A program made the translations under genes and the position numbers. Below, piece by piece: positions 1-64,000 of a stretch of DNA of 64,000 nt. The notes below the pieces were generated by a model, which was not told the origin of the DNA, searched no databases, and worked only from the letters and a program-made list of their open reading frames with translations. Source of the stretch: Natronomonas aquatica (GTDB lineage: Archaea > Halobacteriota > Halobacteria > Halobacteriales > Haloarculaceae); NCBI RefSeq assembly GCF_024449025.1, contig NZ_JAHLKM010000010.1, forward strand, positions 1 to 64,000, written 5' to 3'. The number at the start of each line of letters is the position of its first letter. The stretch's first letter is position 1.

Positions 1-207
1 GTCAAGGAGGCCATCACCGTCGGCATTCCGGTCATCGCGATGTGTGACTCGAACAACACGACGTCGAACGTCGATCTCGTCGTGCCGACGAACAACAAGG
101 GCCGGAAGGCGCTGAGCGTCGTCTACTGGTTGCTCGCCAACGAGACCCTCGATCGCCGCGGCGCGGAGCCGACCTACGCGCTCGAGGACTTCGAAACCGA
201 GCCCTGA
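1..207 (+). CDS. rps2: 30S ribosomal protein S2, C-terminal part (5' end outside window)
   Basis: The first reading frame is open from base 1 and ends in TGA at 205-207, giving the last 68 residues of a protein. The stretch [20 protein letters not shown] is the typical C-terminal signature of archaeal/eukaryotic S2 (SA/p40), a small-subunit ribosomal protein. Its position just before mevalonate kinase and isopentenyl phosphate kinase matches a gene order I know from haloarchaea (enolase-rps2-mvk-ipk). The start and N-terminal half lie outside the window. Confidence 0.93.
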
Positions 208-245
208 TTCGGTTCGAGATTTCGATACTCCGTTCGTGTCGGCCC

Positions 246-764
246 TCACGCTAACAGCGGATGCTCCGCGAGTTCCTCGTACAGTAGCTCTTCGGGCGGC
301 TCGTCGGTCCACCGTACCGAAGCGACGTCCGGTCCCGGCCGTACCGTCCCGGATTCGTACGTGCCCCGAAAGGAGACGTACGGGTTCGGGATCGGATCAC
401 GGCCGGTCGGATCGTCGATAAGGAGGAGGTGTATCTGCGCGATGTCGGTGATCGCCGCCTCGATACCCGTCGCTTCTCTGACTCCCCGTCTCGCACACTC
501 CGTGTAGGACTCTCCGGGACGGCGGCTGTCGCCGGGATCGATCCAGCCATCGGCGGCCTCGTAGCTGACCAACAGGACCTTTTCGCCTTCTGTCACGCGT
601 ATTCCGGCCCCGCCGACGACGCCAAACGTCTCGAAGGTCTCGGATAGCCGCTCGTGGGTTTCGGCCGAACAGTCGATCCGGCGGCCGATCAGATCGATCT
701 CCCCGTACTCGGCCGCGAAATCCGAGACCAGTCCGCTGACGTGTCGGCGCAGTTCGACGGACAC
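246..764 (-). CDS. NUDIX-like hydrolase with a degenerate NUDIX box
   Basis: A 172-residue acidic protein. The central part (about residues 80-105) aligns to the NUDIX box: GESYTECARRGVREATGI keeps the G-E, the first Arg, one Glu and the terminal G-hydrophobic pair, but Gly and Ala replace two of the metal-binding Glu positions of the MutT consensus. The family hydrolyses nucleoside diphosphate-linked compounds; with the altered box the activity here may be changed or lost. It stands alone on the minus strand between rps2 and mevalonate kinase, breaking an otherwise conserved order, so it may be a later insertion. Confidence 0.7.
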   Translation of the reverse strand: MSVELRRHVSGLVSDFAAEYGEIDLIGRRIDCSAETHERLSETFETFGVVGGAGIRVTEGEKVLLVSYEAADGWIDPGDSRRPGESYTECARRGVREATGIEAAITDIAQIHLLLIDDPTGRDPIPNPYVSFRGTYESGTVRPGPDVASVRWTDEPPEELLYEELAEHPLLA

Positions 765-831
765 ACCGGACGTGGGTGTCCCAGCCGCTTGGGTATTACT
801 GTGCCGTCCGGGCCGTTCGGTTCGGATATCC

Positions 832-838
832 TTTTTAT
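832..838 (+). promoter_or_regulatory. TATA box of the mevalonate kinase operon
   Basis: TTTTTAT is centred about 25 bases before the ATG at 860, the spacing expected for a leaderless haloarchaeal transcript. This supports the internal ATG at 860 over an in-frame start at 776. Confidence 0.6.
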
Positions 839-859
839 CCGGCCGCCCGACTCCCGGGT

Positions 860-1849
860 ATGGCCACTTCGAGTGCGCCGGCGAAGGTGTATCTCTTCGG
901 CGAGCACGCCGTCGTCTACGGCGAGCCGGCGGTCCCGTGTGCGATCGAACGCCGGGCGACCGTCACCGTCGAACAGCGTGCTGACACCCAGATCTGTGTG
1001 CAGGCAAACGATCTAACGCTCGATGGCTTTACCGTCAGGTGGGGCGGTCGAACCGATAGCCGCCCGGACGTAAACGTCCCAACGCCGCTCGTCGAGGCGG
1101 CGATGGGATACATCGATGGCGCGATCGAACAGGCGCTCGAGGCCGCCGGCGAGTCGGGGGTCGGGTTCGATGTCACTGTCGAAAGCGACATTCCGCTCGG
1201 GGCGGGGCTCGGTTCCTCGGCGGCGGTCGTCGTCGCCTGTATCGACGCGGCAACCCGCGAACTGGGGGCCGACCTCGCTCCGGAAACCGTCGCCGACCGT
1301 GCCTACCGGGTCGAACACGAGGTACAGGACGGCGAGGCGTCCCGAGCCGATACGTTCTGTTCGGCGATGGGCGGGGCCGTCAGAGTGCAGGGCGAGGACT
1401 GTCGGCGTCTGCCCGACGCCCCCGAACTTCCCGTCGTCATCGGCTACGACGGCGACGCCGGCGATACGGGCGAGCTGGTGGCCGGCGTCAGGGCACTCAA
1501 AGAGGAGTACGGGTTCGCCGCCGAAACCGTCGAATCCATCGGCGATATCGTCCGCTCGGGCGAGCGGGCGCTGGAAGACGACGACGTCGAAGAGATCGGC
1601 CGATTGATGGATTTCAACCACGGACTGCTTTCGGCGCTCGGCGTTTCGGCTCGCACTCTGGACTCGATGGTCTGGGCGGCACGGGAGGCGGGGGCCGCGG
1701 GCGCGAAGCTGACCGGCGCCGGCGGCGGCGGCTGTATCGTCGCGCTCGATCGGTCCGAGCGGACGCGGACCGCCCTCGAATACACACCCGGCTGTGAGAC
1801 GGCCTTCCGGGCCGAGCTCGACACGAAAGGCGTCCGGAGGGAAACATGA
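860..1849 (+). CDS. mvk: mevalonate kinase
   Basis: A GHMP-family kinase of 329 residues that phosphorylates mevalonate in the cytoplasm, an early step of isoprenoid and hence archaeal ether-lipid synthesis. The N-terminus has AKVYLFGEHAVVYG, typical of mevalonate kinases. The ATP-binding GHMP motif PLGAGLGSSAA lies at about residues 110-120 and the glycine-rich C-terminal motif KLTGAGGGGC near residue 285. The frame is open from 776, but the ATG at 860 fits the family N-terminus and the upstream TATA box. The stop overlaps the next start (ATGA), so it forms an operon with isopentenyl phosphate kinase. Confidence 0.93.
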   Translation: MATSSAPAKVYLFGEHAVVYGEPAVPCAIERRATVTVEQRADTQICVQANDLTLDGFTVRWGGRTDSRPDVNVPTPLVEAAMGYIDGAIEQALEAAGESGVGFDVTVESDIPLGAGLGSSAAVVVACIDAATRELGADLAPETVADRAYRVEHEVQDGEASRADTFCSAMGGAVRVQGEDCRRLPDAPELPVVIGYDGDAGDTGELVAGVRALKEEYGFAAETVESIGDIVRSGERALEDDDVEEIGRLMDFNHGLLSALGVSARTLDSMVWAAREAGAAGAKLTGAGGGGCIVALDRSERTRTALEYTPGCETAFRAELDTKGVRRET

Positions 1850-2577
1850 CGACAGTCCTCAAACTCGGCGGCAGCGTCATCACCGAAAAGGAGACGCCGG
1901 AGACCGTCGACGACGCGGCGCTACAACGGGCTTCCGCTGCGCTCGGGGGATCGTCCGGCCGCCTCGCGGTCGTCCACGGCGGCGGCAGTTTCGGCCACCA
2001 CTACGCGGCCAGTCACGGCGTTTCGACGACGGCTGGAACGCGCGACGACGTCGCAATCAGGGAGATACACGGCGCGATGAAACGGCTCAACGCGGCGGTG
2101 ATCGACGCGCTCGTCGAAACCGGCGTCCCGGCGGTGCCGGTCCATCCGTTCTCCGGCGCATACAGACGGAGTGACGGAACGTTACGGTTCCCGGAGGGGG
2201 CCGTCGCGACGACCCTCGAGGAGGGGTTCGTGCCGGTGCTTCACGGCGATGTTGTCGCCCACGCGACGGAGGGGGCGACGATCCTCTCGGGTGACGAACT
2301 CGTGGTCGCGCTGGCGGAGGCGCTGTCGGCCGACCGCGTCGGCGTCTGCTCGGCCGTTTCGGGCGTATACGACGCCGACGGCGAGGTGATCGCCCACATC
2401 GATTCCTTCGACGACGTTGCGGCGGCTGTCGGAGCAAGCGACGAAACGGACGTTACGGGCGGGATGGCCGGGAAAGTTCGGACACTGCTGTCGCTCGATG
2501 CCCCGGCGTCTGTCTTCGGAGTCGACGGGCTCGGTGCGTTTCTCGACGGGGACGATCCCGGAACACGGATCGGTTGA
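1846..2577 (+). CDS. ipk: isopentenyl phosphate kinase
   Basis: A 243-residue amino-acid-kinase-fold enzyme making isopentenyl diphosphate from isopentenyl phosphate, the archaeal variant of the lower mevalonate pathway. KLGGSVITEK at the N-terminus is the phosphate-binding Lys-Gly-Gly loop. HGGGSFGHHYA (about residues 43-53) carries the family's diagnostic glycine-rich loop and substrate-binding His. A second conserved stretch, ILSGDELV, lies near residue 146. It is translationally coupled to mevalonate kinase through an ATGA overlap, so the two pathway steps are made together. Confidence 0.93.
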   Translation: MTTVLKLGGSVITEKETPETVDDAALQRASAALGGSSGRLAVVHGGGSFGHHYAASHGVSTTAGTRDDVAIREIHGAMKRLNAAVIDALVETGVPAVPVHPFSGAYRRSDGTLRFPEGAVATTLEEGFVPVLHGDVVAHATEGATILSGDELVVALAEALSADRVGVCSAVSGVYDADGEVIAHIDSFDDVAAAVGASDETDVTGGMAGKVRTLLSLDAPASVFGVDGLGAFLDGDDPGTRIG

Positions 2578-2967
2578 TCCATACTGCCGGATATAATTCC
2601 GGAGAGATTTCGCGAAGGACGGGAATATCTCGAAATCGCGATATTCCGGAGTATTAGCGCGCTCGGCTCGTTCCGTACTGGACCGCCCGCCCTGACCAGC
2701 GACTGCAACCCACGTGCTTTTTAAACCGTGAGGTTTAATCAGTCTGTAACCGAGCTACGGTCGCCCCGGACTCGAAAGGGCGACCGGCAGTCGCCGGCGG
2801 GAGACGGTCGGCGGGGCAGCGCCGTGGTGGTCGTATCACCGCGGCTGCCTCGCCGGTACCGACCGCGGGCCCACCGACGCAGTCGGTGTCGCGTCCGTCA
2901 CAGACGGCCGTGTACATGGCCGGTCGCCCAGCCTTCCGTCCGGCTGGCGGTCTCTCGGAGGTAAACT
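2578..2967 (+). promoter_or_regulatory. promoter and long GC-rich leader of the RNase J-prenyl synthase operon
   Basis: No convincing gene is seen in this 390-base gap. A TATA-like CTTTTTAAAC sits at 2717-2726, so transcription would start near 2745, leaving a leader of about 220 bases before RNase J. The leader contains inverted repeats: GGTCGCCC at 2759-2766 pairs with GGGCGACC at 2778-2785, and shorter GC stems (ACCGAC/GTCGGT, CCGTC/GACGG, GCCAGCC/GGCTGGC) follow. Most haloarchaeal mRNAs are leaderless, so this is unusual. A separate small RNA is an alternative. The first 135 bases (2578-2712) show nothing recognisable. Confidence 0.45.
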
Positions 2968-4308
2968 ATGGAAATCGAAATCGCAACAATCGGTGGCTAC
3001 GAGGAAGTCGGCCGGCAGATGACCGCCGTCCGCGCCGGAGACAACGTTGTCATCTTCGATATGGGGCTGAACCTGTCGAAGGTCCTCATTCACGACAACG
3101 TCGAGACGGAACGGATGCACAGTTTGGATCTGATCGATATGGGTGCGATCCCGGACGACCGCGTCATGTCCGACATCGAGGGAGACGTCCAGGCGATCGT
3201 GCCGACACACGGTCACCTCGATCACATCGGCGCCATCTCGAAGCTCGCACACCGGTACAACGCGCCGATCGTCGCGACGCCGTTTACGATCGAGTTGGTC
3301 AAACAGGAGATCGAGAGCGAAGAGAAGTTCGGCGTCGAGAACGATCTGGTCAAGATGGATCCGGGCGGGACGATGGCCATCGGCGATGACTGTGAACTCG
3401 AGTTCGTCAACGTCACTCACTCGGTCATCGACGCGATCAACCCCGTTTTGCACACGCCCGAAGGTGCCGTCGTCTACGGACTCGACAAGCGGATGGACCA
3501 CAACCCGGTCATCGGCGACCCGATCGACATGGATCGGTTCCGCGAGATCGGACGCGATGGAGTCCTCTGTTACATCGAGGACTGTACCAACGCCGGTCGG
3601 AAGGGGAAGACGCCCTCGGAATCCGTCGCCCGGTCACAGCTGAAGGACGTAATGTACTCGCTGGAGGACTACGACGGCGGCATCGTCGCTACGACGTTCT
3701 CGAGTCACATCGCCCGCGTGAAATCGCTCGTCGAATTCGCCGACGACATCGGCCGCCAGCCGGTGCTACTCGGACGGTCGATGGAGAAGTACTCCGGAAC
3801 CGCCGAGCGACTCGATTTCATCGATTTCCCCAGCGATCTGGGGATGTACGGCCACCGCAAATCCGTCGACCGGACGTTCAAACGGATCATGAACGAGGGC
3901 AAGGAGGATTATCTGCCCGTCGTCACCGGCCATCAGGGCGAGCCGCGCGCGATGTTGACGAGGATGGCCCGCGGCGAGACGCCGTACGAACTCGATCAGG
4001 GTGACAAGGTCATTTTCTCGGCGCGGGTCATCCCCGAACCGACCAACGAGGGACAGCGATACCAGGCCGAGAAACTGCTCGGCATGCAGGGCGCCCGGAT
4101 CTACGACGACATCCACGTCTCCGGGCACCTCAGCACCGAAGGTCACTACCAGATGCTCGAAGCACTCCAGCCGGAGAACGTTATTCCGGCCCACCAGAGC
4201 ATGGAGGGGTACTCCCCGTACGTCGATTTGGTGACAGGCGAGGGCTACCGGCTCGGGGACGACCTCCACGTGACACAGAACGGGAACATCATCCAGCTCA
4301 CGGAATGA
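2968..4308 (+). CDS. rnj: archaeal ribonuclease J (beta-CASP metallo-beta-lactamase)
   Basis: A 446-residue protein of the archaeal RNase J family, expected to be a 5'-3' exoribonuclease in cytoplasmic RNA turnover. The metallo-beta-lactamase metal motif [10 protein letters not shown] is at about residues 79-88. Later conserved pieces include the beta-CASP segments [10 protein letters not shown] and [10 protein letters not shown], and the closing motif [26 protein letters not shown]. The length is normal for the archaeal family. The start follows GGAGG and a spacer at 2957-2967. It overlaps the next gene by ATGA, a conserved pairing with prenyl synthase in haloarchaea. Confidence 0.93.
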
Positions 4309-5330
4309 CAACCCCAGAACGTGTAGAATCGGCCATCGCGGAGCGACGAGCGATCGTCAACGACGCGGTCGAAGAGCAACTGCCGATCAAAAAACCCGAA
4401 CGGCTCTACTCGGCGTCGCGGTATCTGCTCGATGCAGGGGGCAAGCGGCTGCGCCCGACCGTTCTGCTCTTGATAGCCGAGGCAGTCTCCGATGTCGACC
4501 CGCTCTCTGCCGACTACCGGACCTTCCCGGCACCGGACGGCGAAGAGATCGACCTCCTCTCGGCGGCCGTCTCGATCGAGGTAATCCAGTCGTTTACCCT
4601 GATCCACGACGATATCATGGACGACGACGACCTCCGCCGCGGCGTCCCGTCTGTCCACCGAGAGTACGACACCGAAACCGCTATTCTGGCGGGCGATACG
4701 CTCTACTCGAAGGCCTTCGAGTACATGCTCGAGACGGGCGCGCCGGCGGGTAGGAGCGTCGAGGCGATCGGGGAACTCGCGACGACCTGTACGGAGATCT
4801 GTGAAGGACAGGCCCTCGACATCGACTTCGAGGGACGATCCGAGGTCACAACTGAAGAGTACCTCGAGATGATCGAGTTCAAGACAGCCGTCCTCTATGC
4901 GGCGGCCGCGTCGATCCCCGCGATGCTTCTGGGCTGTGATAGAGAGACCATCGACTCGCTGCACGGCTACGGGCTCGATATCGGCCGTGCCTTCCAGATA
5001 CAGGACGACCTCCTCGATTTGACCGTCCCGAGCGACGAACTCGGAAAACAGCGCGGCTCCGATCTCGTCGAAGGCAAACGGACAGTTATCACGCTCCACG
5101 CCAGAAATCAGGGGATCGATGTCGACGATCTCGTCTCCGATTCCCCGACCGACGCCGAGATTGAGGCCGCCGTCGACCGTCTTCGGACTGCCGGAAGCAT
5201 CGATTTCGCCCGGGAGATGGCAAACGAACTCGTCGGAAGCGGAAAGGATCGGCTGGAGGTACTCCCGGAGGGCGAACCGCGGGCGCTACTCGAAGGGATC
5301 GCCGATTACCTCGTCGAACGCAAGTACTGA
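4305..5330 (+). CDS. idsA: polyprenyl (geranylgeranyl/farnesylgeranyl) diphosphate synthase
   Basis: A 341-residue trans-prenyltransferase that adds isopentenyl diphosphate to allylic diphosphates to make the C20 (or C25) chains of archaeal lipids. It has the GGKRLRP substrate motif near residue 46, the first aspartate-rich motif [15 protein letters not shown] near residues 98-112, and the second, FQIQDDLLD, near 230. The aspartates bind magnesium and diphosphate. It is coupled to RNase J by ATGA and lies downstream of mevalonate kinase and isopentenyl phosphate kinase, so this locus supplies lipid precursors. Chain length (C15, C20 or C25) cannot be set from motifs alone. Confidence 0.92.
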
Positions 5331-5352
5331 AACCGTCCCGTCGATCCCGATA

Positions 5353-5361
5353 CTTTATATA
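5353..5361 (+). promoter_or_regulatory. TATA box before glutamyl-tRNA synthetase
   Basis: CTTTATATA lies 23 bases after the prenyl synthase stop and about 170 bases before the glutamyl-tRNA synthetase start, implying a leader of about 150 bases. The leader contains the short palindrome CCGACAGTCGG. I see no gene in 5331-5526. Confidence 0.5.
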
Positions 5362-5526
5362 CCGGCGGGCGACCAGACGCCCCGTGAGCTAACTACCGGC
5401 CGACAGTCGGTCGAGGCGGAGGCGCGGATAGCCGCTGTCGGTACAGTACACATCCGCCTGTTCGCTACCGTCGCAGTTCACGACGAATCCGTGGGGTTTT
5501 GCCACTGCCCCCAGTAGTCGTCGCTA

Positions 5527-7242
5527 ATGGACGAGGACCTCCGGGCGCGGATCGAACGCGAGGCCGAAGTGGCCGCGCTGTTCAACGCGCTCAAACACGA
5601 TAGCGACGCACAGGTCGGCGCGATTATGGGGCCGCTGATGGGTGAAAATCCCGATTTCAGGCCGTATGGCGACGATATTCCCGATATCGTCGCGCCCGTG
5701 ATTGCGGACGTAAACGACCGCTCGACCGCCGAAAAGCGCGAACGACTCGAAGAGCTGGCCCCGAAACGCCTCGAAGAACTCGACGCCGAGGACGAATCGG
5801 ACGACCGGGCGCTTCCGGAGTTGCCGAACGTCGAGGAATACGAGGAGATCCGGATGCGGGTCGCGCCGAACCCGAACGGGCCCTGGCACATCGGACACGT
5901 TCGCATGCCGGCCGTCATCGGGGAGTACAAACAGCGACACCACGGGTGGATGCTGTGTCGCTTCGACGATACCGATCCCGAAACGAAGCGGCCGGACCTC
6001 GACGCCTACGAGGAGATACTCGATTCGATCGCGTATCTCGGGTTCGATCCGGACGAGGTCGTCAGAGCCTCTGACCGCCTCGAGACGTACTACGAGCACG
6101 CCCGGGAGCTCATCGAGTTGGGCGGCGCCTACACCTGCAGTTGTAACGGCGAGACGTTCTCCGGGCTGAAAAACGACGGCGAGGCCTGCCCCCACCGCGA
6201 GAAGGACACAGAAACGACGCTCTCGGAGTTCGAAGCGATGGTCGACGGCGAGTATAACTCCGGAGAGATGGTACTCCGGATCCGGACGGACATCGAGCAC
6301 AAGAACCCTGCGCTGCGCGACTGGGTCGCCTTCAGGATGGTCGATACGCCCCACCCGCGCCCCGAGGCCGCCGGGTACCGGTGCTGGCCGATGCTCGATT
6401 TCCAGTCGGGCATCGACGACCACGCCTTCGGGATTACGCATATCGTCCGCGGGATCGACCTGCAGGACTCGGCGAAACGACAGGCGTTCGTCTACGAGTA
6501 CTTCGGTTGGGAGTATCCCGAGATCGTCCACTGGGGGCACGTCCAGATCGACGCCTACGACGTTGCGATGTCGACCTCGACGATCAAGGAACTCATCGCC
6601 GAGGGCGAACTCGACGGCTGGGACGATCCGCGGGCGCCGACGATCGCGAGCCTCCGGCGACGAGGGATCCGGGGCGAGGCGATCGTCGACGCGATGGTCG
6701 AGTTGGGGACCTCGACGTCGAACGTCGAACTGGCGATGTCGTCGGTATACGCGAAGAACCGGGATCTGATCGACGACGAAGCCGACAGACTGTTCTTCGT
6801 CCGCGACGGCGTCGAAAAGCCGCTTATCGGCGGTCCCGATGCCGCCGAGCCGCCGGTCCATCCCGATCACGAGAACCGGGGGACCCGTGATATCCCGGTC
6901 GGCGGCGCGATACTCGTCGAACCCGACGACGTTCCGCCGAACGGTAAGCGGATCTGGCTGAAGGGCTACGGTCCGGTTCGCCACACCCGAGACGCACTCG
7001 AATTCACGGGCGAGGGTATCGATATCGTCCGGAACGGGGACGTCGACGTCGTCCACTGGGTTCCCGCCGACGAGAGCGTTCCGGTTCGACTTCGGACGAT
7101 GGACGGCGATCTAAAGGGCCATGCCGAACCCGGTATCGCCGGGTATAACACCGACGATGTCGTCCAGTTCGAACGTATCGGGTTCGCCCGGATAGACAGA
7201 CACGGAGCCGAGGAAACCGTCGCGTATTTCGCTCATCCCTGA
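5527..7242 (+). CDS. gltX: glutamyl-tRNA synthetase (archaeal type)
   Basis: A 571-residue class I aminoacyl-tRNA synthetase of the archaeal/eukaryotic GluRS/GlnRS group. The ATP-binding HIGH motif appears as PNPNGPWHIGHVR (HIGH at about residues 119-122), followed by RFDDTDPETKRP. The KMSKS equivalent is AMSTSTIKE near residue 346, and the C-terminal half is the beta-barrel anticodon-binding domain. The N-terminal 100 residues are the helical extension usual in archaeal GluRS. In most archaea this enzyme is non-discriminating and also charges tRNA-Gln for the amidotransferase route; that is family knowledge, not seen here. Confidence 0.95.
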   Translation: MDEDLRARIEREAEVAALFNALKHDSDAQVGAIMGPLMGENPDFRPYGDDIPDIVAPVIADVNDRSTAEKRERLEELAPKRLEELDAEDESDDRALPELPNVEEYEEIRMRVAPNPNGPWHIGHVRMPAVIGEYKQRHHGWMLCRFDDTDPETKRPDLDAYEEILDSIAYLGFDPDEVVRASDRLETYYEHARELIELGGAYTCSCNGETFSGLKNDGEACPHREKDTETTLSEFEAMVDGEYNSGEMVLRIRTDIEHKNPALRDWVAFRMVDTPHPRPEAAGYRCWPMLDFQSGIDDHAFGITHIVRGIDLQDSAKRQAFVYEYFGWEYPEIVHWGHVQIDAYDVAMSTSTIKELIAEGELDGWDDPRAPTIASLRRRGIRGEAIVDAMVELGTSTSNVELAMSSVYAKNRDLIDDEADRLFFVRDGVEKPLIGGPDAAEPPVHPDHENRGTRDIPVGGAILVEPDDVPPNGKRIWLKGYGPVRHTRDALEFTGEGIDIVRNGDVDVVHWVPADESVPVRLRTMDGDLKGHAEPGIAGYNTDDVVQFERIGFARIDRHGAEETVAYFAHP

Positions 7243-7301
7243 GTATCGGCCAGGGCCCGCGGCGAACGTTTAACACTCAGGGAACACGTTACTAACTATT
7301 A

Positions 7302-7631
7302 ATGGCTATCGATCCGCAATTCGAGCAAAACCGCGAGCTAGAGGGACAGGAACACGGGGTCGACGTGTGGGGACCGACCGACCCGCCCGAAGAACTCGGC
7401 ATCCGCGGCACCCACGTCGCCGTCGATTTCGATATCTGTATCGCCGACGGCGCGTGTCTCGAGGACTGTCCCGTAGACGTGTTCGAGTGGGTCGACACGC
7501 CCGACCACCCCGAAAGCGAGATCAAGGTGAACCCGACCAACGAGGACCAGTGTATCGACTGTATGCTCTGTGTCGACGTCTGTCCGGTCGATGCGATCGA
7601 CGTCGACCCCGGCCGGGCCGGTCGTACGTGA
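7302..7631 (+). CDS. zfx: zinc-containing dicluster (7Fe-type) ferredoxin
   Basis: A 109-residue soluble electron carrier. Its N-terminal 40 residues (with a His-containing stretch and GPTDPPEELGIRGTHVAVDF) resemble the zinc-binding extension of Sulfolobus ferredoxin. The cluster region follows the same pattern: CIADGACLEDCP, where Asp stands at one cluster position as in the [3Fe-4S] site, then EWVDTPDHPESE and a standard CIDCMLCVDVCP for the [4Fe-4S] cluster. CGTTTAAC at 7267-7274 is a likely TATA element. It lies directly before the Etf operon, making it a plausible partner of those flavoproteins. Confidence 0.85.
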   Translation: MAIDPQFEQNRELEGQEHGVDVWGPTDPPEELGIRGTHVAVDFDICIADGACLEDCPVDVFEWVDTPDHPESEIKVNPTNEDQCIDCMLCVDVCPVDAIDVDPGRAGRT

Positions 7632-7763
7632 ATCGCTCGCGTCTCCGGGATCTCCGATCTTCCGGGAACGGACTCCCGTGTCGTGCCTTTCTTCGGGCGT
7701 ATGCTTTTGTGTGGCTTTTCTGCGTTCGCCGTCCGTTCCAGTAACCCCATTCCGTAGGAAAGA

Positions 7764-7773
7764 TTATTAATAA
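7764..7773 (+). promoter_or_regulatory. TATA box of the Etf operon
   Basis: TTATTAATAA sits about 40 bases before the etfB ATG at 7809, so the operon has its own promoter separate from the ferredoxin gene and a leader of about 10 bases. Confidence 0.55.
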
Positions 7774-7808
7774 GTGGGCAGATCCATACGGTGAGAGGTT
7801 AGTTACCG

Positions 7809-8726
7809 ATGAACACGATCGTACTGACCAAGGGTGTCCCCGATTTCAGGGAGGGTCAGGTCTCCTTCGACGAGGACGGACACCTCGAACGGGGAAAGAC
7901 ACCGACGGTGATGAATCCCAACGACAAACACGCGCTCCGTGCGGCGCTACAGACGAAGGTCCGCCACGGCGGGACCGTTTCGCTGATGAGCATGGGCCCG
8001 CCGGGGTACGCGGAGATCCTCCGGGAGGGCATGGAGGACGTCTACGCGGAGGAGCTCTACCTGCTTTCGGACCGCGAGATGGGCGCGGCCGATACGTGGG
8101 CCACCTCGATGACGATCTCGACAGGTATCGAGCACCTCGAAGAGCCGCCCGACCTGATTTTCGCGGGATTCAAGACGGCCGATGGAGAGACGGGCCACAC
8201 CGGTCCACAGACGGAGTGGTGTCTGAGCATCAGCGATTCGCTTCCGGACTATCCACTCATCAGCCACGTCGTCGCGATCGATATCGACGAGGACGAGCGC
8301 GTCGTCAGAACAAAGCGTCTCGTCGAGGGTGACGTCTCCGAAATCGAGACCGTCGAGACGGAGCTACCGGCCTTCATCGTGGCGGACCCCGAGTTCGAAC
8401 CGACCTATCGAAGAGCCGAGTACCGGCTCCGTCACAAGGAGCTCCGGGAGGAAACCCGAACCAGGGCCGCGGAGTTCGGCGAGTACCTCGACGACGACAC
8501 CGACAGCGATCCCACCGATTGGGAGAATTTCCACATGTGGGGCCACGAGTATCTGAACCTGGATCCCGATTTCATCGGGCTCGACGGCTCACCGACCATC
8601 GTTGCTGGCGTCGATCCCATCCCGAAGGCCCCGTCTGAACGGGAGGCCACGGTCGTCGAAGCCGACGACGGAGAAGGCATGGAGAACGTGTTCGAGGAAC
8701 TCGCGCCCTATGCGGGGGGTGATTAG
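7809..8726 (+). CDS. etfB: electron transfer flavoprotein beta subunit (EtfB/FixA)
   Basis: A 305-residue EtfB/FixA-family protein, somewhat longer than the usual 250-260. The start MNTIVLTKGVPD is typical, and NPNDKHALRAALQTK and the acidic segment DLIFAGFKTADGETGHTGPQ correspond to the family's nucleotide-binding region. It forms a heterodimer with EtfA to pass electrons between dehydrogenases or ferredoxin/NADH and the quinone pool through FixC. Its TAG stop is immediately followed by the etfA ATG. Confidence 0.9.
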   Translation: MNTIVLTKGVPDFREGQVSFDEDGHLERGKTPTVMNPNDKHALRAALQTKVRHGGTVSLMSMGPPGYAEILREGMEDVYAEELYLLSDREMGAADTWATSMTISTGIEHLEEPPDLIFAGFKTADGETGHTGPQTEWCLSISDSLPDYPLISHVVAIDIDEDERVVRTKRLVEGDVSEIETVETELPAFIVADPEFEPTYRRAEYRLRHKELREETRTRAAEFGEYLDDDTDSDPTDWENFHMWGHEYLNLDPDFIGLDGSPTIVAGVDPIPKAPSEREATVVEADDGEGMENVFEELAPYAGGD

Positions 8727-10349
8727 ATGCCAGAGATGGATCCGACCGATCACGATATCGCCGAACTCGGTCCGAAAATAAAGGACATCGACGACGAGGC
8801 GGAACTCGAGGAAATGCTGGCCCTGGAGGAAGGCGGCGAGGGTCGCGACCCGGTCGTGACGCTCATCGAGGACCGGCTACAGAAGGTAAGCGGTGACGAC
8901 GAAGGATCCGACCCCGCCAGCATCGACCTGACGGAGTCGACCATCGCGGACATCGCCAACATGATCCGCGGTATCGACGACGTCGAAGTGCTCCAGGACG
9001 TCCTCGAACGTGAAAAAGAGGGGAAAAACCGGAAGGGCGCCAAATCACGGATAGAGAAGAAAATAGACGACCTCCAGGAAAACGACGAGGAGGCCGAAAT
9101 CGAGTACGCTCCGCCCGAAGAGAGGTATCCGGAGCTGGATCACCCCACCAACGACAAACAGTACGTCGAGGGAACGGTCGACGGCGAGTACCGTGACATG
9201 TGGGTCTACTGTGAGACCCAGCAGGGAGCGCTCATCGACGTCTCCCGGGAGATGCTCGGCAAAGCCCGCGAGCTGATGGACGGGTACAACGAAGCATACG
9301 ACGAATCGGAGACGGTCGTCGCGGTTCTCGTCGGGGACGAAGTGGCCGATCTGGCCGAAGAGTGTCTCGCTTACGGCGCCGACCGCGTCGTCTACCACGA
9401 GGACGAACGGTTGGATCGGTTCCGACACAAACCGTACACAGAGATCTTCTGTCATATGTGCCGGGACTGGGGACCCGGGTGGCGCGACTACCACGAGCCC
9501 CGTTATACGCTGTTCCCGGCCACGAACAACGGTCGGGACCTCTCGGCGCTCGTTCAGGGCGAACTCGACTCGGGACTGGCTTCGGACTGTTCGGGACTAT
9601 ATATCGAGGCTGCGGACATCTCGAACCCGGCGAAGACGGGCACGCCGGGCGAGTCAAGGACATTCGAGAGGGTCCTTCACATGAAACGGCCCGATTTTTC
9701 AGGGTTCGAGTACTCGACGATCCTCTGTATCGACAAACCCCACCGGGACTTCCATCCGCAGGGCGCTTCGGTCATCCCGGGCAGTTTCGAGATACCGGAA
9801 GCCGACGCCGAAGCCGAGGGTGAAGTCTTCGAGCACGATACCGACCTGCCGGAGGAGTGGTTCCACATCGAGGTGACCGACTACGACCAACTCGAGGACG
9901 GCGTCGACCTCGCCGGAAACGAGGTCGTCGTCGCGCTCGGTCGGGGGATCGGCGAACAGCCGACGAAGGGGATGGAACTCGGCCTCGAACTCGTCGACGT
10001 CTTCGAGGAGGCCGATCTCGGCCTCTCGAGGGGGGTCATCACTGCCTCCTACGAATTCGACACTCACGTCGAAGAGTACGTCACGGAGGAGCGTCAGGTC
10101 GGCGAGTCGGGACAGGTCGTAGAGCCGGAACTATACATCGCGGCCGGTATCTCCGGCGCTATCCAGCACAAGGTCGGCATGGACGAATCGGACACGATCG
10201 TCGCGATCAACACCGATCCGGACGCCGAAATCAGGGACTTCTCGGATTACTACATCGAGGGCGACCTCTTCGAGGTGCTGCCCCGGCTGACGGAGGCGCT
10301 AAAGGAGGGCGAACTCTCCCGTGTGGTCGCGGGGGTGGACGATGACTGA
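8727..10349 (+). CDS. etfA: electron transfer flavoprotein alpha subunit (EtfA/FixB) with N-terminal helical repeats
   Basis: A 540-residue protein. The C-terminal 370 residues are EtfA: the FAD-binding domain shows ALGRGIGEQPTKGMELGLEL and the family signature PELYIAAGISGAIQHKVGM near residue 480, then VAINTDPDAEI. Ahead of it lie about 150 very acidic residues containing two similar units, about 18-52 and 80-114, each with the pattern I-x-x-IDD-x-x-x-L-x-x-x-L-x-x-E. The repeats look like short helical hairpins and are absent from bacterial EtfA; their role is unknown. It overlaps fixC by eight bases (ATGACTGA). Confidence 0.9.
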   Translation: MPEMDPTDHDIAELGPKIKDIDDEAELEEMLALEEGGEGRDPVVTLIEDRLQKVSGDDEGSDPASIDLTESTIADIANMIRGIDDVEVLQDVLEREKEGKNRKGAKSRIEKKIDDLQENDEEAEIEYAPPEERYPELDHPTNDKQYVEGTVDGEYRDMWVYCETQQGALIDVSREMLGKARELMDGYNEAYDESETVVAVLVGDEVADLAEECLAYGADRVVYHEDERLDRFRHKPYTEIFCHMCRDWGPGWRDYHEPRYTLFPATNNGRDLSALVQGELDSGLASDCSGLYIEAADISNPAKTGTPGESRTFERVLHMKRPDFSGFEYSTILCIDKPHRDFHPQGASVIPGSFEIPEADAEAEGEVFEHDTDLPEEWFHIEVTDYDQLEDGVDLAGNEVVVALGRGIGEQPTKGMELGLELVDVFEEADLGLSRGVITASYEFDTHVEEYVTEERQVGESGQVVEPELYIAAGISGAIQHKVGMDESDTIVAINTDPDAEIRDFSDYYIEGDLFEVLPRLTEALKEGELSRVVAGVDDD

Positions 10350-12003
10350 CGAGTACGAACACTTCGAGGCGGTCGTGGTCGGTGCCGGTCCAGGCGGAGC
10401 CGCGGCGGCGGCGACGCTGGCCGAACAGGGCGTCGAAACGCTCGTGTTGGAACGCGGCGTCGATGCCGGCTCGAAGAACGTTTCCGGCGGCCTGATCTAC
10501 GCCGAGAAATCCGCATCCTACACGATCGACAGCGTCTTCGATGGGTTCCGCGAGGAAGCGTCCGAACGCCCCGTCTCGGAGTACTACATCCACAATCTCG
10601 CCGGCGGTAAGGTCAAAACGCTCGATCTTTCGACGATTCATCACCACGACACGGAGTGGTGTGACGCGGTGCTTCGTCGGAAAATGGACTCGTGGCTTGC
10701 CGAGCGCGTCCACGAGAAGTGCAGCGAGACGGGCGGCGGCCTGTTGACGGACGTCCGCGTCAACGGCCTCCTACGGGAGGACGGGGATATCGTCGGCGTC
10801 ACCTGCGACGAGATCGATCCAATCCGGGCCGACGTGATCCTCGCGGCTGACGGCGTCAACTCCGAGCTGGCCCGCGAGGCCGGTTTGATGGACTGGGACG
10901 ACCCCGACGAGTGGTTTCAGGGCGTCAAGGCGGTCGTCGATATGGACCCGGACGCGATCGACGAGCGGTTCGGCGTCGACCCGGACGACGGCGTCGCCCA
11001 CCTGTTTTCAGGGGATCTCTTCGAGGGGGTCCGCGGCGGCGGGTTCCTCTATACAAACGAGGACTCGCTGTCAATCGGGACCGTCTTCCATCTGGATTCC
11101 CTGGCCGAACGGCGCGCCGAGCCCCACGAACTGCTCGATGCCTTGCTCACCCATCCGTTGTTGGATCGATGGCTCGACGGCGAATACGAGGAACGGGAGT
11201 ACGCCGCGAAGTTGGTGCCGGACTCGAAGAAAGCGGCCAACCCTTCGCCACATCGGGGTCGGCTGTTGCTCGTCGGTGACGCTGCCGGTCAGATGCAGGC
11301 CCAGGGGCCGATCATCAAGGGAATGAACCACGCGGTCACCGCCGGCGGGCTGGCGGCGGAAGCGTTCATCGAAGCCAGAACGCGCGGTGACACCGACGTA
11401 GCCGGCGATCTCTACGAGCGGAAACTCGTCGACGAGGGCGTCATGGCCAAACTCCGGCCCCGCCGCTATCGGATGACCCGGCGGCTCTCCGAGAACCGGC
11501 TGGCAACGAAGGTCGCCGGCTGCCTCGTCGATTCACTCCTCGGCCGCACCGGGATGAAACTGCTCGACGGCGTCGTAGAACGCGCCTTCAACTCGCCGTT
11601 CCTCCTCGGGATGGTCCCGGACACCCGGACGTCGTACGTGACTGTCCCGCGAGTCCTCGGGGAGACTCTGGGCGAACGTATCGAAGCCGAAAACGACATC
11701 GAGCCGCCGGATCTCGCCGACCGAATCGGCGGGCTCACCTACGATGTGGGCGATCCCCACATCGAGTTGCTGGATGAAAGCCACGAGGCCAGCGGAACCG
11801 CCGTTACCGCCTGTCCGGTCAGTGCGGAGGACTTCGGCGGCGGCTGTTACCGAAGCGAGACCGTCGAGCGAAACGGCGACACCCGGCAGGTGGTGAGCCT
11901 CGATACCCAACCCTGCGTCGAGTGTGGTACCTGTGCCGTTGTCGCCGATACCCACTGGGAGCACCCCGCCGGCGGGAACGGCGTCGAGTTCCGGGACGGA
12001 TAG
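10342..12003 (+). CDS. fixC: Etf-quinone oxidoreductase FixC with C-terminal FixX-type ferredoxin domain
   Basis: A 553-residue flavoprotein starting MTDEYEHFEAVVVGAGPGG, a Rossmann FAD-binding loop at about residues 9-17; an open frame exists from 10321 but the start at 10342 fits both the family and the overlap with etfA. The middle matches FixC/ETF-QO (LLVGDAAGQMQAQGPIIKGMN). The last 80 residues contain TACPVSAEDFGGGC and QPCVECGTCAVVADTHWEHP, a FixX-like iron-sulfur domain, so FixC and FixX are fused. The predicted role is delivery of Etf electrons to menaquinone at the membrane, possibly by flavin-based bifurcation as in FixABCX. Confidence 0.88.
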   Translation: MTDEYEHFEAVVVGAGPGGAAAAATLAEQGVETLVLERGVDAGSKNVSGGLIYAEKSASYTIDSVFDGFREEASERPVSEYYIHNLAGGKVKTLDLSTIHHHDTEWCDAVLRRKMDSWLAERVHEKCSETGGGLLTDVRVNGLLREDGDIVGVTCDEIDPIRADVILAADGVNSELAREAGLMDWDDPDEWFQGVKAVVDMDPDAIDERFGVDPDDGVAHLFSGDLFEGVRGGGFLYTNEDSLSIGTVFHLDSLAERRAEPHELLDALLTHPLLDRWLDGEYEEREYAAKLVPDSKKAANPSPHRGRLLLVGDAAGQMQAQGPIIKGMNHAVTAGGLAAEAFIEARTRGDTDVAGDLYERKLVDEGVMAKLRPRRYRMTRRLSENRLATKVAGCLVDSLLGRTGMKLLDGVVERAFNSPFLLGMVPDTRTSYVTVPRVLGETLGERIEAENDIEPPDLADRIGGLTYDVGDPHIELLDESHEASGTAVTACPVSAEDFGGGCYRSETVERNGDTRQVVSLDTQPCVECGTCAVVADTHWEHPAGGNGVEFRDG

Positions 12004-12006
12004 CGT

Positions 12007-12396
12007 ATGCCCGACGTCTCCGAACGTATCGCAGGGCTGTCGGAACGCGCCCGCCGCGACTACGAGGAGTTCGAGCCGCCACCAGACCCACCGGACGAAG
12101 AGCGGGCCATGGAATACCTCGTCGAGGGGGTCGGGGATGCCGTCTCGCTGTACATCGAGGTCCGGACCGGAGAGGGGATCCGGCTCGACGACGCCGAATT
12201 CGCCCTCCTGGAACGGGCGTTCAACGACTGGCTCGAACTGTACGCCGCCTGTTACGGTGTCGACCTCGAAGGATCATTTACAGTCCGTGAGGCGGCTGAA
12301 CTCGTCGTCGAGACACACAGCATCCGGGAAGCCGCGTTGCTATTGACTCATGTCCCCGACCGGGACCGTGGCCGACAGCGATCGGTACTCGATTGA
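12007..12396 (+). CDS. conserved protein of the Etf operon, function unknown
   Basis: A 129-residue acidic protein starting three bases after the fixC stop, so almost certainly co-transcribed. It is predicted mostly helical with one central hydrophobic helix (LYIEVRTGEGIRLDDAEFALLERAFNDW, in part). I see no metal or cofactor motif and no signal peptide. Its fixed position after etfB-etfA-fixCX suggests an accessory or assembly role for that complex, which is inference only. Confidence 0.7.
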   Translation: MPDVSERIAGLSERARRDYEEFEPPPDPPDEERAMEYLVEGVGDAVSLYIEVRTGEGIRLDDAEFALLERAFNDWLELYAACYGVDLEGSFTVREAAELVVETHSIREAALLLTHVPDRDRGRQRSVLD

Positions 12397-12426
12397 TATT
12401 ATTTAACCCGTCCGTATCGGCAACAA

Positions 12427-12435
12427 ATTTATATA
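12427..12435 (+). promoter_or_regulatory. TATA box for the HTH-GNAT gene
   Basis: ATTTATATA is centred 27 bases before the ATG at 12458 in an AT-rich pocket, the standard layout of a leaderless haloarchaeal promoter. Confidence 0.65.
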
Positions 12436-12457
12436 CTGATTAATAATATGAATTATC

Positions 12458-13192
12458 ATGCAATTTTCTGACGAGCTCGAGTTCAGCCACCGGGGGCGGA
12501 AGGACATCTACGACCACATCGAGCAGCACGGGACCGTCGACTACGAGGACGCACGCCGGGCGTTGAACATGAGTTCCGAGCAGTTCGGCCACCACGTTTC
12601 GGTTTTACGGCGTGACGGGATCGTCTCCCAGACGGACGAGGAGCTCCGGATCATCTTCGAGGACGAACGCAGCGAGACGTACGTAGAGGAGGGGCTGGAA
12701 GTAACGATACGGCAGGCCAGGGAGGACGACTTGACGGGGCTTGTCGGTGCGATCCGGGAGGCGCTGTCCGACAGGACGTACATCGAAGGCGAGACGCTCG
12801 CGGACGTCGTCGAAAGCGAGAACGTCCTGTTGCGGCACAACGAACTGATGAAGCGGGTCTTTTTCGTCGCGACAATCCACGGCGACGTGGTCGGATGGGT
12901 CCACATCAACGCTCCTGAGCTCAAAAAGCTCGAACACACCGCCGAGTTGACCCTCGGTGTCATCGACGAGTACCGGGGCCACGGTATCGGATCGAAACTG
13001 CTTGATCACGGCGTCGACTGGGCGCTCGATCACGACTTCGAGAAGCTCTACAACAGCGTCCCGGCGACGAACGATCGGGCCATCGAATTCCTGGAGTCGC
13101 GCGGGTGGGAGACCGAAGCCGTCCGGGAAGACCACTACCGGATCGACGACGAGTACGTCGACGAGGTGATGATGGCCAAACGGTTAGATTAG
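12458..13192 (+). CDS. winged-helix domain fused to a GNAT N-acetyltransferase
   Basis: A 244-residue protein. Residues about 1-65 form a winged helix (RKDIYDHIEQHGTVDYEDAR, then a recognition helix SSEQFGHHVSVLRRDG). Residues about 80-244 form a GNAT domain with the acetyl-CoA loop DEYRGHGIGSKLLDHGVDWA and a typical C-terminal VPATNDRAIEFLESRGW. The DNA-binding part suggests a regulator that senses or uses acetyl-CoA, or an acetyltransferase acting on a DNA-bound partner; the substrate is unknown. It converges with a small Cys-rich gene, their stops overlapping by four bases. Confidence 0.8.
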   Translation: MQFSDELEFSHRGRKDIYDHIEQHGTVDYEDARRALNMSSEQFGHHVSVLRRDGIVSQTDEELRIIFEDERSETYVEEGLEVTIRQAREDDLTGLVGAIREALSDRTYIEGETLADVVESENVLLRHNELMKRVFFVATIHGDVVGWVHINAPELKKLEHTAELTLGVIDEYRGHGIGSKLLDHGVDWALDHDFEKLYNSVPATNDRAIEFLESRGWETEAVREDHYRIDDEYVDEVMMAKRLD

Positions 13193-13350
13193 GGCCACTC
13201 CGAGTCGGCGTCCTCGAGCGGTCTCGGAACGATCCCGTCCGTCTGTGCCAGTCCCCTGGCGTGAGCCGTACAGACGTCCCTGTTTTCGTCCCACGGGATA
13301 CACAGCCGGACGGCCGCCGGCCTCTCACAGCCCGGCTCGGAACACTCCAT
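13189..13350 (-). CDS. small Cys-rich protein (53 residues), putative zinc-binding
   Basis: This short frame runs from ATG at 13350 to TAA at 13189 and encodes MECSEPGCERPAAVRLCIPW followed by an acidic tail. Cysteines at residues 3, 8, 17 and 27 plus His30 (CTAH) could bind zinc; the layout C-x4-C-x8-C-x9-C-x2-H is not a classic zinc ribbon. Codon use is strongly GC-rich at third positions like its neighbours, and the frame fills the otherwise empty 13193-13425 gap. It lies downstream of the MetE pair on the same strand. I believe similar small proteins occur in other haloarchaea but cannot confirm this. Confidence 0.65.
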   Translation of the reverse strand: MECSEPGCERPAAVRLCIPWDENRDVCTAHARGLAQTDGIVPRPLEDADSEWP

Positions 13351-13425
13351 ACAGACCCTACGGACGTACGCGTATCAGATCTTGGGGTCGGCCGGTCCGG
13401 CGGGCACACGTCCTACCGATCGACG

Positions 13426-14496
13426 TTACTCGCCCGCGTAGCCGACCGTTATCTCGCCGGCGTCGAGTCCGGACTCGACCTCGCGGGCAGCCTGCACCAT
13501 GTTCTCCATCTTCCGATAGGCGGCATCGCGGGGCAGAAGCTTCAGCCCACAGTCCGGGGAGACGGTGAGACGCTCCGGCGGCACGACCTCGAATCCTCTC
13601 TCGATGTTCGCTTTGATCTCCTCGACCGTCTCGACCTCGGCGGTATGGACGTCGACGACGCCCAACGCCAGGTCCTTGTCGAACTCCGGTTCGGTGAATA
13701 CTTCGAGCTGTTCGTAGCCATCGTTCGCGAGTTCGAGATCGTACTCGTGGACGGGCATATCGAGAATTTCCGGATAGATCCGCGAGTAGTCGCCGTAACA
13801 GACGTGCAGTCCGAGCCGGACGTCCTCGGGGATCCCCTCGGCGATGTGTTCGAGACACTCCCCGACGATCGCGTGGTCGTCCGGCGTCGTCGCCAGCGCC
13901 GGTTCGTCGATCTGGATGTACCTCGCCCCGGATTCGACGAGGGCATCGATCTCGGTGTTAACGAGATCAGCCAGTTCGTAGGCGAGTTCCGCCTCGCTGT
14001 CGTAGTGCTCGTTGAACGACCACGACGCCAGCGTGTAGGGGCCGGTGATCGGCACCTTCACCGGACGGTCGGTGACGCCCGTGGTGAACTCGAACTCGTC
14101 GACGAGCCAGGGCTCGTCGTAGCCGACCTCGTCGGCGACGGAGGGCTTATCGAAGTAGTTGTGCCCCCAGACCTTGACGGGGCCGTTGAACTCGTAGCCC
14201 TCGATGCGGTCGGCGAAGTATTCGACCATCTCGTTGCGCCGCATCTCCCCGTCGACGACCGCGTCGATCCCTGCCCGGACGTGTTCGTCCGTGATGAGAC
14301 GGGCGGCGTCGTCGAGCGCCTCGTTTAGATTCTCCTCGTCGAAGGCCCTCTCTTCGTCCTCGGCGAGTTCCTTCGCGCGGTTGAGCCACTTCGGCTTCGG
14401 GTACGAGCCGACCACGGTCGTCAGAAGGAAGTGATCGGTCGGGTGGTCCCCGGGACGGAACTGCGAACGGGTATCGGCGTAGCCGTCGGAACTCAT
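13426..14496 (-). CDS. metE: methionine synthase, zinc-bearing C-terminal-type MetE protein
   Basis: A 356-residue protein matching the catalytic half of cobalamin-independent methionine synthase. The conserved homocysteine/zinc elements are present: QIDEPAL, then LHVCYGDY (His-x-Cys zinc ligands) and SPDCGLK with the last Cys ligand. It would methylate homocysteine to methionine. The frame continues upstream to 14634, but the ATG at 14496 overlaps the stop of the preceding gene (ATGA) and begins just before the conserved TTVVGSYPKPKWL. With the 325-residue neighbour it looks like a MetE split into two chains. Confidence 0.85.
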   Translation of the reverse strand: MSSDGYADTRSQFRPGDHPTDHFLLTTVVGSYPKPKWLNRAKELAEDEERAFDEENLNEALDDAARLITDEHVRAGIDAVVDGEMRRNEMVEYFADRIEGYEFNGPVKVWGHNYFDKPSVADEVGYDEPWLVDEFEFTTGVTDRPVKVPITGPYTLASWSFNEHYDSEAELAYELADLVNTEIDALVESGARYIQIDEPALATTPDDHAIVGECLEHIAEGIPEDVRLGLHVCYGDYSRIYPEILDMPVHEYDLELANDGYEQLEVFTEPEFDKDLALGVVDVHTAEVETVEEIKANIERGFEVVPPERLTVSPDCGLKLLPRDAAYRKMENMVQAAREVESGLDAGEITVGYAGE

Positions 14497-15470
14497 AGCG
14501 ACACCTCCTCGGCGCCTTCCGCGAGCGCACCGAGTTTCGTTCGGGCCTTGTTCGCCGGCAGGTAGAACAGTTCGGTGTTGGAACTCACGTACACCGTATC
14601 GAAGGACTCGACGGGGACCTGATCTCGGACCCACTCGACGCGGTCGGCGATCTCACCGGGCGTCTCGACGAGCGTGTTCTGTCCGTCGACGACGCCGAGT
14701 GCGATGTCGTCTTTCGTTCCGTACTCCTGAATGTTGTAGACGCTCCCCTCGTGGTCCGTTACGAAATCGAAGCCGATCGCGTCCACGTCGGCGTCCATCA
14801 GGTGGGCGTACGGTTTCTCCGGGATCGATCCCCAGTAAGTGTGGACGACTACCTCGGCATCGGTCGCGGCGGCGACCGTATCGATCGCCTCGCTCGCCCG
14901 TTCGTCCTCGCCGTCGCCGGGCGCGTCGGTGACGAGCGACGGTTCCAGAAGAAAGAGCGTCTCGACGGGGGGGAACGAATCGACCGCCGCCGCGAGGAAC
15001 TCCGTGATCGCCTCGAGAAACGCCGCGTCGTCGCCGTAGTGTTCGTCAGTCGCGAGTTCGGAAAGCGAGTACGGCCCCGGGAGGATCGCCTGTGTCGCGT
15101 CGGAGGCCGAGAGCTCTGTTGCAACGTCGCCGTTCGGCGACAGCTCTCCCCGGACAACCGGCTCCCGGTAGAAATTGTTGTTGTCGTAGTACCGCACGAT
15201 CCCCCGAGTTTCGACGTTCTCGTGGACGGAAAGCGGGTGAGCCAGCATGTCGTCCCACCGGGCCTGTCCTTCGACGATCCGATCGAGACCGGCCTCGATT
15301 TGCCAGTCGACGAGTTCGTCCCGGACGCGGTCGTACGTCCCGGTTATCTCCGCCGACTCGTCGCCGGAGATCAGGTCGTCCTTCTGGTGGCCTTTGAGTT
15401 CCGCCAGCTCCTCTTTCGCCCAGTCGGGCAACGGATACAGACCGGGTGTCGTCGCGAGTACCTCTGTCAT
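14493..15470 (-). CDS. MetE-like partner protein lacking the zinc ligands
   Basis: A 325-residue TIM-barrel protein of the methionine synthase II family, first gene of the MetE pair. It has the fold landmarks (TTPGLYPLPDW, ILPGPYSLSELA, VVHTYWGS, VYVSSNTELFYLP), but where its partner has His-x-Cys it has His-x-Tyr, and the C-terminal Cys is Ser/Asn. It therefore probably cannot activate homocysteine and may correspond to the folate-binding N-terminal half of full-length MetE. The combined length (681) is slightly below that of bacterial MetE (about 750). The start follows a TATA box at 15495-15504. Confidence 0.8.
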   Translation of the reverse strand: MTEVLATTPGLYPLPDWAKEELAELKGHQKDDLISGDESAEITGTYDRVRDELVDWQIEAGLDRIVEGQARWDDMLAHPLSVHENVETRGIVRYYDNNNFYREPVVRGELSPNGDVATELSASDATQAILPGPYSLSELATDEHYGDDAAFLEAITEFLAAAVDSFPPVETLFLLEPSLVTDAPGDGEDERASEAIDTVAAATDAEVVVHTYWGSIPEKPYAHLMDADVDAIGFDFVTDHEGSVYNIQEYGTKDDIALGVVDGQNTLVETPGEIADRVEWVRDQVPVESFDTVYVSSNTELFYLPANKARTKLGALAEGAEEVSL

Positions 15471-15494
15471 TAGGCGCGGCTACGAGATGACGGT

Positions 15495-15529
15495 GTTTAA
15501 TATTTCCTACTCAGGAATTCTTGTGAGTA
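15495..15529 (-). promoter_or_regulatory. promoter and candidate operator of the MetE pair
   Basis: On the minus strand AATATTAAAC (15495-15504) is about 29 bases before the ATG at 15470. Just upstream, TACTCA at 15508-15513 and TGAGTA at 15524-15529 form an inverted repeat with a 10-base spacer, overlapping the stop of the HemK-like gene. The position suits a regulator that blocks or recruits TBP/TFB. Confidence 0.45.
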
Positions 15530-16086
15530 ATTTTTAGGACGACGAGACGCTCGAAGGGGAACCGCTCGGCGGCGATCTCCCGCGCTGTAAGCCCGGCATC
15601 GGCAGCGAGTCCGGCGACCGCATCGATATCGGTCAGCGACGACACGAGCAGATAGCTCCGGCCGTCCGGCTTCAGGACGCGGCCGACGTCGGCGACGAAC
15701 GGGCGGACGACGCGCCGTCCGTCCGGCCCCCCCGACAGCGCGTACTCGAGAGGGTCGTCCCACTCCGCGTCCGGTGGGGTCGGCAGGTACGGCGGGTTGA
15801 AAACGACGACGTCGAAGCTATCGGCGCGAAACGGTCGGGTCAGGTCTCCCCGTATCGTTTCGATCCCCTCTGCGCGTGCCCGCGCACACGCTTCGGGGCT
15901 GATATCGGAGCCGACGACGGTCGCGTTCGTCTCGGTTGCGATACGGCTCGCAACGTAGCCGGATCCGACCCCGACTTCGAGGGCGTACCCGCCGTCGATA
16001 CGCTCGATCGCCGTCTCCGCGAGGAGGTGAGAATCCTCCGCCGGTTCGTACACCGTCGGGACGTCCCGCTGTTCGGTGAGCTTCAT
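15511..16086 (-). CDS. HemK/PrmC-like N5-glutamine methyltransferase
   Basis: A 191-residue Rossmann-fold SAM methyltransferase. The SAM site is LEVGVGSGYVASRIA, and the catalytic NPPY motif occurs as VVFNPPYLPTPPDAEW, the signature of enzymes that methylate the glutamine of the GGQ motif in release factors. The short form without a long N-terminal domain is the archaeal/eukaryotic Mtq2 type, so the target is probably aRF1. It overlaps the MscS gene by one base, downstream of KsgA, a conserved haloarchaeal order. Confidence 0.85.
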   Translation of the reverse strand: MKLTEQRDVPTVYEPAEDSHLLAETAIERIDGGYALEVGVGSGYVASRIATETNATVVGSDISPEACARARAEGIETIRGDLTRPFRADSFDVVVFNPPYLPTPPDAEWDDPLEYALSGGPDGRRVVRPFVADVGRVLKPDGRSYLLVSSLTDIDAVAGLAADAGLTAREIAAERFPFERLVVLKITHKNS

Positions 16087-17294
16087 TATTTCGCGTCCTC
16101 GTCGGCGGGCGGGTCGGTAACCGAACCGGTGGCGGGCGTCGAGACGCTTCCGTTCTCCGATCCCGTCCCGGCCGGGTCGGCCGAGTCACGGTCAAGCCGC
16201 TTCGAGCGGTCCGTCTCCTCGGCCCGTCCGGTGAGTTCGCGTTGCGGGAACGGGATCTTGATCCCGTTGGCCTCGAACTCCGCTTTGACCGACTCGATCA
16301 CGGCGTTTTGTGCGCGCCACTTCTCTTGGACCCGCGGCGTCGTGATCCAGTACCGGAGCCGGAGGATCACCGCGGAGTCGGCGAACTCGTGTCTGATGAC
16401 GTCCGGCGGCGGCTGTTCGGCGACCGCCTCGACGCGCTCCATCGCCTCGACGGCGATCCGGGCGGCCGTGCCGATGTCCGTCTCGTAATCGATACCGACG
16501 TCCGTCTCCAGTCTAAGCCGGTCGGTTTTGGAGTAGTTGACGATCTCGTTTTCGGTCACTGCGTCGTTCGGTACCAGGACGTGTTCCTCGTTGAACGTCC
16601 GTATCTGGGTGTTGTACACGGTAATGTCCGTGACGATCCCCTCCCGGTCGGCGACGCGGATCCAGTCGCCGACCTCGAAGGGCCGGGCAAAGAGGATCAC
16701 GAACCCCGAGAGGATCCCGGATAAGGTCTTCCGGGCGGCAAAGCCGAAGACGATGCCGAGCACACCGGCCCCGAGAAAGAGGTTGGTGACCGGGATGCCC
16801 CAAAGCGCCACGACGAACGCCACGAACGGGATGAAGACGACGATCTGGATGGCGTGGTGGGCCACCGCACGCTGGTGTGGCGTGATGGCGACTCGTCCGG
16901 CACCGTACTTGATCGAGCGTTTTGTCAGCCGCGTGACTGTAACGCCCCCTGCGAAGACGATGAACGTCACGAGCGCTTTGACGCCCTGCTCCGGCGATAT
17001 CGACAGGAACTCGAGAGCGTTGAGCACGTCGTCGGGGATCCGCCAGACCGCGACCAGGAATCCGGTTAGCAGTACCGCCGTCGTCGTCACGAGAAGCGAC
17101 TGGACGACCTCGACGGTGTCGGCGTCGTGTCTGTCCTTCAGACGGGAGCCGAGGTAGTACAGGACCGCGACGACGAGAGCGAACACGACCGCCGAGGCCG
17201 CCGTCGCGGCGTACCTGGTCGCCACGGTATCGAACGTCCCCTGGATGCGATAGATCGCCTGCCAGTACCACTGCGACGAGAGGGGAAGCGACAT
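16086..17294 (-). CDS. mscS: MscS-family mechanosensitive ion channel
   Basis: A 402-residue membrane protein. Three hydrophobic segments precede the pore helix (about residues 25-50, 65-85, 105-125, then 150-200), with the glycine/alanine-rich TM3 sequence LFLGAGVLGIVFGFAARKTL. The beta domain follows: ARPFEVGDWIRVADREGIV and VPNDAVTENEIVNYSK are standard MscS elements. The C-terminal 50 residues are polar and acidic. It would release solutes on hypo-osmotic shock. It starts 33 bases after the KsgA stop. Confidence 0.92.
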   Translation of the reverse strand: MSLPLSSQWYWQAIYRIQGTFDTVATRYAATAASAVVFALVVAVLYYLGSRLKDRHDADTVEVVQSLLVTTTAVLLTGFLVAVWRIPDDVLNALEFLSISPEQGVKALVTFIVFAGGVTVTRLTKRSIKYGAGRVAITPHQRAVAHHAIQIVVFIPFVAFVVALWGIPVTNLFLGAGVLGIVFGFAARKTLSGILSGFVILFARPFEVGDWIRVADREGIVTDITVYNTQIRTFNEEHVLVPNDAVTENEIVNYSKTDRLRLETDVGIDYETDIGTAARIAVEAMERVEAVAEQPPPDVIRHEFADSAVILRLRYWITTPRVQEKWRAQNAVIESVKAEFEANGIKIPFPQRELTGRAEETDRSKRLDRDSADPAGTGSENGSVSTPATGSVTDPPADEDAK

Positions 17295-17326
17295 ACGCTC
17301 AGATCACCCCCGAACCGGGTCCCGGC

Positions 17327-18154
17327 TCATTCGGTTCCCACCTCCGCGGCGATCCGGGCCAGTCTGGCGAACGACTCCGGAGACACGTTCCCGGCCCGCT
17401 TGCGGGCCAGCTCCTCGCCGGCCGCCTCGATCACCGCTTCGGGATCGTCGATCCCCGAGATGTGTGTCGTGTTCCGGATCGCGTTCCGCATCGTCTTCCG
17501 GCGCTGGGTGAACACCGCCCGCACGATCGCCATGAACGTCTCGTCGTCCGGCACGGCGTATTCGGGCTCTTTCGGCGTCGCACGTACGACGGCACTTTCG
17601 ACGGCCGGCGGCGGCGAAAACGCTTCCCTCGGGACCGTCTCGACGATCTCGATGTCGGCGTAGTGGCCCGCCGTCACCGACAGCCGTCCGTACTCGTCGC
17701 TCCCCGGCTCGGCGACCATCCGCTCGGCGAACTCCCGCTGGAAGGTCAACACGAGCGGCCGCCCCGCCGGCAACAGCCGGAAGGCGATCTCCGAGGAGAT
17801 CCCGTACGGGAGGTTTGAAACCGAGGCGGTAAAGGCCGGCAGATCGATCTCGAGTGCGTCACCCCCGATGACCTCCAGCCGGCCAGCCTCGATCGCGTCC
17901 GCGAACTCCTCGGTGAGAAACGCCGCGAGCGTTTGGTCGCGTTCGACGACCGTAACGCGGTCGGCAGTACCGAGCAGGCGGTCGGTGAGCGCGCCAGTAC
18001 CGCCGCCGATCTCCAGAACGTGGGTCCTATCGGCCCTGTCCGGGAGATGTCCCGGGAGCCGATCGAGGACCCGATCGTCGACGAGAAAGTGCTGGTCGCG
18101 CTCTGGATCGCCGCGGACGCCGGCGCGGGCGATGAGCGCGTCGGGATCGCGCAT
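17327..18154 (-). CDS. ksgA: 16S rRNA dimethyladenosine transferase
   Basis: A 275-residue KsgA/Dim1 methyltransferase that dimethylates the two adjacent adenines in helix 45 of 16S rRNA. It begins with the DQHFLVDDRVLDRL segment, has the SAM motif EIGGGTGALTDRLL (about residues 47-60) and the base-flipping NLPYGIS motif near residue 116, and ends in the helical C-terminal domain with RRKTMRNAIRN. It follows DUF655 by 62 bases in the conserved L21e-RpoF-DUF655-KsgA order. Confidence 0.94.
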   Translation of the reverse strand: MRDPDALIARAGVRGDPERDQHFLVDDRVLDRLPGHLPDRADRTHVLEIGGGTGALTDRLLGTADRVTVVERDQTLAAFLTEEFADAIEAGRLEVIGGDALEIDLPAFTASVSNLPYGISSEIAFRLLPAGRPLVLTFQREFAERMVAEPGSDEYGRLSVTAGHYADIEIVETVPREAFSPPPAVESAVVRATPKEPEYAVPDDETFMAIVRAVFTQRRKTMRNAIRNTTHISGIDDPEAVIEAAGEELARKRAGNVSPESFARLARIAAEVGTE

Positions 18155-18216
18155 ATCTGGCCGGTAATGGGCGGCGTCGTATAGCCTTCGCGCTTTCGAG
18201 GCCGACAGCGAGGATA

Positions 18217-18792
18217 TCAGGAATCCTCGTGACGCGCGAAGATCCGGTACTTGAGGTCCTCCTCGCGGAGTTCTTCGAGGATCCGCTCTATGAGCACGTC
18301 CTTCGGGTTGTGGAGCCCGGAAACGCGGCTCTCGATGTCTTCGAAGCTCTCGAAGGTCTTTCGTTTCCGGGTGTCGAGGACATTGTTTCGGAGCTTCTTC
18401 CCGATCCCCGGCAGGAGGTTCAACACGTGCAGCCGGGTCGTGATCGGCTGGGCGTCGTTGTAGAACTCGACGAACCGCTGTTCGTCGCTATCGATGATCT
18501 CCTCGACGGCGTACTCGAGTTCCGATTCGGCCGTACTCGAGAGGTCGGCGTACTCGACCGTCCGGAGCGTTTTGGCGTTCTCGCCCGGCGGCTCGATCTC
18601 GATCCGGTCGCCGATGTTGATCCCGGCGTCGTCGGTCAGGGCGACCTCGACGAGCCTGAAATCGGTCTCTCCGACGGCGAAAGCGACCGGCGACCGTTCG
18701 TACTGTGGCCGGTCGTCGTTCGGGCTCCCCCGTGGCAGGAAATCCAGCACAACCGCGGTCCGTGGTGTATCCTCGTCACCGTCGTCGGTCAT
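18217..18792 (-). CDS. DUF655 family protein (predicted RNA-binding)
   Basis: A 191-residue acidic protein. The N-terminal half resembles an OB-like domain (AVVLDFLPRG, GDRIEIEPPG). The C-terminal half contains a helix-hairpin-helix element, LNLLPGIGKKLRNNVLDTRKRKTFESFEDI in part. DUF655 genes sit between rpoF and ksgA in most archaea, which supports a role in rRNA processing or translation; the exact function is not established as far as I know. Confidence 0.88.
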   Translation of the reverse strand: MTDDGDEDTPRTAVVLDFLPRGSPNDDRPQYERSPVAFAVGETDFRLVEVALTDDAGINIGDRIEIEPPGENAKTLRTVEYADLSSTAESELEYAVEEIIDSDEQRFVEFYNDAQPITTRLHVLNLLPGIGKKLRNNVLDTRKRKTFESFEDIESRVSGLHNPKDVLIERILEELREEDLKYRIFARHEDS

Positions 18793-18884
18793 ACTCCCGT
18801 CTACGGGGAGACGATATTTAAAATAGGGGCAGAGTTCCTATCGCGGATCGCGGCCGTTCTACGGACGAATCAGGCCGAGGCAGT

Positions 18885-19241
18885 TCACGCGTACTGCGCG
18901 ACGATATCGAGAACGTCGTCGAGTTCCTCACCCGAGAGGGTGTACCGACCCTGCGCGAAGAGCGTCCGGAGTTCGTCCCGATCCTCCGGAAGGACGTCGG
19001 TGATCTTGTAGGCGGTCGCTTCGTCGACCTTCTCCAACTCGAGCAGTTCCCCGACCAGCTCGCGGGATTCCTCGCTCTCGAGGACGGCGAACCTGTTCAC
19101 GTGTTCGATGGCGCGAGCCAGTTCGTACCGCATCTCGCGGTCCTCATCGAGGGCGCGTTCGGTCTCGACCTCTTCGAGGAGTTCCTTCGCTTCGGGAGTC
19201 GTGATATACTCCTCGTCGAGTACCTCCTTGAATATCGTCAT
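18885..19241 (-). CDS. rpoF: DNA-directed RNA polymerase subunit F (Rpb4)
   Basis: A 118-residue helical protein, the archaeal Rpb4 homologue that pairs with RpoE (Rpb7) to form the RNA polymerase stalk. Features are [15 protein letters not shown] near the N-terminus and the HRDC-like C-terminal helices with [20 protein letters not shown]. Its ATG overlaps the L21e stop (ATGA), the usual archaeal arrangement. Confidence 0.92.
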
Positions 19242-19531
19242 GCCTGCTGGAGCCGGAGGTGGGCGGGGGCCGCGATGAGCGTCTTCGTGACGCTGCCGTC
19301 CTCGATTTCGACCTTGAAAGCGCTTCCCTGTTCGCCGACGACCGTTCCGGTCCGGCCGTTAAAACGCGGGTGGAACTGTCCTTTCGGCACGGAGGGATCC
19401 AGTTTGAGGTGGACCTTCTCGCCTTCGTCGAACTGCTGGACGGCACGTTGCGGCGGCGACGTGCCGCGGGATCGGGCGTCGTTCTTCAGTTTGTTGCGGG
19501 TTCCTTCCCGCGGACCGTTAGAGCTAGGCAT
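19238..19531 (-). CDS. rpl21e: 50S ribosomal protein L21e
   Basis: A 97-residue basic protein with the SH3-like core of L21e: [20 protein letters not shown], then [18 protein letters not shown]. The N-terminal [16 protein letters not shown] is also typical. It is the first gene of the L21e-RpoF-DUF655-KsgA-MscS-HemK operon. Confidence 0.94.
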
Positions 19532-19593
19532 TCCTGTCGCGGTCTAAACGGGTCCGACACATAAAACGTGCGTTCCGGCGTCGTCGCGGCTGT

Positions 19594-19860
19594 TTATATG
19601 CGGCCGACCTCGTCGACCGAGACGCTCTCGACGCCGTCGACGTCGGCGAAGGCGTCCTCGACGGCGTCGGTGCCGCCGGCCTCGTCGGGGATGAGGACGG
19701 TCGGGAACAACGCGATGAGGCCGAACGCGACGTCCTCGCGGTCGACGCGGCTGATCTTCGCGCCCTCGGGCAGGGCGTTCTCCAGCCGTTCCTGGAGGTC
19801 GTCGAGGTCGATTTCGGGGCTCTGCGGCATGACTTTCATTTTGGCGGCTACCTTCCCCAT
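19594..19860 (-). CDS. ef1b: elongation factor 1-beta (aEF-1B)
   Basis: An 88-residue protein acting as nucleotide exchange factor for aEF-1alpha. It has the small alpha-beta fold sequence starting [20 protein letters not shown] and includes [20 protein letters not shown]. The frame is open from 19893, but the ATG at 19860 gives the family N-terminus and follows the zinc-finger gene by two bases, so the two are co-transcribed. Confidence 0.92.
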
Positions 19861-19862
19861 GG

Positions 19863-20045
19863 TTACGGCCCCATGAACCCACAGTCGGGGCACTCATAGA
19901 GGTTGCTCTGTTTGCGACACTTCGCACAGCGGTAGATCAGGGCGCCACACTCCGGGCAGTCGAACTTCGCCGCGCTCGTCCCTGAGATGTTGATCCCACA
20001 GGAGATACACGTGTGTTCCCTGCGTTCGTCGCTTGCGGAACTCAT
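19863..20045 (-). CDS. small zinc-finger protein with four CPxCG-like motifs
   Basis: A 60-residue protein starting [17 protein letters not shown]. It has four C-x2-C units (CISC, CPEC, CAKC, CPDC) and so can bind two zinc ions. It precedes EF-1beta, matching the placement of Haloferax volcanii HVO_2753, a two-zinc micro-protein reported to affect swarming and biofilm formation (established knowledge from that organism). The frame is open to 20279, but the ATG at 20045 gives the family length. Confidence 0.87.
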
Positions 20046-20116
20046 ATCGAAAAGTCGGTCGGCGTGCCATTTAACCCTTGTCAACCGCCGCGAACGCCCC
20101 GCTTCGGCGCCGGTCG

Positions 20117-21121
20117 TTACGCTCTGTCGACACGAACGAGCTGTTTGCCGATGTTCGTCCCCTCGAAGAGCCCGAAGAACGCCTCGGGCGCGTTCTTGAG
20201 TCCCTCGACGACGTTTTCTTCGTACTCGAGATCGCCGCTCTCGATCCACCCGGAGAGCCGATCGAGCGCCTCGTCCCACCTGGATTCGTAGTCCCTGACG
20301 AGGAACCCCTCGACGCGCGCGCGGCTCTGGATGAGCTGCATCAGCTTCCGCGGGCCGGTCGGCGTCTCCGTCGCGTTGTACGTCGAGATCTGTCCACAGA
20401 CCGCAACGCGGGAACGGACGTTCAAAAGCGGCCAGACCGCGTCGGTTATCGGCCCGCCGACGTTGTCGAAGTACACGTCGACGCCGTCAGGACAGGTCTC
20501 ACGGAGCCGTTCGCGGACGTCGGCCGTCTCGTAGTTGATCCCCGCGTCGAAGCCGATCGATTCGATCCACTCGATCTTTTCGTCGGCACCCGCGATCCCG
20601 ACGACCCGGCAACCCGACAGCGCCGCGATCTGACCGACGACGCTCCCGACGGCGCCCCCGGCGGCGCTCACCACCACCGTATCGCCGGCCGTCGGCTCGG
20701 CGACGTCGGTCGTACCGAAATACGCTGTCACGCCCGGCATGCCGAGGACGCCCAACGCAGTCGAGATCGGCCCACGGTCGGGGTCGACCGGCCTCAGATC
20801 GTCCCCGTCGGCGACGGCGTAGTCAGCCCAAAGCAAGTTCCCGGTGACGGTGTCACCGGCCTCGAAATCGGGGTGTTCGGACTCGACGACGGACCCGACG
20901 ACGCCGGCTTTCATCGGATCGCCGACCGCCCACGGCTCGGCGTAGGATTCGGCGTCACGCATCCGCCCTCGCATGTACGGATCGACCGACAGGTACTCGG
21001 TTCGGACGAGTACCTCGCGGGTGCCGGCCGTCGGCGCGTCGGTCTCGACCAGTTCGAAGTTTTCGGCGGTCGGTTCGCCGGTCGGTCGGCTCGAAAGCAG
21101 CCACTGACGGTTCTTTGCCAT
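20117..21121 (-). CDS. NADP-dependent MDR oxidoreductase (zinc-independent)
   Basis: A 334-residue medium-chain reductase of the leukotriene B4 dehydrogenase/CurA type. It lacks the cysteine ligands of zinc alcohol dehydrogenases. It shows [11 protein letters not shown] near the N-terminus, the nucleotide-binding [16 protein letters not shown] and VYFDNVGG. It would reduce the double bond of alpha,beta-unsaturated carbonyls with NADPH. An ATG two codons upstream (21127) is possible, but CGTTTTATTCG at 21145-21155 favours 21121 as a leaderless start. Confidence 0.85.
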
Positions 21122-21197
21122 ATCCACCCCTCACCGGACCCGAATAAAACGTTCGGCCAACCGGTGGAGCCTTCCGGTTTCATCGCGAACGCCCGGT

Positions 21198-23474
21198 ATG
21201 GATCCCGACCGGCGTTCGGAAACCGTTCGGGGAACGGTCCGACGGCTCCGAGCGGAGGCGAAGGCGACGAACGAGCGGCGGCTCCTCGTCCTCAGCGGCG
21301 CGAGCGAGCGCTGCCGGCGCGCCGCACGGACCGCCGTCGAAGCCGGCGGGCTCGACGGATCGATCGTCTCCGTCTCCGATCGGGAGCTCGTCGGCGAGCG
21401 TCTCGGGCCGCGATCGACCGGCGAACTCCTCGGGGAGACACACGACTGTCTCGTCGTCGATTGCCACGACGCCTGTCTCCCGAACACGCTCGGGCAGGCC
21501 GTCGGCGCAGTCGACGGCGGCGGGCTGGTGATCCTGCTTGCCCCCCCGCTGGAGACGTGGCCCGACACCGCCTGCGATCTCGAAGCGATCCTCGCCGCCC
21601 CGCCGTTTTCGCCCGACGACGTCGGCGATCGGTTCAAACGACGACTGGTCCGGACGCTTCGCGCCCACCGGGGTATCGCGATCGTCGACGTCGATTCGGA
21701 TCGGCTCCTGAAACGCGGCTGTACCGATCCCGCCCCGCGTCTCGCCTCGGCGGACGGGACGCCCCCCGAGCGTCACGCCTTTCCGACGGCCGTCTACGCG
21801 GCGTGTCGGACGGCCGACCAGACCGAGGCCGTTCACAGCTGTGAACGGCTCCGCGATCCGGGAACGGCAGTCGTCCTCGAGGCCGACCGCGGCCGGGGGA
21901 AATCCAGCGCAGCCGGGCTTGCGGCGGCAGCGCTTGCGGCCGGCGGCGCCGACGTCCTCGTGACCGCTCCCGGCTACCGGAACGCCGCCGAACTCTTCGA
22001 ACGGGCGGCCGAAACGCTCCGGACGCTCGGGTCGCTCGCGGGCGACGACCGGGATGGATCGACCCGTCCCGCACTACACGCCGGAACCGGCGGCACGGTT
22101 CGGTTCGAGAAACCACAGGCGGCGGCCGAGGCGTCGGCCGACGTCTGTATCGTCGACGAGGCGGCCGCCCTCCCGGTTCGGACGCTCGAGACGCTTCTTT
22201 CGGTCGCTCCGGCGAGTTGTTTCACGACGACTGTCAGGGGCTATGAAGGATCCGGGCGGGGGTTCGACGTCCGGTTCCGCGGCCAACTCGAGGACGAACG
22301 GACGGTCACGGCGATGACGCTTTCGGAGCCGATCCGATACGCTCCCGGTGACCCGATCGAGGTGTGGCTGTTTCACGCGCTGTTGCTCGGCGCGACGCCG
22401 CCGCCGGCCGAACTCATCGCCGGGTCGGAGCCGACCGAGGCGACTTACCGGCGGCTCGATCGGGAGGAACTCGCCGCCGACGGGACGCGGCTCCGGGAGG
22501 CGTTCGGGCTGCTCGTAGCCGCCCACTACCGGACGGAACCGACCGATCTCGCCCGGTTGCTCGACGCGCCCAACGTCGCGGTCCGGGCGCTCACCATCGG
22601 TGGCCACGTCGTATCGGTCGCACTCCTGGGGCTCGAGGGCGGCCTCGACGAAGCGACCCGAGAGCGTGCCTACGGGGGCGACCGGATCGACGGGAACCTC
22701 GTCCCGGATCTGTTGACGAGTCAGCTGCGGGATCCCGAGGCCGGCGTTCCGACCGGGCTCCGCGTGATGCGGATCGCAACCCACCACGCCGTCCGGTCGA
22801 ACGGGTTCGGTTCGGCGCTTCTGGACGCGATCGAATCGGAGTTCGGATCGGAAGAAAGACCCGACGACGGACGGTTCGGGGTCGTCGATTACCTCGCTAC
22901 CAGCTACGGGGCGACTCCCGAACTACTTGGCTTTTGGCGGGACAACGGCTACCGGACGATCCATCTGTCCTCGACGCGCAACGAAACGAGCGGGGAACAC
23001 TCCGCAGTTATGCTCCGGCCGCTCTCCTCGGCCGGCCGGGACCTCGCCGACAGACACGCCGACTGGTTCCGCCGCCGGTTTCCGGACGTCCTCGCCGGGC
23101 CGCTCGATTCGGTCGATCCGGACGTCGTTCGTGGTGTCCTCGACGCGACGGCCGGCACCGTCCCGGTCTCGCTGTCGGCGTTCGAACGGCGGCTTGTCGT
23201 CAGCACAGCGGACGGCCCGGGACGGTACGGAACCGCCCCTCGCCCGTTCCGGCGGCTGGCGTTCCGTGCGCTTCTGGACGGCGCTATCGACGACGCCGAC
23301 ATGGAGCGGCTACTCGTCGTGAAAGCTCTCCAGAACCGCCCGTGGGCGGCGACGGCCGAAACGCTCGGGTACGTCTCCGAGCGGGCCTGCATGCGGGCCC
23401 TCGGGGAGGCGTTCGAACCGATCGTCGAGGCGTACGGTACCGAGATCCTCCGCGACGAGGGCGACCGGTGTTGA
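21198..23474 (+). CDS. tmcA: tRNA(Met) cytidine acetyltransferase
   Basis: A 758-residue TmcA/NAT10 family enzyme that uses ATP and acetyl-CoA to form N4-acetylcytidine in RNA. Order of domains: an N-terminal DUF1726-like domain; a helicase-like ATPase with Walker A LEADRGRGKSSAAGLA (near residue 225) and Walker B CIVDEAAALPV; then a GNAT domain with VMRIATHHAVRSNGFGSALL; and a C-terminal helical tail. The length is normal for archaeal TmcA. Confidence 0.93.
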   Translation: MDPDRRSETVRGTVRRLRAEAKATNERRLLVLSGASERCRRAARTAVEAGGLDGSIVSVSDRELVGERLGPRSTGELLGETHDCLVVDCHDACLPNTLGQAVGAVDGGGLVILLAPPLETWPDTACDLEAILAAPPFSPDDVGDRFKRRLVRTLRAHRGIAIVDVDSDRLLKRGCTDPAPRLASADGTPPERHAFPTAVYAACRTADQTEAVHSCERLRDPGTAVVLEADRGRGKSSAAGLAAAALAAGGADVLVTAPGYRNAAELFERAAETLRTLGSLAGDDRDGSTRPALHAGTGGTVRFEKPQAAAEASADVCIVDEAAALPVRTLETLLSVAPASCFTTTVRGYEGSGRGFDVRFRGQLEDERTVTAMTLSEPIRYAPGDPIEVWLFHALLLGATPPPAELIAGSEPTEATYRRLDREELAADGTRLREAFGLLVAAHYRTEPTDLARLLDAPNVAVRALTIGGHVVSVALLGLEGGLDEATRERAYGGDRIDGNLVPDLLTSQLRDPEAGVPTGLRVMRIATHHAVRSNGFGSALLDAIESEFGSEERPDDGRFGVVDYLATSYGATPELLGFWRDNGYRTIHLSSTRNETSGEHSAVMLRPLSSAGRDLADRHADWFRRRFPDVLAGPLDSVDPDVVRGVLDATAGTVPVSLSAFERRLVVSTADGPGRYGTAPRPFRRLAFRALLDGAIDDADMERLLVVKALQNRPWAATAETLGYVSERACMRALGEAFEPIVEAYGTEILRDEGDRC

Positions 23475-23493
23475 TCTCCGGAGTAGCGGGCGG

Positions 23494-23503
23494 CATAAAT
23501 TTA
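23494..23503 (+). promoter_or_regulatory. TATA box for the small membrane protein gene
   Basis: CATAAATTTA is centred about 26-32 bases before the two candidate starts (GTG 23524, ATG 23530). Confidence 0.55.
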
Positions 23504-23529
23504 TTGCCGGTATTCTACATGGTGTGTGT

Positions 23530-23934
23530 ATGATTCGCAAACTCCTCGTCGCGTTCGGAGTCGTCGAACTGATCGCTCCGGGGCCGATCATCGACGTCTG
23601 CGAGCGGATCGGGCTCGAAAACCCCGAGACGGCGAAGCTCCGACCGAGGGCGAACCTCCTCGCCCGACTCGAGGGCGCGGCGTTCGTCTGGGTGCTCGTC
23701 CGTGGAAGGGATCGATCGCCCGCCGTGAGCGTGCTTCTCGTCGCCGCCGGGGTTCTGGCGGCGGTCTATCCGGACCCGCTGATCAGAGTCAGCCAGTCGT
23801 TCGCCTACGAGAACACCTCGGAACTCGAACTCCGACCGTGGGTAAAGCCTGCGGCCCGGCTGCTCGGGACGCTGTATCTTCTCGTCGTCGTTCTGTCCGA
23901 GTCGGGGAGTGCCCCCGATCGACCGACGGAATAG
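23530..23934 (+). CDS. conserved membrane protein, function unknown
   Basis: A 134-residue protein with three to four hydrophobic segments (near residues 2-22, 45-60, 65-85 and 112-126) separated by charged loops. The two halves resemble each other: FGVVELIAPGPIIDVCERIG with ENPETAKLRP, and AAGVLAAVYPDPLIRVSQSF with ENTSELELRP. This suggests an internal duplication of a hairpin. No catalytic motif is visible. Confidence 0.7.
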   Translation: MIRKLLVAFGVVELIAPGPIIDVCERIGLENPETAKLRPRANLLARLEGAAFVWVLVRGRDRSPAVSVLLVAAGVLAAVYPDPLIRVSQSFAYENTSELELRPWVKPAARLLGTLYLLVVVLSESGSAPDRPTE

Positions 23935-23948
23935 AAACCGACGGTTGG

Positions 23949-24410
23949 CTACTCGTACAGCCAGGTCTCGTCGATCCGCTCGTAGTCGTGTAGTTCCGCC
24001 TCGTCGAAAAAGAGCCCGATCTCGCGCTCGGCGGAGCCTTCCTCGGTGTCGGAACCGTGGATGACGTTCCGGCCTAAATCGAGCCCGAAGTCGCCACGGA
24101 TCGTCCCGGGCGCGGACTCGGCAGGGTCGGTCTCACCCATCATCGTTCGGACCTGTGCGATCGCGTCCTGGCCCTCCCAGACCATCGCAAAGACCGGCCC
24201 CGACGTGATGAACGACGAGAGGTCATCGAAGAAGGGCTTGTCGACGTGTTCGGCGTAGTGTTCGCGTGCGAGTTCGTCGTCGATCCGCATGAACTTGCCC
24301 GCGATAAGTTTCAGACCGCGGTCCTCGAACCGCGAGACGATCTCGCCGATGAGACCGCGCTGGACGCCGTCGGGTTTGACCATGACGAAGGTGCGCTCGG
24401 CCTCGGCCAT
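23949..24410 (-). CDS. ndk: nucleoside diphosphate kinase
   Basis: A 153-residue enzyme exchanging gamma-phosphates among nucleoside tri- and diphosphates. The phosphohistidine is His118 in NVIHGSD. The N-terminal [17 protein letters not shown] and TIRGDFG are standard. Its ATG directly follows the L24e stop codon (TAG at 24411-24413), so it is the last gene of the L7Ae-S28e-L24e-Ndk operon. Confidence 0.95.
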
Positions 24411-24887
24411 CTACGCTTCGACCTCCTCTTCGTCTTCGCTTTCGTTTCCGTCTTCCTCTTCTGATTCGGACTCAGACTCGGATGCGTCGTCTTCCTCGTC
24501 TTCGTCGCCACCTTCGGCTTCGGTTTCGGCCTCGACCTCCTCGGATTCCGATTCGGTCGGGTCTGCCCCGGCCTCGTCCTCGCTGTCGGCCTCGAGGTCG
24601 TCTCCGCTTTCGTCCTCGAGGGATTCTTCACTTTCGGGTTCGTCGTCTTCCTCGGCCGATGCTTCCGATCCGTCGGCGTCGGCTTCTTCGGTGTCCTCGA
24701 TGTCGGCGTCTCCTTGCTCTTCGTCGCCGATCCACTCGAGGTCGCGGGGTTCCCGCCCCATGAAGTAGTTCTTCTCGCACTTCGCGTCGGCGAACCAAAG
24801 CACCGTGCCGTCGCTCTTGACGTACATCGTGCCGGTGCCGGGTTCGATCTCCTGGCCGCTGTAGTCGCAGGTGTGTTTCTGAACCAT
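24411..24887 (-). CDS. rpl24e: 50S ribosomal protein L24e with long acidic C-terminal tail
   Basis: The first 60 residues (start [20 protein letters not shown]) are L24e: a zinc-ribbon protein with [20 protein letters not shown] and an RxPRDLEW-type end. About 95 residues made almost only of Glu, Asp, Ser, Ala and Gly follow, ending in EEEVEA. L24e is usually about 60-70 residues, so the protein is more than twice normal length. The frame is open to 25016, but the ATG at 24887 overlaps the S28e stop (TAATG). Confidence 0.9.
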
Positions 24888-25111
24888 TATTGTCCTCCGA
24901 TGGAATCGGCTTCCCGGGCCGTCTCCCGGAGCTGTAACACGTCGCCGACCCGGACTGGCCCGAGGACGTTCCGGGCGATGATCCGCCCTTGGTTTTCGCC
25001 CTCCTGAATCCGGCATTTGACCTGCATGGCTTCACCGTGCATGCCGGTCTTGCCGACGATCTCGATCACTTCGGCGGGGGTTGCGCCGCCCCCGTCGTTT
25101 TCAGTACTCAT
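24887..25111 (-). CDS. rps28e: 30S ribosomal protein S28e
   Basis: A 74-residue OB-fold ribosomal protein. Its core [20 protein letters not shown] and C-terminal [13 protein letters not shown] are characteristic. It sits between L7Ae and L24e in the conserved archaeal operon; TAATG couples it to L24e. Confidence 0.94.
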
Positions 25112-25121
25112 CGTCTCTCAC

Positions 25122-25484
25122 CTACCGGAGTTCCTCGACCTTCTCGGCGATATCATCGACGTCGTCGCTCGCGTCGCCCGGATCGACGATGGCCGCAGCA
25201 GCACTGCCGACCTGGAGACCGGCGGCGTGGCCGATGTCGTCCTGCGTGCCGACGAAGACGTACGGGATCTCCTTTTCGGCCGCGATCTCGGGGAGGTGCA
25301 TGACGACCTCCTCGGGGCTTACGTCCTCGGCGACGAAGACGAGCTCGGCGTTGCCTCGCTCGACGGCTTTGGTCGTCTCGTTGGTACCTTTCTTTACCGA
25401 ACCTGTGTCCCGGGCCACCTCGAGGGCCTCGATGGCGTCGTCCTCGAGATCGGCCGGCACGTCGAAATCCACGTATACTGACAT
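25122..25484 (-). CDS. rpl7ae: 50S ribosomal protein L7Ae
   Basis: A 120-residue K-turn binding protein found in the ribosome, in box C/D and H/ACA RNPs and in archaeal RNase P. It shows [20 protein letters not shown] (RNA contact helix), [16 protein letters not shown] and [18 protein letters not shown]. It is the first gene of the operon and has a strong Shine-Dalgarno AGGAGGAG at 25491-25498. Confidence 0.95.
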
Positions 25485-25660
25485 TATTGACTCCTCCTAC
25501 GCGCGGGCTCGCGCTCCCCCGCCGTCGAATCCGGAGTCGTCCGATCGGTCGGACGGCCGCCGGTTCTCACACCCCGACGGTGCGTCTGAGTCCTGTCCGG
25601 CTAGGAGCATCACAACCCCGCGTAGGCTGTACCCCACCATACTGCACCACTACATAAAAG
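25485..25660 (-). promoter_or_regulatory. promoter, structured leader and strong RBS of the L7Ae operon
   Basis: A TATA-like CTTTTATGT (minus strand, 25652-25660) predicts a leader of about 145 bases. Two hairpins are visible: 25539-25554 (6-bp stem, 4-base loop) and 25501-25514 (GCGCG/CGCGC), the latter touching the Shine-Dalgarno at 25491-25498. L7Ae is known to repress its own mRNA through a K-turn in some archaea. I could not identify a definite K-turn here. No gene is seen in this gap. Confidence 0.45.
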
Positions 25661-25766
25661 CGCTTATGAACGGGTCCGGGCGTGTGAACCGGGGGCAGGG
25701 ACGCTCCGGTCGTGGCTTCCCGCCGCGAGCGATGGATTCACTCGCGCCACTCAGATAGCTTGGTAT

Positions 25767-26003
25767 ATGTCCCACAGGAGTCGTTACGGAACCGTCGATT
25801 ACTCCAAATGTGCGAAGGTATCCTTCGTTTCGGGCGTCGCGTTGCTCCTTCTCGGTGCCGCCGGGGAGTTCGTGCTCGTCGAGATACAGTGGAACGTTCC
25901 CGGGTGGGTGCACACGCTTCTCGTCGACGTCGAGATCGTCGGCGTCCTCGTGGCGCTGGTGTTGCCGATCGTCTTCGCGATCGTGTTGCCGCTCACCGAG
26001 TAG
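25767..26003 (+). CDS. small two-helix membrane protein, conserved type
   Basis: A 78-residue protein with two transmembrane helices (about residues 18-36 and 50-75) joined by a loop containing QWNVPGWVHTLL. No signal peptide or enzymatic motif is present. It stands alone, divergent from the L7Ae operon, with GTATAT at 25753-25758 too close to the ATG to be a good TATA box. Confidence 0.65.
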   Translation: MSHRSRYGTVDYSKCAKVSFVSGVALLLLGAAGEFVLVEIQWNVPGWVHTLLVDVEIVGVLVALVLPIVFAIVLPLTE

Positions 26004-26125
26004 CCCGTCTCCCGGCTGTCCGCAGGGAGATAATGGCCGGACTCGTATACCGGCTCTGCGGTCGTCAACAGCATCACTCTCGGGGTGCGAACACGATGAA
26101 AACGGGTCGGCCACCGGACCGAATA

Positions 26126-26572
26126 TCAGAACTTGGCCGTCCCGCCCTCGACGAGCCCGGCGGCGCCGATATCCTCGCGGGCCTGATCGAGGTCCGCCGG
26201 ACCCTCACAGACGACCAGCGTCTCCCTGTCGTCGATCGCGTGGAACTGGTATCGGTCCGGATCGGAGAGTTCCCGGAGCGCGTGGTGATACACACGGACC
26301 GGGTACCGCTGTGATCCAGGACCCCACAGGCTCATGCTGTGAACCGCCGGGTCGTCCCTGAGGTCCGCCACGATCGAGGCGAAGTCCTCGATGTCGCCGA
26401 TATCGAGCCCGCGATCGGGAACGACGACGTCCGGTCCGGGATCGGCGTCGATTCGCCCCGTCTCGTAGCCGACCGACTCGTATTCGTCGACGTACCGTTC
26501 GAGCAGTTCTTCCGCCGATTCGGATGTTTCCGCGTCCTTGCGGTACTGAACGTAGAGGCTAAAGGCACCCAT
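26126..26572 (-). CDS. conserved haloarchaeal protein, function unknown
   Basis: A 148-residue soluble acidic protein. It begins MGAFSLYVQYRKDAETSESA and has two apparent alpha-beta modules with GPGSQRYPVRVYHHALREL and FHAIDDRETLVVCEGPADLD. I recognise no catalytic motif. The pattern resembles small ferredoxin-fold domains, but this is only an impression. Confidence 0.65.
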   Translation of the reverse strand: MGAFSLYVQYRKDAETSESAEELLERYVDEYESVGYETGRIDADPGPDVVVPDRGLDIGDIEDFASIVADLRDDPAVHSMSLWGPGSQRYPVRVYHHALRELSDPDRYQFHAIDDRETLVVCEGPADLDQAREDIGAAGLVEGGTAKF

Positions 26573-26660
26573 CCCTGACGGCTACGGGTGAAAGACGCAT
26601 ACGTCTTTGCACCTTCTCCGGACCCGATCAACAGTAGCCATCGGCGACGGCGGAGGCCGG

Positions 26661-27158
26661 CTACAGCAGAAAGCGTTCCTCGTCCTCGCTCAGGTCGACG
26701 ACGGAATCGGCGGCGTCCTCAAGTTCCTCGGCCGTCGAGGAACCGAACCCCATCACTTCGGTCCGGACGCCCTCGTGTCGGAGGTGGGTACACAGCCTGG
26801 CGAAATCGCCGTCGCCGCTACAGAGGACGACGGTATCGACCTTCGACGCCAGCGTCACCGCGTCCAGCGTCATCCCCAGATCCCAGTTGGCTTTCTGGGA
26901 GCCGTCGGCGAACGTCTTGATCTCCTTTATTTTCGTCTCGAAGCCGATCTCCTCTAGGGCTTCGAAGAAGTCCTCCTCGGCGGGCGAGTCCGCCCGGATC
27001 ACGTACGCGATCGCCCGGACGAGTTCGCGGTCGTCGACCGCCGCAGAGAGCATCTCGGTGTAGTCGATGTTTCGCGAGTAGAGACTGTGTGCCGTGTGAT
27101 AGAGGTTCTGTGAATCGGCGAGCACCGCGACTCGCTGGGAGGCGTGGATCGGTCGCAT
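26661..27158 (-). CDS. NYN-domain (LabA/DUF88) PIN-like ribonuclease
   Basis: A 165-residue protein of the NYN/LabA family. Acidic residues typical of the PIN-like metal site are present: VLADSQNLYH (Asp-x-x-Asn) near residue 14, KANWDLGMTLDAV near 90, and VVLCSGDGDFARLCTHLR near 112. Family members cleave or process RNA. It lies just upstream of the tRNA-Leu gene, divergently transcribed, and is the last core gene before the integrated element. Confidence 0.85.
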   Translation of the reverse strand: MRPIHASQRVAVLADSQNLYHTAHSLYSRNIDYTEMLSAAVDDRELVRAIAYVIRADSPAEEDFFEALEEIGFETKIKEIKTFADGSQKANWDLGMTLDAVTLASKVDTVVLCSGDGDFARLCTHLRHEGVRTEVMGFGSSTAEELEDAADSVVDLSEDEERFLL

Positions 27159-27288
27159 ACTGTCTCTCCCCTGTCCTCCCTCATATGTTTTGGCGTCCGA
27201 CGTTGGACCGTTTCGGGCCGATCGAATCCGTCGTTACGTTCCCGAAGCCGGCAGCAACGGTTCGGACCGGATCGGTCGGTAGCGACAG

Positions 27289-27297
27289 CTATTTTTG
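27289..27297 (+). promoter_or_regulatory. TATA box of the tRNA-Leu gene
   Basis: CTATTTTTG is centred about 29 bases before the first base of the tRNA, the usual spacing for archaeal tRNA promoters. Confidence 0.6.
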
Positions 27298-27321
27298 GGT
27301 CACTCCGGTATGGTCGATCGC

Positions 27322-27406
27322 GCGCGGGTTGCCGAGCCAGGCCAAAGGCGTAGCGCTTAGGACGCTGTCCCGTAGGGGTCCGCCGGTTCGAATCCGGTCC
27401 CGCGCA
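27322..27406 (+). tRNA. tRNA-Leu (anticodon UAG)
   Basis: The 85 bases fold as a class II tRNA: acceptor stem GCGCGGG/CCCGCGC, D-arm, anticodon loop CUUAGGA with UAG at positions 34-36 (reads CUA/CUN leucine codons), a long variable arm as expected for leucine, T-arm GCCGG-UUCGAAU-CCGGU, and discriminator A. No CCA is encoded and no intron is seen. The 3' half (from 27355) is duplicated at 49408, so this half was supplied by the integrated element and restores a functional tRNA. Confidence 0.95.
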
Positions 27407-27408
27407 CT
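27355..27408 (+). repeat. attL: tRNA-Leu 3' half
   Basis: These 54 bases run from the anticodon stem through the T-arm, acceptor and two following bases. They match 49408-49461 except at one position (G at 27367, A at 49420, in the variable arm). Confidence 0.92.
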
Positions 27409-27447
27409 ACACAAGGCGGTGCAGTCTTGCTTTTTTCGGGCTGACTG

Positions 27448-28620
27448 ATGAGAATGAAAAATGGCCTCGAAACCACGCTGAAGGACTGTGACGTAATTAG
27501 TAATAGTCAGTTAGCAAATGATAGGCGCATTAGGATCGTCCCACAATCGCAAGAGGGCTTCCTAACTGACAAGCAAGTAATTGATTATCACGAATATAGA
27601 AAGAATCTTTTATCATACCTGTTACAGATAGGTAAAGATCCCGAAAAGGCCAAAGGATACTCTCCGTACACCCTTTACGCCGATTCCTACCGTCAAGGAA
27701 ATTTCGATTTGTGGCTCTGGGAGCGCGACGGCGAATACAATGTACCACCTACACAACATGACGCCAACGCATACATGGATCACATCGCGTATAGCGACAA
27801 GTCTCAAACGGCGAAAGGAAAGGCGCAGGAGGCACTCCGGCGCTACTCAAAGTGGCTCCAGCACAAGTTCGGCCAAAACAAGTGGGAGTTCGAATACTCA
27901 TTCGACGGGAGTGGACAGAGCTCGGCGCAGCCACAAGACTTCCTCACAGTCGATGAACGGAGAAAGGTGAGACAAGAGGCGCTCAACGCCGGGACAATAC
28001 CGAGTAGAAGCAATATGAGTCAGGAAGAGAGACGCCAGTGGGACGGATACATCGCTCAGTTGTTGGAGAAACCCCGACATGAAGTCACCGACGAAGACTG
28101 GGGGGACATCACCGGCTGGAAGATTACCTCTATCGTGTGGACGAGCCTTGATGCAGGCCTCCGCCCAGTAGAAGTTGGCAACGCCAAAACAACGTGGGTT
28201 GATACGGCGAACGGAATCCTGCGTATCCCACGCGAAGAGTCCAGTAAGAACGAAGGAAACTGGACGGTAAGTCTCACCGAGCGGACTGCATCAGCTCTTG
28301 ACCATTGGCTGAGTGAACGAGAACTCTATGGTCGCTACGATGACACCGACGCATTGTGGTTGACGTACCGGGGAAATCCGTACGGGTCACAGAGTCTGAA
28401 CAGATGGCTTTGCAAGATCTGTAAGAAGCGGGATATAGATGTGGAGAATCGAAGCATCTCGTGGTACTCGATACGTCACTCAGTTGGGACACTCATGACC
28501 AAAGAGCGCGATCTCGCCGCGACGAAGTCTCAGCTTCGTCATAAGAGTGTGAAAACAACAATGAAGTATGATGCTGCACCGGTCGAAGACAGGAAAGATG
28601 CACTCGATAAAATGGGCTGA
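27448..28620 (+). CDS. int: tyrosine recombinase / integrase
   Basis: A 390-residue XerC/D-like integrase. The N-terminal half is a SAM-like DNA-binding domain (YHEYRKNLLSYL, then YMDHIAYSDKSQTAKGKAQE). The catalytic domain has the first Arg in LDAGLRPVEVGN (near residue 237), SWYSIRHSVGTLM with the conserved Arg-His (the usual first His is Tyr), QLRHKSVKTTMKYD, and the nucleophilic Tyr near residue 372. A second ATG lies two codons downstream. It is intact and adjacent to attL, as in pNOB8-type integration, where the gene is not split on insertion. Confidence 0.92.
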   Translation: MRMKNGLETTLKDCDVISNSQLANDRRIRIVPQSQEGFLTDKQVIDYHEYRKNLLSYLLQIGKDPEKAKGYSPYTLYADSYRQGNFDLWLWERDGEYNVPPTQHDANAYMDHIAYSDKSQTAKGKAQEALRRYSKWLQHKFGQNKWEFEYSFDGSGQSSAQPQDFLTVDERRKVRQEALNAGTIPSRSNMSQEERRQWDGYIAQLLEKPRHEVTDEDWGDITGWKITSIVWTSLDAGLRPVEVGNAKTTWVDTANGILRIPREESSKNEGNWTVSLTERTASALDHWLSERELYGRYDDTDALWLTYRGNPYGSQSLNRWLCKICKKRDIDVENRSISWYSIRHSVGTLMTKERDLAATKSQLRHKSVKTTMKYDAAPVEDRKDALDKMG

Positions 28621-28627
28621 TCGTTAG

Positions 28628-29368
28628 CTATCGACGACCGGCATCACTCTCGTACAGCGCGATGTTCGATTCAATATCACCCATCACGTACTCGTGGATC
28701 ACCGTCTCGAGCTCGTCGATAGTGGCCGCACGATCCTCTGTGATTGCTTGGATGTACTCGGGAGCAAGCTCTTCACCAAACAGCGTGTTTGTAAGTTCCT
28801 CGCCGCGCCACAGTGTCGGTTGAACTGATAGACCGTGTTTGTCAAGCACTTTTTCCAGCGAGGGCCACTTCACACCGGCCTCGTCGGCTGACCTCTTCCG
28901 AGGGACAAATAGGTCAACGTGGTTCTTCGCGCAATTGAGCTCGGGTTGCTGACGGAACTGAAGCGACTCGATGCGTTTTGATAGATAGTCCAAATCGAAG
29001 GCCTCGCCGTTGTATGTCACGAGTGCGTTGGGATCAAACTCGTTGATGCGCTCAAACGCTCGACGAATCATAGTCCCCTCGTCACCGAGTGCACCTCCAA
29101 GAGTTAGCACGTCGATAGACTGTTCTCCAGCCACGGTGTCCTTCAGGCCGATCCCGATTGCAACTGTCCGGCCGCTCGTCGGATCGAGGGAATTGCTCTC
29201 AATATCGATGCTGGCGTATCGAGTGGTAATCTCATCCGGACCGAGTGACTGGCGAAAAACGAACTCTTCCATCGTGGAAAGAACACTGAGCGAGATGATC
29301 AAACTGTCGACTTTCTTACGGTACGTATTGGCATTGATATGTAATTTCGGGCTCACACTTGCTCGCAT
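28628..29368 (-). CDS. DEDD-superfamily 3'-5' exonuclease (RNase H-like)
   Basis: A 246-residue protein convergent with the integrase gene (7-base gap). It contains YASIDIESNSLDPTSG with the first acidic pair, LVTYNGEAFDLDYLSKRI (Exo II-like with Asn and Asp), and a C-terminal YVMGDIESNIALYE carrying the last Asp. This layout resembles the proofreading domain of family B polymerases and the YprB-type predicted exonucleases. An internal ATG at 29272 would remove 32 unremarkable residues and may be the true start. A role in element replication or repair is inferred. Confidence 0.78.
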   Translation of the reverse strand: MRASVSPKLHINANTYRKKVDSLIISLSVLSTMEEFVFRQSLGPDEITTRYASIDIESNSLDPTSGRTVAIGIGLKDTVAGEQSIDVLTLGGALGDEGTMIRRAFERINEFDPNALVTYNGEAFDLDYLSKRIESLQFRQQPELNCAKNHVDLFVPRKRSADEAGVKWPSLEKVLDKHGLSVQPTLWRGEELTNTLFGEELAPEYIQAITEDRAATIDELETVIHEYVMGDIESNIALYESDAGRR

Positions 29369-29594
29369 TTCAGTCGTGTCTGGTTCTTAGGCTACATCTG
29401 CTATAGAAGCCCGACAGACGCCCGTGGTGGCACTTCAGCCTTATTGTGAATGACTATGATCTATGAAAATAAGACCCCCTCACGAAGCCGCTATCAGCGA
29501 TTACAACATCGATTAGTGACTACTATCTTATAAGAAATAATCCACACTCGACGAGCGGCGGCACCGTCCTACGAACAGCGGAAACACAATATCA
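29369..29594. other. intergenic region with promoter of the LAGLIDADG gene
   Basis: No gene is seen in these 226 bases. CTTATAAGAA at 29526-29535 is a good TATA element for the plus-strand gene starting at 29595, with an AT-rich stretch in front. Confidence 0.4.
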
Positions 29595-30104
29595 ATGCAA
29601 TCAACAAGCAACTACAGCGAGACAGATCTGGCCTACACAATGGGGCTCATAGCCGGGGAGGGGTCGTTCTTCGTCACCTTCAACCGCGATGATCGGTATC
29701 GGCATGACATCTACTACGGTCCCAAGTTCTCGATCTCGATGGGAGAGAAAGAAGCAGAAATGCTCCAGAATCAGTGCCGAATCTACAGTCTCGGGACGGT
29801 CAATAAGAGTCAGAAAGGCTTCCAGTGGATCATATCGAGCCGCGCAGAGTGCCGCGAACTGATCAAACTCATCGACCAGTACCTCGAGCAAAACCCTTCC
29901 ACGGAGTTCCAGAGCGCAGCGAAACACAACGCATATCAGAGCTGGCGAGCCGCGCTGGAATTACTCAGACCGGGGCGACAGCTTACGGCTGACGAGGTGA
30001 TTGAACTGGCTGAATTGCGTGACGAGATAAACTACATACGAGCAACGAACTCGATTGAGAGTGAGGAAATCAAGAGGATCGTCAAATCGACTGATGCCGC
30101 ATAG
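29595..30104 (+). CDS. single-motif LAGLIDADG homing-endonuclease-like protein
   Basis: A 169-residue protein. Residues about 14-25, YTMGLIAGEGSF, form a LAGLIDADG helix ending in the catalytic acidic residue (Glu). One motif only is found, so it should act as a homodimer like I-CreI. The following segment (FFVTFNRDDRYRHDIYYGPKFSISM, in part) fits the DNA-contacting beta sheet, and the C-terminus is helical. It is free-standing: it interrupts no recognisable gene, and no intron ends are evident. A hairpin-rich segment follows after 50 bases. Confidence 0.8.
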   Translation: MQSTSNYSETDLAYTMGLIAGEGSFFVTFNRDDRYRHDIYYGPKFSISMGEKEAEMLQNQCRIYSLGTVNKSQKGFQWIISSRAECRELIKLIDQYLEQNPSTEFQSAAKHNAYQSWRAALELLRPGRQLTADEVIELAELRDEINYIRATNSIESEEIKRIVKSTDAA

Positions 30105-30154
30105 AATGTCAGATAACCAGAAGGAATAAACCCGCTACATACCTATATTCACAT

Positions 30155-30279
30155 GAGGCTCACTCAGAGCCTCGCTAACCTGGGGAGGTTAGGTATCCAT
30201 CCGGGTAGCGGACGCTCCGTCCCTACTGGAGAAACGGCATCCAGAGGCCGGGTTATCAGCCCCGGTCGGAACCGTTTCT
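30155..30279 (+). ncRNA. candidate structured RNA element
   Basis: This GC-rich stretch inside an AT-rich region holds three clear stems: 30155-30160 with 30168-30173 (GAGGCT/AGCCTC); 30076-type spacing is absent but 30176-30181 pairs with 30186-30191 (TAACCT-GGGG-AGGTTA); and a two-part hairpin, outer 30230-30237/30272-30279 (AGAAACGG/CCGTTTCT) with inner 30246-30252/30261-30267. An 85-codon frame crosses it (30153-30410) but has no recognisable content. TATA-like CTATATT is at 30143-30149. It could be an RNA gene, a leader, or a recombination site. Confidence 0.4.
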
Positions 30280-30734
30280 GCGAGTTAATTAACAACACTG
30301 AGAGCACAGTACACTTGATTTCTCATAGAGACTGGCTGGAGTGCCACTCACAAGCGGTATCAGAGCAAGAAAGTCGTGTTCCGGATTTGCGCCGTACCAT
30401 CCGTCACTGACGAGTGATTGTCTTCGGCGGTGGCACACTCCCTGATCTACAGTTAGGAGGGCTCTACCGTGTGTTTGTGCTCGTTATGTCAAAAAGTGTA
30501 TCATTTGTTACATGAGATGATATGACTCATGATAATACGGCGTGGACACAGCTCTGTAATCCGGCAACTCGATCAACCGAATCTTCGCGCGGGTACGTAG
30601 TGCCAAGCGGGTACGCAAAGACGATACTTTGACCCCCTTACCGGCGGAGCCCCAAATGGGTGTTATTTCGAGTGGTAATTGTCCTTGACCTACTGTTGCG
30701 GGCACACCGTTTTAGATCGGGGGACATGCCAAAA
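30280..30734. other. intergenic region without a recognised gene
   Basis: I see no supportable gene in these 455 bases. There is an inverted repeat CATGAG/CTCATG around 30510-30532 and a near-tandem GCGGGTACG pair around 30592-30617. A 65-codon minus-strand frame (30508-30705) has no family features. Confidence 0.35.
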
Positions 30735-31184
30735 TCAAGTTATAGTCTCAACGGTATCCCCAGAATCGTTTCCATAAGCCGCCAATATCACTCCGCCAAT
30801 AAAAAATACGACTCCAAGAGGTATCCCAACAAGCGTGATGATCAACAAAAATCCGGTAACAATACTCAAGTAACCGATCAGATTCACGAACAGTACTACA
30901 CCTGAGTTTCCTTCTGAAAACCCCGGTTCTCTAATTTCTACACCGTCTTGGCTATTATTTTTCACCGCAGAATCCGTTGAGTCATCACCATTTTCTGATT
31001 TGGTGACATCCGCTCTTCCCACAGTATCATTATCCTCGAATTGAGCGCCGCAGCTGTCACACTGAAGGCGTCCGTTGAATCCGTCAGGCCAACCCGCCCA
31101 GTAAGTTTTCAGGCGAATCGTCTTTTCTTCGCAGTCTGGACACGGATTCCATTGCTTATATTTCACCTCCGAGAAGTTGGTCAT
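30735..31184 (-). CDS. zinc-ribbon membrane protein
   Basis: A 149-residue protein. The N-terminal cytoplasmic part has a zinc ribbon (NPCPDCEEKT and LQCDSCGAQF). A polar acidic linker follows, then two transmembrane helices (about residues 93-112 and 115-140) with VTGFLLIITLVGIPLGVVFF in part. The start overlaps the stop of the DUF4177-like gene (ATGA), so the two form a small operon. The function is unknown. Confidence 0.7.
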   Translation of the reverse strand: MTNFSEVKYKQWNPCPDCEEKTIRLKTYWAGWPDGFNGRLQCDSCGAQFEDNDTVGRADVTKSENGDDSTDSAVKNNSQDGVEIREPGFSEGNSGVVLFVNLIGYLSIVTGFLLIITLVGIPLGVVFFIGGVILAAYGNDSGDTVETIT

Positions 31185-31342
31185 TTGTCTCTAATCAGAA
31201 CCATCGCAACACTGTGTCCACCGTTCATAATCGTATTTCTGAACTCCCATCCATCTGACTCAAGCTTTTCCAGAATCTCTTTCGCTCGAGCGGGGCGGTT
31301 TTTTGGAGTTGCATCTAATTTTACTACTTTGTGTTCTACCAT
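31181..31342 (-). CDS. DUF4177-like small protein (53 residues)
   Basis: ATG at 31342 to TGA at 31181 encodes a protein starting MVEHKVVKLDATPKNRPARA. A central LEKLESDGWEF and a closing SVAMVLIRD follow. The pattern (short strand, helix ending in L-x-x-x-G-W-E-F, short strand) is that of DUF4177 proteins, whose role is unknown. It overlaps the zinc-ribbon membrane protein start by ATGA. Confidence 0.65.
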   Translation of the reverse strand: MVEHKVVKLDATPKNRPARAKEILEKLESDGWEFRNTIMNGGHSVAMVLIRDK

Positions 31343-31618
31343 TATTATCTGTTAAAACACCGATCAGAAGTCCAGACAAAGCGATGCGATGTATTTTGTC
31401 CGCTCTTATCGCTCTCCCGGTCGATCACTATGCGGTCACATCGATTGGCGTCTTGTTGATCAAAGTCTTCGAAATCATAGGGTTCCAATAGCTCCACCGA
31501 CAGAACCGTCTCAGCGTAATGCTATAAACATACGTTCGTATAGCTACAGACATACGTCTGATATGCTACCGATTTTGCTTAGAAGGGCTATTGATATGAT
31601 CGCCGGAATCGCCGTTCA
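31343..31618. promoter_or_regulatory. promoter region of the winged-helix regulator with paired ACATACGT sites
   Basis: CTATAAAC at 31522-31529 is a TATA-like element for the gene at 31619. ACATACGT occurs at 31528-31535 and again at 31550-31557, 22 bp apart (two helical turns on the same face), each inside a partial palindrome (ATACGTTCGTAT, AGACATACGTCT). These are candidate operators, possibly for the regulator itself. The rest of the gap shows no gene. Confidence 0.4.
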
Positions 31619-31891
31619 ATGCGGCCTCGAGTACCGTGGATGACCAGTGCCGATAATCACATCCTTGAGTTCCTCGATGAGAAGAACATCGTTGCGACTC
31701 CTCAGGTGATTGCTGCGAACATCGACTACAATCGGCTGTACGTGAATGAGCGGATTCGAGTCCTCGCTCAAAACAAGCTCGTTGAGAAGGATGACAAGCC
31801 GCTGTACCAGATCACGGAGCGTGGACGTCAGTACCTGGAGGGGGAACTCGATGTCGACGATCTACCAGCGAGGCACGAAGAAGATCGTTAG
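31619..31891 (+). CDS. PhiH1 repressor-like winged-helix regulator
   Basis: A 90-residue protein with the wording common to haloarchaeal phage PhiH1-type repressors: VPWMTSADNHILEFLDEKN, a recognition helix region (VIAANIDYNRLYVNERIRVL) and wing YQITERGRQYLEGELD. An internal ATG at 31640 is an alternative start, but the MRPxVPWM opening is typical of the family. It probably controls element genes. Confidence 0.78.
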   Translation: MRPRVPWMTSADNHILEFLDEKNIVATPQVIAANIDYNRLYVNERIRVLAQNKLVEKDDKPLYQITERGRQYLEGELDVDDLPARHEEDR

Positions 31892-32158
31892 ATTAGCGGT
31901 TCTCTCAGGTCTTTAATTCTGCTTGTGGTGGCATGAATTTTTAAGGTCGTCTCACTTGGTCCAATAGATCGGAGCGATAATTTTCGATTCGGTTCGTGCT
32001 TGTCATTCATTGGCACGCCTTGGTAGCCTTCCGTGATAAAGTGTCATGCCACCGTATCAATATTATTGACATATACACATTGATCGCGGGTGTGTGTTTC
32101 TAATATATTCACACTCGAAAATCAACACATCGTTTATTTCTGGAGCCAATGTATATTA
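31892..32158. other. AT-rich intergenic region
   Basis: I see no gene, RNA or clear repeat in these 267 bases between the winged-helix gene and the 3' end of the helicase gene. Confidence 0.35.
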
Positions 32159-33961
32159 TTAGTTTAAATCCATTTGTCCCCAGTACGGGGCGTCTTCAAG
32201 GCCGTCATCAATCCAGAACGAAGACCTCCCCTCTGCTATCTTCTCAAGATAACCATCGGCCGCCAGGTTATCCAGGTGACGCATCGTCGTGCTGCGAGTG
32301 TGATCCACGTGTTCGTCCACCGTTGCCGTATCTGCTGCTTCGAGCTCTATCATCGCACGGATAGTTTGATGCTCCAGGGGTGTCCGATTTCGAATCCGAG
32401 AGGCAACATTCTCTACTGGAACCCAGTCGGGGATGCAGCTCGAGTGAACGTAGATGTCCGAGGACATGATTTCCTCTCCGCGGCCCGCACGGAAGATCGC
32501 CTGTGCGATCTCGTTGTGTACGTTGTGCTGGAAGTATCTGTATCCGTGCTCGCCGAAGTCTTTGTTATCTCCGCGCCCCGTGATCTTCACGTCGAACCCG
32601 TCGTGGGCCGCGAGCCTTTCGACCTCGGAGTGGCCAGTCGAGGGACTACCGATAACCGCGAGGAGATTGTGGTCTTTGAGGTCGTTCTTCGACCGGAGAT
32701 TGTTGAAGTACAGATCGTAGTTGTCAGAGTGCTGATCGAGGACGTTGTGCTTATCCTGTACTTTATTTCGAGCCTTCTTGCTGGTGATAACCGCCGTCTT
32801 TCTACCGTGCTTCCGGTGGATGGACTCGATCAGCGTAAACACTTCCTTCGGGTCACAGTATTCTCCACTCCCGTACGGCTTCCGCGAGTTGGACGTCTGG
32901 TAGATGTTATAACCGAGTATTTCGGTGATGTAGTGCTCACGTTCGTCGTCGTCCATGAACCGGATGTGCTCCAGGTCAGTGCCGAGACGATTTTCCCACA
33001 TCTCGTGAGTGGGGGTACCGTCGAGGGCGATCACACAGGAAGTCATACTGAAGTCAGCCGACCGTCGGATGGAGAAGTGGCCCTTCTTGTTGAAGTCGGA
33101 GACGATCGTTGCCCCATCTTCAAACTCCGTCCGTCGGATTCTACTTTTATCCAGCCGGTCGTAGTCCAAGAGGTGGAGCAGTAGCATCACAGCGTCGGCC
33201 CGACCTCCCTGGCGGGAGAGAGCGAGTTGTGAGTCGTAGAGATCGAACTTCTTGAGATCCTCAATGAGCTCAACCTGGTCGACGGGACCCAAGTCATAGA
33301 TCTCACTCTTGTTCTCGAAGTCGATTACGCCATCCATCATATCGTGGGCGGCCAGGTTGGTGATCGCACTCTCGGCGGCCCCCGACGAAATAACTTGCTC
33401 GTAGGCCGCAGCCGCATCCTCATCGATCAGAACCACACGGCCCTTCTTGTACGATTCTACGTATGCGTGCGAGGGGTGGCCGATGATCAGTTTGATGTCG
33501 TCGGCATCGAAGTCGCACATCTGAGTGTACGTACAGGGGGCCTCCTCATTCTGGCACTCAATCGAGAACTGAAGGTTCTCGTGAATATCCTTCGCGGTCG
33601 CACCATTGCTCTGGAGCGTCTCGATCAGTTCCTTGTGACGGGCACGCTCTTGCATCGATTCACAGTGCTTGTTCATCGACGGGAGGATCTTAACCTCGTC
33701 CTCAGAGAGGCCCGTATTCTCGACCGCCTCTTTCATTATCTGTTCGCGGGTGTCCCACAGACGAGTGAAGACTGTAACCTTTCGACCAGTCCGGGACGCG
33801 ACGTGGGCGGCTGCGTGCGTCTTGCCCAGCGACATCAGGGCGTCGATTAGCGCGTCGACTCCATCTTCAACACAGCGGTCGACGAGATCGCCGAGCTGCT
33901 GCTGACGCTGGCGTTGGGGGGAGACATCGGACTCGTAGTCGATCGGCTCAGCCTCACTCAT
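32159..33961 (-). CDS. XPD/DinG-like Fe-S helicase with C-terminal winged helix
   Basis: A 600-residue SF2-type protein. Walker A is a variant, ALMSLGKTHAA (Gly-Lys-Thr at 46-48), and Walker B is VVLIDEDAA (179-182). Between them Cys99, Cys135, Cys142 and Cys148 are spaced like the iron-sulfur cluster ligands of DinG/XPD helicases. AQAIFRAGRGEE near residue 495 resembles helicase motif VI. The last 75 residues form a winged helix (VDEHVDHTRSTTMRHLDNLA). It starts immediately after the ribbon-helix-helix gene stop. Context suggests a replication or initiator helicase of the element. Degenerate motifs keep alternatives open. Confidence 0.72.
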   Translation of the reverse strand: MSEAEPIDYESDVSPQRQRQQQLGDLVDRCVEDGVDALIDALMSLGKTHAAAHVASRTGRKVTVFTRLWDTREQIMKEAVENTGLSEDEVKILPSMNKHCESMQERARHKELIETLQSNGATAKDIHENLQFSIECQNEEAPCTYTQMCDFDADDIKLIIGHPSHAYVESYKKGRVVLIDEDAAAAYEQVISSGAAESAITNLAAHDMMDGVIDFENKSEIYDLGPVDQVELIEDLKKFDLYDSQLALSRQGGRADAVMLLLHLLDYDRLDKSRIRRTEFEDGATIVSDFNKKGHFSIRRSADFSMTSCVIALDGTPTHEMWENRLGTDLEHIRFMDDDEREHYITEILGYNIYQTSNSRKPYGSGEYCDPKEVFTLIESIHRKHGRKTAVITSKKARNKVQDKHNVLDQHSDNYDLYFNNLRSKNDLKDHNLLAVIGSPSTGHSEVERLAAHDGFDVKITGRGDNKDFGEHGYRYFQHNVHNEIAQAIFRAGRGEEIMSSDIYVHSSCIPDWVPVENVASRIRNRTPLEHQTIRAMIELEAADTATVDEHVDHTRSTTMRHLDNLAADGYLEKIAEGRSSFWIDDGLEDAPYWGQMDLN

Positions 33962-34261
33962 CTATTCGTCTATCTCTTGGAGTTTGCGCTCTCTCTCGAG
34001 ACGATCCTCCAGAATTTTGTGGACGAAGATTGTGAAAGAGAAATCGGCCTGACCAACGAACTCGTTCTGCTCCGGGGTCAGACTAATCGACGTCCGTTGG
34101 AACTCATAGTTGAACGTATCCCGCTGGTTCTCTTCTGGAGGGTCGAGATCACCAGACATGACATCGTTAAGTGCGTTCTGAACGACACTCGATAGCGACA
34201 GGGAGTTGTCTTTGATATACTGGTAGTGATCAGTCCGAATCTTGTATGGTCTGTTGGGCAT
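33962..34261 (-). CDS. tandem ribbon-helix-helix-like DNA-binding protein
   Basis: A 99-residue protein starting MPNRPYKIRTDHYQYI. Two similar units are visible: residues about 5-36 (YKIRTDHYQYI...LSLSSVVQNALND) and 58-92 (TSISLTPEQNEFV...FSFTIFVHKILEDR), each reading strand-helix-helix. The frame is open to 34321, but the ATG at 34261 has a TATA-like TTTTTATAC just upstream. Its TAG is directly followed by the helicase ATG. Likely role: copy control or autorepression of the helicase operon. Confidence 0.65.
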   Translation of the reverse strand: MPNRPYKIRTDHYQYIKDNSLSLSSVVQNALNDVMSGDLDPPEENQRDTFNYEFQRTSISLTPEQNEFVGQADFSFTIFVHKILEDRLERERKLQEIDE

Positions 34262-34650
34262 TGTCTGTATAAAAATATACGCTACAAGTGTATAAGTATT
34301 CCCACAAAATGATAAATACACTCATAAGAATACTGATATAATATGCCACCAAAGACATCAGTACGAGAGGCCATGAAACTCTCGTTTAGAGCAATATCCC
34401 CTGAGAGTGCCGAAATCGGATGGTAGAGCGAAATACCAACCCAAATCACGTACTTTAACCCTATACGTATATTGGGTTGCCAGCTGACTCAGTATTATAC
34501 AAACAAACAATTTTGGAATTAATTTCTTGCGATTTACAGACATTTAAACAGTATTGGTGTTCGCCCAAATATAAAGTTCAATGTCCCTAATAGGGTCGTA
34601 CTGCTCGGTGACGCGGAGGTACGCCTCGACCAGTTGCTCACCTGGCTGCG
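34262..34650. other. AT-rich non-coding region, candidate replication origin / regulatory region
   Basis: No supportable gene in 389 bases. TATAC/GTATA arms flank 9 bases at 34276-34294 beside the ribbon-helix-helix promoter, a candidate autoregulatory site. A perfect 8-bp inverted repeat CAACCCAA (34437-34444) / TTGGGTTG (34472-34479) encloses 27 AT-rich bases. No canonical haloarchaeal origin recognition boxes or orc/cdc6 gene are seen, so the origin idea rests only on position and composition. Confidence 0.3.
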
Positions 34651-35721
34651 TTATGCCTGATCGCCCTCCAACTCACCGCTCCGCTCTGTGCCAGTCGCCT
34701 CACTACTGCGAAGATGGCTAAGCGTTCGGTCGTCGAACTTCGGATGGCACCAGTACTTGTAGCCGTTGAGGGCTTCGTCCCGATCGCGCCCGACGAGCTC
34801 GTGGAGTACCTCTTTCGTTAGGCCGGTGAACGAGTAAACTTCTCCATCGTGCTCCCACTGGACATTGTCGCTCTGGCCCGTGTCCCCTGTCACAGTCGCC
34901 CACCAGAAATCGTCGTCTTCGTCCCACGTTCGGTTTGCGTCCGCAGGAACACGCTCAGGATCGTATTTGACCCGCTCTCCGGGTCGGAGGACGCCTCGTT
35001 CCAGTAGGACGTTGATCGCAGCTGGACGGCGCGATCGCTGCTGTTGTTTCTCCTGCTTTTCTCGACGCTTGGTCATGTACTCCTCCGCCTCAGCGACCGG
35101 AATTACTTGCTGACTATTGAGCAGCACTCGGCCCTGATGTTCGTACGCCTCGATACGACGGCATGTGATGTCCATGCCGTATTCCTCGATGAGCCACATC
35201 ACTGGGGCGGTGATCTCCGTACCGAAGCTTCCTGCGGCGAGGACGATCCGCGGTTTCTGGTCGAGCTCGAACTCGGCCCAGCCATCACTCGACGTTGTCA
35301 GACTGTCGGACTCCCCGATGAAGTCGACAAATGTCTGTCCAACACTCTCCGGCGTCAGTTCTGTCTCGTCTCGGGAGGACCAAAATTCGCGGTAGTCTTT
35401 CTGAACATCCTCCGCAGTCAGCGTCGCACAGTAACTCGCGTACTTGATCGCCTGGAGGTCAGTCGTCCGGTCTGCACGATCCCGTTTGAGCTCGACGACG
35501 ACGAGTTTTCCCGTCTGATCGAGAGCGAGTATGTCCAGCCGGTCGCGAGTATCCTCGAAATTCGCATATTCGGAAGTGATTACGAGCAGATCCTCACCGA
35601 GTATTCGCGGCTGCTCGATCGTCCATTCTTGTAGATCCTGTCGCTCAAGCAAGCCGAGGTCAGCGAGATCCTGCTCCTTGAGTCCCTCAAGCGTGCCTTC
35701 CTCCTCGACACTAAATAGCAT
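34651..35721 (-). CDS. NucS/DUF91-type PD-(D/E)XK nuclease with RAMA-like C-terminal domain
   Basis: A 356-residue protein. Residues 1-225 match NucS/DUF91 nucleases: RLDILALDQTGKLVVVELKR gives Asp63, Glu77 and Lys79 of the PD-(D/E)XK site, followed by DLQAIKYASYCA. A basic Gln/Arg/Lys coiled linker lies near 218-233. Residues about 235-335 (AINVLLERGVLRPGERVKYD, ... then EALNGYKYWCHP) resemble the RAMA domain, proposed to read adenine methylation. Together these suggest a modification-sensing restriction nuclease. It is divergent from the MRE11-like gene across a perfect 7-bp inverted repeat. Confidence 0.72.
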   Translation of the reverse strand: MLFSVEEEGTLEGLKEQDLADLGLLERQDLQEWTIEQPRILGEDLLVITSEYANFEDTRDRLDILALDQTGKLVVVELKRDRADRTTDLQAIKYASYCATLTAEDVQKDYREFWSSRDETELTPESVGQTFVDFIGESDSLTTSSDGWAEFELDQKPRIVLAAGSFGTEITAPVMWLIEEYGMDITCRRIEAYEHQGRVLLNSQQVIPVAEAEEYMTKRREKQEKQQQRSRRPAAINVLLERGVLRPGERVKYDPERVPADANRTWDEDDDFWWATVTGDTGQSDNVQWEHDGEVYSFTGLTKEVLHELVGRDRDEALNGYKYWCHPKFDDRTLSHLRSSEATGTERSGELEGDQA

Positions 35722-35725
35722 ACAT

Positions 35726-35742
35726 CAGTGTGTTTCACACTG
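35726..35742. promoter_or_regulatory. inverted repeat in the divergent nuclease promoter
   Basis: CAGTGTG-TTT-CACACTG is a perfect palindrome with 7-bp arms, starting 5 bases upstream of the NucS-like start codon and 70 bases from the MRE11-like start. It is a candidate shared operator. Confidence 0.45.
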
Positions 35743-35811
35743 GGCTAAACAACTTCGCTCCATCACCGGGTTCAGAAGCCATCTATACTCTTCGACGGAT
35801 AGGTGATGTAA

Positions 35812-36858
35812 ATGGTTACACGGGACGGGGTGCCGCACGATAGACGGCTGTCTGGGTCGATTACAGTGACGGTAGACAAAGTGCGGGTGAATCCCAAACC
35901 ACGGCGCGACGCTGAGCTCACCGTGCGAGACGAAGACGGGGCGGAACTGACAGTCATCATCTGGGAGACTCACGAGATCGATCAGTCGTGGGAAGAGGGG
36001 GCTACCTACGAGCTTAGCGGTGCACGTGGAAAGCGGTATTCGACAGGAAGAGGTACCAACGTCGAAGTTCAGAGCACGAAGGCGTTCGCGGCAAAGCGAG
36101 TCAGCACGAGCGACGAGACTTGTGTCCTCGTACTCGGTGACACTCATGTTGGGTATCGTCACCGACCTCGTTCCGCGAAGCCGGCGTGGGCAAGAGAAGT
36201 TAACGCTCGTGATGTATTCGCCCGCTGTTTTGAACGCGCACGCGACCTTGGCGTCGACGCCGTCATCCACGCAGGTGACGTATTCGACCATGAGAATACA
36301 CAGGGGGATCGAAACGCAGCCCGACAGGCAATCTCGCAAACCGTTGGTGCGGGAATCCCGTTCTACTACGTGTTCGGGAACCACGATGACGAAAACGGCC
36401 GGACGCTGTTAGCGTCGACTCCAGGTACTCATCTCGGGGCGAAGACATCGACCGTAACTGAGTCGCTGGTGACGCTACTGGGCGTCGACCACTGTGGCAA
36501 GTCGTTCCCGACAACTGTGCCGAACCTCTCACTGGCTGGATCTTCCGGTGTCAATGTGCTGGTCATCCACGAGTCTCCGCATCCGGTCGTCGACGAAACG
36601 GGTACCCTCTTGTACCAGACCGACGGGAACAAGGCGGACATCTCCACGTTTCTCGGTAGCACCGCCTTCGATGTCGACCTCATCGTCACGGGGCACATCC
36701 ACGTCGCCGCACACAACAGCGTCCAGGGTCACGACATCCCCGTGCTCGTCACTGGGCCCACGGTTCCGATCAGTTCCTATGAGAAGGATAGCAACCCCTC
36801 GACATGGCTATTGACTGCTACGAGCTCAGGGCTCGATCTCGACCGACAGCCGATGTAG
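35812..36858 (+). CDS. MRE11/SbcD-like metallophosphoesterase with N-terminal OB-like domain
   Basis: A 348-residue protein. Residues about 15-100 look like an OB fold (ITVTVDKVRVNP, DEDGAELTVIIWETHEID). The phosphoesterase core follows with all metal motifs in order: LVLGDTHVG (near 108), AVIHAGDVFDH (near 152), VFGNHDDENG (near 186), VIHES (near 260) and VTGHIHVAAHN (near 291). This is the arrangement of DNA exo/endonucleases such as MRE11 and SbcD, but no Rad50/SbcC partner is nearby. The OB part may supply single-strand binding. Confidence 0.8.
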   Translation: MVTRDGVPHDRRLSGSITVTVDKVRVNPKPRRDAELTVRDEDGAELTVIIWETHEIDQSWEEGATYELSGARGKRYSTGRGTNVEVQSTKAFAAKRVSTSDETCVLVLGDTHVGYRHRPRSAKPAWAREVNARDVFARCFERARDLGVDAVIHAGDVFDHENTQGDRNAARQAISQTVGAGIPFYYVFGNHDDENGRTLLASTPGTHLGAKTSTVTESLVTLLGVDHCGKSFPTTVPNLSLAGSSGVNVLVIHESPHPVVDETGTLLYQTDGNKADISTFLGSTAFDVDLIVTGHIHVAAHNSVQGHDIPVLVTGPTVPISSYEKDSNPSTWLLTATSSGLDLDRQPM

Positions 36859-36877
36859 TGTCTTGCTTGAACAGCGG

Positions 36878-37339
36878 CTAAAAATCATCTCGAACCGAGA
36901 CCCAGCATTCTGGACAGTATCGATCCTGTAATTCCCCCGAGTAGGGAGTCACGATCTTAGTTCCAGAAACTTCCGAGCCACATTCAGTGCACGTGACTGG
37001 CGATGGAGGGTTTTCAGGCGCAGGAAACCAATCTGGGAGTTCATCGAGATCGGTTGAGAGTGACCATCCAGGAATATCATCTTGATCGTCGAGGAGGTTC
37101 TGTTTCAGTTCACCAACGCCGTCACGAGTGACCCACAGACCCCCAGCCAGATACCCCCAGTACTCCACGTAGAATCGATTAGTTGACTCACAGGTGACAC
37201 TGATGCCATCGACTCCGTCTACGATCATCGTCGGATCGGCCTGATTTCGGACGATTCTGACCTGTGGCTGACCCTCATTTTCGAATCCGCCCCAAGTCTC
37301 GTCCTGCTCGATGATATCTGACTCCGAGATATTGAACAC
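36878..37339 (-). CDS. protein with C-terminal zinc ribbon, function unknown
   Basis: A 153-residue acidic protein. The first 95 residues have no recognisable motif (contains EYWGYLAGGLWVTRDGVGEL). The C-terminus carries a zinc ribbon, VTCTECGSEVSG and DRYCPECWVS. It is convergent with the MRE11-like gene. A nucleic-acid or protein-interaction role is possible. Confidence 0.62.
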   Translation of the reverse strand: MFNISESDIIEQDETWGGFENEGQPQVRIVRNQADPTMIVDGVDGISVTCESTNRFYVEYWGYLAGGLWVTRDGVGELKQNLLDDQDDIPGWSLSTDLDELPDWFPAPENPPSPVTCTECGSEVSGTKIVTPYSGELQDRYCPECWVSVRDDF

Positions 37340-37398
37340 ACTCGTAGCGTATCCGGTCGACTACAAGAATCTACCCAGGCGAACATTCTGAACGGGAT

Positions 37399-37432
37399 AC
37401 TATCAGGATATTACTGATGATCACCTGATAGT
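37399..37432. promoter_or_regulatory. 9-bp inverted repeat between divergent genes
   Basis: ACTATCAGG at 37399-37407 is the exact reverse complement of CCTGATAGT at 37424-37432, with a 16-base spacer, in the 150-bp divergent region between the zinc-ribbon gene and the TRAM-like gene. It is a candidate operator. Confidence 0.4.
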
Positions 37433-37490
37433 GAAAGACAGACATATCTCGCAGTCGGGTCGGTACAGCAGACAGATTGAAGTGTAATGT

Positions 37491-37880
37491 TTGTGTGAAT
37501 TAGTTGTGCGACCTTCTATCGGGAAAACAAGCGTAGTTGAAATAACCTGTATCAGCCAAACAGGGAACGCCCACGTTAAAATTTCAGATAAAAAACACTT
37601 AAACATCGGATGTATAGATTGTAGCGTTGGTGATTCGGTGGAAGTTCGACGTCTTGACAAAAAGTACTGTATATGTCTTGACTCAACGCTACGGCCAGAT
37701 AATTACTTATTTCGGTTAAGTAGGATGAGACAACATGATGATGAAGTTAATTCCGATAAATATAAAATTGAAAACAATACTGATGAGATTGTAACTGAAA
37801 CACACAGATCGAAAAAAGACAAAAATCCATTCGGTGGTAGTGGAGAAAATAAAAATAGCCTAATTAATGGTTCATTATAG
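37491..37880 (+). CDS. possible TRAM-like small protein, AT-rich
   Basis: A 129-codon frame with no ATG start (TTG 37491 or GTG 37506). Residues about 15-60 (VVEITCISQTGNAHVKISDK, then CSVGDSVEVRRLDKKYCICL) fit the TRAM/OB pattern of haloarchaeal RNA-binding proteins, with the usual glycine motif altered. The rest is a polar, low-complexity tail. Base composition is much more AT-rich than the chromosome. It may be a real acquired gene or a decaying one. Confidence 0.45.
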   Translation: MCELVVRPSIGKTSVVEITCISQTGNAHVKISDKKHLNIGCIDCSVGDSVEVRRLDKKYCICLDSTLRPDNYLFRLSRMRQHDDEVNSDKYKIENNTDEIVTETHRSKKDKNPFGGSGENKNSLINGSL

Positions 37881-38096
37881 TTTTGTGATAACCTATTTTC
37901 GATGCTCGGTTCCATGTGCTCAAGTAACCCATTGTCATTCCCAAGAGGTAGACTGGGAGTATCTAACATACCACAAATGGCGAGAGGGGACACCGCACTC
38001 ACACGGAAACCTATCTGTACAATGCTCAATAGCCGAAATACACAGATCCTTACCCCGCAAAGCGTGTACTATGGATCGCATTGAGAAGTGTAGACG

Positions 38097-38329
38097 ATGT
38101 TGATGGAGCAGCATACCTCAGCCACCTGTCCGGACTGCGACGAGCCTCTGCTCTTTGGAACAAAAAAGAGGTAAACAGGTGGAAAGTCTACTACGAGTGC
38201 AACGACGGGTGTGGCTTCGATCAGATGGCGGGTCGAGTGAAACTGACCGACGTAGAGCATCAAGACGAGGTACACGATCGTGCCCGCGAGATGGGCGAAC
38301 AGTGGACCAACCGTAACGAACAGAAGTGA
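38097..38329 (+). CDS. zinc-ribbon protein split by a -1 frame change at A AAA AAG
   Basis: Zero frame from ATG 38097 (or 38103) encodes MEQHTSATCPDCDEPLLFGT, then ACA AAA AAG AGG TAA (stop 38172-38174). The -1 frame continues past that stop as EVNRWKVYYECNDGCGFDQM and ends at 38329. Together they give one zinc ribbon: CPDC in the first frame, CNDGC in the second. The frames join at 38162-38168, which is a canonical -1 slippery heptamer in the correct phase. The alternatives are a lost A in the homopolymer (pseudogene or sequencing error). The unified product would be about 75 residues. Confidence 0.55.
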
Positions 38330-38348
38330 GGTCTGAGAATCTCTGCTT

Positions 38349-38582
38349 ATGAGACGCTTCGAGGTCGGTGATAATGTCCGCGTCGACATCCCCAATCGAG
38401 ATGATGCTGACTTCGACCGCTATCACGGACAAACCGGAAAAGTCGTCGAAGTGATTGAGGACGACGCTGGCCAAGCGACGGGGGACGAACGTGATTCGTA
38501 TCTGTTCGGCGTTGAGTTCAAGGGCGGCAACACCGATCACTTCCGCTGGCGAGATCTACGGCCAAATCCAAAAGAGGAGTAG
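38349..38582 (+). CDS. small SH3-like protein, function unknown
   Basis: A 77-residue acidic protein with a beta-barrel pattern like KOW/SH3 domains: FEVGDNVRVDIPNRDDADFD, HGQTGKVVEVIEDDAG, FGVEFKGGNTDHFRWRDLRP. It is 19 bases downstream of the split zinc-ribbon gene and could be co-transcribed. Confidence 0.65.
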   Translation: MRRFEVGDNVRVDIPNRDDADFDRYHGQTGKVVEVIEDDAGQATGDERDSYLFGVEFKGGNTDHFRWRDLRPNPKEE

Positions 38583-38748
38583 AAGTATACACTGTTCTCT
38601 GCGTATTCCGGATACTCCGAGTAGACGTTCTATCGATCTCGTCTGAGGCGATATGAGAGACTCAAATCCCTCCCCTTTCGACCCGGAACCATTGCTCCGA
38701 GAGAGGAATCCATGCCACCACCAACACCTGCTTGCACGCGATGACAGG

Positions 38749-38961
38749 CTACTGTGCCGCGGCACGAATGCTTGCGAAAATGCCCAACATTAGCATCACC
38801 AGAACGAACAAGACGATGAATCCCTCCAGAAATCCCACAAGAGCAACTGGACCTTCTCGTGCCGCCTCGAATCCAGCGTCCATTATTCCCGTTATAGAAC
38901 CAAGCAGAACGATGAGCACACCAAGACCGGTCGGGAGGAGCAACTGTCCGATCTGTTTCAT
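38749..38961 (-). CDS. small two-helix membrane protein
   Basis: A 70-residue protein starting MKQIGQLLLPTGLGVLIVLL with two transmembrane helices (about 5-27 and 43-65) and a short polar loop. The frame is open to 38976; the ATG at 38961 is an alternative. GAATATAACT upstream (minus strand, about 38986-38995) is TATA-like. The function is unknown; placement beside the methyltransferase-helicase genes may be coincidental. Confidence 0.55.
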   Translation of the reverse strand: MKQIGQLLLPTGLGVLIVLLGSITGIMDAGFEAAREGPVALVGFLEGFIVLFVLVMLMLGIFASIRAAAQ

Positions 38962-39082
38962 GTGTAATAATAGCAACTCTGATCAGTTATATTCTCACAT
39001 GAGCGACTCCGCGCGTCAATCTGACTAAGGAGGCGACGGATCAATCGGTCGATTTCTGCTCCTGACTCTCACCCAACAATAT

Positions 39083-42000
39083 ATGAGGCCGGTCGCCGTG
39101 GCACAGATCATGCCCTCAGACTTCCTCCAGTCTCGATCCGGTCGCCCGTGGAACTACGACCGAGATGGCGATGAGTTCGAGTTCTATCAAGGAAACGGCT
39201 CAAGCGCACTTGAGATCGTAGTCGTTGACCACGGCGAGCGCCCGACCAAAGAGTACCTCCAGAAGACGTATTCAGACCGTCGGGGCGGTCGAGTTAATCC
39301 AATCCTCATCGTCGCCCTCTATGGTGATCACGCGGGACTCTGTGGCCCAAGCGGTGAGGAGCCGCTCGTGTATCGAGATATTGATCGTGGCCAAGCAGAC
39401 CGCGTCTGTGATACCGCGCTTGACGAACCGGACAGACATACAGCACAGCGATTCCTCACTGAGACGCTTCCACAGCTCGAAGAAGAGCTAACTGGGCTCC
39501 GTAATCAGGGCCTCCTCTCGACGCACGAGCTCAAAGTCGGTGTCCCAGACCGTGACGACTGGGCGGATGCGACCGAACAGGCTCAACAAGCGTTCGACGA
39601 TGATCCACGAGAACTAATCAAGGGCCTCAACTACGAAATCGACCAGCTCACCGACCAGAGCTACGTGTTAAAAGACACGAGCGACGGCCACGAGCGCGCT
39701 GTAGCGATGTTTCTTCAGGAGGATGAATCGTTCGACCACGCTCAGGAACGCTTCGTGGGCCAGTCTCCGGTCGCCTACGCCCTCAACGAGGCTGACAAGC
39801 GCAACCTCGAATACGTTATCGGGAGCAGTGGCGACACACTGCGGCTGTACACGACGAACCCGGACGCCGGGTTTGGTTCGCGTGGCCGGACGGACACGTA
39901 CGTTGAGGTGAACACCAGCCTCCTTGCGGACGAGAAAGCGGCGTATCTGTGGCTGCTGTTCTCTGCGAACGCGCTCCGTGACGACGGTACGCTCCACGGC
40001 ATTATGGAGCGGTCAAAGGACTACGCGGCCGCCCTGGGAGAGCGACTCCGCGAGCGCATCTACGACGATGTCGTCCCGGACCTCGCCGAGGCGATTGCCC
40101 GCGCGCGGAATCTGGATGACCCCACGAAGGAGCAGCTGGACGAGACGTATGAGATGACAATCGTGCTGCTCTATCGGCTCCTATTCATCGCCTATGCCGA
40201 GGATGAGGAGTTCCTTCCAAGGCGACGCAACGAGCGGTACGATCGGAACTCGCTCAAGCAGAAGGCCCACGATCTCCACGACTTTATCGAGGGCGACAGC
40301 GAGTTCGACGCTGCGTTCTATGACCACTGGGACGACGTGATGCACCTCTCGCGCGCGGTCCATTATGGCCACGACGAGCTGGGGCTTCCAGCCTACGACG
40401 GCCGCTTGCTTTCCGAAGACGAGGACATCTCCGAGGCGGGCGCAAAGCTGGCTGACATCCGGCTCAACAACGCCGAGTTTGGCCCGGTACTGGCGAAGCT
40501 GCTGATCGACGAGACCGGCGACGGGTATCAGGGTCCAGTCGACTTCCGGAACATCGGTGTGAGGGAGTTCGGTGTGATCTACGAGGGGCTGTTGGAGTCC
40601 GAACTGTCGCTGGCGGAACAGCCGCTCACCACCGACGACGAGGGACACTACGTCCCGGTCGACTCGGACGGACAGCAGACGATTGGAGACGAGGAAGTCA
40701 TCGTCGACGAAGGCGAAGTCTACCTCCACGGTCAGTCTGGTGAACGGAAGGCGACGGGGACGTACTACACCAAATCACGTTTCGTCGAGCATCTTCTCGA
40801 CCACTCGCTTGAACCCGCGCTGGACGACCACCTCGACCGGATTGATCGGCTTCGCGAAGAGGAGGGCGAGCACGCAGCCGCAGACGCATTCTTCGACCTT
40901 CGCGTCTCGGACATCGCGATGGGATCTGGACACTTCCTTGTCGGGGCTGTCGACCGGATTGAGTCACGCTTGTACGCGTACTTGACCGAGAACCCGTTGT
41001 CACCAGTCGAGGACGAACTCGATAATCTGGAGGATGCTGCGTTGGAGGCGTTCGAGGATGAGGAATACGCGCCGCCGGTTGAGCGCGGTCAGCTTCTTCG
41101 GCGTCAGGTCGCCCGACGTTGTATCTATGGGGTCGATCTTAATCCGCTGTCAACTGAGCTCGCTCGGTTATCAATTTGGGTCCACACGTTTGTTCCTGGC
41201 CTACCGTTGACTTTCCTCGACTACAATCTCGTAACCGGAGATTCACTGGCTGGGATTGGTACTTTGGACGAAGTCACCGAGATCCTCGATGTCGAGCAGT
41301 CATCCCTGGGGATGTTTGCTGGCGGTCAGAGCGTGATGAAGGAGATCCGTGACGACATCGATCAACTGGGTAACTTTGCCGATGCCAGCGCCGAACAGGT
41401 GCAGGAAGCCCGTGAGACGCGTGCAAAAATCGAAGAAAAGATCGAACAAGTTAGAGCGCGATTTGATGTTCTCGCTGCATCACGGATCAACGATGATATT
41501 GACACCGATCCTGTTTCGGATACGGAGGTCGATATAACCGAAGAAAGCTGCTACGACAAAGCACAAGAGGTTTTGAAATCGACTCGTCCCCTTCACTTCC
41601 CGACGGCGTTTCCTGAAGTATTCGATGGGGACAAATCCGGATTTGATGTTATCGTAGGAAACCCCCCGTGGGAAAAAGCGAAAATCGAACGACACGCCTT
41701 TTGGTCTCGATATTACCCTGGTCTCCAGCGTGGGATGACTTCACAACAACGTGAAGAAAAGATAGAAGAACTCGAAACCAAGCGTCCTGATTTGTTGACT
41801 GAGCTTGAGCAACGGCAAGAAGAACAGCAAAAGAGAAGCAAGTTCTTAATCGAAGGAGATTATCCCGGTATCGGGTCGGGCGACCCCGATCTATATCAAG
41901 CGTTTTGCTGGCGTTTTTGGAACTTACTTTCGTCAGATGGGCGAGTGGGCGTTGTCTTGCCACGAGGCGCATTTATGCAGAAAGGTTCTGAAGAATTTCG

Positions 42001-43207
42001 TCATCGGGTTCTCAAAGAAGGTGATTTCGAAGATGTAACATTTATAAAAAATAAGGGACAGTGGGCTTTCCAGATTGGTGTCCGAGTTACAATCGGATTA
42101 GCGGCATTTACCAAGCAACGTTCTGACGGTATGGTTCCTATCCGAGGTCCATTTAATAGTCCAGAAAGCTTTGAAGAGGGAGTTTCCAGTGATCCATATC
42201 TATTCAGTGTAGAGGATGTTGAGTCTTGGACGGATGTAGCAGCTTTCCCACTCCTCCCCCCAGATAGACGGTCAACAGACGCCTTTAGACAGATTCAGAG
42301 ATCACCTCGCGTCGATAAGAGCCAGGATGTTGACTGGAGAATCCGACCATACCGTACAGGGATCACGCGATCCGATTGTTTAGACTTAGAGGACCCCTCA
42401 TCTGTAGATTATGATGTATGGCCAGTTTACAAAGGTAGCTCATTCGACATTTGGGAGCCAGAGACGGGCATCTATTACGGTTATGGAAAAGTGAATGACC
42501 TTTGCGAGTATTTGCAGAACAAGAGGGTTAACAGCAAAAATCACCCTCGCTCAGCTTTCTATGAAATGGACAATGACTGGATAGAAGATCCAGATACTTT
42601 ACCGTGCTACTCACCACGTATTGCGTTCCGGCGGGTAACTCAGAGGACTAATAGTAGAACCGTCTTGGCTGCGTTAATCCCGCCGAGGGTGTTTATGAGA
42701 GATGCTGACCCGTTCTTATTGTGGCCCCAAGGTGATGAGAAGGATGAAGCATACTTGATTGGTGTGCTATCAAGTATCCCGTTAGATTGGTATTCGCGCC
42801 TCTTTGTAGAAGAACACCTTGACTACTACATCTTCAATGGATTACCAGTCCCTCGTCCGGGCCGTAATGATCGACTCCGAGAACGAGCTGTCGAACTCTC
42901 CGGGCGACTCGCAGCAGTTGACGATCGCTACGCGGGCTGGGCTGATGAGGTCGGCGTCGAATACGGCCCACTTGATGATGAGGAGATGCAGGACAAAATC
43001 TACGAGTTGGATGCCATCGTCGCCCACCTTTACGGCCTCTCTCGAGAACATATCGAAATCATCTTCGAGACGTTTCACGATGGATGGAACTACGAAGAAC
43101 GCTTAGACCGCGTCCTCGACTACTACGCGAGCTGGGCCGATAAACTTGATCTCGACCACGCAAACCGCGAGGAGGAACGACAGGCGGGTACACGAAACGA
43201 TGACTGA
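39083..43207 (+). CDS. large Eco57I/PglX-type DNA adenine methyltransferase
   Basis: A 1374-residue protein (an ATG at 39110 could be the start; AATATAT lies 30 bases before it). An N-terminal region of about 550 residues has no clear motif. The methyltransferase core follows: GTYYTKSRFVEHLLD (near 556), SAM motif I DIAMGSGHFLVGAVD (near 611), YGVDLNPLSTELARLSIW, and the N6-adenine catalytic motif VGNPPWEKAK (near 858). A target-recognition region runs to about 1280, then a helical C-terminus. It overlaps the helicase gene by ATGACTGA. It should methylate host DNA; with the helicase it makes a restriction-like system. The segment 41450-42840 is far more AT-rich than the rest of the gene. Confidence 0.85.
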   Translation: MRPVAVAQIMPSDFLQSRSGRPWNYDRDGDEFEFYQGNGSSALEIVVVDHGERPTKEYLQKTYSDRRGGRVNPILIVALYGDHAGLCGPSGEEPLVYRDIDRGQADRVCDTALDEPDRHTAQRFLTETLPQLEEELTGLRNQGLLSTHELKVGVPDRDDWADATEQAQQAFDDDPRELIKGLNYEIDQLTDQSYVLKDTSDGHERAVAMFLQEDESFDHAQERFVGQSPVAYALNEADKRNLEYVIGSSGDTLRLYTTNPDAGFGSRGRTDTYVEVNTSLLADEKAAYLWLLFSANALRDDGTLHGIMERSKDYAAALGERLRERIYDDVVPDLAEAIARARNLDDPTKEQLDETYEMTIVLLYRLLFIAYAEDEEFLPRRRNERYDRNSLKQKAHDLHDFIEGDSEFDAAFYDHWDDVMHLSRAVHYGHDELGLPAYDGRLLSEDEDISEAGAKLADIRLNNAEFGPVLAKLLIDETGDGYQGPVDFRNIGVREFGVIYEGLLESELSLAEQPLTTDDEGHYVPVDSDGQQTIGDEEVIVDEGEVYLHGQSGERKATGTYYTKSRFVEHLLDHSLEPALDDHLDRIDRLREEEGEHAAADAFFDLRVSDIAMGSGHFLVGAVDRIESRLYAYLTENPLSPVEDELDNLEDAALEAFEDEEYAPPVERGQLLRRQVARRCIYGVDLNPLSTELARLSIWVHTFVPGLPLTFLDYNLVTGDSLAGIGTLDEVTEILDVEQSSLGMFAGGQSVMKEIRDDIDQLGNFADASAEQVQEARETRAKIEEKIEQVRARFDVLAASRINDDIDTDPVSDTEVDITEESCYDKAQEVLKSTRPLHFPTAFPEVFDGDKSGFDVIVGNPPWEKAKIERHAFWSRYYPGLQRGMTSQQREEKIEELETKRPDLLTELEQRQEEQQKRSKFLIEGDYPGIGSGDPDLYQAFCWRFWNLLSSDGRVGVVLPRGAFMQKGSEEFRHRVLKEGDFEDVTFIKNKGQWAFQIGVRVTIGLAAFTKQRSDGMVPIRGPFNSPESFEEGVSSDPYLFSVEDVESWTDVAAFPLLPPDRRSTDAFRQIQRSPRVDKSQDVDWRIRPYRTGITRSDCLDLEDPSSVDYDVWPVYKGSSFDIWEPETGIYYGYGKVNDLCEYLQNKRVNSKNHPRSAFYEMDNDWIEDPDTLPCYSPRIAFRRVTQRTNSRTVLAALIPPRVFMRDADPFLLWPQGDEKDEAYLIGVLSSIPLDWYSRLFVEEHLDYYIFNGLPVPRPGRNDRLRERAVELSGRLAAVDDRYAGWADEVGVEYGPLDDEEMQDKIYELDAIVAHLYGLSREHIEIIFETFHDGWNYEERLDRVLDYYASWADKLDLDHANREEERQAGTRNDD

Positions 43208-46200
43208 GCAACCGCAGTTCGTCGACAACCGCGACGGCAATACCCTGTCGACAGCGATCAACGCCTATCTCTCGGATCTTGACGACACGCTCGCCAACGA
43301 CCCCGACCTGGACGTCGTTACGGGCTATTTCAACCCACGCGGGTACTTCTCGGTCTCCGACGGCCTCGAACACGTTGACCAGGTACGGCTCCTTGTCGGT
43401 GCACAGCCGAGTAACGAGGGCACGGAACGATGGCGACAGCCCGGAGATCCTCGAGACGAGGAGTACAACCAGAAACGAATCAACGAGTCGCTCCAGACGC
43501 TCGACCACAACCTCAAGCGTGACCGCGACCTGCTTGGATTCTCTCGCCAAGTCGACGACAATCTTCAGGAGCTGGTCGATTTCCTCCGCAGCGATCGTGT
43601 CGAGGTCCGTCGTCACGAGGATCGGTTCATCCACGGGAAGGCGTACCTGTTCTCGGACAATCAGGGCGTTCTCGCGGGGTCGTCTAACTTCACGGGCGCG
43701 GGGCTAAATTCGAATCTGGAGCTGAACATCGGTGCGTACAATCCTCACGTCACGGGTCAGGTTCAGGAGTGGTTCGACGACCTCTGGGCCGAAAGCGAGG
43801 AGTTCGATCTCGCCGCGCTGTACGAAGAACGGTTCGAACCCTACGACCCGTACCTCATCTATCTGCGCGTCCTGTACGAGCGATACGGCGAAGAACTGGA
43901 AGAGGAGAAGGAAGAGGAGGACGGCATCAACCTCACGAACTTCCAGCAGGACGCAGTGCGCCGCGCTAACGGGTTCCTCGAGAAACACGGCGGCGTCATC
44001 GTCGCTGATGAGGTCGGCCTCGGTAAGACATACATCGCTGGCGAGCTCCTCCGCCAGTACGTCAACAAGAATCGCCAGCGGGCGCTGGTTGTGGCACCAG
44101 CCTACCTTCGGGATGGGATGTGGACCCAGAAGGGTTCGGAGTGGGGTGTTCAGTTCGAAACGGTATCCTACGCTGAGCTCCGACGCGATCGGCAACTCGG
44201 CGGCGATCTGAACGTACTGAATCTTGACGTCGACGAGTACCAACTGGTCGTTATCGACGAAGCTCACGCATTCCGAAATCCCGGCACTCAGCAGTCACAC
44301 GCGCTCAGGACGCTCCTGCGTGGCAACCCACCAAAGGATGTCGTGATGCTCACGGCAACACCTGTTAACAACTCCCTGTGGGATCTCTACTATCTCCTTT
44401 ACTACTTCATCAAAAACGACGCGGCGTTTGCTAACGAGGGCATCCGATCACTTCGCGAGCGATTCAAGGCCGCCCAGTCGGAGGACCCGTCCGATCTGAG
44501 TCCGGACATGCTGTTCGACGTCCTTGACGAGACGACGGTTCGGAGAACTCGGCGGTTCATCAAGAACTACTATGAAAACGCCACGATGCCCGACGGGGAG
44601 GGTGGCTCTGTTCGGATTAACTTCCCCGATCCGAACCCGAAACGGGTTGATTACACGTTCTCTGATACCTTCGGCGACGCATACTTCGAGGACGTGTCCC
44701 GGGGACTGGCCGCTGGCGACCACGATGAAGCTGATCTGTCGCTGGCCCGGTATCGCCCGTCGTTTTACCTCGAAGGCGAAGAGGACGCATCAGAGCTCTC
44801 TCTCGTCGGACTGCTCCGCACGGGACTGCTCAAGCGGTTCGAATCGTCGAGCCGCGCCTTCGCCAATACGCTCCAGCGAATGGTGACACAGAACCGCGCT
44901 GCGGTTCAGCTTATGGAAGAAGGGTACTTCCCCGACCCTGATGCCATCGATGAGTGGGTAGAGATGGACAGCGATGCGGCATTTGATGAGACATTGGGTG
45001 ACGCCTCCGATGGCCACATCCCTCTCGGTGCTGTCGAAGCTGACCCAGACCGGTTGCGTGCAGATTTAGAAAACGATATCGCCATTCTCGAACGATGGCG
45101 GGAGGGCGCGGCCGCAGTTGAGCGCGAAGACGACGAGAAGCTCCACGCTCTACGAGATGCGCTTCAGGATGTTGTCTCAGAGGCGCGTAATGATGCGCAG
45201 TCGGGGGAAGTGGATGAAGAGAATGTTGAGTCGAGCTTCCGACGCAACCGGAAAGTGCTGCTGTTCTCGTACTACGAGGACACCGTCGATTGGATCTACG
45301 AGTACCTGGAAGATGTCGTTGCCGAAGACGACGAGCTCTCGTGTTACGAGGGGCGGATCGCGGCGGTCAGCGGCGATGGGTCGAAGTACGAGGTAACACG
45401 TGAGCAGGCGGTTCATGGTTTCGCACCGAACTCTGGTGACGCGCCGCCAGATGCGACGGACGAGTTCGATATCCTGATCTCGACTGACGTGCTCGCGCAG
45501 GGTGTCAATCTCCAAGAGGCCCGGACAGTGATCAACTACGATCTCCCATGGAATCCGATGCGAGTCGTCCAGCGGAACGGGCGTATCGATCGGGTCAACT
45601 CGCCGCACTCGAAGATATTCCCGATCACGTTCTTCCCAGAAGATCGGCTCGACGATCTCCTTGAGCTCGAACATCGTGTTCGACAGAAGCTCACGCAGGC
45701 CGCCCGATCAATCGGTGTTAGTGGCGGCGTCATCCCGGAGATGGAGACGCTGAACCAGAACTTCGCGGAGCGTGTCGAAGACATCGGGGCGATCCAAGAG
45801 GAAGACACGGAGTTCTACGAGGAAGGTGGTGGGACTGCGGCCGCCTACTCCGGAGAGGAGTACCGTCAAGAACTCCGGAAAGGGCTCGAGACACGGGAAG
45901 ATCAGGTTACCTCGCTTCCGTGGGCGGCGGGCTCGGGCTTCGTTGGCGACAACCCAGGTTACTTTTTCTGCGCACGGATTGGTGATGAGGTATTCATGCG
46001 GTTCCTCCCTGAAGGGATGGAGGAGGAGGACGAGATCGTTCAGGACACGCTCACGTGCTTGAAGCGAATCGAGTGTACCGAGGAGACAGAACGAACGCTC
46101 CCGGACACAATGCGCGATCGCGTGTACGATGCGTGGGAGACAGCCCGCTCAGATATCTACTCCCAGTGGCAAGAGCAGACTGACCCGCTGAACGTCCAGC

Positions 46201-46562
46201 CTGACATCCGGAAGCTGTTTCGTGAAGTCGGCGAGCACTTGCGGGAGAACTGGCCGGACGACATGACACAAGACAGGCTTCAGGAGACGGTTGAAGCCGT
46301 TGAGGCTCCGTGGGGCCGGCGGTATGAACGCGAGCTCCGCGAAATATACGAGAACGAGGGCCTCGGTCCGGTTGAGAAGTCCCGACAGTTGGTCGAGAAA
46401 GTCGATGATCTCGGTCTTCAGCCGTTTGAAGCCCCAGACCCACTTTCGCCGATTCAGGAAGACGAGGTCAAGCTCATTTGCTGGATGGTTGTCACTCCCG
46501 AAGAAAACGAGAGTGAGGATGACCGACCGCAGCTGATGAGTCAGGTGACGTTCGGAACGTAG
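43200..46562 (+). CDS. phospholipase D-SNF2-type helicase fusion
   Basis: A 1120-residue protein, start MTEQPQFVDNRDGNTLS, coupled to the methyltransferase by an 8-base overlap (an open frame from 43146 is an artefact of that overlap). Residues about 20-180 form a phospholipase D nuclease-type domain: FIHGKAYLFSDNQGVLAGSS, with His145, Lys147 and Asp153 of one HKD motif. Residues about 255-830 are an SF2/SNF2 helicase: VADEVGLGKTYIAGELL, VVIDEAHAFRN, LTATPVNNS, and motif VI VVQRNGRIDR. The C-terminal 290 residues are unassigned. A DNA translocase/nuclease acting on unmethylated DNA is inferred. Confidence 0.87.
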   Translation: MTEQPQFVDNRDGNTLSTAINAYLSDLDDTLANDPDLDVVTGYFNPRGYFSVSDGLEHVDQVRLLVGAQPSNEGTERWRQPGDPRDEEYNQKRINESLQTLDHNLKRDRDLLGFSRQVDDNLQELVDFLRSDRVEVRRHEDRFIHGKAYLFSDNQGVLAGSSNFTGAGLNSNLELNIGAYNPHVTGQVQEWFDDLWAESEEFDLAALYEERFEPYDPYLIYLRVLYERYGEELEEEKEEEDGINLTNFQQDAVRRANGFLEKHGGVIVADEVGLGKTYIAGELLRQYVNKNRQRALVVAPAYLRDGMWTQKGSEWGVQFETVSYAELRRDRQLGGDLNVLNLDVDEYQLVVIDEAHAFRNPGTQQSHALRTLLRGNPPKDVVMLTATPVNNSLWDLYYLLYYFIKNDAAFANEGIRSLRERFKAAQSEDPSDLSPDMLFDVLDETTVRRTRRFIKNYYENATMPDGEGGSVRINFPDPNPKRVDYTFSDTFGDAYFEDVSRGLAAGDHDEADLSLARYRPSFYLEGEEDASELSLVGLLRTGLLKRFESSSRAFANTLQRMVTQNRAAVQLMEEGYFPDPDAIDEWVEMDSDAAFDETLGDASDGHIPLGAVEADPDRLRADLENDIAILERWREGAAAVEREDDEKLHALRDALQDVVSEARNDAQSGEVDEENVESSFRRNRKVLLFSYYEDTVDWIYEYLEDVVAEDDELSCYEGRIAAVSGDGSKYEVTREQAVHGFAPNSGDAPPDATDEFDILISTDVLAQGVNLQEARTVINYDLPWNPMRVVQRNGRIDRVNSPHSKIFPITFFPEDRLDDLLELEHRVRQKLTQAARSIGVSGGVIPEMETLNQNFAERVEDIGAIQEEDTEFYEEGGGTAAAYSGEEYRQELRKGLETREDQVTSLPWAAGSGFVGDNPGYFFCARIGDEVFMRFLPEGMEEEDEIVQDTLTCLKRIECTEETERTLPDTMRDRVYDAWETARSDIYSQWQEQTDPLNVQPDIRKLFREVGEHLRENWPDDMTQDRLQETVEAVEAPWGRRYERELREIYENEGLGPVEKSRQLVEKVDDLGLQPFEAPDPLSPIQEDEVKLICWMVVTPEENESEDDRPQLMSQVTFGT

Positions 46563-46623
46563 ACCTTGGGTGCTACTCGAATTAGGCGGGAGAATTATTT
46601 CCTTTCCTGGTGAATGGTAGCGT

Positions 46624-46890
46624 ATGCCATCAGATCTGATCGAGTACGATGAGGATCATCGACGAGATGACCCGGGGCCTGACCGGCAAGGAGCATTCAA
46701 ACGTGGGTGGGGTGCCGCAGTGAAAGGCGATGATGAGTCCTCACGATACAACGATGATCCAGAGTTAACCAATCTTACATGGGACAACTTGGGGTATCGG
46801 CTCGGACGCCTATTCGGCCCTACCTCAAAGGAACGGCAACAAGAGCTATTCGAGTGGTGTGTTGCCCAGCAGGAGGAAGATACCGAGTAG
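46624..46890 (+). CDS. small acidic protein following the helicase, function unknown
   Basis: An 88-residue protein 61 bases after the helicase stop on the same strand. The N-terminal half is polar and charged; the C-terminal half has TWDNLGYRLGRLFGPTSKER and ends in EWCVAQQEEDTE. There is no known motif. Position suggests a third component of the methyltransferase-helicase module or an associated regulator. Confidence 0.6.
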   Translation: MPSDLIEYDEDHRRDDPGPDRQGAFKRGWGAAVKGDDESSRYNDDPELTNLTWDNLGYRLGRLFGPTSKERQQELFEWCVAQQEEDTE

Positions 46891-47062
46891 AGCGGAAATC
46901 GATCCGGCTCTATGAGTAGTGAAACCGATAAACGGAAGACCGAACCCATGCCACCACGGATGCCGGCCCGGGCTGCGATCAGTTCAAGAAACTTCCTCTA
47001 CCATTTTGATCCCCCGACTACCATCAGCCGGTATCACGTCCAGCGGAGTCCGGTATCCTTTC

Positions 47063-47182
47063 TCAATTCTCTTCGACGTACTCACGCGCATTGCTGAAGA
47101 ACGTCGACGGCATATAGAGGTCAGCAGGTTCTGCGGCTTGTTCGCGTTTGCTCCCCGTACAACTTACGGGCCCGATCTCCAC
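47063..47182 (-). pseudogene. fragment of a DUF6884-like protein
   Basis: From GTG 47182 to TGA 47063 the minus strand reads VEIGPVSCTGSKREQAAEPA followed by DLYMPSTFFSNAREYVEEN. This matches the N-terminus of DUF6884-type proteins (V-S-C-x-x-S-K-R ... L-Y-x-x-S-x-x-F-x-x-A-R-x-Y). The family is normally over 130 residues, and nothing recognisable continues after the stop in any frame, so it is probably a remnant. TTTTATATT at 47196-47204 looks like its old promoter. Confidence 0.4.
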
Positions 47183-47268
47183 ACCTGATGGTTCGAATAT
47201 AAAATAACTAATCAGTGAGATGTTGGTTAACATCAACTATTTAACCCGAGTGAGCATCAGGTTCATTA

Positions 47269-48258
47269 ATGAGTCGCTGGGTTCCTTGGAGTAATCGCAA
47301 CTCCGAAGTTGAGCAACGTATCCATCAAGAGTTTACTGATACAGCGGCGAATCGCATCTCTTTCTCATTGAATCAGATTGCAACAAGAGCAGAGATTGCT
47401 GATGCATATACCGAGTACAGAACCGAAGTTGGAAAACACGCCAACTACTTTGAAACGGCAAACACGAGCCCTGCAAAACAATCACTTGATAAGTTTATTT
47501 CAACAGAAGGCCACGATGATGTTCTTACTCTGATAGAAATATTAATCAATGAGCTGTGGGAGGAGTCTACGTTATCTGGCGAAAACCATCCCATTGAAGA
47601 ACTTCTTGATATTGATCACAAATTAAGACGTATTCTTGTTGAAGAAGGTATCTTACTACGGATACGCCCAGAAAAGAACGAAATAGAAACCTTTGCTGAG
47701 GCCCTCGGTAAGTATCGAGAAGCAAAGAACAGTAGCGGTTACAGTTCACGACATAGCAGCACTCCGTCTCGACCTGAGAAGCCATTTAATATCCATTTTG
47801 AAACGTTAGCTGATAAATCCGTAATCGAATCAGATCAGCAGCTTCGGGCGTTAGGAAAAAAAGGGAGGTGGGAAGAGGAAGTCAGCCCATATAATGAAGC
47901 ATGGACTCAGTATCAAGATGAGCAGTTCTCGTATCTTATAGCTGAAAAGCTATACAATAGTCTTGAAGCAGTTTTGATCAAAATCTGCGTTGAAGAGCGT
48001 GGCTGGAATAACGAAGGTGATGGTGTGAGTGCTTATCTAAATTCCATTAAGGACAACGGGTTGTTTGACCCTAATGAGGCAATGTTTGCTGAGTGGGAAC
48101 AAGTCATCAACGGGCTCCAAATTGGTGTCCAGCGAACAGGTGGAGATAGAAAGCGACACGAAACCTTTGACCAAGATTATTCTATACTCTTGCTCCATCA
48201 GGTGGGAGCATTCCTTACCTTCGTTATAAACAGATACGAAGATCAGTATCCCAACTAA
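47269..48258 (+). CDS. Abi_C-like protein (putative abortive-infection/HEPN type)
   Basis: A 329-residue protein with low GC. The first 175 residues are mainly helical, without a known motif, followed by a Ser-rich linker (about 150-165). The C-terminal 130 residues resemble the Abi_C/HEPN-like region: YLIAEKLYNSLEAVLIKICVEE in part, SYLNSIKDNG-type segment, and GLQIGVQRTGGDRKRHETFD where Arg and His could be the HEPN-like catalytic pair, then a hydrophobic helix. Such proteins are often defence effectors. It stands alone with its own AT-rich upstream region. Confidence 0.55.
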   Translation: MSRWVPWSNRNSEVEQRIHQEFTDTAANRISFSLNQIATRAEIADAYTEYRTEVGKHANYFETANTSPAKQSLDKFISTEGHDDVLTLIEILINELWEESTLSGENHPIEELLDIDHKLRRILVEEGILLRIRPEKNEIETFAEALGKYREAKNSSGYSSRHSSTPSRPEKPFNIHFETLADKSVIESDQQLRALGKKGRWEEEVSPYNEAWTQYQDEQFSYLIAEKLYNSLEAVLIKICVEERGWNNEGDGVSAYLNSIKDNGLFDPNEAMFAEWEQVINGLQIGVQRTGGDRKRHETFDQDYSILLLHQVGAFLTFVINRYEDQYPN

Positions 48259-48750
48259 ATCACTTAGTTCGTTCTGTTTCACATTCCAATAGTAGAGGAG
48301 GTTCTATTAATCGGACAGATGTATGCCAACCAAGTCGGCAACCTGAGTTTCTACCGCTTCGAGAGGTGTATCTCGGTTTTATTTCCCATCAATATATTAT
48401 TATTTATGGCCTCCAGCGTGAGTTGGCATACGCTCCTGCATAAACTCGATGTCCTCCTCAAAGAACCGACACTAATCACGCCCCTTGTCGCACAAGTGGT
48501 TTCGGATCAACGACGCAGGCTCAGAGTAGTATTATCGGAAGACCGAGGAGGTGCCACTCACAAACGGTTGGCCGGCACTCACAGTCTGTGTCTGAACTAC
48601 CCCCTCTATTATCTCGCACGTACGTACCTATTTGCCAGTACGTACGGCCGCAGTCTCTTGATTTTCAAGATCATTTATATGCTCCAAAGAGACGACTATA
48701 TTGATGATTAAGAGCAACCGACAGTTACCCCTCGCATCGACTCTAAGTAT
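48259..48750. other. intergenic region with a 9-bp palindrome
   Basis: I see no supportable gene in 492 bases; a 130-codon frame (48319-48711) has no family features. CGTACGTAC at 48619-48627 and GTACGTACG at 48638-48646 are exact inverted repeats 10 bases apart. CATTTATATG at 48673-48682 is a good TATA element for the gene at 48751. Confidence 0.4.
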
Positions 48751-49284
48751 GTGGTAGTGTCGCAGATAGTATCGATCCCACCTCGACAAGTAAGATGGGC
48801 GAGACGCCACGCAGAGGCGCGTAACGAGTTCTACGAGGATGAAACGGATTGGAATGATACCCGAGAGGGGAATCCGATAGAAGACAACTTCGTCGGGATC
48901 ATGGGTGAACTCGGATTCGCCATCTACTATGATTTACAGGTAGACGCGAACATCTTTGAAATCTCGGATGGGGGTTCAGATTTCACTGTGCAGGTCAACA
49001 ATGAAGTACGTGAGGTGGACGTGAAGACTCGACGAAAGTATCCTGATCGGCTCTGGGTCAAAGAACACGCGCTTGATGCGGACTATTATGTCTTGGCGTA
49101 TATCGACCGTCCGGACGATCCGGAGACACTTGTGGGATGGCGCGTTGAATTATTCGGCGGTGCATCAAGAGATAAATTGCAGGATGCGACACGCGTTGAG
49201 TCTGACTACGGGTTTTGGAACCGCTCTATTTTTATTGAGGATCTTGACGCACTTCCTGATCCAGAGTCGATCACCTTGGGTTAG
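48751..49284 (+). CDS. PD-(D/E)XK-fold nuclease-like protein
   Basis: A 177-residue protein with a GTG start (no nearer ATG in frame). The restriction-enzyme-like core is visible: FVGIMGELGFAIYYDL (Glu53), GGSDFTVQVNN (Asp77), REVDVKTRRKYPDRLWV (Asp90 and Lys92), then DADYYVLAYIDRP. This gives E-D-(D)xK spacing typical of PD-(D/E)XK enzymes. The N-terminus has a basic helix (RWARRHAEAR). It is the last gene before attR. Likely a nuclease; target unknown. Confidence 0.68.
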   Translation: MVVSQIVSIPPRQVRWARRHAEARNEFYEDETDWNDTREGNPIEDNFVGIMGELGFAIYYDLQVDANIFEISDGGSDFTVQVNNEVREVDVKTRRKYPDRLWVKEHALDADYYVLAYIDRPDDPETLVGWRVELFGGASRDKLQDATRVESDYGFWNRSIFIEDLDALPDPESITLG

Positions 49285-49407
49285 TATCGCGTAGTCCTGT
49301 TCGGTAGGTAGTTATATAAAGAAAGCCGCTGAAATACGGATGTTAGCTACGATTAAGAAGCAAGAATAGCCGCTAACCGGCTCAAACGCCGGTTTAGGTG
49401 CGTTTGT

Positions 49408-49461
49408 GCTTAGGACGCTATCCCGTAGGGGTCCGCCGGTTCGAATCCGGTCCCGCGCACT
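49408..49461 (+). repeat. attR: tRNA-Leu 3' half copy
   Basis: The 54-bp sequence is identical to 27355-27408 but for A at 49420. It lacks the tRNA 5' half, so it is not a functional tRNA. Only the tRNA-derived part is shared; the bases on each side differ from those at attL, which marks the crossover limits. Confidence 0.92.
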
Positions 49462-49570
49462 GAACGGAAGACGACGAGCGTAGCGAATCGTCTGAAGCGA
49501 GAGAGCAGAACCGATTCGAACCCTGCAAGGAACGCGCAGCGAACGGCTGTGAGCGAGCATTTCTTGTTTC

Positions 49571-49592
49571 GGTTCGAATCCGGTCCCGCGCA
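49571..49592 (+). repeat. third partial attachment repeat
   Basis: GGTTCGAATCCGGTCCCGCG plus CA repeats the T-arm and acceptor end of tRNA-Leu once more, 110 bp beyond attR. It probably marks an older integration or the original chromosomal end of the tRNA gene. Confidence 0.7.
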
Positions 49593-49660
49593 TGAGCGAC
49601 CGAAGAGATCGTAACCGTTAGCGAACGAGTAGGTTCAAAACGCCCGGAGCGTCCGGGCAG

Positions 49661-51310
49661 TCAGTCGTCGTCGGGTGCGGCTTCCTCGGGGACGGATCCC
49701 TCGAGCAGCGACTCGTCGGTGTACTCTTTGCGAATGTCTTTCTTGGAGAACTTCCCGGTCGCGGTCTTCGGGATCTCGTCGATGTACTCGATGGCGTCCG
49801 GCAGCCACCACTTGGGGTAGTCCTCTCGCAACAGGTCCATGATTTCCTCGTCGAGCCGTCCGGTGTCAGTTCCCCCGGTCGGGACGACGAACGCGACCGG
49901 CCGTTCCTGCCACCGTTCGTGGGGAACGCCGACGACGGCGGCCTCCGAGACGTCCTCGTGGGCCATGATCGCGTTCTCTAGCTCGACCGAGGAGATCCAC
50001 TCGCCGCCGGATTTGATAACGTCCTTCGCGCGGTCGACGATCTTGATGTAGCCCTCCTCGTCGACGGTGACGACGTCGCCGGTCTTCAGCCAGCCGTCCT
50101 CGAAGTCCTCCTCGTTGGCGTCGGGGCGCTTGAAGTACTCCTGGGTGACCGACGGCCCCCTGACCCAGAGTTCGCCGAAGTCTTCGCCGTTCCATTCGAC
50201 CTCCTCGCCGCTCTCGTCGATGACCCGCATCTCGAGGCTGGGGATGAGCATCCCCTGTTTGGCCCGGTGATCGAGCTGTGTCTCGTAGTCTTCGTCATCG
50301 AGGGTGTACTTGAGCTGTGCGGTCGTGCCGAGCGGCGACATCTCGGTCATTCCCCACGCGTGGAGGAGTTCGACGCCGCGGTCGTCGAACCACTCGATCA
50401 TCGATCTCGGGGCCGCCGAGCCGCCGACGACGACCGTATCGAGCGCCGAGAGGTCGAGTTCGTTGTCCTCGGCGTACTCCATCAGTCCGAGCCAGACGGT
50501 GGGGACGCCGGCGGTGATCGTCACGCCCTCGTTCTCGATGAGTCCCGCGAGGTCCTCCGGATCCGGAGAGGGACCGGGATAGACGTGTTTCGCGGCCGCG
50601 GCCGTCGCGGTGAATGGAAACCCCCAGGCGTTGACGTGGAACATCGGCACGACGGGCATGATGACGTCGTCGTCCTCCATCGGGATCCCCTGTGGCGTCA
50701 GCGTCATCATCGTGTGGCTCCACAGCATCTGCTGGGTGTACTCGACGCCCTTCGGGTTGCCGGTCGTTCCCGAGGTGTAACACATCCCCGCGGGCTGGTC
50801 CTCGTCGAGATCCGGCCACTCGTAGTCCGCCGAGTGCCCCTCGAGGAACGTCTCGTAGGGCGTCGCCTCGAGTTCCTCCGACCCCTCCTCGCCCATGACG
50901 ACGAAGTCGACACCCTCGAACTCGGGGGCTTCGGCGGCCGCACCGGCGAGTTTCGGCGCCAGCGACTGGTCGACGAAGATCAACTCGTCGTCGGCGTTGT
51001 CGACGATGTACTGGATGTGTTCGTCGGGGAGAAGCGGATTGATCGTATGCAGTTGAGCGCCCATCGAAGGGACAGAAAAGTACGTCTCGAAGTGGCGGTG
51101 GTGGTTCCAGCAGAACGTCCCGACGCGGTCGCCCTCATCGATGCCGTACTCCTCTAAGGCGTTTGCCAGCATCGCCGTCCTGTCGTCGTACTCGCTGTAC
51201 GTGTAGCGCTCTATCCCACGGTGGGTCCGGGAGACGATCTCCCGATCAGGATAGAGGTTCGATGCACGCCACAGAAACGGTCGCAACGTCTGGTCGGTTC
51301 CGCCTGACAT
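49661..51310 (-). CDS. fatty-acyl-CoA synthetase (AMP-forming, AlkK type)
   Basis: A 549-residue ANL-superfamily ligase activating a carboxylic acid to its CoA thioester through an acyl-adenylate. It has the AMP-binding loop CYTSGTTGNPKGVEYTQ (near residue 177), HAWGMTEMSPLG, TGDVVTVDEEGYIKIVDRAK, DVIKSGGEWISS and the catalytic Lys in KTATGKFSKKDIRKE (near 515). The sequence resembles medium/long-chain AlkK-like enzymes, but the substrate is uncertain. It is the first core gene after the element and is transcribed towards it. Confidence 0.9.
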   Translation of the reverse strand: MSGGTDQTLRPFLWRASNLYPDREIVSRTHRGIERYTYSEYDDRTAMLANALEEYGIDEGDRVGTFCWNHHRHFETYFSVPSMGAQLHTINPLLPDEHIQYIVDNADDELIFVDQSLAPKLAGAAAEAPEFEGVDFVVMGEEGSEELEATPYETFLEGHSADYEWPDLDEDQPAGMCYTSGTTGNPKGVEYTQQMLWSHTMMTLTPQGIPMEDDDVIMPVVPMFHVNAWGFPFTATAAAAKHVYPGPSPDPEDLAGLIENEGVTITAGVPTVWLGLMEYAEDNELDLSALDTVVVGGSAAPRSMIEWFDDRGVELLHAWGMTEMSPLGTTAQLKYTLDDEDYETQLDHRAKQGMLIPSLEMRVIDESGEEVEWNGEDFGELWVRGPSVTQEYFKRPDANEEDFEDGWLKTGDVVTVDEEGYIKIVDRAKDVIKSGGEWISSVELENAIMAHEDVSEAAVVGVPHERWQERPVAFVVPTGGTDTGRLDEEIMDLLREDYPKWWLPDAIEYIDEIPKTATGKFSKKDIRKEYTDESLLEGSVPEEAAPDDD

Positions 51311-51455
51311 ATCGCTCCTCTACGATTGGTCGTAACTTCATTCTTTACAATGCGAAATAAGTAGCGCCCGGGTCGGCCGATTCCATGCGATGTCAGGGAA
51401 TCCGAGCCGAACCGACGGGAAACGCCCTTCGGCGAGTGAGAGACAGTCCGGCCGG

Positions 51456-52550
51456 TCAATCGAAGCTCACTTCGTGCTCGTCGCGTGCGTCGGGATCGAT
51501 CCGGTAGCCGTGGCCGGGACGATCGGGGAGTTTGACAGTACCGTCCTCCACCGTCGGTGGGTTCTCGAGCATGGGAGCGATATCGTACTCCGGTATGTAC
51601 TCGACGATCATCCCGTTGGAGGCGGCGCTGACGACGTGGGCGCTTACCGAGTAATAGAAATGCGACGCCATCGGGACCCCGTGGTCCGCGGCGAGTTTCG
51701 CGGCGTGTAGCTGGCCGGTCACTCCGCCGCTCCGGATCAGATCGGGCTGGGCCACCTCCATGCCGCCCCTCTCGAGTAGACGGGTGAACTGTTCGGGTCG
51801 GTTCAGCATCTCGCCGGTCGCAAGCGGCGGCCCGATAGCCTCGGCGACTTTCCCGTGGCCGTCGAGGTCGAACTCCGAGATCGGTTCTTCGACCCACGAG
51901 ATATCGTGCTCGTTCATCGCCCGGCTGGTTTCGATCGCCTCTTTGACCGTCCAGGCCTGGTTGGCGTCGACGAAGAGCTCGGCGTCGTCCCCCACGGCGG
52001 CTCGGATCTCACGGATCCGCTCGGCCTCCCGATCGGGGGATCGGCTACCGACCTTGGTCTTGAACGCGGTGAACCCCTCTTCGGCGTATCCGCCGTGGAG
52101 GTCCGCAAGCTCCGAGAGATCGTGGTGGGAATCCATCGATGAGACGTACGCCGGGAGCTCGGTGTCCGAGCCTCCCAGCAGCCGGTAGAGGGGCTGTCCG
52201 CTGGCCTGTGCCTTGATGTCCCAGAGCGCGACGTCGATCGCACCCCTCGGCCACGCTGAGAGCCCGAGTTCTCCATAGTAGACCGACCGCGACCGGAGCC
52301 GCTCTCGGATCGTCTCGGTAGCGAAGGGGTCGGCCCCGATCAGCGGATCGAGGAACTGTGATTCCGTCAGATGGAGCATCGTTTCCGGGGCAAACCCGAG
52401 CGATCCCATCCATCCGGTTCCGGTGTATCCCTCGTCGGTGTCGATCTCGACGACGATCCAGTACACGTCGGTCACCTCGAGCCGCTGGTCGCCGACAGTC
52501 CGATCGATCGGCTGGTGAAGCGCGTACGCGTCGGTCGCTGTGATCTCCAT
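51456..52550 (-). CDS. enolase-superfamily enzyme, mandelate racemase subgroup
   Basis: A 364-residue enzyme. Lys164 and Lys166 (AFKTKVG), Asp195 (DANQAW), Glu221 (EEP), Glu247 (ATGE), Asp270 (QPDLIRSGG), His297 (ASHFY) and Glu317 fall at the residue numbers of the corresponding catalytic and metal residues of Pseudomonas putida mandelate racemase. The subgroup includes racemases and acid-sugar dehydratases, so the substrate is open. It is divergent from the RraA-MDR-enolase cluster. The minus-strand TGTTTAACAAT at 52576-52586 is a likely TATA box. Confidence 0.85.
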   Translation of the reverse strand: MEITATDAYALHQPIDRTVGDQRLEVTDVYWIVVEIDTDEGYTGTGWMGSLGFAPETMLHLTESQFLDPLIGADPFATETIRERLRSRSVYYGELGLSAWPRGAIDVALWDIKAQASGQPLYRLLGGSDTELPAYVSSMDSHHDLSELADLHGGYAEEGFTAFKTKVGSRSPDREAERIREIRAAVGDDAELFVDANQAWTVKEAIETSRAMNEHDISWVEEPISEFDLDGHGKVAEAIGPPLATGEMLNRPEQFTRLLERGGMEVAQPDLIRSGGVTGQLHAAKLAADHGVPMASHFYYSVSAHVVSAASNGMIVEYIPEYDIAPMLENPPTVEDGTVKLPDRPGHGYRIDPDARDEHEVSFD

Positions 52551-52655
52551 GCACCTTGGAGTCGCCCGATCGATTGTTAAACATGTCGCTCACGCACGCG
52601 GTCCCGTCAATCACGCGATGACACTCAAACCACCCTTCCGTCCGTCAGAGACACA

Positions 52656-52666
52656 ACCGTTTTATT
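52656..52666 (+). promoter_or_regulatory. TATA box of the RraA-like gene
   Basis: ACCGTTTTATT is centred about 28 bases before the ATG at 52689, opposite the divergent enolase-superfamily promoter. Confidence 0.55.
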
Positions 52667-52688
52667 CGAAGTACGTATCTCCGCTATC

Positions 52689-53312
52689 ATGACAACAGGT
52701 AGCGATACGATCGACGAGAGCGTTGTCGAGCGGTTCGAGCATGTCTCGTCTGGTGAAGTGGCGGATACGAAACTCGATGCTGTGAGCGTTTTAGGGCCGG
52801 ATATCGATCCTGTTCATACCGACTGTGAGGTCGTCGGAACAGCACGGACCGTGACGCTCGATCCGTCGGCGCTCTGTGCGCCTGTAACGACCCTCGAAAA
52901 AGCCCACGAAGGGGAGGTAATCGTCGTTGACGCCGACGACCGCATCGACGAGGCGGTTTGGGGAGAGCTTCTTTCGCGTTACGCCGCCGCCACTGGAGTG
53001 AGAGGAGTAATAACAAACGGCGCGATCCGGGACGTTACCGGAATCCGTGATCTCGGGTTCCCGACGTTCGCGAAAGGGCGGACACCGAGGGGTCCGAGCG
53101 GATCCGAGCCGGCCGAACGTGCCGTCCCGGTGACTGTCGGTGGTAGCTCGATCGAACCGGGCGATATTCTCGTCGGTGACGAGACTGGCATCGCTGCCAT
53201 CAAACGGGACGACGCAACCGATGTTATTGAAGCCGCCGAGGAAGTCGCCGAGATGGAGCAGGGCGTGAGACAAAAGCTCGATGAGGGGGAAACGCTGGAG
53301 AACGCTCTCTAG
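52689..53312 (+). CDS. RraA-like protein (HMG/CHA aldolase family)
   Basis: A 207-residue RraA-fold protein. TGVRGVITNGAIRDVTGIRD holds the conserved Gly and the Arg-Asp pair that bind substrate and metal, followed by FPTFAKGRTPRG and VGDETGIAAI. Family members are 4-hydroxy-4-methyl-2-oxoglutarate aldolases/oxaloacetate decarboxylases, or inhibitors of RNase E in proteobacteria. Sitting among dehydratase-like and dehydrogenase genes, an aldolase or decarboxylase role in sugar-acid breakdown is more likely. Confidence 0.82.
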   Translation: MTTGSDTIDESVVERFEHVSSGEVADTKLDAVSVLGPDIDPVHTDCEVVGTARTVTLDPSALCAPVTTLEKAHEGEVIVVDADDRIDEAVWGELLSRYAAATGVRGVITNGAIRDVTGIRDLGFPTFAKGRTPRGPSGSEPAERAVPVTVGGSSIEPGDILVGDETGIAAIKRDDATDVIEAAEEVAEMEQGVRQKLDEGETLENAL

Positions 53313-53371
53313 ACATTCGGCTCCGAAAGCGGACGCAATACCTATCGTTTACCGGGGAAACAACACGAGCT

Positions 53372-54478
53372 ATGGAAGCCGTCTTGTTCGATGACTTCGG
53401 CGAATTCGAGGTCGCTACAGTACCAAATCCTGAGATCGACGACGACGAGGTCCTCGTCGATATCAGCCGCGTTCAACTCAGTGTCACCGAGTGTGCGATC
53501 TACCAGGGCGAGGAGTCGGCCTATTTCGAGGCGATCCGAGACCGGCTCGACGAGGGGCCGGCACAGCTTTTCGGTCACGAATTCAGTGGTCGGGTCGTCG
53601 AGGTCGGCGACGCGGTAACCGATCTCTCGGTTGGCGATCGGGTGTATCCGCCGGGAAAGATCTCCTGTTACGAGTGTGAGTACTGTCGGCGGGGATATAC
53701 GCACCTCTGTGAGAGCAAAAAGACGCTGGGCTTTCACCGTCCCGGCGGGCTGGCCGAACAGGTCGCAGCCCCGGCGTCGATGCTCGCGAAGCTCCCCAGC
53801 ACGGTGTCGGATGCCGAAGGAGCGGCCATGCAACCGTTCGTGAGTTCGATGCTCTGTGTAGAGGACTCCGGGCTCGAAACCGGTGACGTGGCCGCCGTGA
53901 TCGGCGGGGGCGTCATGGGCAACCAGTGTGCCCAGGTCGCCCAGTGTCTCGGGGCTTCGGACGTCCTCGTCACTGATATCGACCCGAACCGGGTCGAACT
54001 CGCCGAGGAGATGGGGATGACTGGTATCAATGCCGGGGAGGAATCAGTCGTCGAACGGGTCAAAGCCGAAACCGATTCGATCGGAGCGGACGTCGTCTTC
54101 GAGGCTGTCGGGGCTGGCCAATCGCACGCTACCGAGGGGAACGATCCCCTCGCGCAGGCGTTCCGGATGGCCAGACGGAACGGCACCATCGTACAGGTCG
54201 GGATCCTCACCGAGGAGATGACCCTCGATCCGCGCCCGTACCGTGGAAAGATGATCGACTGGATCAACCCAGTCGACATGGCGGGGACGGTCCCCCTCGG
54301 ACCGAACTCCGATGCCGGCGAGATGGCCGCCCGGCTCGTCGCCGACGGGCGCGTCTCGATCGAACCGTACGTCACCCACGAACTCTCGGGGCTGGATAGC
54401 GTCGGGGACGCGATCGAGATCACGCTAAACAAGAATGACTACGACGCGATGGGTCCCGCCCAGCTCGTCCTGGACTGA
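53372..54478 (+). CDS. zinc-dependent MDR dehydrogenase
   Basis: A 368-residue alcohol/sorbitol dehydrogenase-type enzyme. It has FGHEFSGRVVEVGDAV with catalytic zinc ligands, the structural zinc lobe CYECEYCRRGYTHLC (four Cys), and the NAD-binding AAVIGGGVMGNQCAQVA followed by DVLVTDIDPNRVELA. It would oxidise a sugar or polyol hydroxyl. It is 59 bases after the RraA-like gene on the same strand, so likely one operon. Confidence 0.88.
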   Translation: MEAVLFDDFGEFEVATVPNPEIDDDEVLVDISRVQLSVTECAIYQGEESAYFEAIRDRLDEGPAQLFGHEFSGRVVEVGDAVTDLSVGDRVYPPGKISCYECEYCRRGYTHLCESKKTLGFHRPGGLAEQVAAPASMLAKLPSTVSDAEGAAMQPFVSSMLCVEDSGLETGDVAAVIGGGVMGNQCAQVAQCLGASDVLVTDIDPNRVELAEEMGMTGINAGEESVVERVKAETDSIGADVVFEAVGAGQSHATEGNDPLAQAFRMARRNGTIVQVGILTEEMTLDPRPYRGKMIDWINPVDMAGTVPLGPNSDAGEMAARLVADGRVSIEPYVTHELSGLDSVGDAIEITLNKNDYDAMGPAQLVLD

Positions 54479-54582
54479 CCGCCGCTGGCGGTTTCGGAAC
54501 GCCGGCGATCGAACGGAAGCTCCGGCGCGACAGCGTTGCAAGGGATTAATACATCGGGTGGCGTGTACCGGGATGACCACAT

Positions 54583-55662
54583 ATGTCACAGATCACGGAT
54601 ATTCAAACCGGGCTCTATCGTATCCCCAACGAGACGGCGCTGGAAGACGCGACCCAGTCGTTCGACGTTCTAGAGCTCGTCACCGTGGAGTTAACGACCT
54701 CGACCGGCGGCCGCGGGGTCGGGTTCACCTACACGATCGGAAGCGGCGGGGCCGCGATCGAGACGTTTCTCGAATCCGTCTGTGCGCCGATTGTCCTCGA
54801 CGAGCCGGCTGTACCCCGGGAGATCAGAAGCACGCTTACCGCCGAAACGACGTTTGTGGGCCGTGAAGGTATCTCCGAACTCGCCCTGTCGGCCGTCGAT
54901 ATCGCCGCCTGGGACCTGCTTGGGCGAGAGACCGGGACGCCCCTTTATAGGCTGTTCGGCGGCGATAGACAGCCCGTTCCAGCCTACGAAACTCATGGTG
55001 GGTGGCTCCACTACGATGAGGAGACGCTCGTCGATAACGCCGAGCGCGCGGCTGAAGACGGGTTCGCGGGCGTGAAAATGAAGGTCGGCCGGGGACACGC
55101 CGAGGACGCCCGACGCGTTACGGCGGTCGCCGAGGCGCTTCCCCCGGACGTCGATCTGATGATCGATGCGAACTGCGCGTACACCGTCGACGAGGCCAGA
55201 CGGCTCGCCAGCCAACTGTCGAATGTCGACCTCGCGTGGCTCGAGGAACCGCTCGAAAAGGGGGATTACGCGGCCTATGGGGACCTGCGGAGCCACGTCG
55301 ATACCCCGATCGCGACCGGTGAGAACTACTACAATCCCACCCAGTTCAAACAGGTGATCGAAGCCGACGGCGTCGACGTCGTACAGCCGGACGTGGCACG
55401 TGTGGGCGGGATCACACCCTGGATCGAGGTGGCCGAACTCGCCGACGCGTGGGGGCTCTCCCTCTCGCCCCATTATATCGAACCGATCCACGTCCATCTG
55501 GCGACAGGGTACGACAACATCCCGTATATCGAGCACCACTCGACGGTGCTCGATTCGGTGATGGATTCCCCACCGACGCCCGATGATGGGCTCCTGTATC
55601 CGCCCGAATCGCCGGGACACGGTATCGAATTCGAGGGACTGGAGCGATACGCGGCCGAGTAG
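54583..55662 (+). CDS. second enolase-superfamily enzyme, mandelate racemase subgroup
   Basis: A 359-residue enzyme with Lys165 and Lys167 (VKMKVG), Asp195 (DANCAY), Glu221 (EEPLEK), Glu247 (ATGE), Asp270 (QPDVARVGG), His297 (SPHY) and Glu317, the full mandelate-racemase-subgroup set. Sugar-acid dehydratase is the most likely function given the neighbours. TTAATACAT at 54546-54554 is a TATA-like element about 33 bases before the ATG. It differs clearly in sequence from the enzyme at 51456. Confidence 0.85.
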   Translation: MSQITDIQTGLYRIPNETALEDATQSFDVLELVTVELTTSTGGRGVGFTYTIGSGGAAIETFLESVCAPIVLDEPAVPREIRSTLTAETTFVGREGISELALSAVDIAAWDLLGRETGTPLYRLFGGDRQPVPAYETHGGWLHYDEETLVDNAERAAEDGFAGVKMKVGRGHAEDARRVTAVAEALPPDVDLMIDANCAYTVDEARRLASQLSNVDLAWLEEPLEKGDYAAYGDLRSHVDTPIATGENYYNPTQFKQVIEADGVDVVQPDVARVGGITPWIEVAELADAWGLSLSPHYIEPIHVHLATGYDNIPYIEHHSTVLDSVMDSPPTPDDGLLYPPESPGHGIEFEGLERYAAE

Positions 55663-55848
55663 TCCACGTTGGCGATTTCACCGAGGGCAACGCGATCGAA
55701 TCGATCTCTCTTACGCATAAGGAACGGTCAATTAATGAGTCCGTCGGTGAGGAGAGTAACCGGACCCGAAAGACAACGGCTGCCGGGACGATCAACGGCG
55801 ATATGTGAACGGCGGAACGTTCCGGTAAAACCACTTGAGAAACCAAAC

Positions 55849-56520
55849 TCAACGCCGCCGGCTGACCGCGAGTCCCTCCCCGAGCGGCAGAAGCGTCGTC
55901 TCGAAGTCGTCGGTCGATCTAACGTGTTCGAGATACGCCGCGATCCCGGCTGCCGCGTCGGCGTCGGGGGCGTCCAGATCCTCGGCGTCCGCCCCGTCGA
56001 TGACGAGTCGGCGGATCGTCTCGAACGCGAAGGGGCCTTCCATCGCGTTGTCGGCGACGACGACCCCGCCAGCGGGGACCTTCGATCGGACCGCCTCGAA
56101 GGCCTCGACGTACCGGTCTTTCTCGTTGTCGATGAGGACGGTCTCGAACGATCCCTCGTAGCGCTCGATCGTCTCGATGGCGTCGCCGAGTTCGAACCGG
56201 GCCCGGTCGGCGTAGCCGCCGCGATCGAGGTACTCGCGGGCCGCCTCGAGTTCGTCGGCGTCGATCTCGGTGAGCACGATCTCGCCGTCGGCCGGAAGCG
56301 CCCGGGCGAACCAGTACGCGGAGTACCCGAACCCCGATCCGAACTCGAAGACGCGTTCGGCCCCGACGAGGCCGACGAGCTGTTGGAGCCAGCCGCCCAC
56401 GGCGGGACCGACGGTCGGGAAACCCGTCTCCGTGGCGCGACGGTCCATCTCCGTCAGCACCTCGTCCGGTCGTGGGCTGATCGCCGTCGCGAACCGTTCG
56501 ATGTCGTTCGGAACTGTCAT
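55849..56520 (-). CDS. O-methyltransferase (COG4122 type)
   Basis: A 223-residue SAM-dependent methyltransferase. The SAM loop is RVFEFGSGFGYSAYWFA (near residue 55), followed by IVLTEIDADELEAAREYL, FELGDAIETI, and the metal/substrate segment FETVLIDNEKDRYVEAFEAV. The family methylates small catechol-like molecules or, in some archaea, unknown metabolites. It stands alone, convergent with the enolase-superfamily gene. Confidence 0.83.
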   Translation of the reverse strand: MTVPNDIERFATAISPRPDEVLTEMDRRATETGFPTVGPAVGGWLQQLVGLVGAERVFEFGSGFGYSAYWFARALPADGEIVLTEIDADELEAAREYLDRGGYADRARFELGDAIETIERYEGSFETVLIDNEKDRYVEAFEAVRSKVPAGGVVVADNAMEGPFAFETIRRLVIDGADAEDLDAPDADAAAGIAAYLEHVRSTDDFETTLLPLGEGLAVSRRR

Positions 56521-56670
56521 ACGATGTTCGTCTCCGTTTCTGTCAGCGGTTTCGGCCGGCCGGGAACGCTACCTGGTCGGGGTGTTCGTTCAGCCGGGTT
56601 TGGATCCGTCCGTAGAGGTCGGTTTGACGCGCTGGCCATCGCCGCGGAGCTACGAACCCTGGCCGACCGG

Positions 56671-57240
56671 CTATCCGCGCCACTTGATCGAACAGCCGCG
56701 GGAGGGTCGGAACTCCGCCTCGGGTGTTTCGCCGGCGAGGACGCTCTCGATCGCGCTTCGGATCTCTTCGCCCGGTCTGCCCGACGGCTCGTCGTCGGGG
56801 TTCAACGCGTCGTCGAAACGGCCGTGATAGACGAGTCGAAAGACGTCGTCGTCGTTCTCGAAAAGGAACGGGTCGGGCGTACAGACCGCACCGTAGGCCC
56901 TCGCGACGTCCTGGCTCTTGTCTCGGAGGTAGGCGGTGATATCGATCTTCCCGTCCTCGACGTACTCGACCATCTTCCCGAAGGAGTCTTCGGGGTACTC
57001 CTCGGCGTCGTTCGAATTGATCCCGACGACGGCGACGTCTTTGTAGTCGGCCGCGATCGCGTTCATCGCGTCGAACTTCGCCCTGACGTACGGGCAATGG
57101 TTGCACATGAAGACGACGAGCAGGGCGTCGTGATCGTCGAACGATTCGAGGTCGTGGGTATCGCCGTCGGTCCCCTCGAGTTCGAAGTTGGGAGCCCTGT
57201 CGCCGTGCTCTATAACGTCGGATTCGGATTCCAGTGCCAT
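56671..57240 (-). CDS. thioredoxin-fold redoxin (TlpA/AhpC-like)
   Basis: A 189-residue protein starting MALESESDVIEHGDRAPNFE (ATG 57240; the frame is open to 57267). It carries VVFMCNHCPYVRAKFDAMNA, a CxxC redox motif of the redoxin family, and AVVGINSNDAEEYPEDSFGK, ending in SRGCSIKWRG. The family reduces disulfides or peroxides, and the GCSIKW end is typical of this thioredoxin-like subfamily. No signal peptide is seen, so it is cytoplasmic. Confidence 0.85.
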   Translation of the reverse strand: MALESESDVIEHGDRAPNFELEGTDGDTHDLESFDDHDALLVVFMCNHCPYVRAKFDAMNAIAADYKDVAVVGINSNDAEEYPEDSFGKMVEYVEDGKIDITAYLRDKSQDVARAYGAVCTPDPFLFENDDDVFRLVYHGRFDDALNPDDEPSGRPGEEIRSAIESVLAGETPEAEFRPSRGCSIKWRG

Positions 57241-57293
57241 ACGTGTCCGTTCGTCATCCACTAACAAAAACTATCGCGACACGAACGCGGAGG

Positions 57294-57713
57294 TCACCCC
57301 TCGAACGTCGTCAGAAAGACCGCTACAACGGCGAGGGCGATCCCGATCGCCTTTCGGGCGGTCAGGGCCTCATCGAGGACCACGATGCCGACGACAGAAC
57401 TCCCGACCAGAAACAGGCCAAAGATCGGAACGACGACGCTCACTGGCCCGGCCGCAAGCGCCCGGTAGTACGCGATGATGCCGACAGCGAGACAGATCCC
57501 CGCCGCGTACATATAGGGCGCGTCCTCGTGTGTCAGCATCGAAACGAAGGGGCGATCGGTCGCGAGAACGATGCCGAGGGCCACGATCACGAGAATTCCG
57601 TTCGTCACGAACACGACGACATCCGCCGGAAGATCCCGCATCGCGACGTTTACCAGCGGTGCGACGAGCGTGTACGCTACCAGCGCAACGAGGGCATACC
57701 AGAGATACTGCAT
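57294..57713 (-). CDS. EamA/DMT-type four-helix membrane transporter
   Basis: A 139-residue protein with four or five transmembrane helices (about 4-24, 33-51, 65-87, 91-110, 116-135), including AYYRALAAGPVSVVVPIFGL and LDEALTARKAIGIALAVVAV. This is a half-size EamA domain, which normally works as a dimer. The substrate is unknown. Confidence 0.82.
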   Translation of the reverse strand: MQYLWYALVALVAYTLVAPLVNVAMRDLPADVVVFVTNGILVIVALGIVLATDRPFVSMLTHEDAPYMYAAGICLAVGIIAYYRALAAGPVSVVVPIFGLFLVGSSVVGIVVLDEALTARKAIGIALAVVAVFLTTFEG

Positions 57714-57811
57714 ACGGGAACGCCGTCCGACTCCGAAAAGTTCCTACCGGTATCGTGCTGGATCGGTGCCGAAACCGTCAAACCCGAACCCGGCCAACGT
57801 AGAGACAGTTA

Positions 57812-58627
57812 ATGACGCTCACGAAACGGATCATCCCCTGTATCGACGTGGATCTGAACGACGACGGGGAGGCGGCGGTCTACACCGGTGTCAACTTCGA
57901 GGACCTGGAGTACACTGGCGACCCCGTCGAACTCGCAAAGAAGTACAACGAGGCGGGTGCCGACGAGTTCGTCTTCCTCGATATCACCGCCTCGGCGGAG
58001 GGTAGAGAGACGATGCTTGATACTGTCTCGGCGGTTGCCGACGAGTGTTTCATCCCGCTGACGGTCGGCGGGGGGATCCGGACGAGAGACGACATCAAGG
58101 AGACGCTCCGGGCCGGTGCGGACAAGGTCTCGATCAACACCGGCGCGATCGAACGCCCCGAACTGATCGGCGAGGGTGCGGCTGCTTTCGGCAGTCAGTG
58201 TATCGTCATCTCCGTCGACGCCCGGCGGCGGTTCGACGAGAGCGGCGAACACTACGTCGAGGTCGACGGCGAGTCCTGCTGGTTCGAGTGTACCGTCAAG
58301 GGCGGCCGGGAGGGAACCGGCATCGACGTCGTCGAGTGGGCCAGGGAGGCGGCCGACCGCGGCGCCGGCGAACTGTTCGTCAACTCGATCGATGCCGACG
58401 GGACGAAGGACGGGTACGATATCCCGCTGACGAAGGCCGTCTGTGACAGCGTCCGCACGCCCGTTATCGCGTCGTCGGGCTGTGGTTCGCCGACACACAT
58501 GGCGGAAGTGTTCACCGAGGCCGGGGCCGACGCGGCGCTGGCGGCGTCGATCTTCCACTTCGAGGAGTACTCCGTCGACGAGGTCAAACGCCACCTCGAA
58601 GAACAGGGGATCCCGATCCGGATCTGA
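57812..58627 (+). CDS. hisF: imidazole glycerol phosphate synthase subunit HisF
   Basis: A 271-residue TIM-barrel cyclase of histidine synthesis, working with HisH. It starts MTLTKRIIPCIDVDLNDDGE, with catalytic Asp in PCIDVD and in VISVDARRRFD near residue 135, plus the phosphate-binding VGGGIRTRDD and ASSGCGSPTHMAEVF and the closing AASIFHF. Its position near rpoL matches haloarchaeal genomes. Confidence 0.95.
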   Translation: MTLTKRIIPCIDVDLNDDGEAAVYTGVNFEDLEYTGDPVELAKKYNEAGADEFVFLDITASAEGRETMLDTVSAVADECFIPLTVGGGIRTRDDIKETLRAGADKVSINTGAIERPELIGEGAAAFGSQCIVISVDARRRFDESGEHYVEVDGESCWFECTVKGGREGTGIDVVEWAREAADRGAGELFVNSIDADGTKDGYDIPLTKAVCDSVRTPVIASSGCGSPTHMAEVFTEAGADAALAASIFHFEEYSVDEVKRHLEEQGIPIRI

Positions 58628-58684
58628 TTCGGCGCCGCAGTGCGAGCGGAAGGGTTTATTCTGCCATCGACCGTACCTGAAATC

Positions 58685-59500
58685 GTGAAGTGGCGGTGTG
58701 CGTGGTGCAGTCGCGAGTACGACTCCGATGATCCGCCGTGTGAGACCTGCGGACACGAGACGTTCGAGCCGGTCTCGGCAGCGACCGACTCGACTTTCGA
58801 GAGCGGGTCGCTCGTGTGGGTCTGTACGGACTGCGGGCGCGAGCACGTCAAACACTCGCCGCCCTGTTCGCGGTGTGGGAGCCACAGCCTCGAGAAACGT
58901 GAATCGGACGCGAGTAATCTCGATGACATCTCCTCGCCGGGATACCTGACGGTCGGCAAGCCGTATCTCGCCGGGGTCGTCGTTGTGCTCGGACTCGTGG
59001 TCCTCGTCGTCACCGGTGTCGTTCCGTTCCCGGGAATCGGCGGTCCGCCGGCCCCACCAGACGCACCGGCCGATGGCGATCAGTCCGGGGGATTGGATCT
59101 CAGCGCCGTCGAGAGCGAACTCCACGATCGGTTCGAGACCGAACGGGCGAGCGCCGGAGCCCCGGAACGTGAACTCGGCGGTGACGGTACCGGCACCTAC
59201 ATCGAGTACCGCACCCGCCATCGGGTCGCGGAAAGGTACGATTCGGAGTACGACGGATCGATGCCGGACGCTTCCGCGTTCGATCTTCAGTGTGGATCTC
59301 AGCCGAGACTCGGCGTCGCGACATCGTCTGTCGGAACCGACTCGTTCGACGACGAATCGGCGTTCGCCGACGCGCTCGCCGACGATCTGTTGACTACCGA
59401 GAGTTTCCGGGAAGCAGTGCTGTCGGAGGCTGAGAGCGAGGGAATTACTGTCCACGTCGGCCCCGATGGGACCGTCTTCGTCGGCTATATGGCCTGCTGA
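58685..59500 (+). CDS. zinc-ribbon protein with one transmembrane helix
   Basis: A 271-residue protein starting at GTG (KWRCAWCSREYDSDDPPCET). GTTTATT at 58654-58660, 27 bases upstream, supports this start. Two zinc ribbons are seen: CAWC...CETC (residues about 5-22) and CTDC...CSRC (near 45-65). A single transmembrane helix lies at about 98-118. The outer 150 residues resemble CAP/SCP-like extracellular domains (YIEYRTRHRVAERYDSEY), which is a weak impression. The function is unknown. Confidence 0.72.
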   Translation: MKWRCAWCSREYDSDDPPCETCGHETFEPVSAATDSTFESGSLVWVCTDCGREHVKHSPPCSRCGSHSLEKRESDASNLDDISSPGYLTVGKPYLAGVVVVLGLVVLVVTGVVPFPGIGGPPAPPDAPADGDQSGGLDLSAVESELHDRFETERASAGAPERELGGDGTGTYIEYRTRHRVAERYDSEYDGSMPDASAFDLQCGSQPRLGVATSSVGTDSFDDESAFADALADDLLTTESFREAVLSEAESEGITVHVGPDGTVFVGYMAC

Positions 59501-59512
59501 CTGGGTTTCAGG

Positions 59513-59797
59513 TCATGCGGCCGCCTCGAACGCCTCACGGAAAGCGTCGGTTTTTTCCTCGACCCGACGGGCGCCCGCCTCGAGCGCGTCGAGGGGGTCG
59601 ATGCTGCCGTCGGTCTTGACCGTCACGATCGGGTCGGTCTGGCCGCCGGATTGCTCGGGGTTCATGTCGTAAGTCGCCGCAGCGACGCCGTCGACCTCCA
59701 GAAGCGCACCCTTCAGGACGTTCATGAACGTGTGATCCTCTCCCTGGATCTCGATCGAAAGCTCGGTCTCGAGATTCTCGATGACGCGCAGGTCCAT
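59513..59797 (-). CDS. rpoL: DNA-directed RNA polymerase subunit L (Rpb11)
   Basis: A 94-residue protein of the Rpb11/AC19 family that dimerises with RpoD to start RNA polymerase assembly. It has the characteristic [20 protein letters not shown], then [20 protein letters not shown] and a helical C-terminus. Confidence 0.94.
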
Positions 59798-59907
59798 TAC
59801 CTGTTTGTAGGCCGATCCGCCGTATGAGCGTTACGGAACGGCGGAGTTTCGAACGGCTCGAAGTCGGTCAGGATACGTTTTTGTCCCCGGCGTCCGCCGA
59901 TGGGAGT

Positions 59908-60663
59908 ATGGAACTGGATCTCTCCGGGAAGACCGCGGTCGTAACCGGCGGCTCGAGAGGTATCGGGCGCGCGATAACGCTGGGCTTCGCCGAGGCGGGG
60001 GCGAACGCGGTGCCGCTCTCGCGGACGGAATCCGACGTGGAGGCGGTCGTCGAGGCGGTCCGCGAGCGCGGCGTCGAGAGCCACGTCGAAACGCTCGACG
60101 TCACCGACACCAGGGCCGTCGAAGCGGTTTTCGGCCGGATCGACGACGACCTCGGGATCGACGTCGTCGTCAACAACGCCGGAGTCAACCCCGATTCCGC
60201 CCTCGGGACGCCCGAGGCAGTCGACGACGAGGGGTTCGACTTCGTGACCGACGTCAACCTCGGCGGCGCCTTCGCCTGTGCCCGGGCGGCCGAAGAGCCG
60301 CTCTCAGAAAACGGGGGCACGCTCATCAACGTCGCCAGCGTCGGCGGGCTGGTCGGGCTCCCCCGCCAGCACCCCTATGTCGCCTCGAAACACGGTCTCG
60401 TGGGACTGACAAAGAGCCTCGCGCTCGATTGGGCGCCGGACGTGCGGGTCAACTGTCTGGCGCCGGGGTACGTCGCGACGGACCTCACGAGCGAACTCCA
60501 GGAAAACGAGACGCTCCGCCGATCGATCGAGGAGCGGACGCCGCTGGATCGGTTCGCCGACCCCGAAGAGATTGCCGGGCCTGCGGTCTTTCTCGCCAGC
60601 GATCTCGCCTCGTATGCGACCGGCTCGACGTTCGCCGTCGACGGCGGCTGGACGGCGCGCTGA
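59908..60663 (+). CDS. short-chain dehydrogenase/reductase
   Basis: A 251-residue SDR starting MELDLSGKTAVVTGGSRGIG (the frame is open to 59824, but this start gives the family N-terminus). It shows the cofactor loop TGGSRGIG, NNAG, and the catalytic YVASK with an upstream Ser (NVASVGG), ending ATGSTFAVDGGWTAR. It resembles 3-oxoacyl-ACP reductase-like enzymes (FabG group), but the substrate is not clear. Confidence 0.9.
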   Translation: MELDLSGKTAVVTGGSRGIGRAITLGFAEAGANAVPLSRTESDVEAVVEAVRERGVESHVETLDVTDTRAVEAVFGRIDDDLGIDVVVNNAGVNPDSALGTPEAVDDEGFDFVTDVNLGGAFACARAAEEPLSENGGTLINVASVGGLVGLPRQHPYVASKHGLVGLTKSLALDWAPDVRVNCLAPGYVATDLTSELQENETLRRSIEERTPLDRFADPEEIAGPAVFLASDLASYATGSTFAVDGGWTAR

Positions 60664-60698
60664 CGGCCGCAAAACATCGTCGGCCGTCCCGGGTCCGC

Positions 60699-60708
60699 AT
60701 AATAAAGA
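60699..60708 (+). promoter_or_regulatory. TATA-like element before geranylgeranyl reductase
   Basis: CATAATAAAG is centred about 34 bases before the ATG at 60738, supporting that start over the open frame from 60429, which only shadows the SDR gene. Confidence 0.5.
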
Positions 60709-60737
60709 GTTTTGCGCCCCCGGCGCTGAGAGAACAT

Positions 60738-62108
60738 ATGACTACGTTCGAGTACGACGTCGCCATCGTCGGGGCCGGGACTGCCGGTTGTTACGCCGGG
60801 GCCACCGTCGCCGACGCCGGGTACGACGTCGTCATCGTCGAGCGAAAGGACGAATCCGAAGCGGGACACATCGCCTGCGGCGACGCCCTGAAAGGGGCCG
60901 ACAAATTCCCCGAATCCATCCCCAAATCCCACATCGAGGGCTCGTTTACCAACACCGAGGTCGATCACGGACAGTTCGAGATCCCCAGCGAGGACGCCGT
61001 CCTCGATATCCCCGTCCCGGGTGAACTCGCCGTCATCGACAGATACGAGTACGGTAGACGAGTCATCGACGGGGCTGAACGGGCCGACGCGGAGTTCCAC
61101 TACGACACCGTCGTTCAGGACGTCCTACAGGACGACGACGGCCGGGTGATCGGACTCGAGGCGACGAAGCGGGGCGAACACAGACGCTACGAGGTCGATA
61201 TCGTCCTCGACGGGGCGGGGGCGCTCTCGATCCTGCAGGACAAAGCCGACTTCGAGGGGACGACCTTCGATACGAACGTCCGGTACTCGCAGTTCTCCTC
61301 GGCCTACCGGGAGATCATCGAGGTCGACGACCCAGTCGAGTGGTCGGACGCCCTCGTGTTCAAGCCGACGAAGCGGTCGGCCGGGTACCTGTGGTACTTC
61401 CCGCGGACGCCGACGGAGATCAACGTCGGGCTGGGCTTTCAGATGAACGAGGAACCGATGCAACTCGTCTCGGATCTCCGCGAGGACATCAGCCGCCGGC
61501 CGGAACTGAAAAACGCGACCGTGAAAGACAAACTCGGCGCGGCCTTGCCGACGCGCCGACCGTACGATTCGGCGGTCGCACCCGGGTATATCGCGATCGG
61601 CGATGCCGCCGCCCACGTCAACCCGATCAGCGGCGGCGGGATCGCCGGCGCCGCCTACGCCGGCCAGTACGCCGGCGAGCAGGCGATCGAGGCGATCGAA
61701 GACGGCGACGTGAGCGAGGAATCGCTGTGGCGGTACAACGAACGCGTCATGGACCACTACGGCGGCCGGTACGCCGCCCTCGACGTCTACAACATCTTCT
61801 CGACCGCCTACGACCTGGACGACCTGATAGGGTTGCTCGCCGCCCTTCCCGCCGGGAAGCTCTCGGACGCGCTGTACTCGGGGTCGGCGAGCGTCGGCCT
61901 CGGCCTCAAACTTCGGGTGTTGATAAAGAGCTTCGGTCACTGGGGCACACTGAAGAACCTCTATGAGACGAAGTCGCTGGCCGATCGACTGCTGGAGCAC
62001 TACGAGGGGTACCCTTCGACGCCCGAGGCGTTCCCCGAGTGGCAAGGGGAACGCGACCGCATCATGGACGACATCTACGCCGAGACCGGCGCCGAGTCGA
62101 AGTACTGA
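60738..62108 (+). CDS. geranylgeranyl reductase (digeranylgeranylglycerophospholipid reductase type)
   Basis: A 456-residue flavoprotein that saturates the isoprenoid chains of archaeal membrane lipids. The FAD loop is VAIVGAGTAGCYAGATVADA (residues 8-27). AGHIACGDALKG is the conserved Cys-containing segment, AGYLWYFPRTPTEINVGLGF the family's characteristic motif, and AIGDAAAHVNPISGGGI the second FAD motif. Together with the mevalonate and prenyl synthase genes at the left of the window it belongs to ether-lipid synthesis, though not to the same operon. Confidence 0.9.
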   Translation: MTTFEYDVAIVGAGTAGCYAGATVADAGYDVVIVERKDESEAGHIACGDALKGADKFPESIPKSHIEGSFTNTEVDHGQFEIPSEDAVLDIPVPGELAVIDRYEYGRRVIDGAERADAEFHYDTVVQDVLQDDDGRVIGLEATKRGEHRRYEVDIVLDGAGALSILQDKADFEGTTFDTNVRYSQFSSAYREIIEVDDPVEWSDALVFKPTKRSAGYLWYFPRTPTEINVGLGFQMNEEPMQLVSDLREDISRRPELKNATVKDKLGAALPTRRPYDSAVAPGYIAIGDAAAHVNPISGGGIAGAAYAGQYAGEQAIEAIEDGDVSEESLWRYNERVMDHYGGRYAALDVYNIFSTAYDLDDLIGLLAALPAGKLSDALYSGSASVGLGLKLRVLIKSFGHWGTLKNLYETKSLADRLLEHYEGYPSTPEAFPEWQGERDRIMDDIYAETGAESKY

Positions 62109-62176
62109 GTGCGGCCCCCGAAGGCCGGCGACTAACCGACACTACGGTTTATAATGCCGGCCGGCGAAGACTGGGT

Positions 62177-62572
62177 ATGGGTTCGACGAGTACGAACGAC
62201 GATACGGACGGACCACCCTCCCGGATCGGACGACTCCTGTTCGGGCTCGGACTCGCCCTGCAGGCTTCCGAGGACTTCCGCGATATGGAGGATACTGTCG
62301 AATACGCCGAATCAGCCGGCGTCCCGATGCCCGACGTCGCGGCCCCGTTCGCGTCGGGAATGATGCTTTTCGCCGGTGCCGGGATCGCGCTGTGGCGGCT
62401 ACCGCGGCTGGCGACCGGCGCCGCCGTCACCTTCCTGACGGTCGTGACGGCGACGATGCACGATTTCTGGAACGCCGACGAGGACAGTCGATCCGGCGAG
62501 CGGCTCGCTTTCTTCGGAAACCTCGCGATGTTCGGGGCGGCGCTGGTCTTCCTCCGGGAGGCGTACAAGTGA
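62177..62572 (+). CDS. DoxX-like membrane protein
   Basis: A 131-residue protein starting MGSTSTNDDTDGPPSRIGRL. Four hydrophobic segments (about 20-32, 52-68, 74-92, 108-127) and motifs such as FASGMMLFAGAGIALW and TMHDFWN fit the DoxX family. Its TGA (62570-62572) lies at the apparent end of the neighbouring TnpB element, so the insertion did not truncate it. Confidence 0.8.
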   Translation: MGSTSTNDDTDGPPSRIGRLLFGLGLALQASEDFRDMEDTVEYAESAGVPMPDVAAPFASGMMLFAGAGIALWRLPRLATGAAVTFLTVVTATMHDFWNADEDSRSGERLAFFGNLAMFGAALVFLREAYK

Positions 62573-62637
62573 CCTCCTCCCCGTCGTGACCGACGGGGCT
62601 TCCCGAACCGCACTGCAGCGTTGGGATATTTGCCGGT
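62571..62637 (-). ncRNA. 3' end of the TnpB element: putative omega RNA hairpin / right end
   Basis: A perfect 8-bp stem CCCCGTCG/CGACGGGG with loop at 62579-62598 lies downstream of tnpB, followed on the minus strand by GGAGGAGGTCAC. IS200/IS605-type TnpB elements make their guide RNA from this end, with the guide taken from flanking DNA, here the end of the DoxX gene. The hairpin could also end DoxX or TnpB transcription. Confidence 0.45.
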
Positions 62638-63891
62638 TTACGGGCAGACCTGCTCTTGTGGGGCTACTCGCCCCGTTTGCTTGTCGAACAGGCGCACCGA
62701 TGGCTGGGCCAAACAGCCGTTACTCCTATCCTGTGAGGGATTCGGAGTTACCGTCGCTCGCATATTCTCTGCCGCATTCAGATCACTATTGGCGACCACT
62801 CCACAGTCCGAACAGACGTACAAGCCTCGCTCAACGCGGTTTGAATCGGCCTGCGCTCCACAGGCACAGCAGCTGATCGACGTTGCCAACTCGTACTCAT
62901 CGACTCGTTCAACATCGATCCCACGTTCTTCAGCTTTGTACTCGATTTGCTGAATGAGCGTCTCAAACGCCCAGTCGTGCAGGCGTTTGTTGCCGTGGCG
63001 TCCCCAGTCTTCATCTGCCCGGATGTTCTTCGGATGGCCGACCGCGATCGTGCCAACACCACGCTCTGCACACTGTTCGACGATATCTTTCGAGACCGTG
63101 TGCAGGACATGCGTCTGGCGGCGTGCTTTTTTCGTTCGTGCCCATTCTGCGGTCTGTGAGGGACCCTCCTCACCTTCAGTGTGGTACTCTATCTGCCGGA
63201 AGTAGTGAGCGTCTTCTTTCAACGCATTCCCCGGATACAAGATCGTCTCATCGCCAACTGAGACGGCTGCTGTATTACAGATGCCGAGATCAACACCAGC
63301 CGTCTTTGCGCCAGACTGATCAGGGGCCTCGATGGCGACTTTACAGACGAAGTGCAACTCCCAGTGGTCACCAGTCCACACTGCCCGGACTTGCTGGACA
63401 TCTTCGACACCAGCCAAGCTTGCGTCAGGACCGGTGTCGTATTCACAGAGGATGAAGTCGGCCCATCCATCTTTCAGGTTCTTGCCTTTCGACAGCCGGA
63501 GTTGCTGGTGTTTCGTGTCGAGTTTGAACCCGTCTTGTTTGAACGTGATCGTGCTGCGTGGTCGTTCATCGCCGTATTTGCGGTAGCCCGGTGGGTTTGC
63601 GTCTGGGTCACCTTGTTCGAACCACGACTGGAAAGCGCCAGACAATTCTTCGACAATTGCCTGACTAGATTGGGCATTCAAGTCTTTCCAGCAGTCCTGC
63701 GTTTTCATGTAGGACTTGAGCGGTCCTTCGTCGGGGATTTCTCCCGTGTGATCCCAGATACGACTGATGGTCCACCGAGCAACGTTCCAGATTTTACTGC
63801 CGGAACGACCGAGTGAATCAAGATCACGCACGACACCCTCACGGTTGTTGGTGAGTGTCGCTGTAATGGTGCGTGTTGTGACCAGATTCAC
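62638..63891 (-). CDS. tnpB: IS1341-type TnpB (IS200/IS605 OrfB), RuvC-II Glu apparently missing
   Basis: A 417-residue TnpB without an accompanying TnpA. The RuvC-I Asp201 is in AGVDLGICNTAAV. The zinc ribbon has C341-x2-C344 (TSISCCACG) and C360-x2-C363 (CSDC), and RuvC-III Asp370 is in ANSDLNAAENM. Where active TnpB has I-x-x-E-D/N-L, this protein reads TIAVGHPKNIRADED, with Gly285 at the Glu position; Glu294 is nearby. Spacing between the two Asp residues matches ISDra2 TnpB. It may be nuclease-dead, use a displaced Glu, or belong to a divergent active group. Confidence 0.88.
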   Translation of the reverse strand: MNLVTTRTITATLTNNREGVVRDLDSLGRSGSKIWNVARWTISRIWDHTGEIPDEGPLKSYMKTQDCWKDLNAQSSQAIVEELSGAFQSWFEQGDPDANPPGYRKYGDERPRSTITFKQDGFKLDTKHQQLRLSKGKNLKDGWADFILCEYDTGPDASLAGVEDVQQVRAVWTGDHWELHFVCKVAIEAPDQSGAKTAGVDLGICNTAAVSVGDETILYPGNALKEDAHYFRQIEYHTEGEEGPSQTAEWARTKKARRQTHVLHTVSKDIVEQCAERGVGTIAVGHPKNIRADEDWGRHGNKRLHDWAFETLIQQIEYKAEERGIDVERVDEYELATSISCCACGAQADSNRVERGLYVCSDCGVVANSDLNAAENMRATVTPNPSQDRSNGCLAQPSVRLFDKQTGRVAPQEQVCP

Positions 63892-64000
63892 TGTACATAA
63901 CCTATGATAGTAAAATGACGTAATCGTTACGACTCGGCGTTGAATATCCAGCCAGCAGGAACGATGGTGGCATCGGCCTGGAGCGTACGCGATTTACTCC
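63892..64000. other. sequence upstream of tnpB to the window end
   Basis: No gene or recognised repeat is seen in the last 109 bases. The left end of the TnpB element is expected here but I could not place it. Confidence 0.3.

What the first reader, a model, noticed from the sequence alone, without database searches (positions are those of the whole stretch)
39083..46890. Methyltransferase plus phospholipase D-helicase defence module on a tRNA-Leu element
A 1374-residue Eco57I/PglX-type adenine methyltransferase overlaps by eight bases a 1120-residue protein that joins one HKD phospholipase D motif to an SNF2-like helicase, with a small 88-residue gene behind. DISARM uses a methyltransferase, an SNF2 helicase and a PLD protein as separate parts, but its other components (DUF1998 DrmB, DrmA) are absent. 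The module looks like a minimal two- or three-gene restriction system in which PLD is the nuclease. Eco57I-type and SNF2/PLD proteins are known in archaea; whether this exact set has been characterised I cannot tell.
Basis: partly seen in the sequence, partly recalled or inferred. Interest (0 to 1): 0.7.

Follow-up and report, generated by a model that had tools for sequence, protein, structure and literature searches.

The report
Two-gene restriction system with PLD motor
A mobile DNA element in a salt-loving archaeon carries two joined genes, a DNA-marking enzyme with an exchangeable recognition part and a DNA-cutting motor protein, that together look like a compact restriction system shared by archaea and bacteria but not, as far as I could find, described as a system before.

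Summary
A 1374-aa Eco57I-type adenine methyltransferase overlaps by 8 bp a 1120-aa PLD-SNF2 protein, on a 22-kb element in tRNA-Leu. The pair is a conserved two-gene unit, found in 19 of 391 Halobacteria species and in Acidobacteriota and Actinomycetota, always adjacent where testable. The 88-aa gene has a homologue in only one of 18 relatives and is not part of it. Methyltransferase residues ~880-1240 are hypervariable and low in GC3 while the rest, and the PLD-SNF2 partner, co-evolve (r=0.95 against 0.30). That is an exchangeable target-recognition domain, so specificity sits in the methyltransferase and the PLD-SNF2 protein must borrow it. PLD active-site residues are invariant; no conserved (D/E)xK exists in the methyltransferase, so PLD is the only recognisable nuclease. 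The methyltransferase lineage is that of DISARM DrmMI; the motor belongs to a PLD-SNF2 family used by at least three other two-gene systems in haloarchaea. DUF1998, PglZ and DUF499 are not near the pair in any relative. Best reading: a minimal ATP-dependent restriction-modification system, the logic of Type ISP split over two proteins, with PLD as nuclease. New variant of a known kind; function untested. AlphaFold models were too poor to use.

The parts
27322..27408 (+). tRNA-Leu gene with attL (27355-27408), left end of the integrative element
27448..28620 (+). tyrosine integrase of the element (390 aa)
   Evidence: Pfam Phage_integrase 6e-15
39083..43207 (+). adenine DNA methyltransferase / specificity subunit, 1374 aa (likelier start ATG 39110); DrmMI lineage
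40910..40936 (+). methyltransferase motif I DIAMGSGHF (residues 610-618), SAM binding
   Evidence: conserved in 16 of 17 family A proteins by pattern; bacterial L057 reads AMGSAHF
41660..41671 (+). methyltransferase motif IV NPPW (residues 860-863), adenine N6 catalysis
   Evidence: invariant in family A
41720..42802 (+). predicted target-recognition domain (about residues 880-1240): hypervariable, low GC3
43200..46562 (+). PLD nuclease-SNF2 helicase restriction subunit, 1120 aa; 8-bp overlap with the methyltransferase gene
43632..43721 (+). PLD active site HGK...GSSN...E (residues 145-174)
   Evidence: H145, K147, S161, N163, E174 invariant in archaeal and bacterial relatives
44007..44030 (+). 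Walker A DEVGLGKT (residues 270-277)
45570..45593 (+). SF2 motif VI QRNGRIDR (residues 791-798)
46624..46890 (+). 88-aa ORF: passenger, not a conserved member of the system
   Evidence: homologue in only 1 of 18 orthologous loci
49408..49461 (+). attR, 54-bp copy of the tRNA-Leu 3' end

Best explanation
A two-gene, ATP-dependent restriction-modification system carried by a tRNA-Leu integrative element. The methyltransferase recognises a sequence through its C-terminal TRD and methylates an adenine in host DNA (inferred). On DNA whose site is unmethylated it engages the PLD-SNF2 protein (inferred); the SNF2 motor moves along DNA, and because each chain carries one PLD half-site, two chains must meet to form a nuclease that cuts both strands (inferred from PLD nucleases such as SauUSI and CglI). 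Shown here: the pair is one inherited unit across Archaea and Bacteria; all catalytic residues of methyltransferase, motor and PLD are kept; recognition diversity is confined to the methyltransferase; no other nuclease signature or third gene is conserved. Overall logic: Type ISP/Type I restriction with nuclease-motor and methyltransferase-TRD on two polypeptides.
For: Adjacency: 15 of 18 other Halobacteria with the PLD-SNF2 orthologue have an intact methyltransferase orthologue directly beside it; the other three are a contig-edge fragment (G259), a contig edge (G345) and a truncated remnant behind an inserted ORF (G052). Same order in bacteria: 4 of 4 full-length hits in genomes and four actinobacterial plasmids. 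No third gene is shared by most loci. TRD: across 105 pairs, helicase identity predicts methyltransferase-core identity (r=0.95) but not TRD identity (r=0.30); G006/G080 helicase 96%, core 91%, TRD 44%; TRD GC3 0.36-0.55 against core 0.55-0.73 in all 16. Family C shows the same: helicase 82-94%, methyltransferase 49-61%. PLD residues invariant in five families; no conserved (D/E)xK in 17 methyltransferases. Asymmetric decay: G052 keeps an intact PLD-SNF2 gene after losing its methyltransferase, as expected if the nuclease needs the methyltransferase to target; G140 keeps the methyltransferase and has a frameshifted motor.
Against: No methylation, cleavage, transformation or phage data exist here. 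The methyltransferase has no significant PDB sequence match and both AlphaFold models were poor (mean pLDDT 50 and 54), so neither the TRD fold nor a complex is shown. The PLD-SNF2 gene in G052 may be silent rather than harmless. Element carriage also fits an addiction role.
Confidence: 0.75

Rival explanations
1. The methyltransferase alone is a Type IIG restriction enzyme (as PADLOC's model name says) and the PLD-SNF2 gene is an unrelated neighbour.
For: PADLOC PDLC03620 'REase_MTase_IIG' covers nearly the whole protein at 879 bits.
Against: The two genes stay adjacent from haloarchaea to Actinomycetota and Acidobacteriota and co-evolve at r=0.95 outside the TRD; no (D/E)xK motif is conserved in 17 methyltransferases.
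Confidence: 0.05
2. A reduced or degenerate DISARM or BREX-type system that blocks phage without cutting DNA through PLD.
For: The methyltransferase is profile-closest to haloarchaeal DISARM DrmMI (hhalign E 1e-89) and the partner matches DrmD models.
Against: DUF1998 (MZB), PglZ and DUF499 genes are not near the pair in any of the 19 genomes; the motor is closer to other PLD-SNF2 families (E 1e-51 to 1e-115) than to DrmD (1e-33) and carries PLD in place of DrmD's N-terminal region; the active sites are intact and the pair recurs in the same two-gene form in two domains of life.
Confidence: 0.1
3. A modification-dependent (Type IV-like) nuclease of SauUSI style next to an epigenetic methyltransferase: the PLD-SNF2 protein attacks foreign modified DNA on its own.
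For: SauUSI is a PLD-helicase that works alone on methylated DNA (PMC7913695).
Against: No modification-reader family was found in P0002 by Pfam; the PLD-SNF2 protein is uniformly conserved and tied to a methyltransferase whose specificity varies.
Confidence: 0.07
4. Mainly an addiction module that keeps the element in the host, with defence secondary.
For: It sits on an integrative element, on plasmids and on a putative viral contig with a terminase.
Against: G052 lost the methyltransferase with the PLD-SNF2 gene intact; ATP-dependent systems whose nuclease needs the methyltransferase are poor addiction modules (general knowledge).
Confidence: 0.12

Closest known systems
Type-2 BREX-related (BR) systems (Nucleic Acids Res 2026, PMC12839542)
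   Same: A DNA methyltransferase with an N-terminal PLD (HKD)-SNF2 helicase as the proposed restriction effector.
   Different: BR systems are defined by a DUF499 ATPase, and type 2 also by DUF3780. Here DUF499 is absent from the genome and never near the pair in relatives. The haloarchaeal BR-like loci I found (L143, L144) have DUF499, DUF7680, a DUF1156/N6_N4 methyltransferase unrelated to this one (hhalign E 0.55) and a PLD-SNF2 protein that falls outside the two-gene families.
DISARM class I (drmMI, drmD, drmA, drmB, drmC); also ARMADA (PMC12458937)
   Same: Adenine methyltransferase of the same lineage plus a SNF2 helicase; DISARM also uses a PLD protein.
   Different: No DrmA or DrmB and no conserved third gene; PLD is fused to the motor; the motor is not of the DrmD branch.
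Type ISP / Type I restriction enzymes (from general knowledge)
   Same: Methyltransferase-TRD sets specificity, an SF2 motor translocates, the nuclease cuts unmethylated DNA.
   Different: Two polypeptides, PLD instead of a PD-(D/E)XK nuclease, SNF2-type motor.
CglI / NgoAVII (PMC4267653, PMC5737866)
   Same: PLD nuclease, SF2 ATPase and methyltransferase in one restriction system.
   Different: There the nuclease and helicase are separate proteins and a separate methyltransferase gene is used; here nuclease and motor are fused and recognition is carried by the methyltransferase.
SauUSI (PMC7913695)
   Same: PLD nuclease fused to a translocating SF2 motor, dimerised through the nuclease domains.
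   Different: SauUSI is modification-dependent, with its own target-recognition domain and no methyltransferase partner.

Membership tests
DISARM | DrmA and DrmB (DUF1998) genes in the locus | tested here: not met
   No MZB/DUF1998 match near the pair in 19 genomes; no conserved third gene. A genuine DISARM-I locus in the same class (L137) scores for DrmA, DrmB, DrmMI and DrmD.
DISARM | DrmMI-type methyltransferase | tested here: met
   PADLOC DrmMI 243 bits; hhalign against haloarchaeal DrmMI E 1e-89 over 910 columns.
DISARM | DrmD-branch SNF2 helicase | tested here: not met
   Groups with PLD-SNF2 families away from DrmD (SH-aLRT 100).
Type-2 BREX-related (BR) | DUF499 ATPase in the locus | tested here: not met
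   No DUF499 in the own genome; none near the pair elsewhere.
Type-2 BREX-related (BR) | DUF3780 gene | tested here: inconclusive
   No match in 19 genomes, but the search rang nowhere, controls included.
Type-2 BREX-related (BR) | N-terminal PLD on a SNF2 helicase | tested here: met
   PLDc_2 then SNF2 and Helicase_C.
BREX | PglZ gene in the locus | tested here: not met
   No PglZ match near the pair in 19 genomes.
Type IIG restriction enzyme | Nuclease in the same chain as the methyltransferase | tested here: not met
   No conserved (D/E)xK column pair in 17 proteins; the fold of the N-terminal region was not resolved.
Restriction-modification system (general) | Methyltransferase with a variable target-recognition domain and a linked nuclease | tested here: met
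Restriction-modification system (general) | Cleavage of unmethylated DNA and protection by methylation | not testable with these tools
   Needs a methylome and restriction assays.
Type ISP / Type I (works like) | ATP-driven translocation and long-range cleavage | not testable with these tools
   Only the motor motifs are shown.

The most novel reading that the evidence does not exclude
A previously unnamed class of ATP-dependent restriction systems, made of only two proteins and shared by Archaea and Bacteria, in which a PLD-SNF2 nuclease-motor takes its target from a separate Eco57I-type methyltransferase with an exchangeable TRD; the same motor family has been paired with at least two methyltransferase lineages, one of them that of DISARM.
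Probability: 0.5. Interest if true: 0.65.

Novelty: new variant of a known kind. Interest (0 to 1): 0.5.

Why it matters
It would be a minimal, two-gene form of ATP-dependent restriction with PLD as nuclease, and a link between DISARM-type methyltransferases and simple restriction-modification. It asks a testable question about DISARM and BREX: what the extra components add to a methyltransferase-plus-SNF2 core. One copy lies on plasmid pHLAC01 of Halorubrum lacusprofundi, so the test can start in a cultured strain. PADLOC's label for the methyltransferase (Type IIG) and the RefSeq labels (hypothetical protein, helicase-related protein) hide the system.

Tried and rejected
AlphaFold of P0002 (mean pLDDT 50) and of P0001 residues 1-1200 (54) with 5-6 rows: too poor; Foldseek gave no match at E<=0.001 for the methyltransferase and only generic SNF2 for the motor, so these were not used. 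Reading the N-terminal methyltransferase region as an inactive PD-(D/E)XK fold: only weak hits (HsdR, Hjc, RecU; E about 1), left open. Viral collection with P0002: nothing. Annotated phages: only partial helicase matches. Literature: nine full-text searches found no description of the two-gene system; subscription journals are mostly not held. DUF3780 search was uninformative.
Full report
What is there. The window holds a 22.05-kb integrative element: tRNA-Leu (27322-27407), a tyrosine integrase behind it (27448-28620) and a 54-bp copy of the tRNA 3' end at 49408-49461. In a genome of the same genus (G299) tRNA-Leu lies about 170 bp from the acyl-CoA ligase gene that follows attR here, on one contig, and the left-flank gene lies beside a tRNA-Leu copy on another, as expected of a site without the element, although one contig breaks at the tRNA. 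The two genes of the finding lie inside the element, on its + strand, and overlap by 8 bp. Methyltransferase orthologues align from residue 9 or 10, so translation probably starts at 39110.

The pair is the unit. In 391 Halobacteria species, 19 (the own genome included) have a long orthologue of the PLD-SNF2 protein, in one of them (G140) frameshifted (58-90% identity). In 15 of the other 18 an intact methyltransferase orthologue lies directly beside it; in G259 only its C-terminal part is on the contig, in G345 the motor gene lies at a contig edge, and in G052 only the last 111 residues of the methyltransferase remain behind a 330-aa ORF that looks like a transposase (not searched against a family library). 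The same two genes in the same order are found in Vicinamibacteria, Thermoanaerobaculia, Microbacteriaceae and Nonomuraea and on plasmids of Euzebya, Mycobacterium gallinarum, Rhodococcus erythropolis and Paenarthrobacter aurescens. In L055 two ORFs lie between them, and in L056 the methyltransferase reading frame is split. No third gene recurs in most loci; the commonest neighbour is in 7 of 19, kilobases away. The 88-aa gene has one homologue, in G308.

Where specificity lies. Along the methyltransferase, identity among close orthologues is about 0.8-0.96 for most of residues 41-800, falls to 0.3-0.6 over about 880-1240, and rises again to the C-terminus; the PLD-SNF2 protein shows no such hole. 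Over 105 pairs of genomes, motor identity correlates with methyltransferase-core identity (r=0.95) and hardly with the variable region (r=0.30). Examples: G006 and G080, motor 96%, core 91%, variable region 44%; G359 and G117, 95, 93, 56; conversely G117 and G239 share an 86% variable region at motor 85%. The variable region has lower GC3 than the core in all 16 sequences. This is the signature of an exchangeable target-recognition domain. Because the motor-nuclease does not vary with it, it is unlikely to have an independent matching specificity; it should take it from the methyltransferase, as in Type I, III and ISP enzymes. This is inference from sequence.

Which nuclease. H145, K147, S161, N163 and E174 of the PLD site are invariant from haloarchaea to Actinomycetota; the D of 'HKD' is not. 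Motor motifs are kept. In 17 family-A methyltransferases no column pair (D/E)xK is conserved anywhere, so PADLOC's Type IIG label is probably a misnomer here. Each chain has one PLD motif, so a dimer is expected to form one active site, as in PLD nucleases generally; SauUSI is a dimer held together by its nuclease domains (PMC7913695) and two CglI R2H2 complexes are thought to be needed for a double-strand break (PMC5737866).

Relatives. Four further PLD-SNF2 families are paired with Eco57I-type methyltransferases: B (L053, L153, L157-L159) and C (L054, L154-L156) with the methyltransferase first, D (L160-L163) with the motor first, and a looser bacterial group E (Nostoc, Deinococcus plasmids). 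In C, motors are 82-94% identical and methyltransferases 49-61%, the same pattern as above. In the motor tree A-E lie together, apart from DISARM DrmD and from the PLD-SNF2 helicases of DUF499 loci (SH-aLRT 100; long branches, quick method). Profile comparison shows a mosaic: the A methyltransferase is closest to haloarchaeal DISARM DrmMI (E 1e-89) and far from B-E (1e-15 to 1e-25), whereas the A motor is closest to the other PLD-SNF2 motors (1e-51 to 1e-115) and far from DrmD (1e-33). The methyltransferase tree does not resolve the deep order, so partner exchange is a reading, not a proof.

Membership. DUF1998, DUF499 and PglZ genes are not near the pair in any of the 19 genomes, and a true DISARM-I locus (L137) and DUF499 loci with PLD-SNF2 (L143, L144) from the same class look different. 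So it is not DISARM, BREX or BR, though it uses parts of the same stock. The closest published proposal, the Type-2 BR system with an HKD-SNF2 effector and an N6-methyltransferase (PMC12839542), supports the idea that such an effector restricts DNA.

Natural experiments. G052 has an intact PLD-SNF2 reading frame without its methyltransferase, and G140 an intact methyltransferase with a frameshifted motor. A nuclease that cut unmodified sites by itself should not survive loss of the methyltransferase, unless silent.

Mobility. Besides this element, the pair sits on plasmids (Halorubrum lacusprofundi pHLAC01, Halalkalicoccus and others) and on an 88.7-kb IMG/VR contig that also encodes a terminase, which may be a virus or a provirus.

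Limits. No functional data; poor structure models; literature limited to open-access papers; counts are for a sample of one genome per species.

Noticed in passing
window 34651-35721 (-): NucS-type nuclease with a weak RAMA (methylation-associated) match; homologues lie 0.4-1.1 kb from the pair in L037-L040, so it may be an accessory effector.
   Followed up: partly
L034 (own genome, contig C76) 355-7034: A second PLD-SNF2 protein (1270 aa) next to a 391-aa HSDR_N-type protein and a convergent ORF like the C-terminal half of a methyltransferase: possibly another unusual restriction set.
   Followed up: partly
L135 5980-13504: IMG/VR contig of 88.7 kb with a terminase carries the intact pair (methyltransferase 71%, motor 81%), with the same 8-bp overlap: a virus or provirus that carries a restriction system.
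   Followed up: partly
G065:C3 318362-321421 (Halorubrum lacusprofundi pHLAC01): Second, C-terminally truncated copy of the methyltransferase (83% over residues 9-1025), perhaps a store for TRD exchange.
   Followed up: no
L160-L163: PLD-SNF2 family D with reversed gene order (motor first, then methyltransferase), strongly conserved between species and with short methyltransferase branches, so little TRD variation.
   Followed up: no
L143, L144: DUF499 loci with DUF7680, a DUF1156/N6_N4 methyltransferase and a PLD-SNF2 protein; DUF7680 stands where published Type-2 BR loci have DUF3780.
   Followed up: partly
window 49570-49592: Third 23-bp copy of the tRNA-Leu 3' end just outside attR, perhaps a scar of an earlier integration.
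   Followed up: no
window 29595-30104 and 35812-36858: Free-standing LAGLIDADG endonuclease ORF, and an Mre11-like phosphoesterase with about 100 extra N-terminal residues, both on the element.
   Followed up: no
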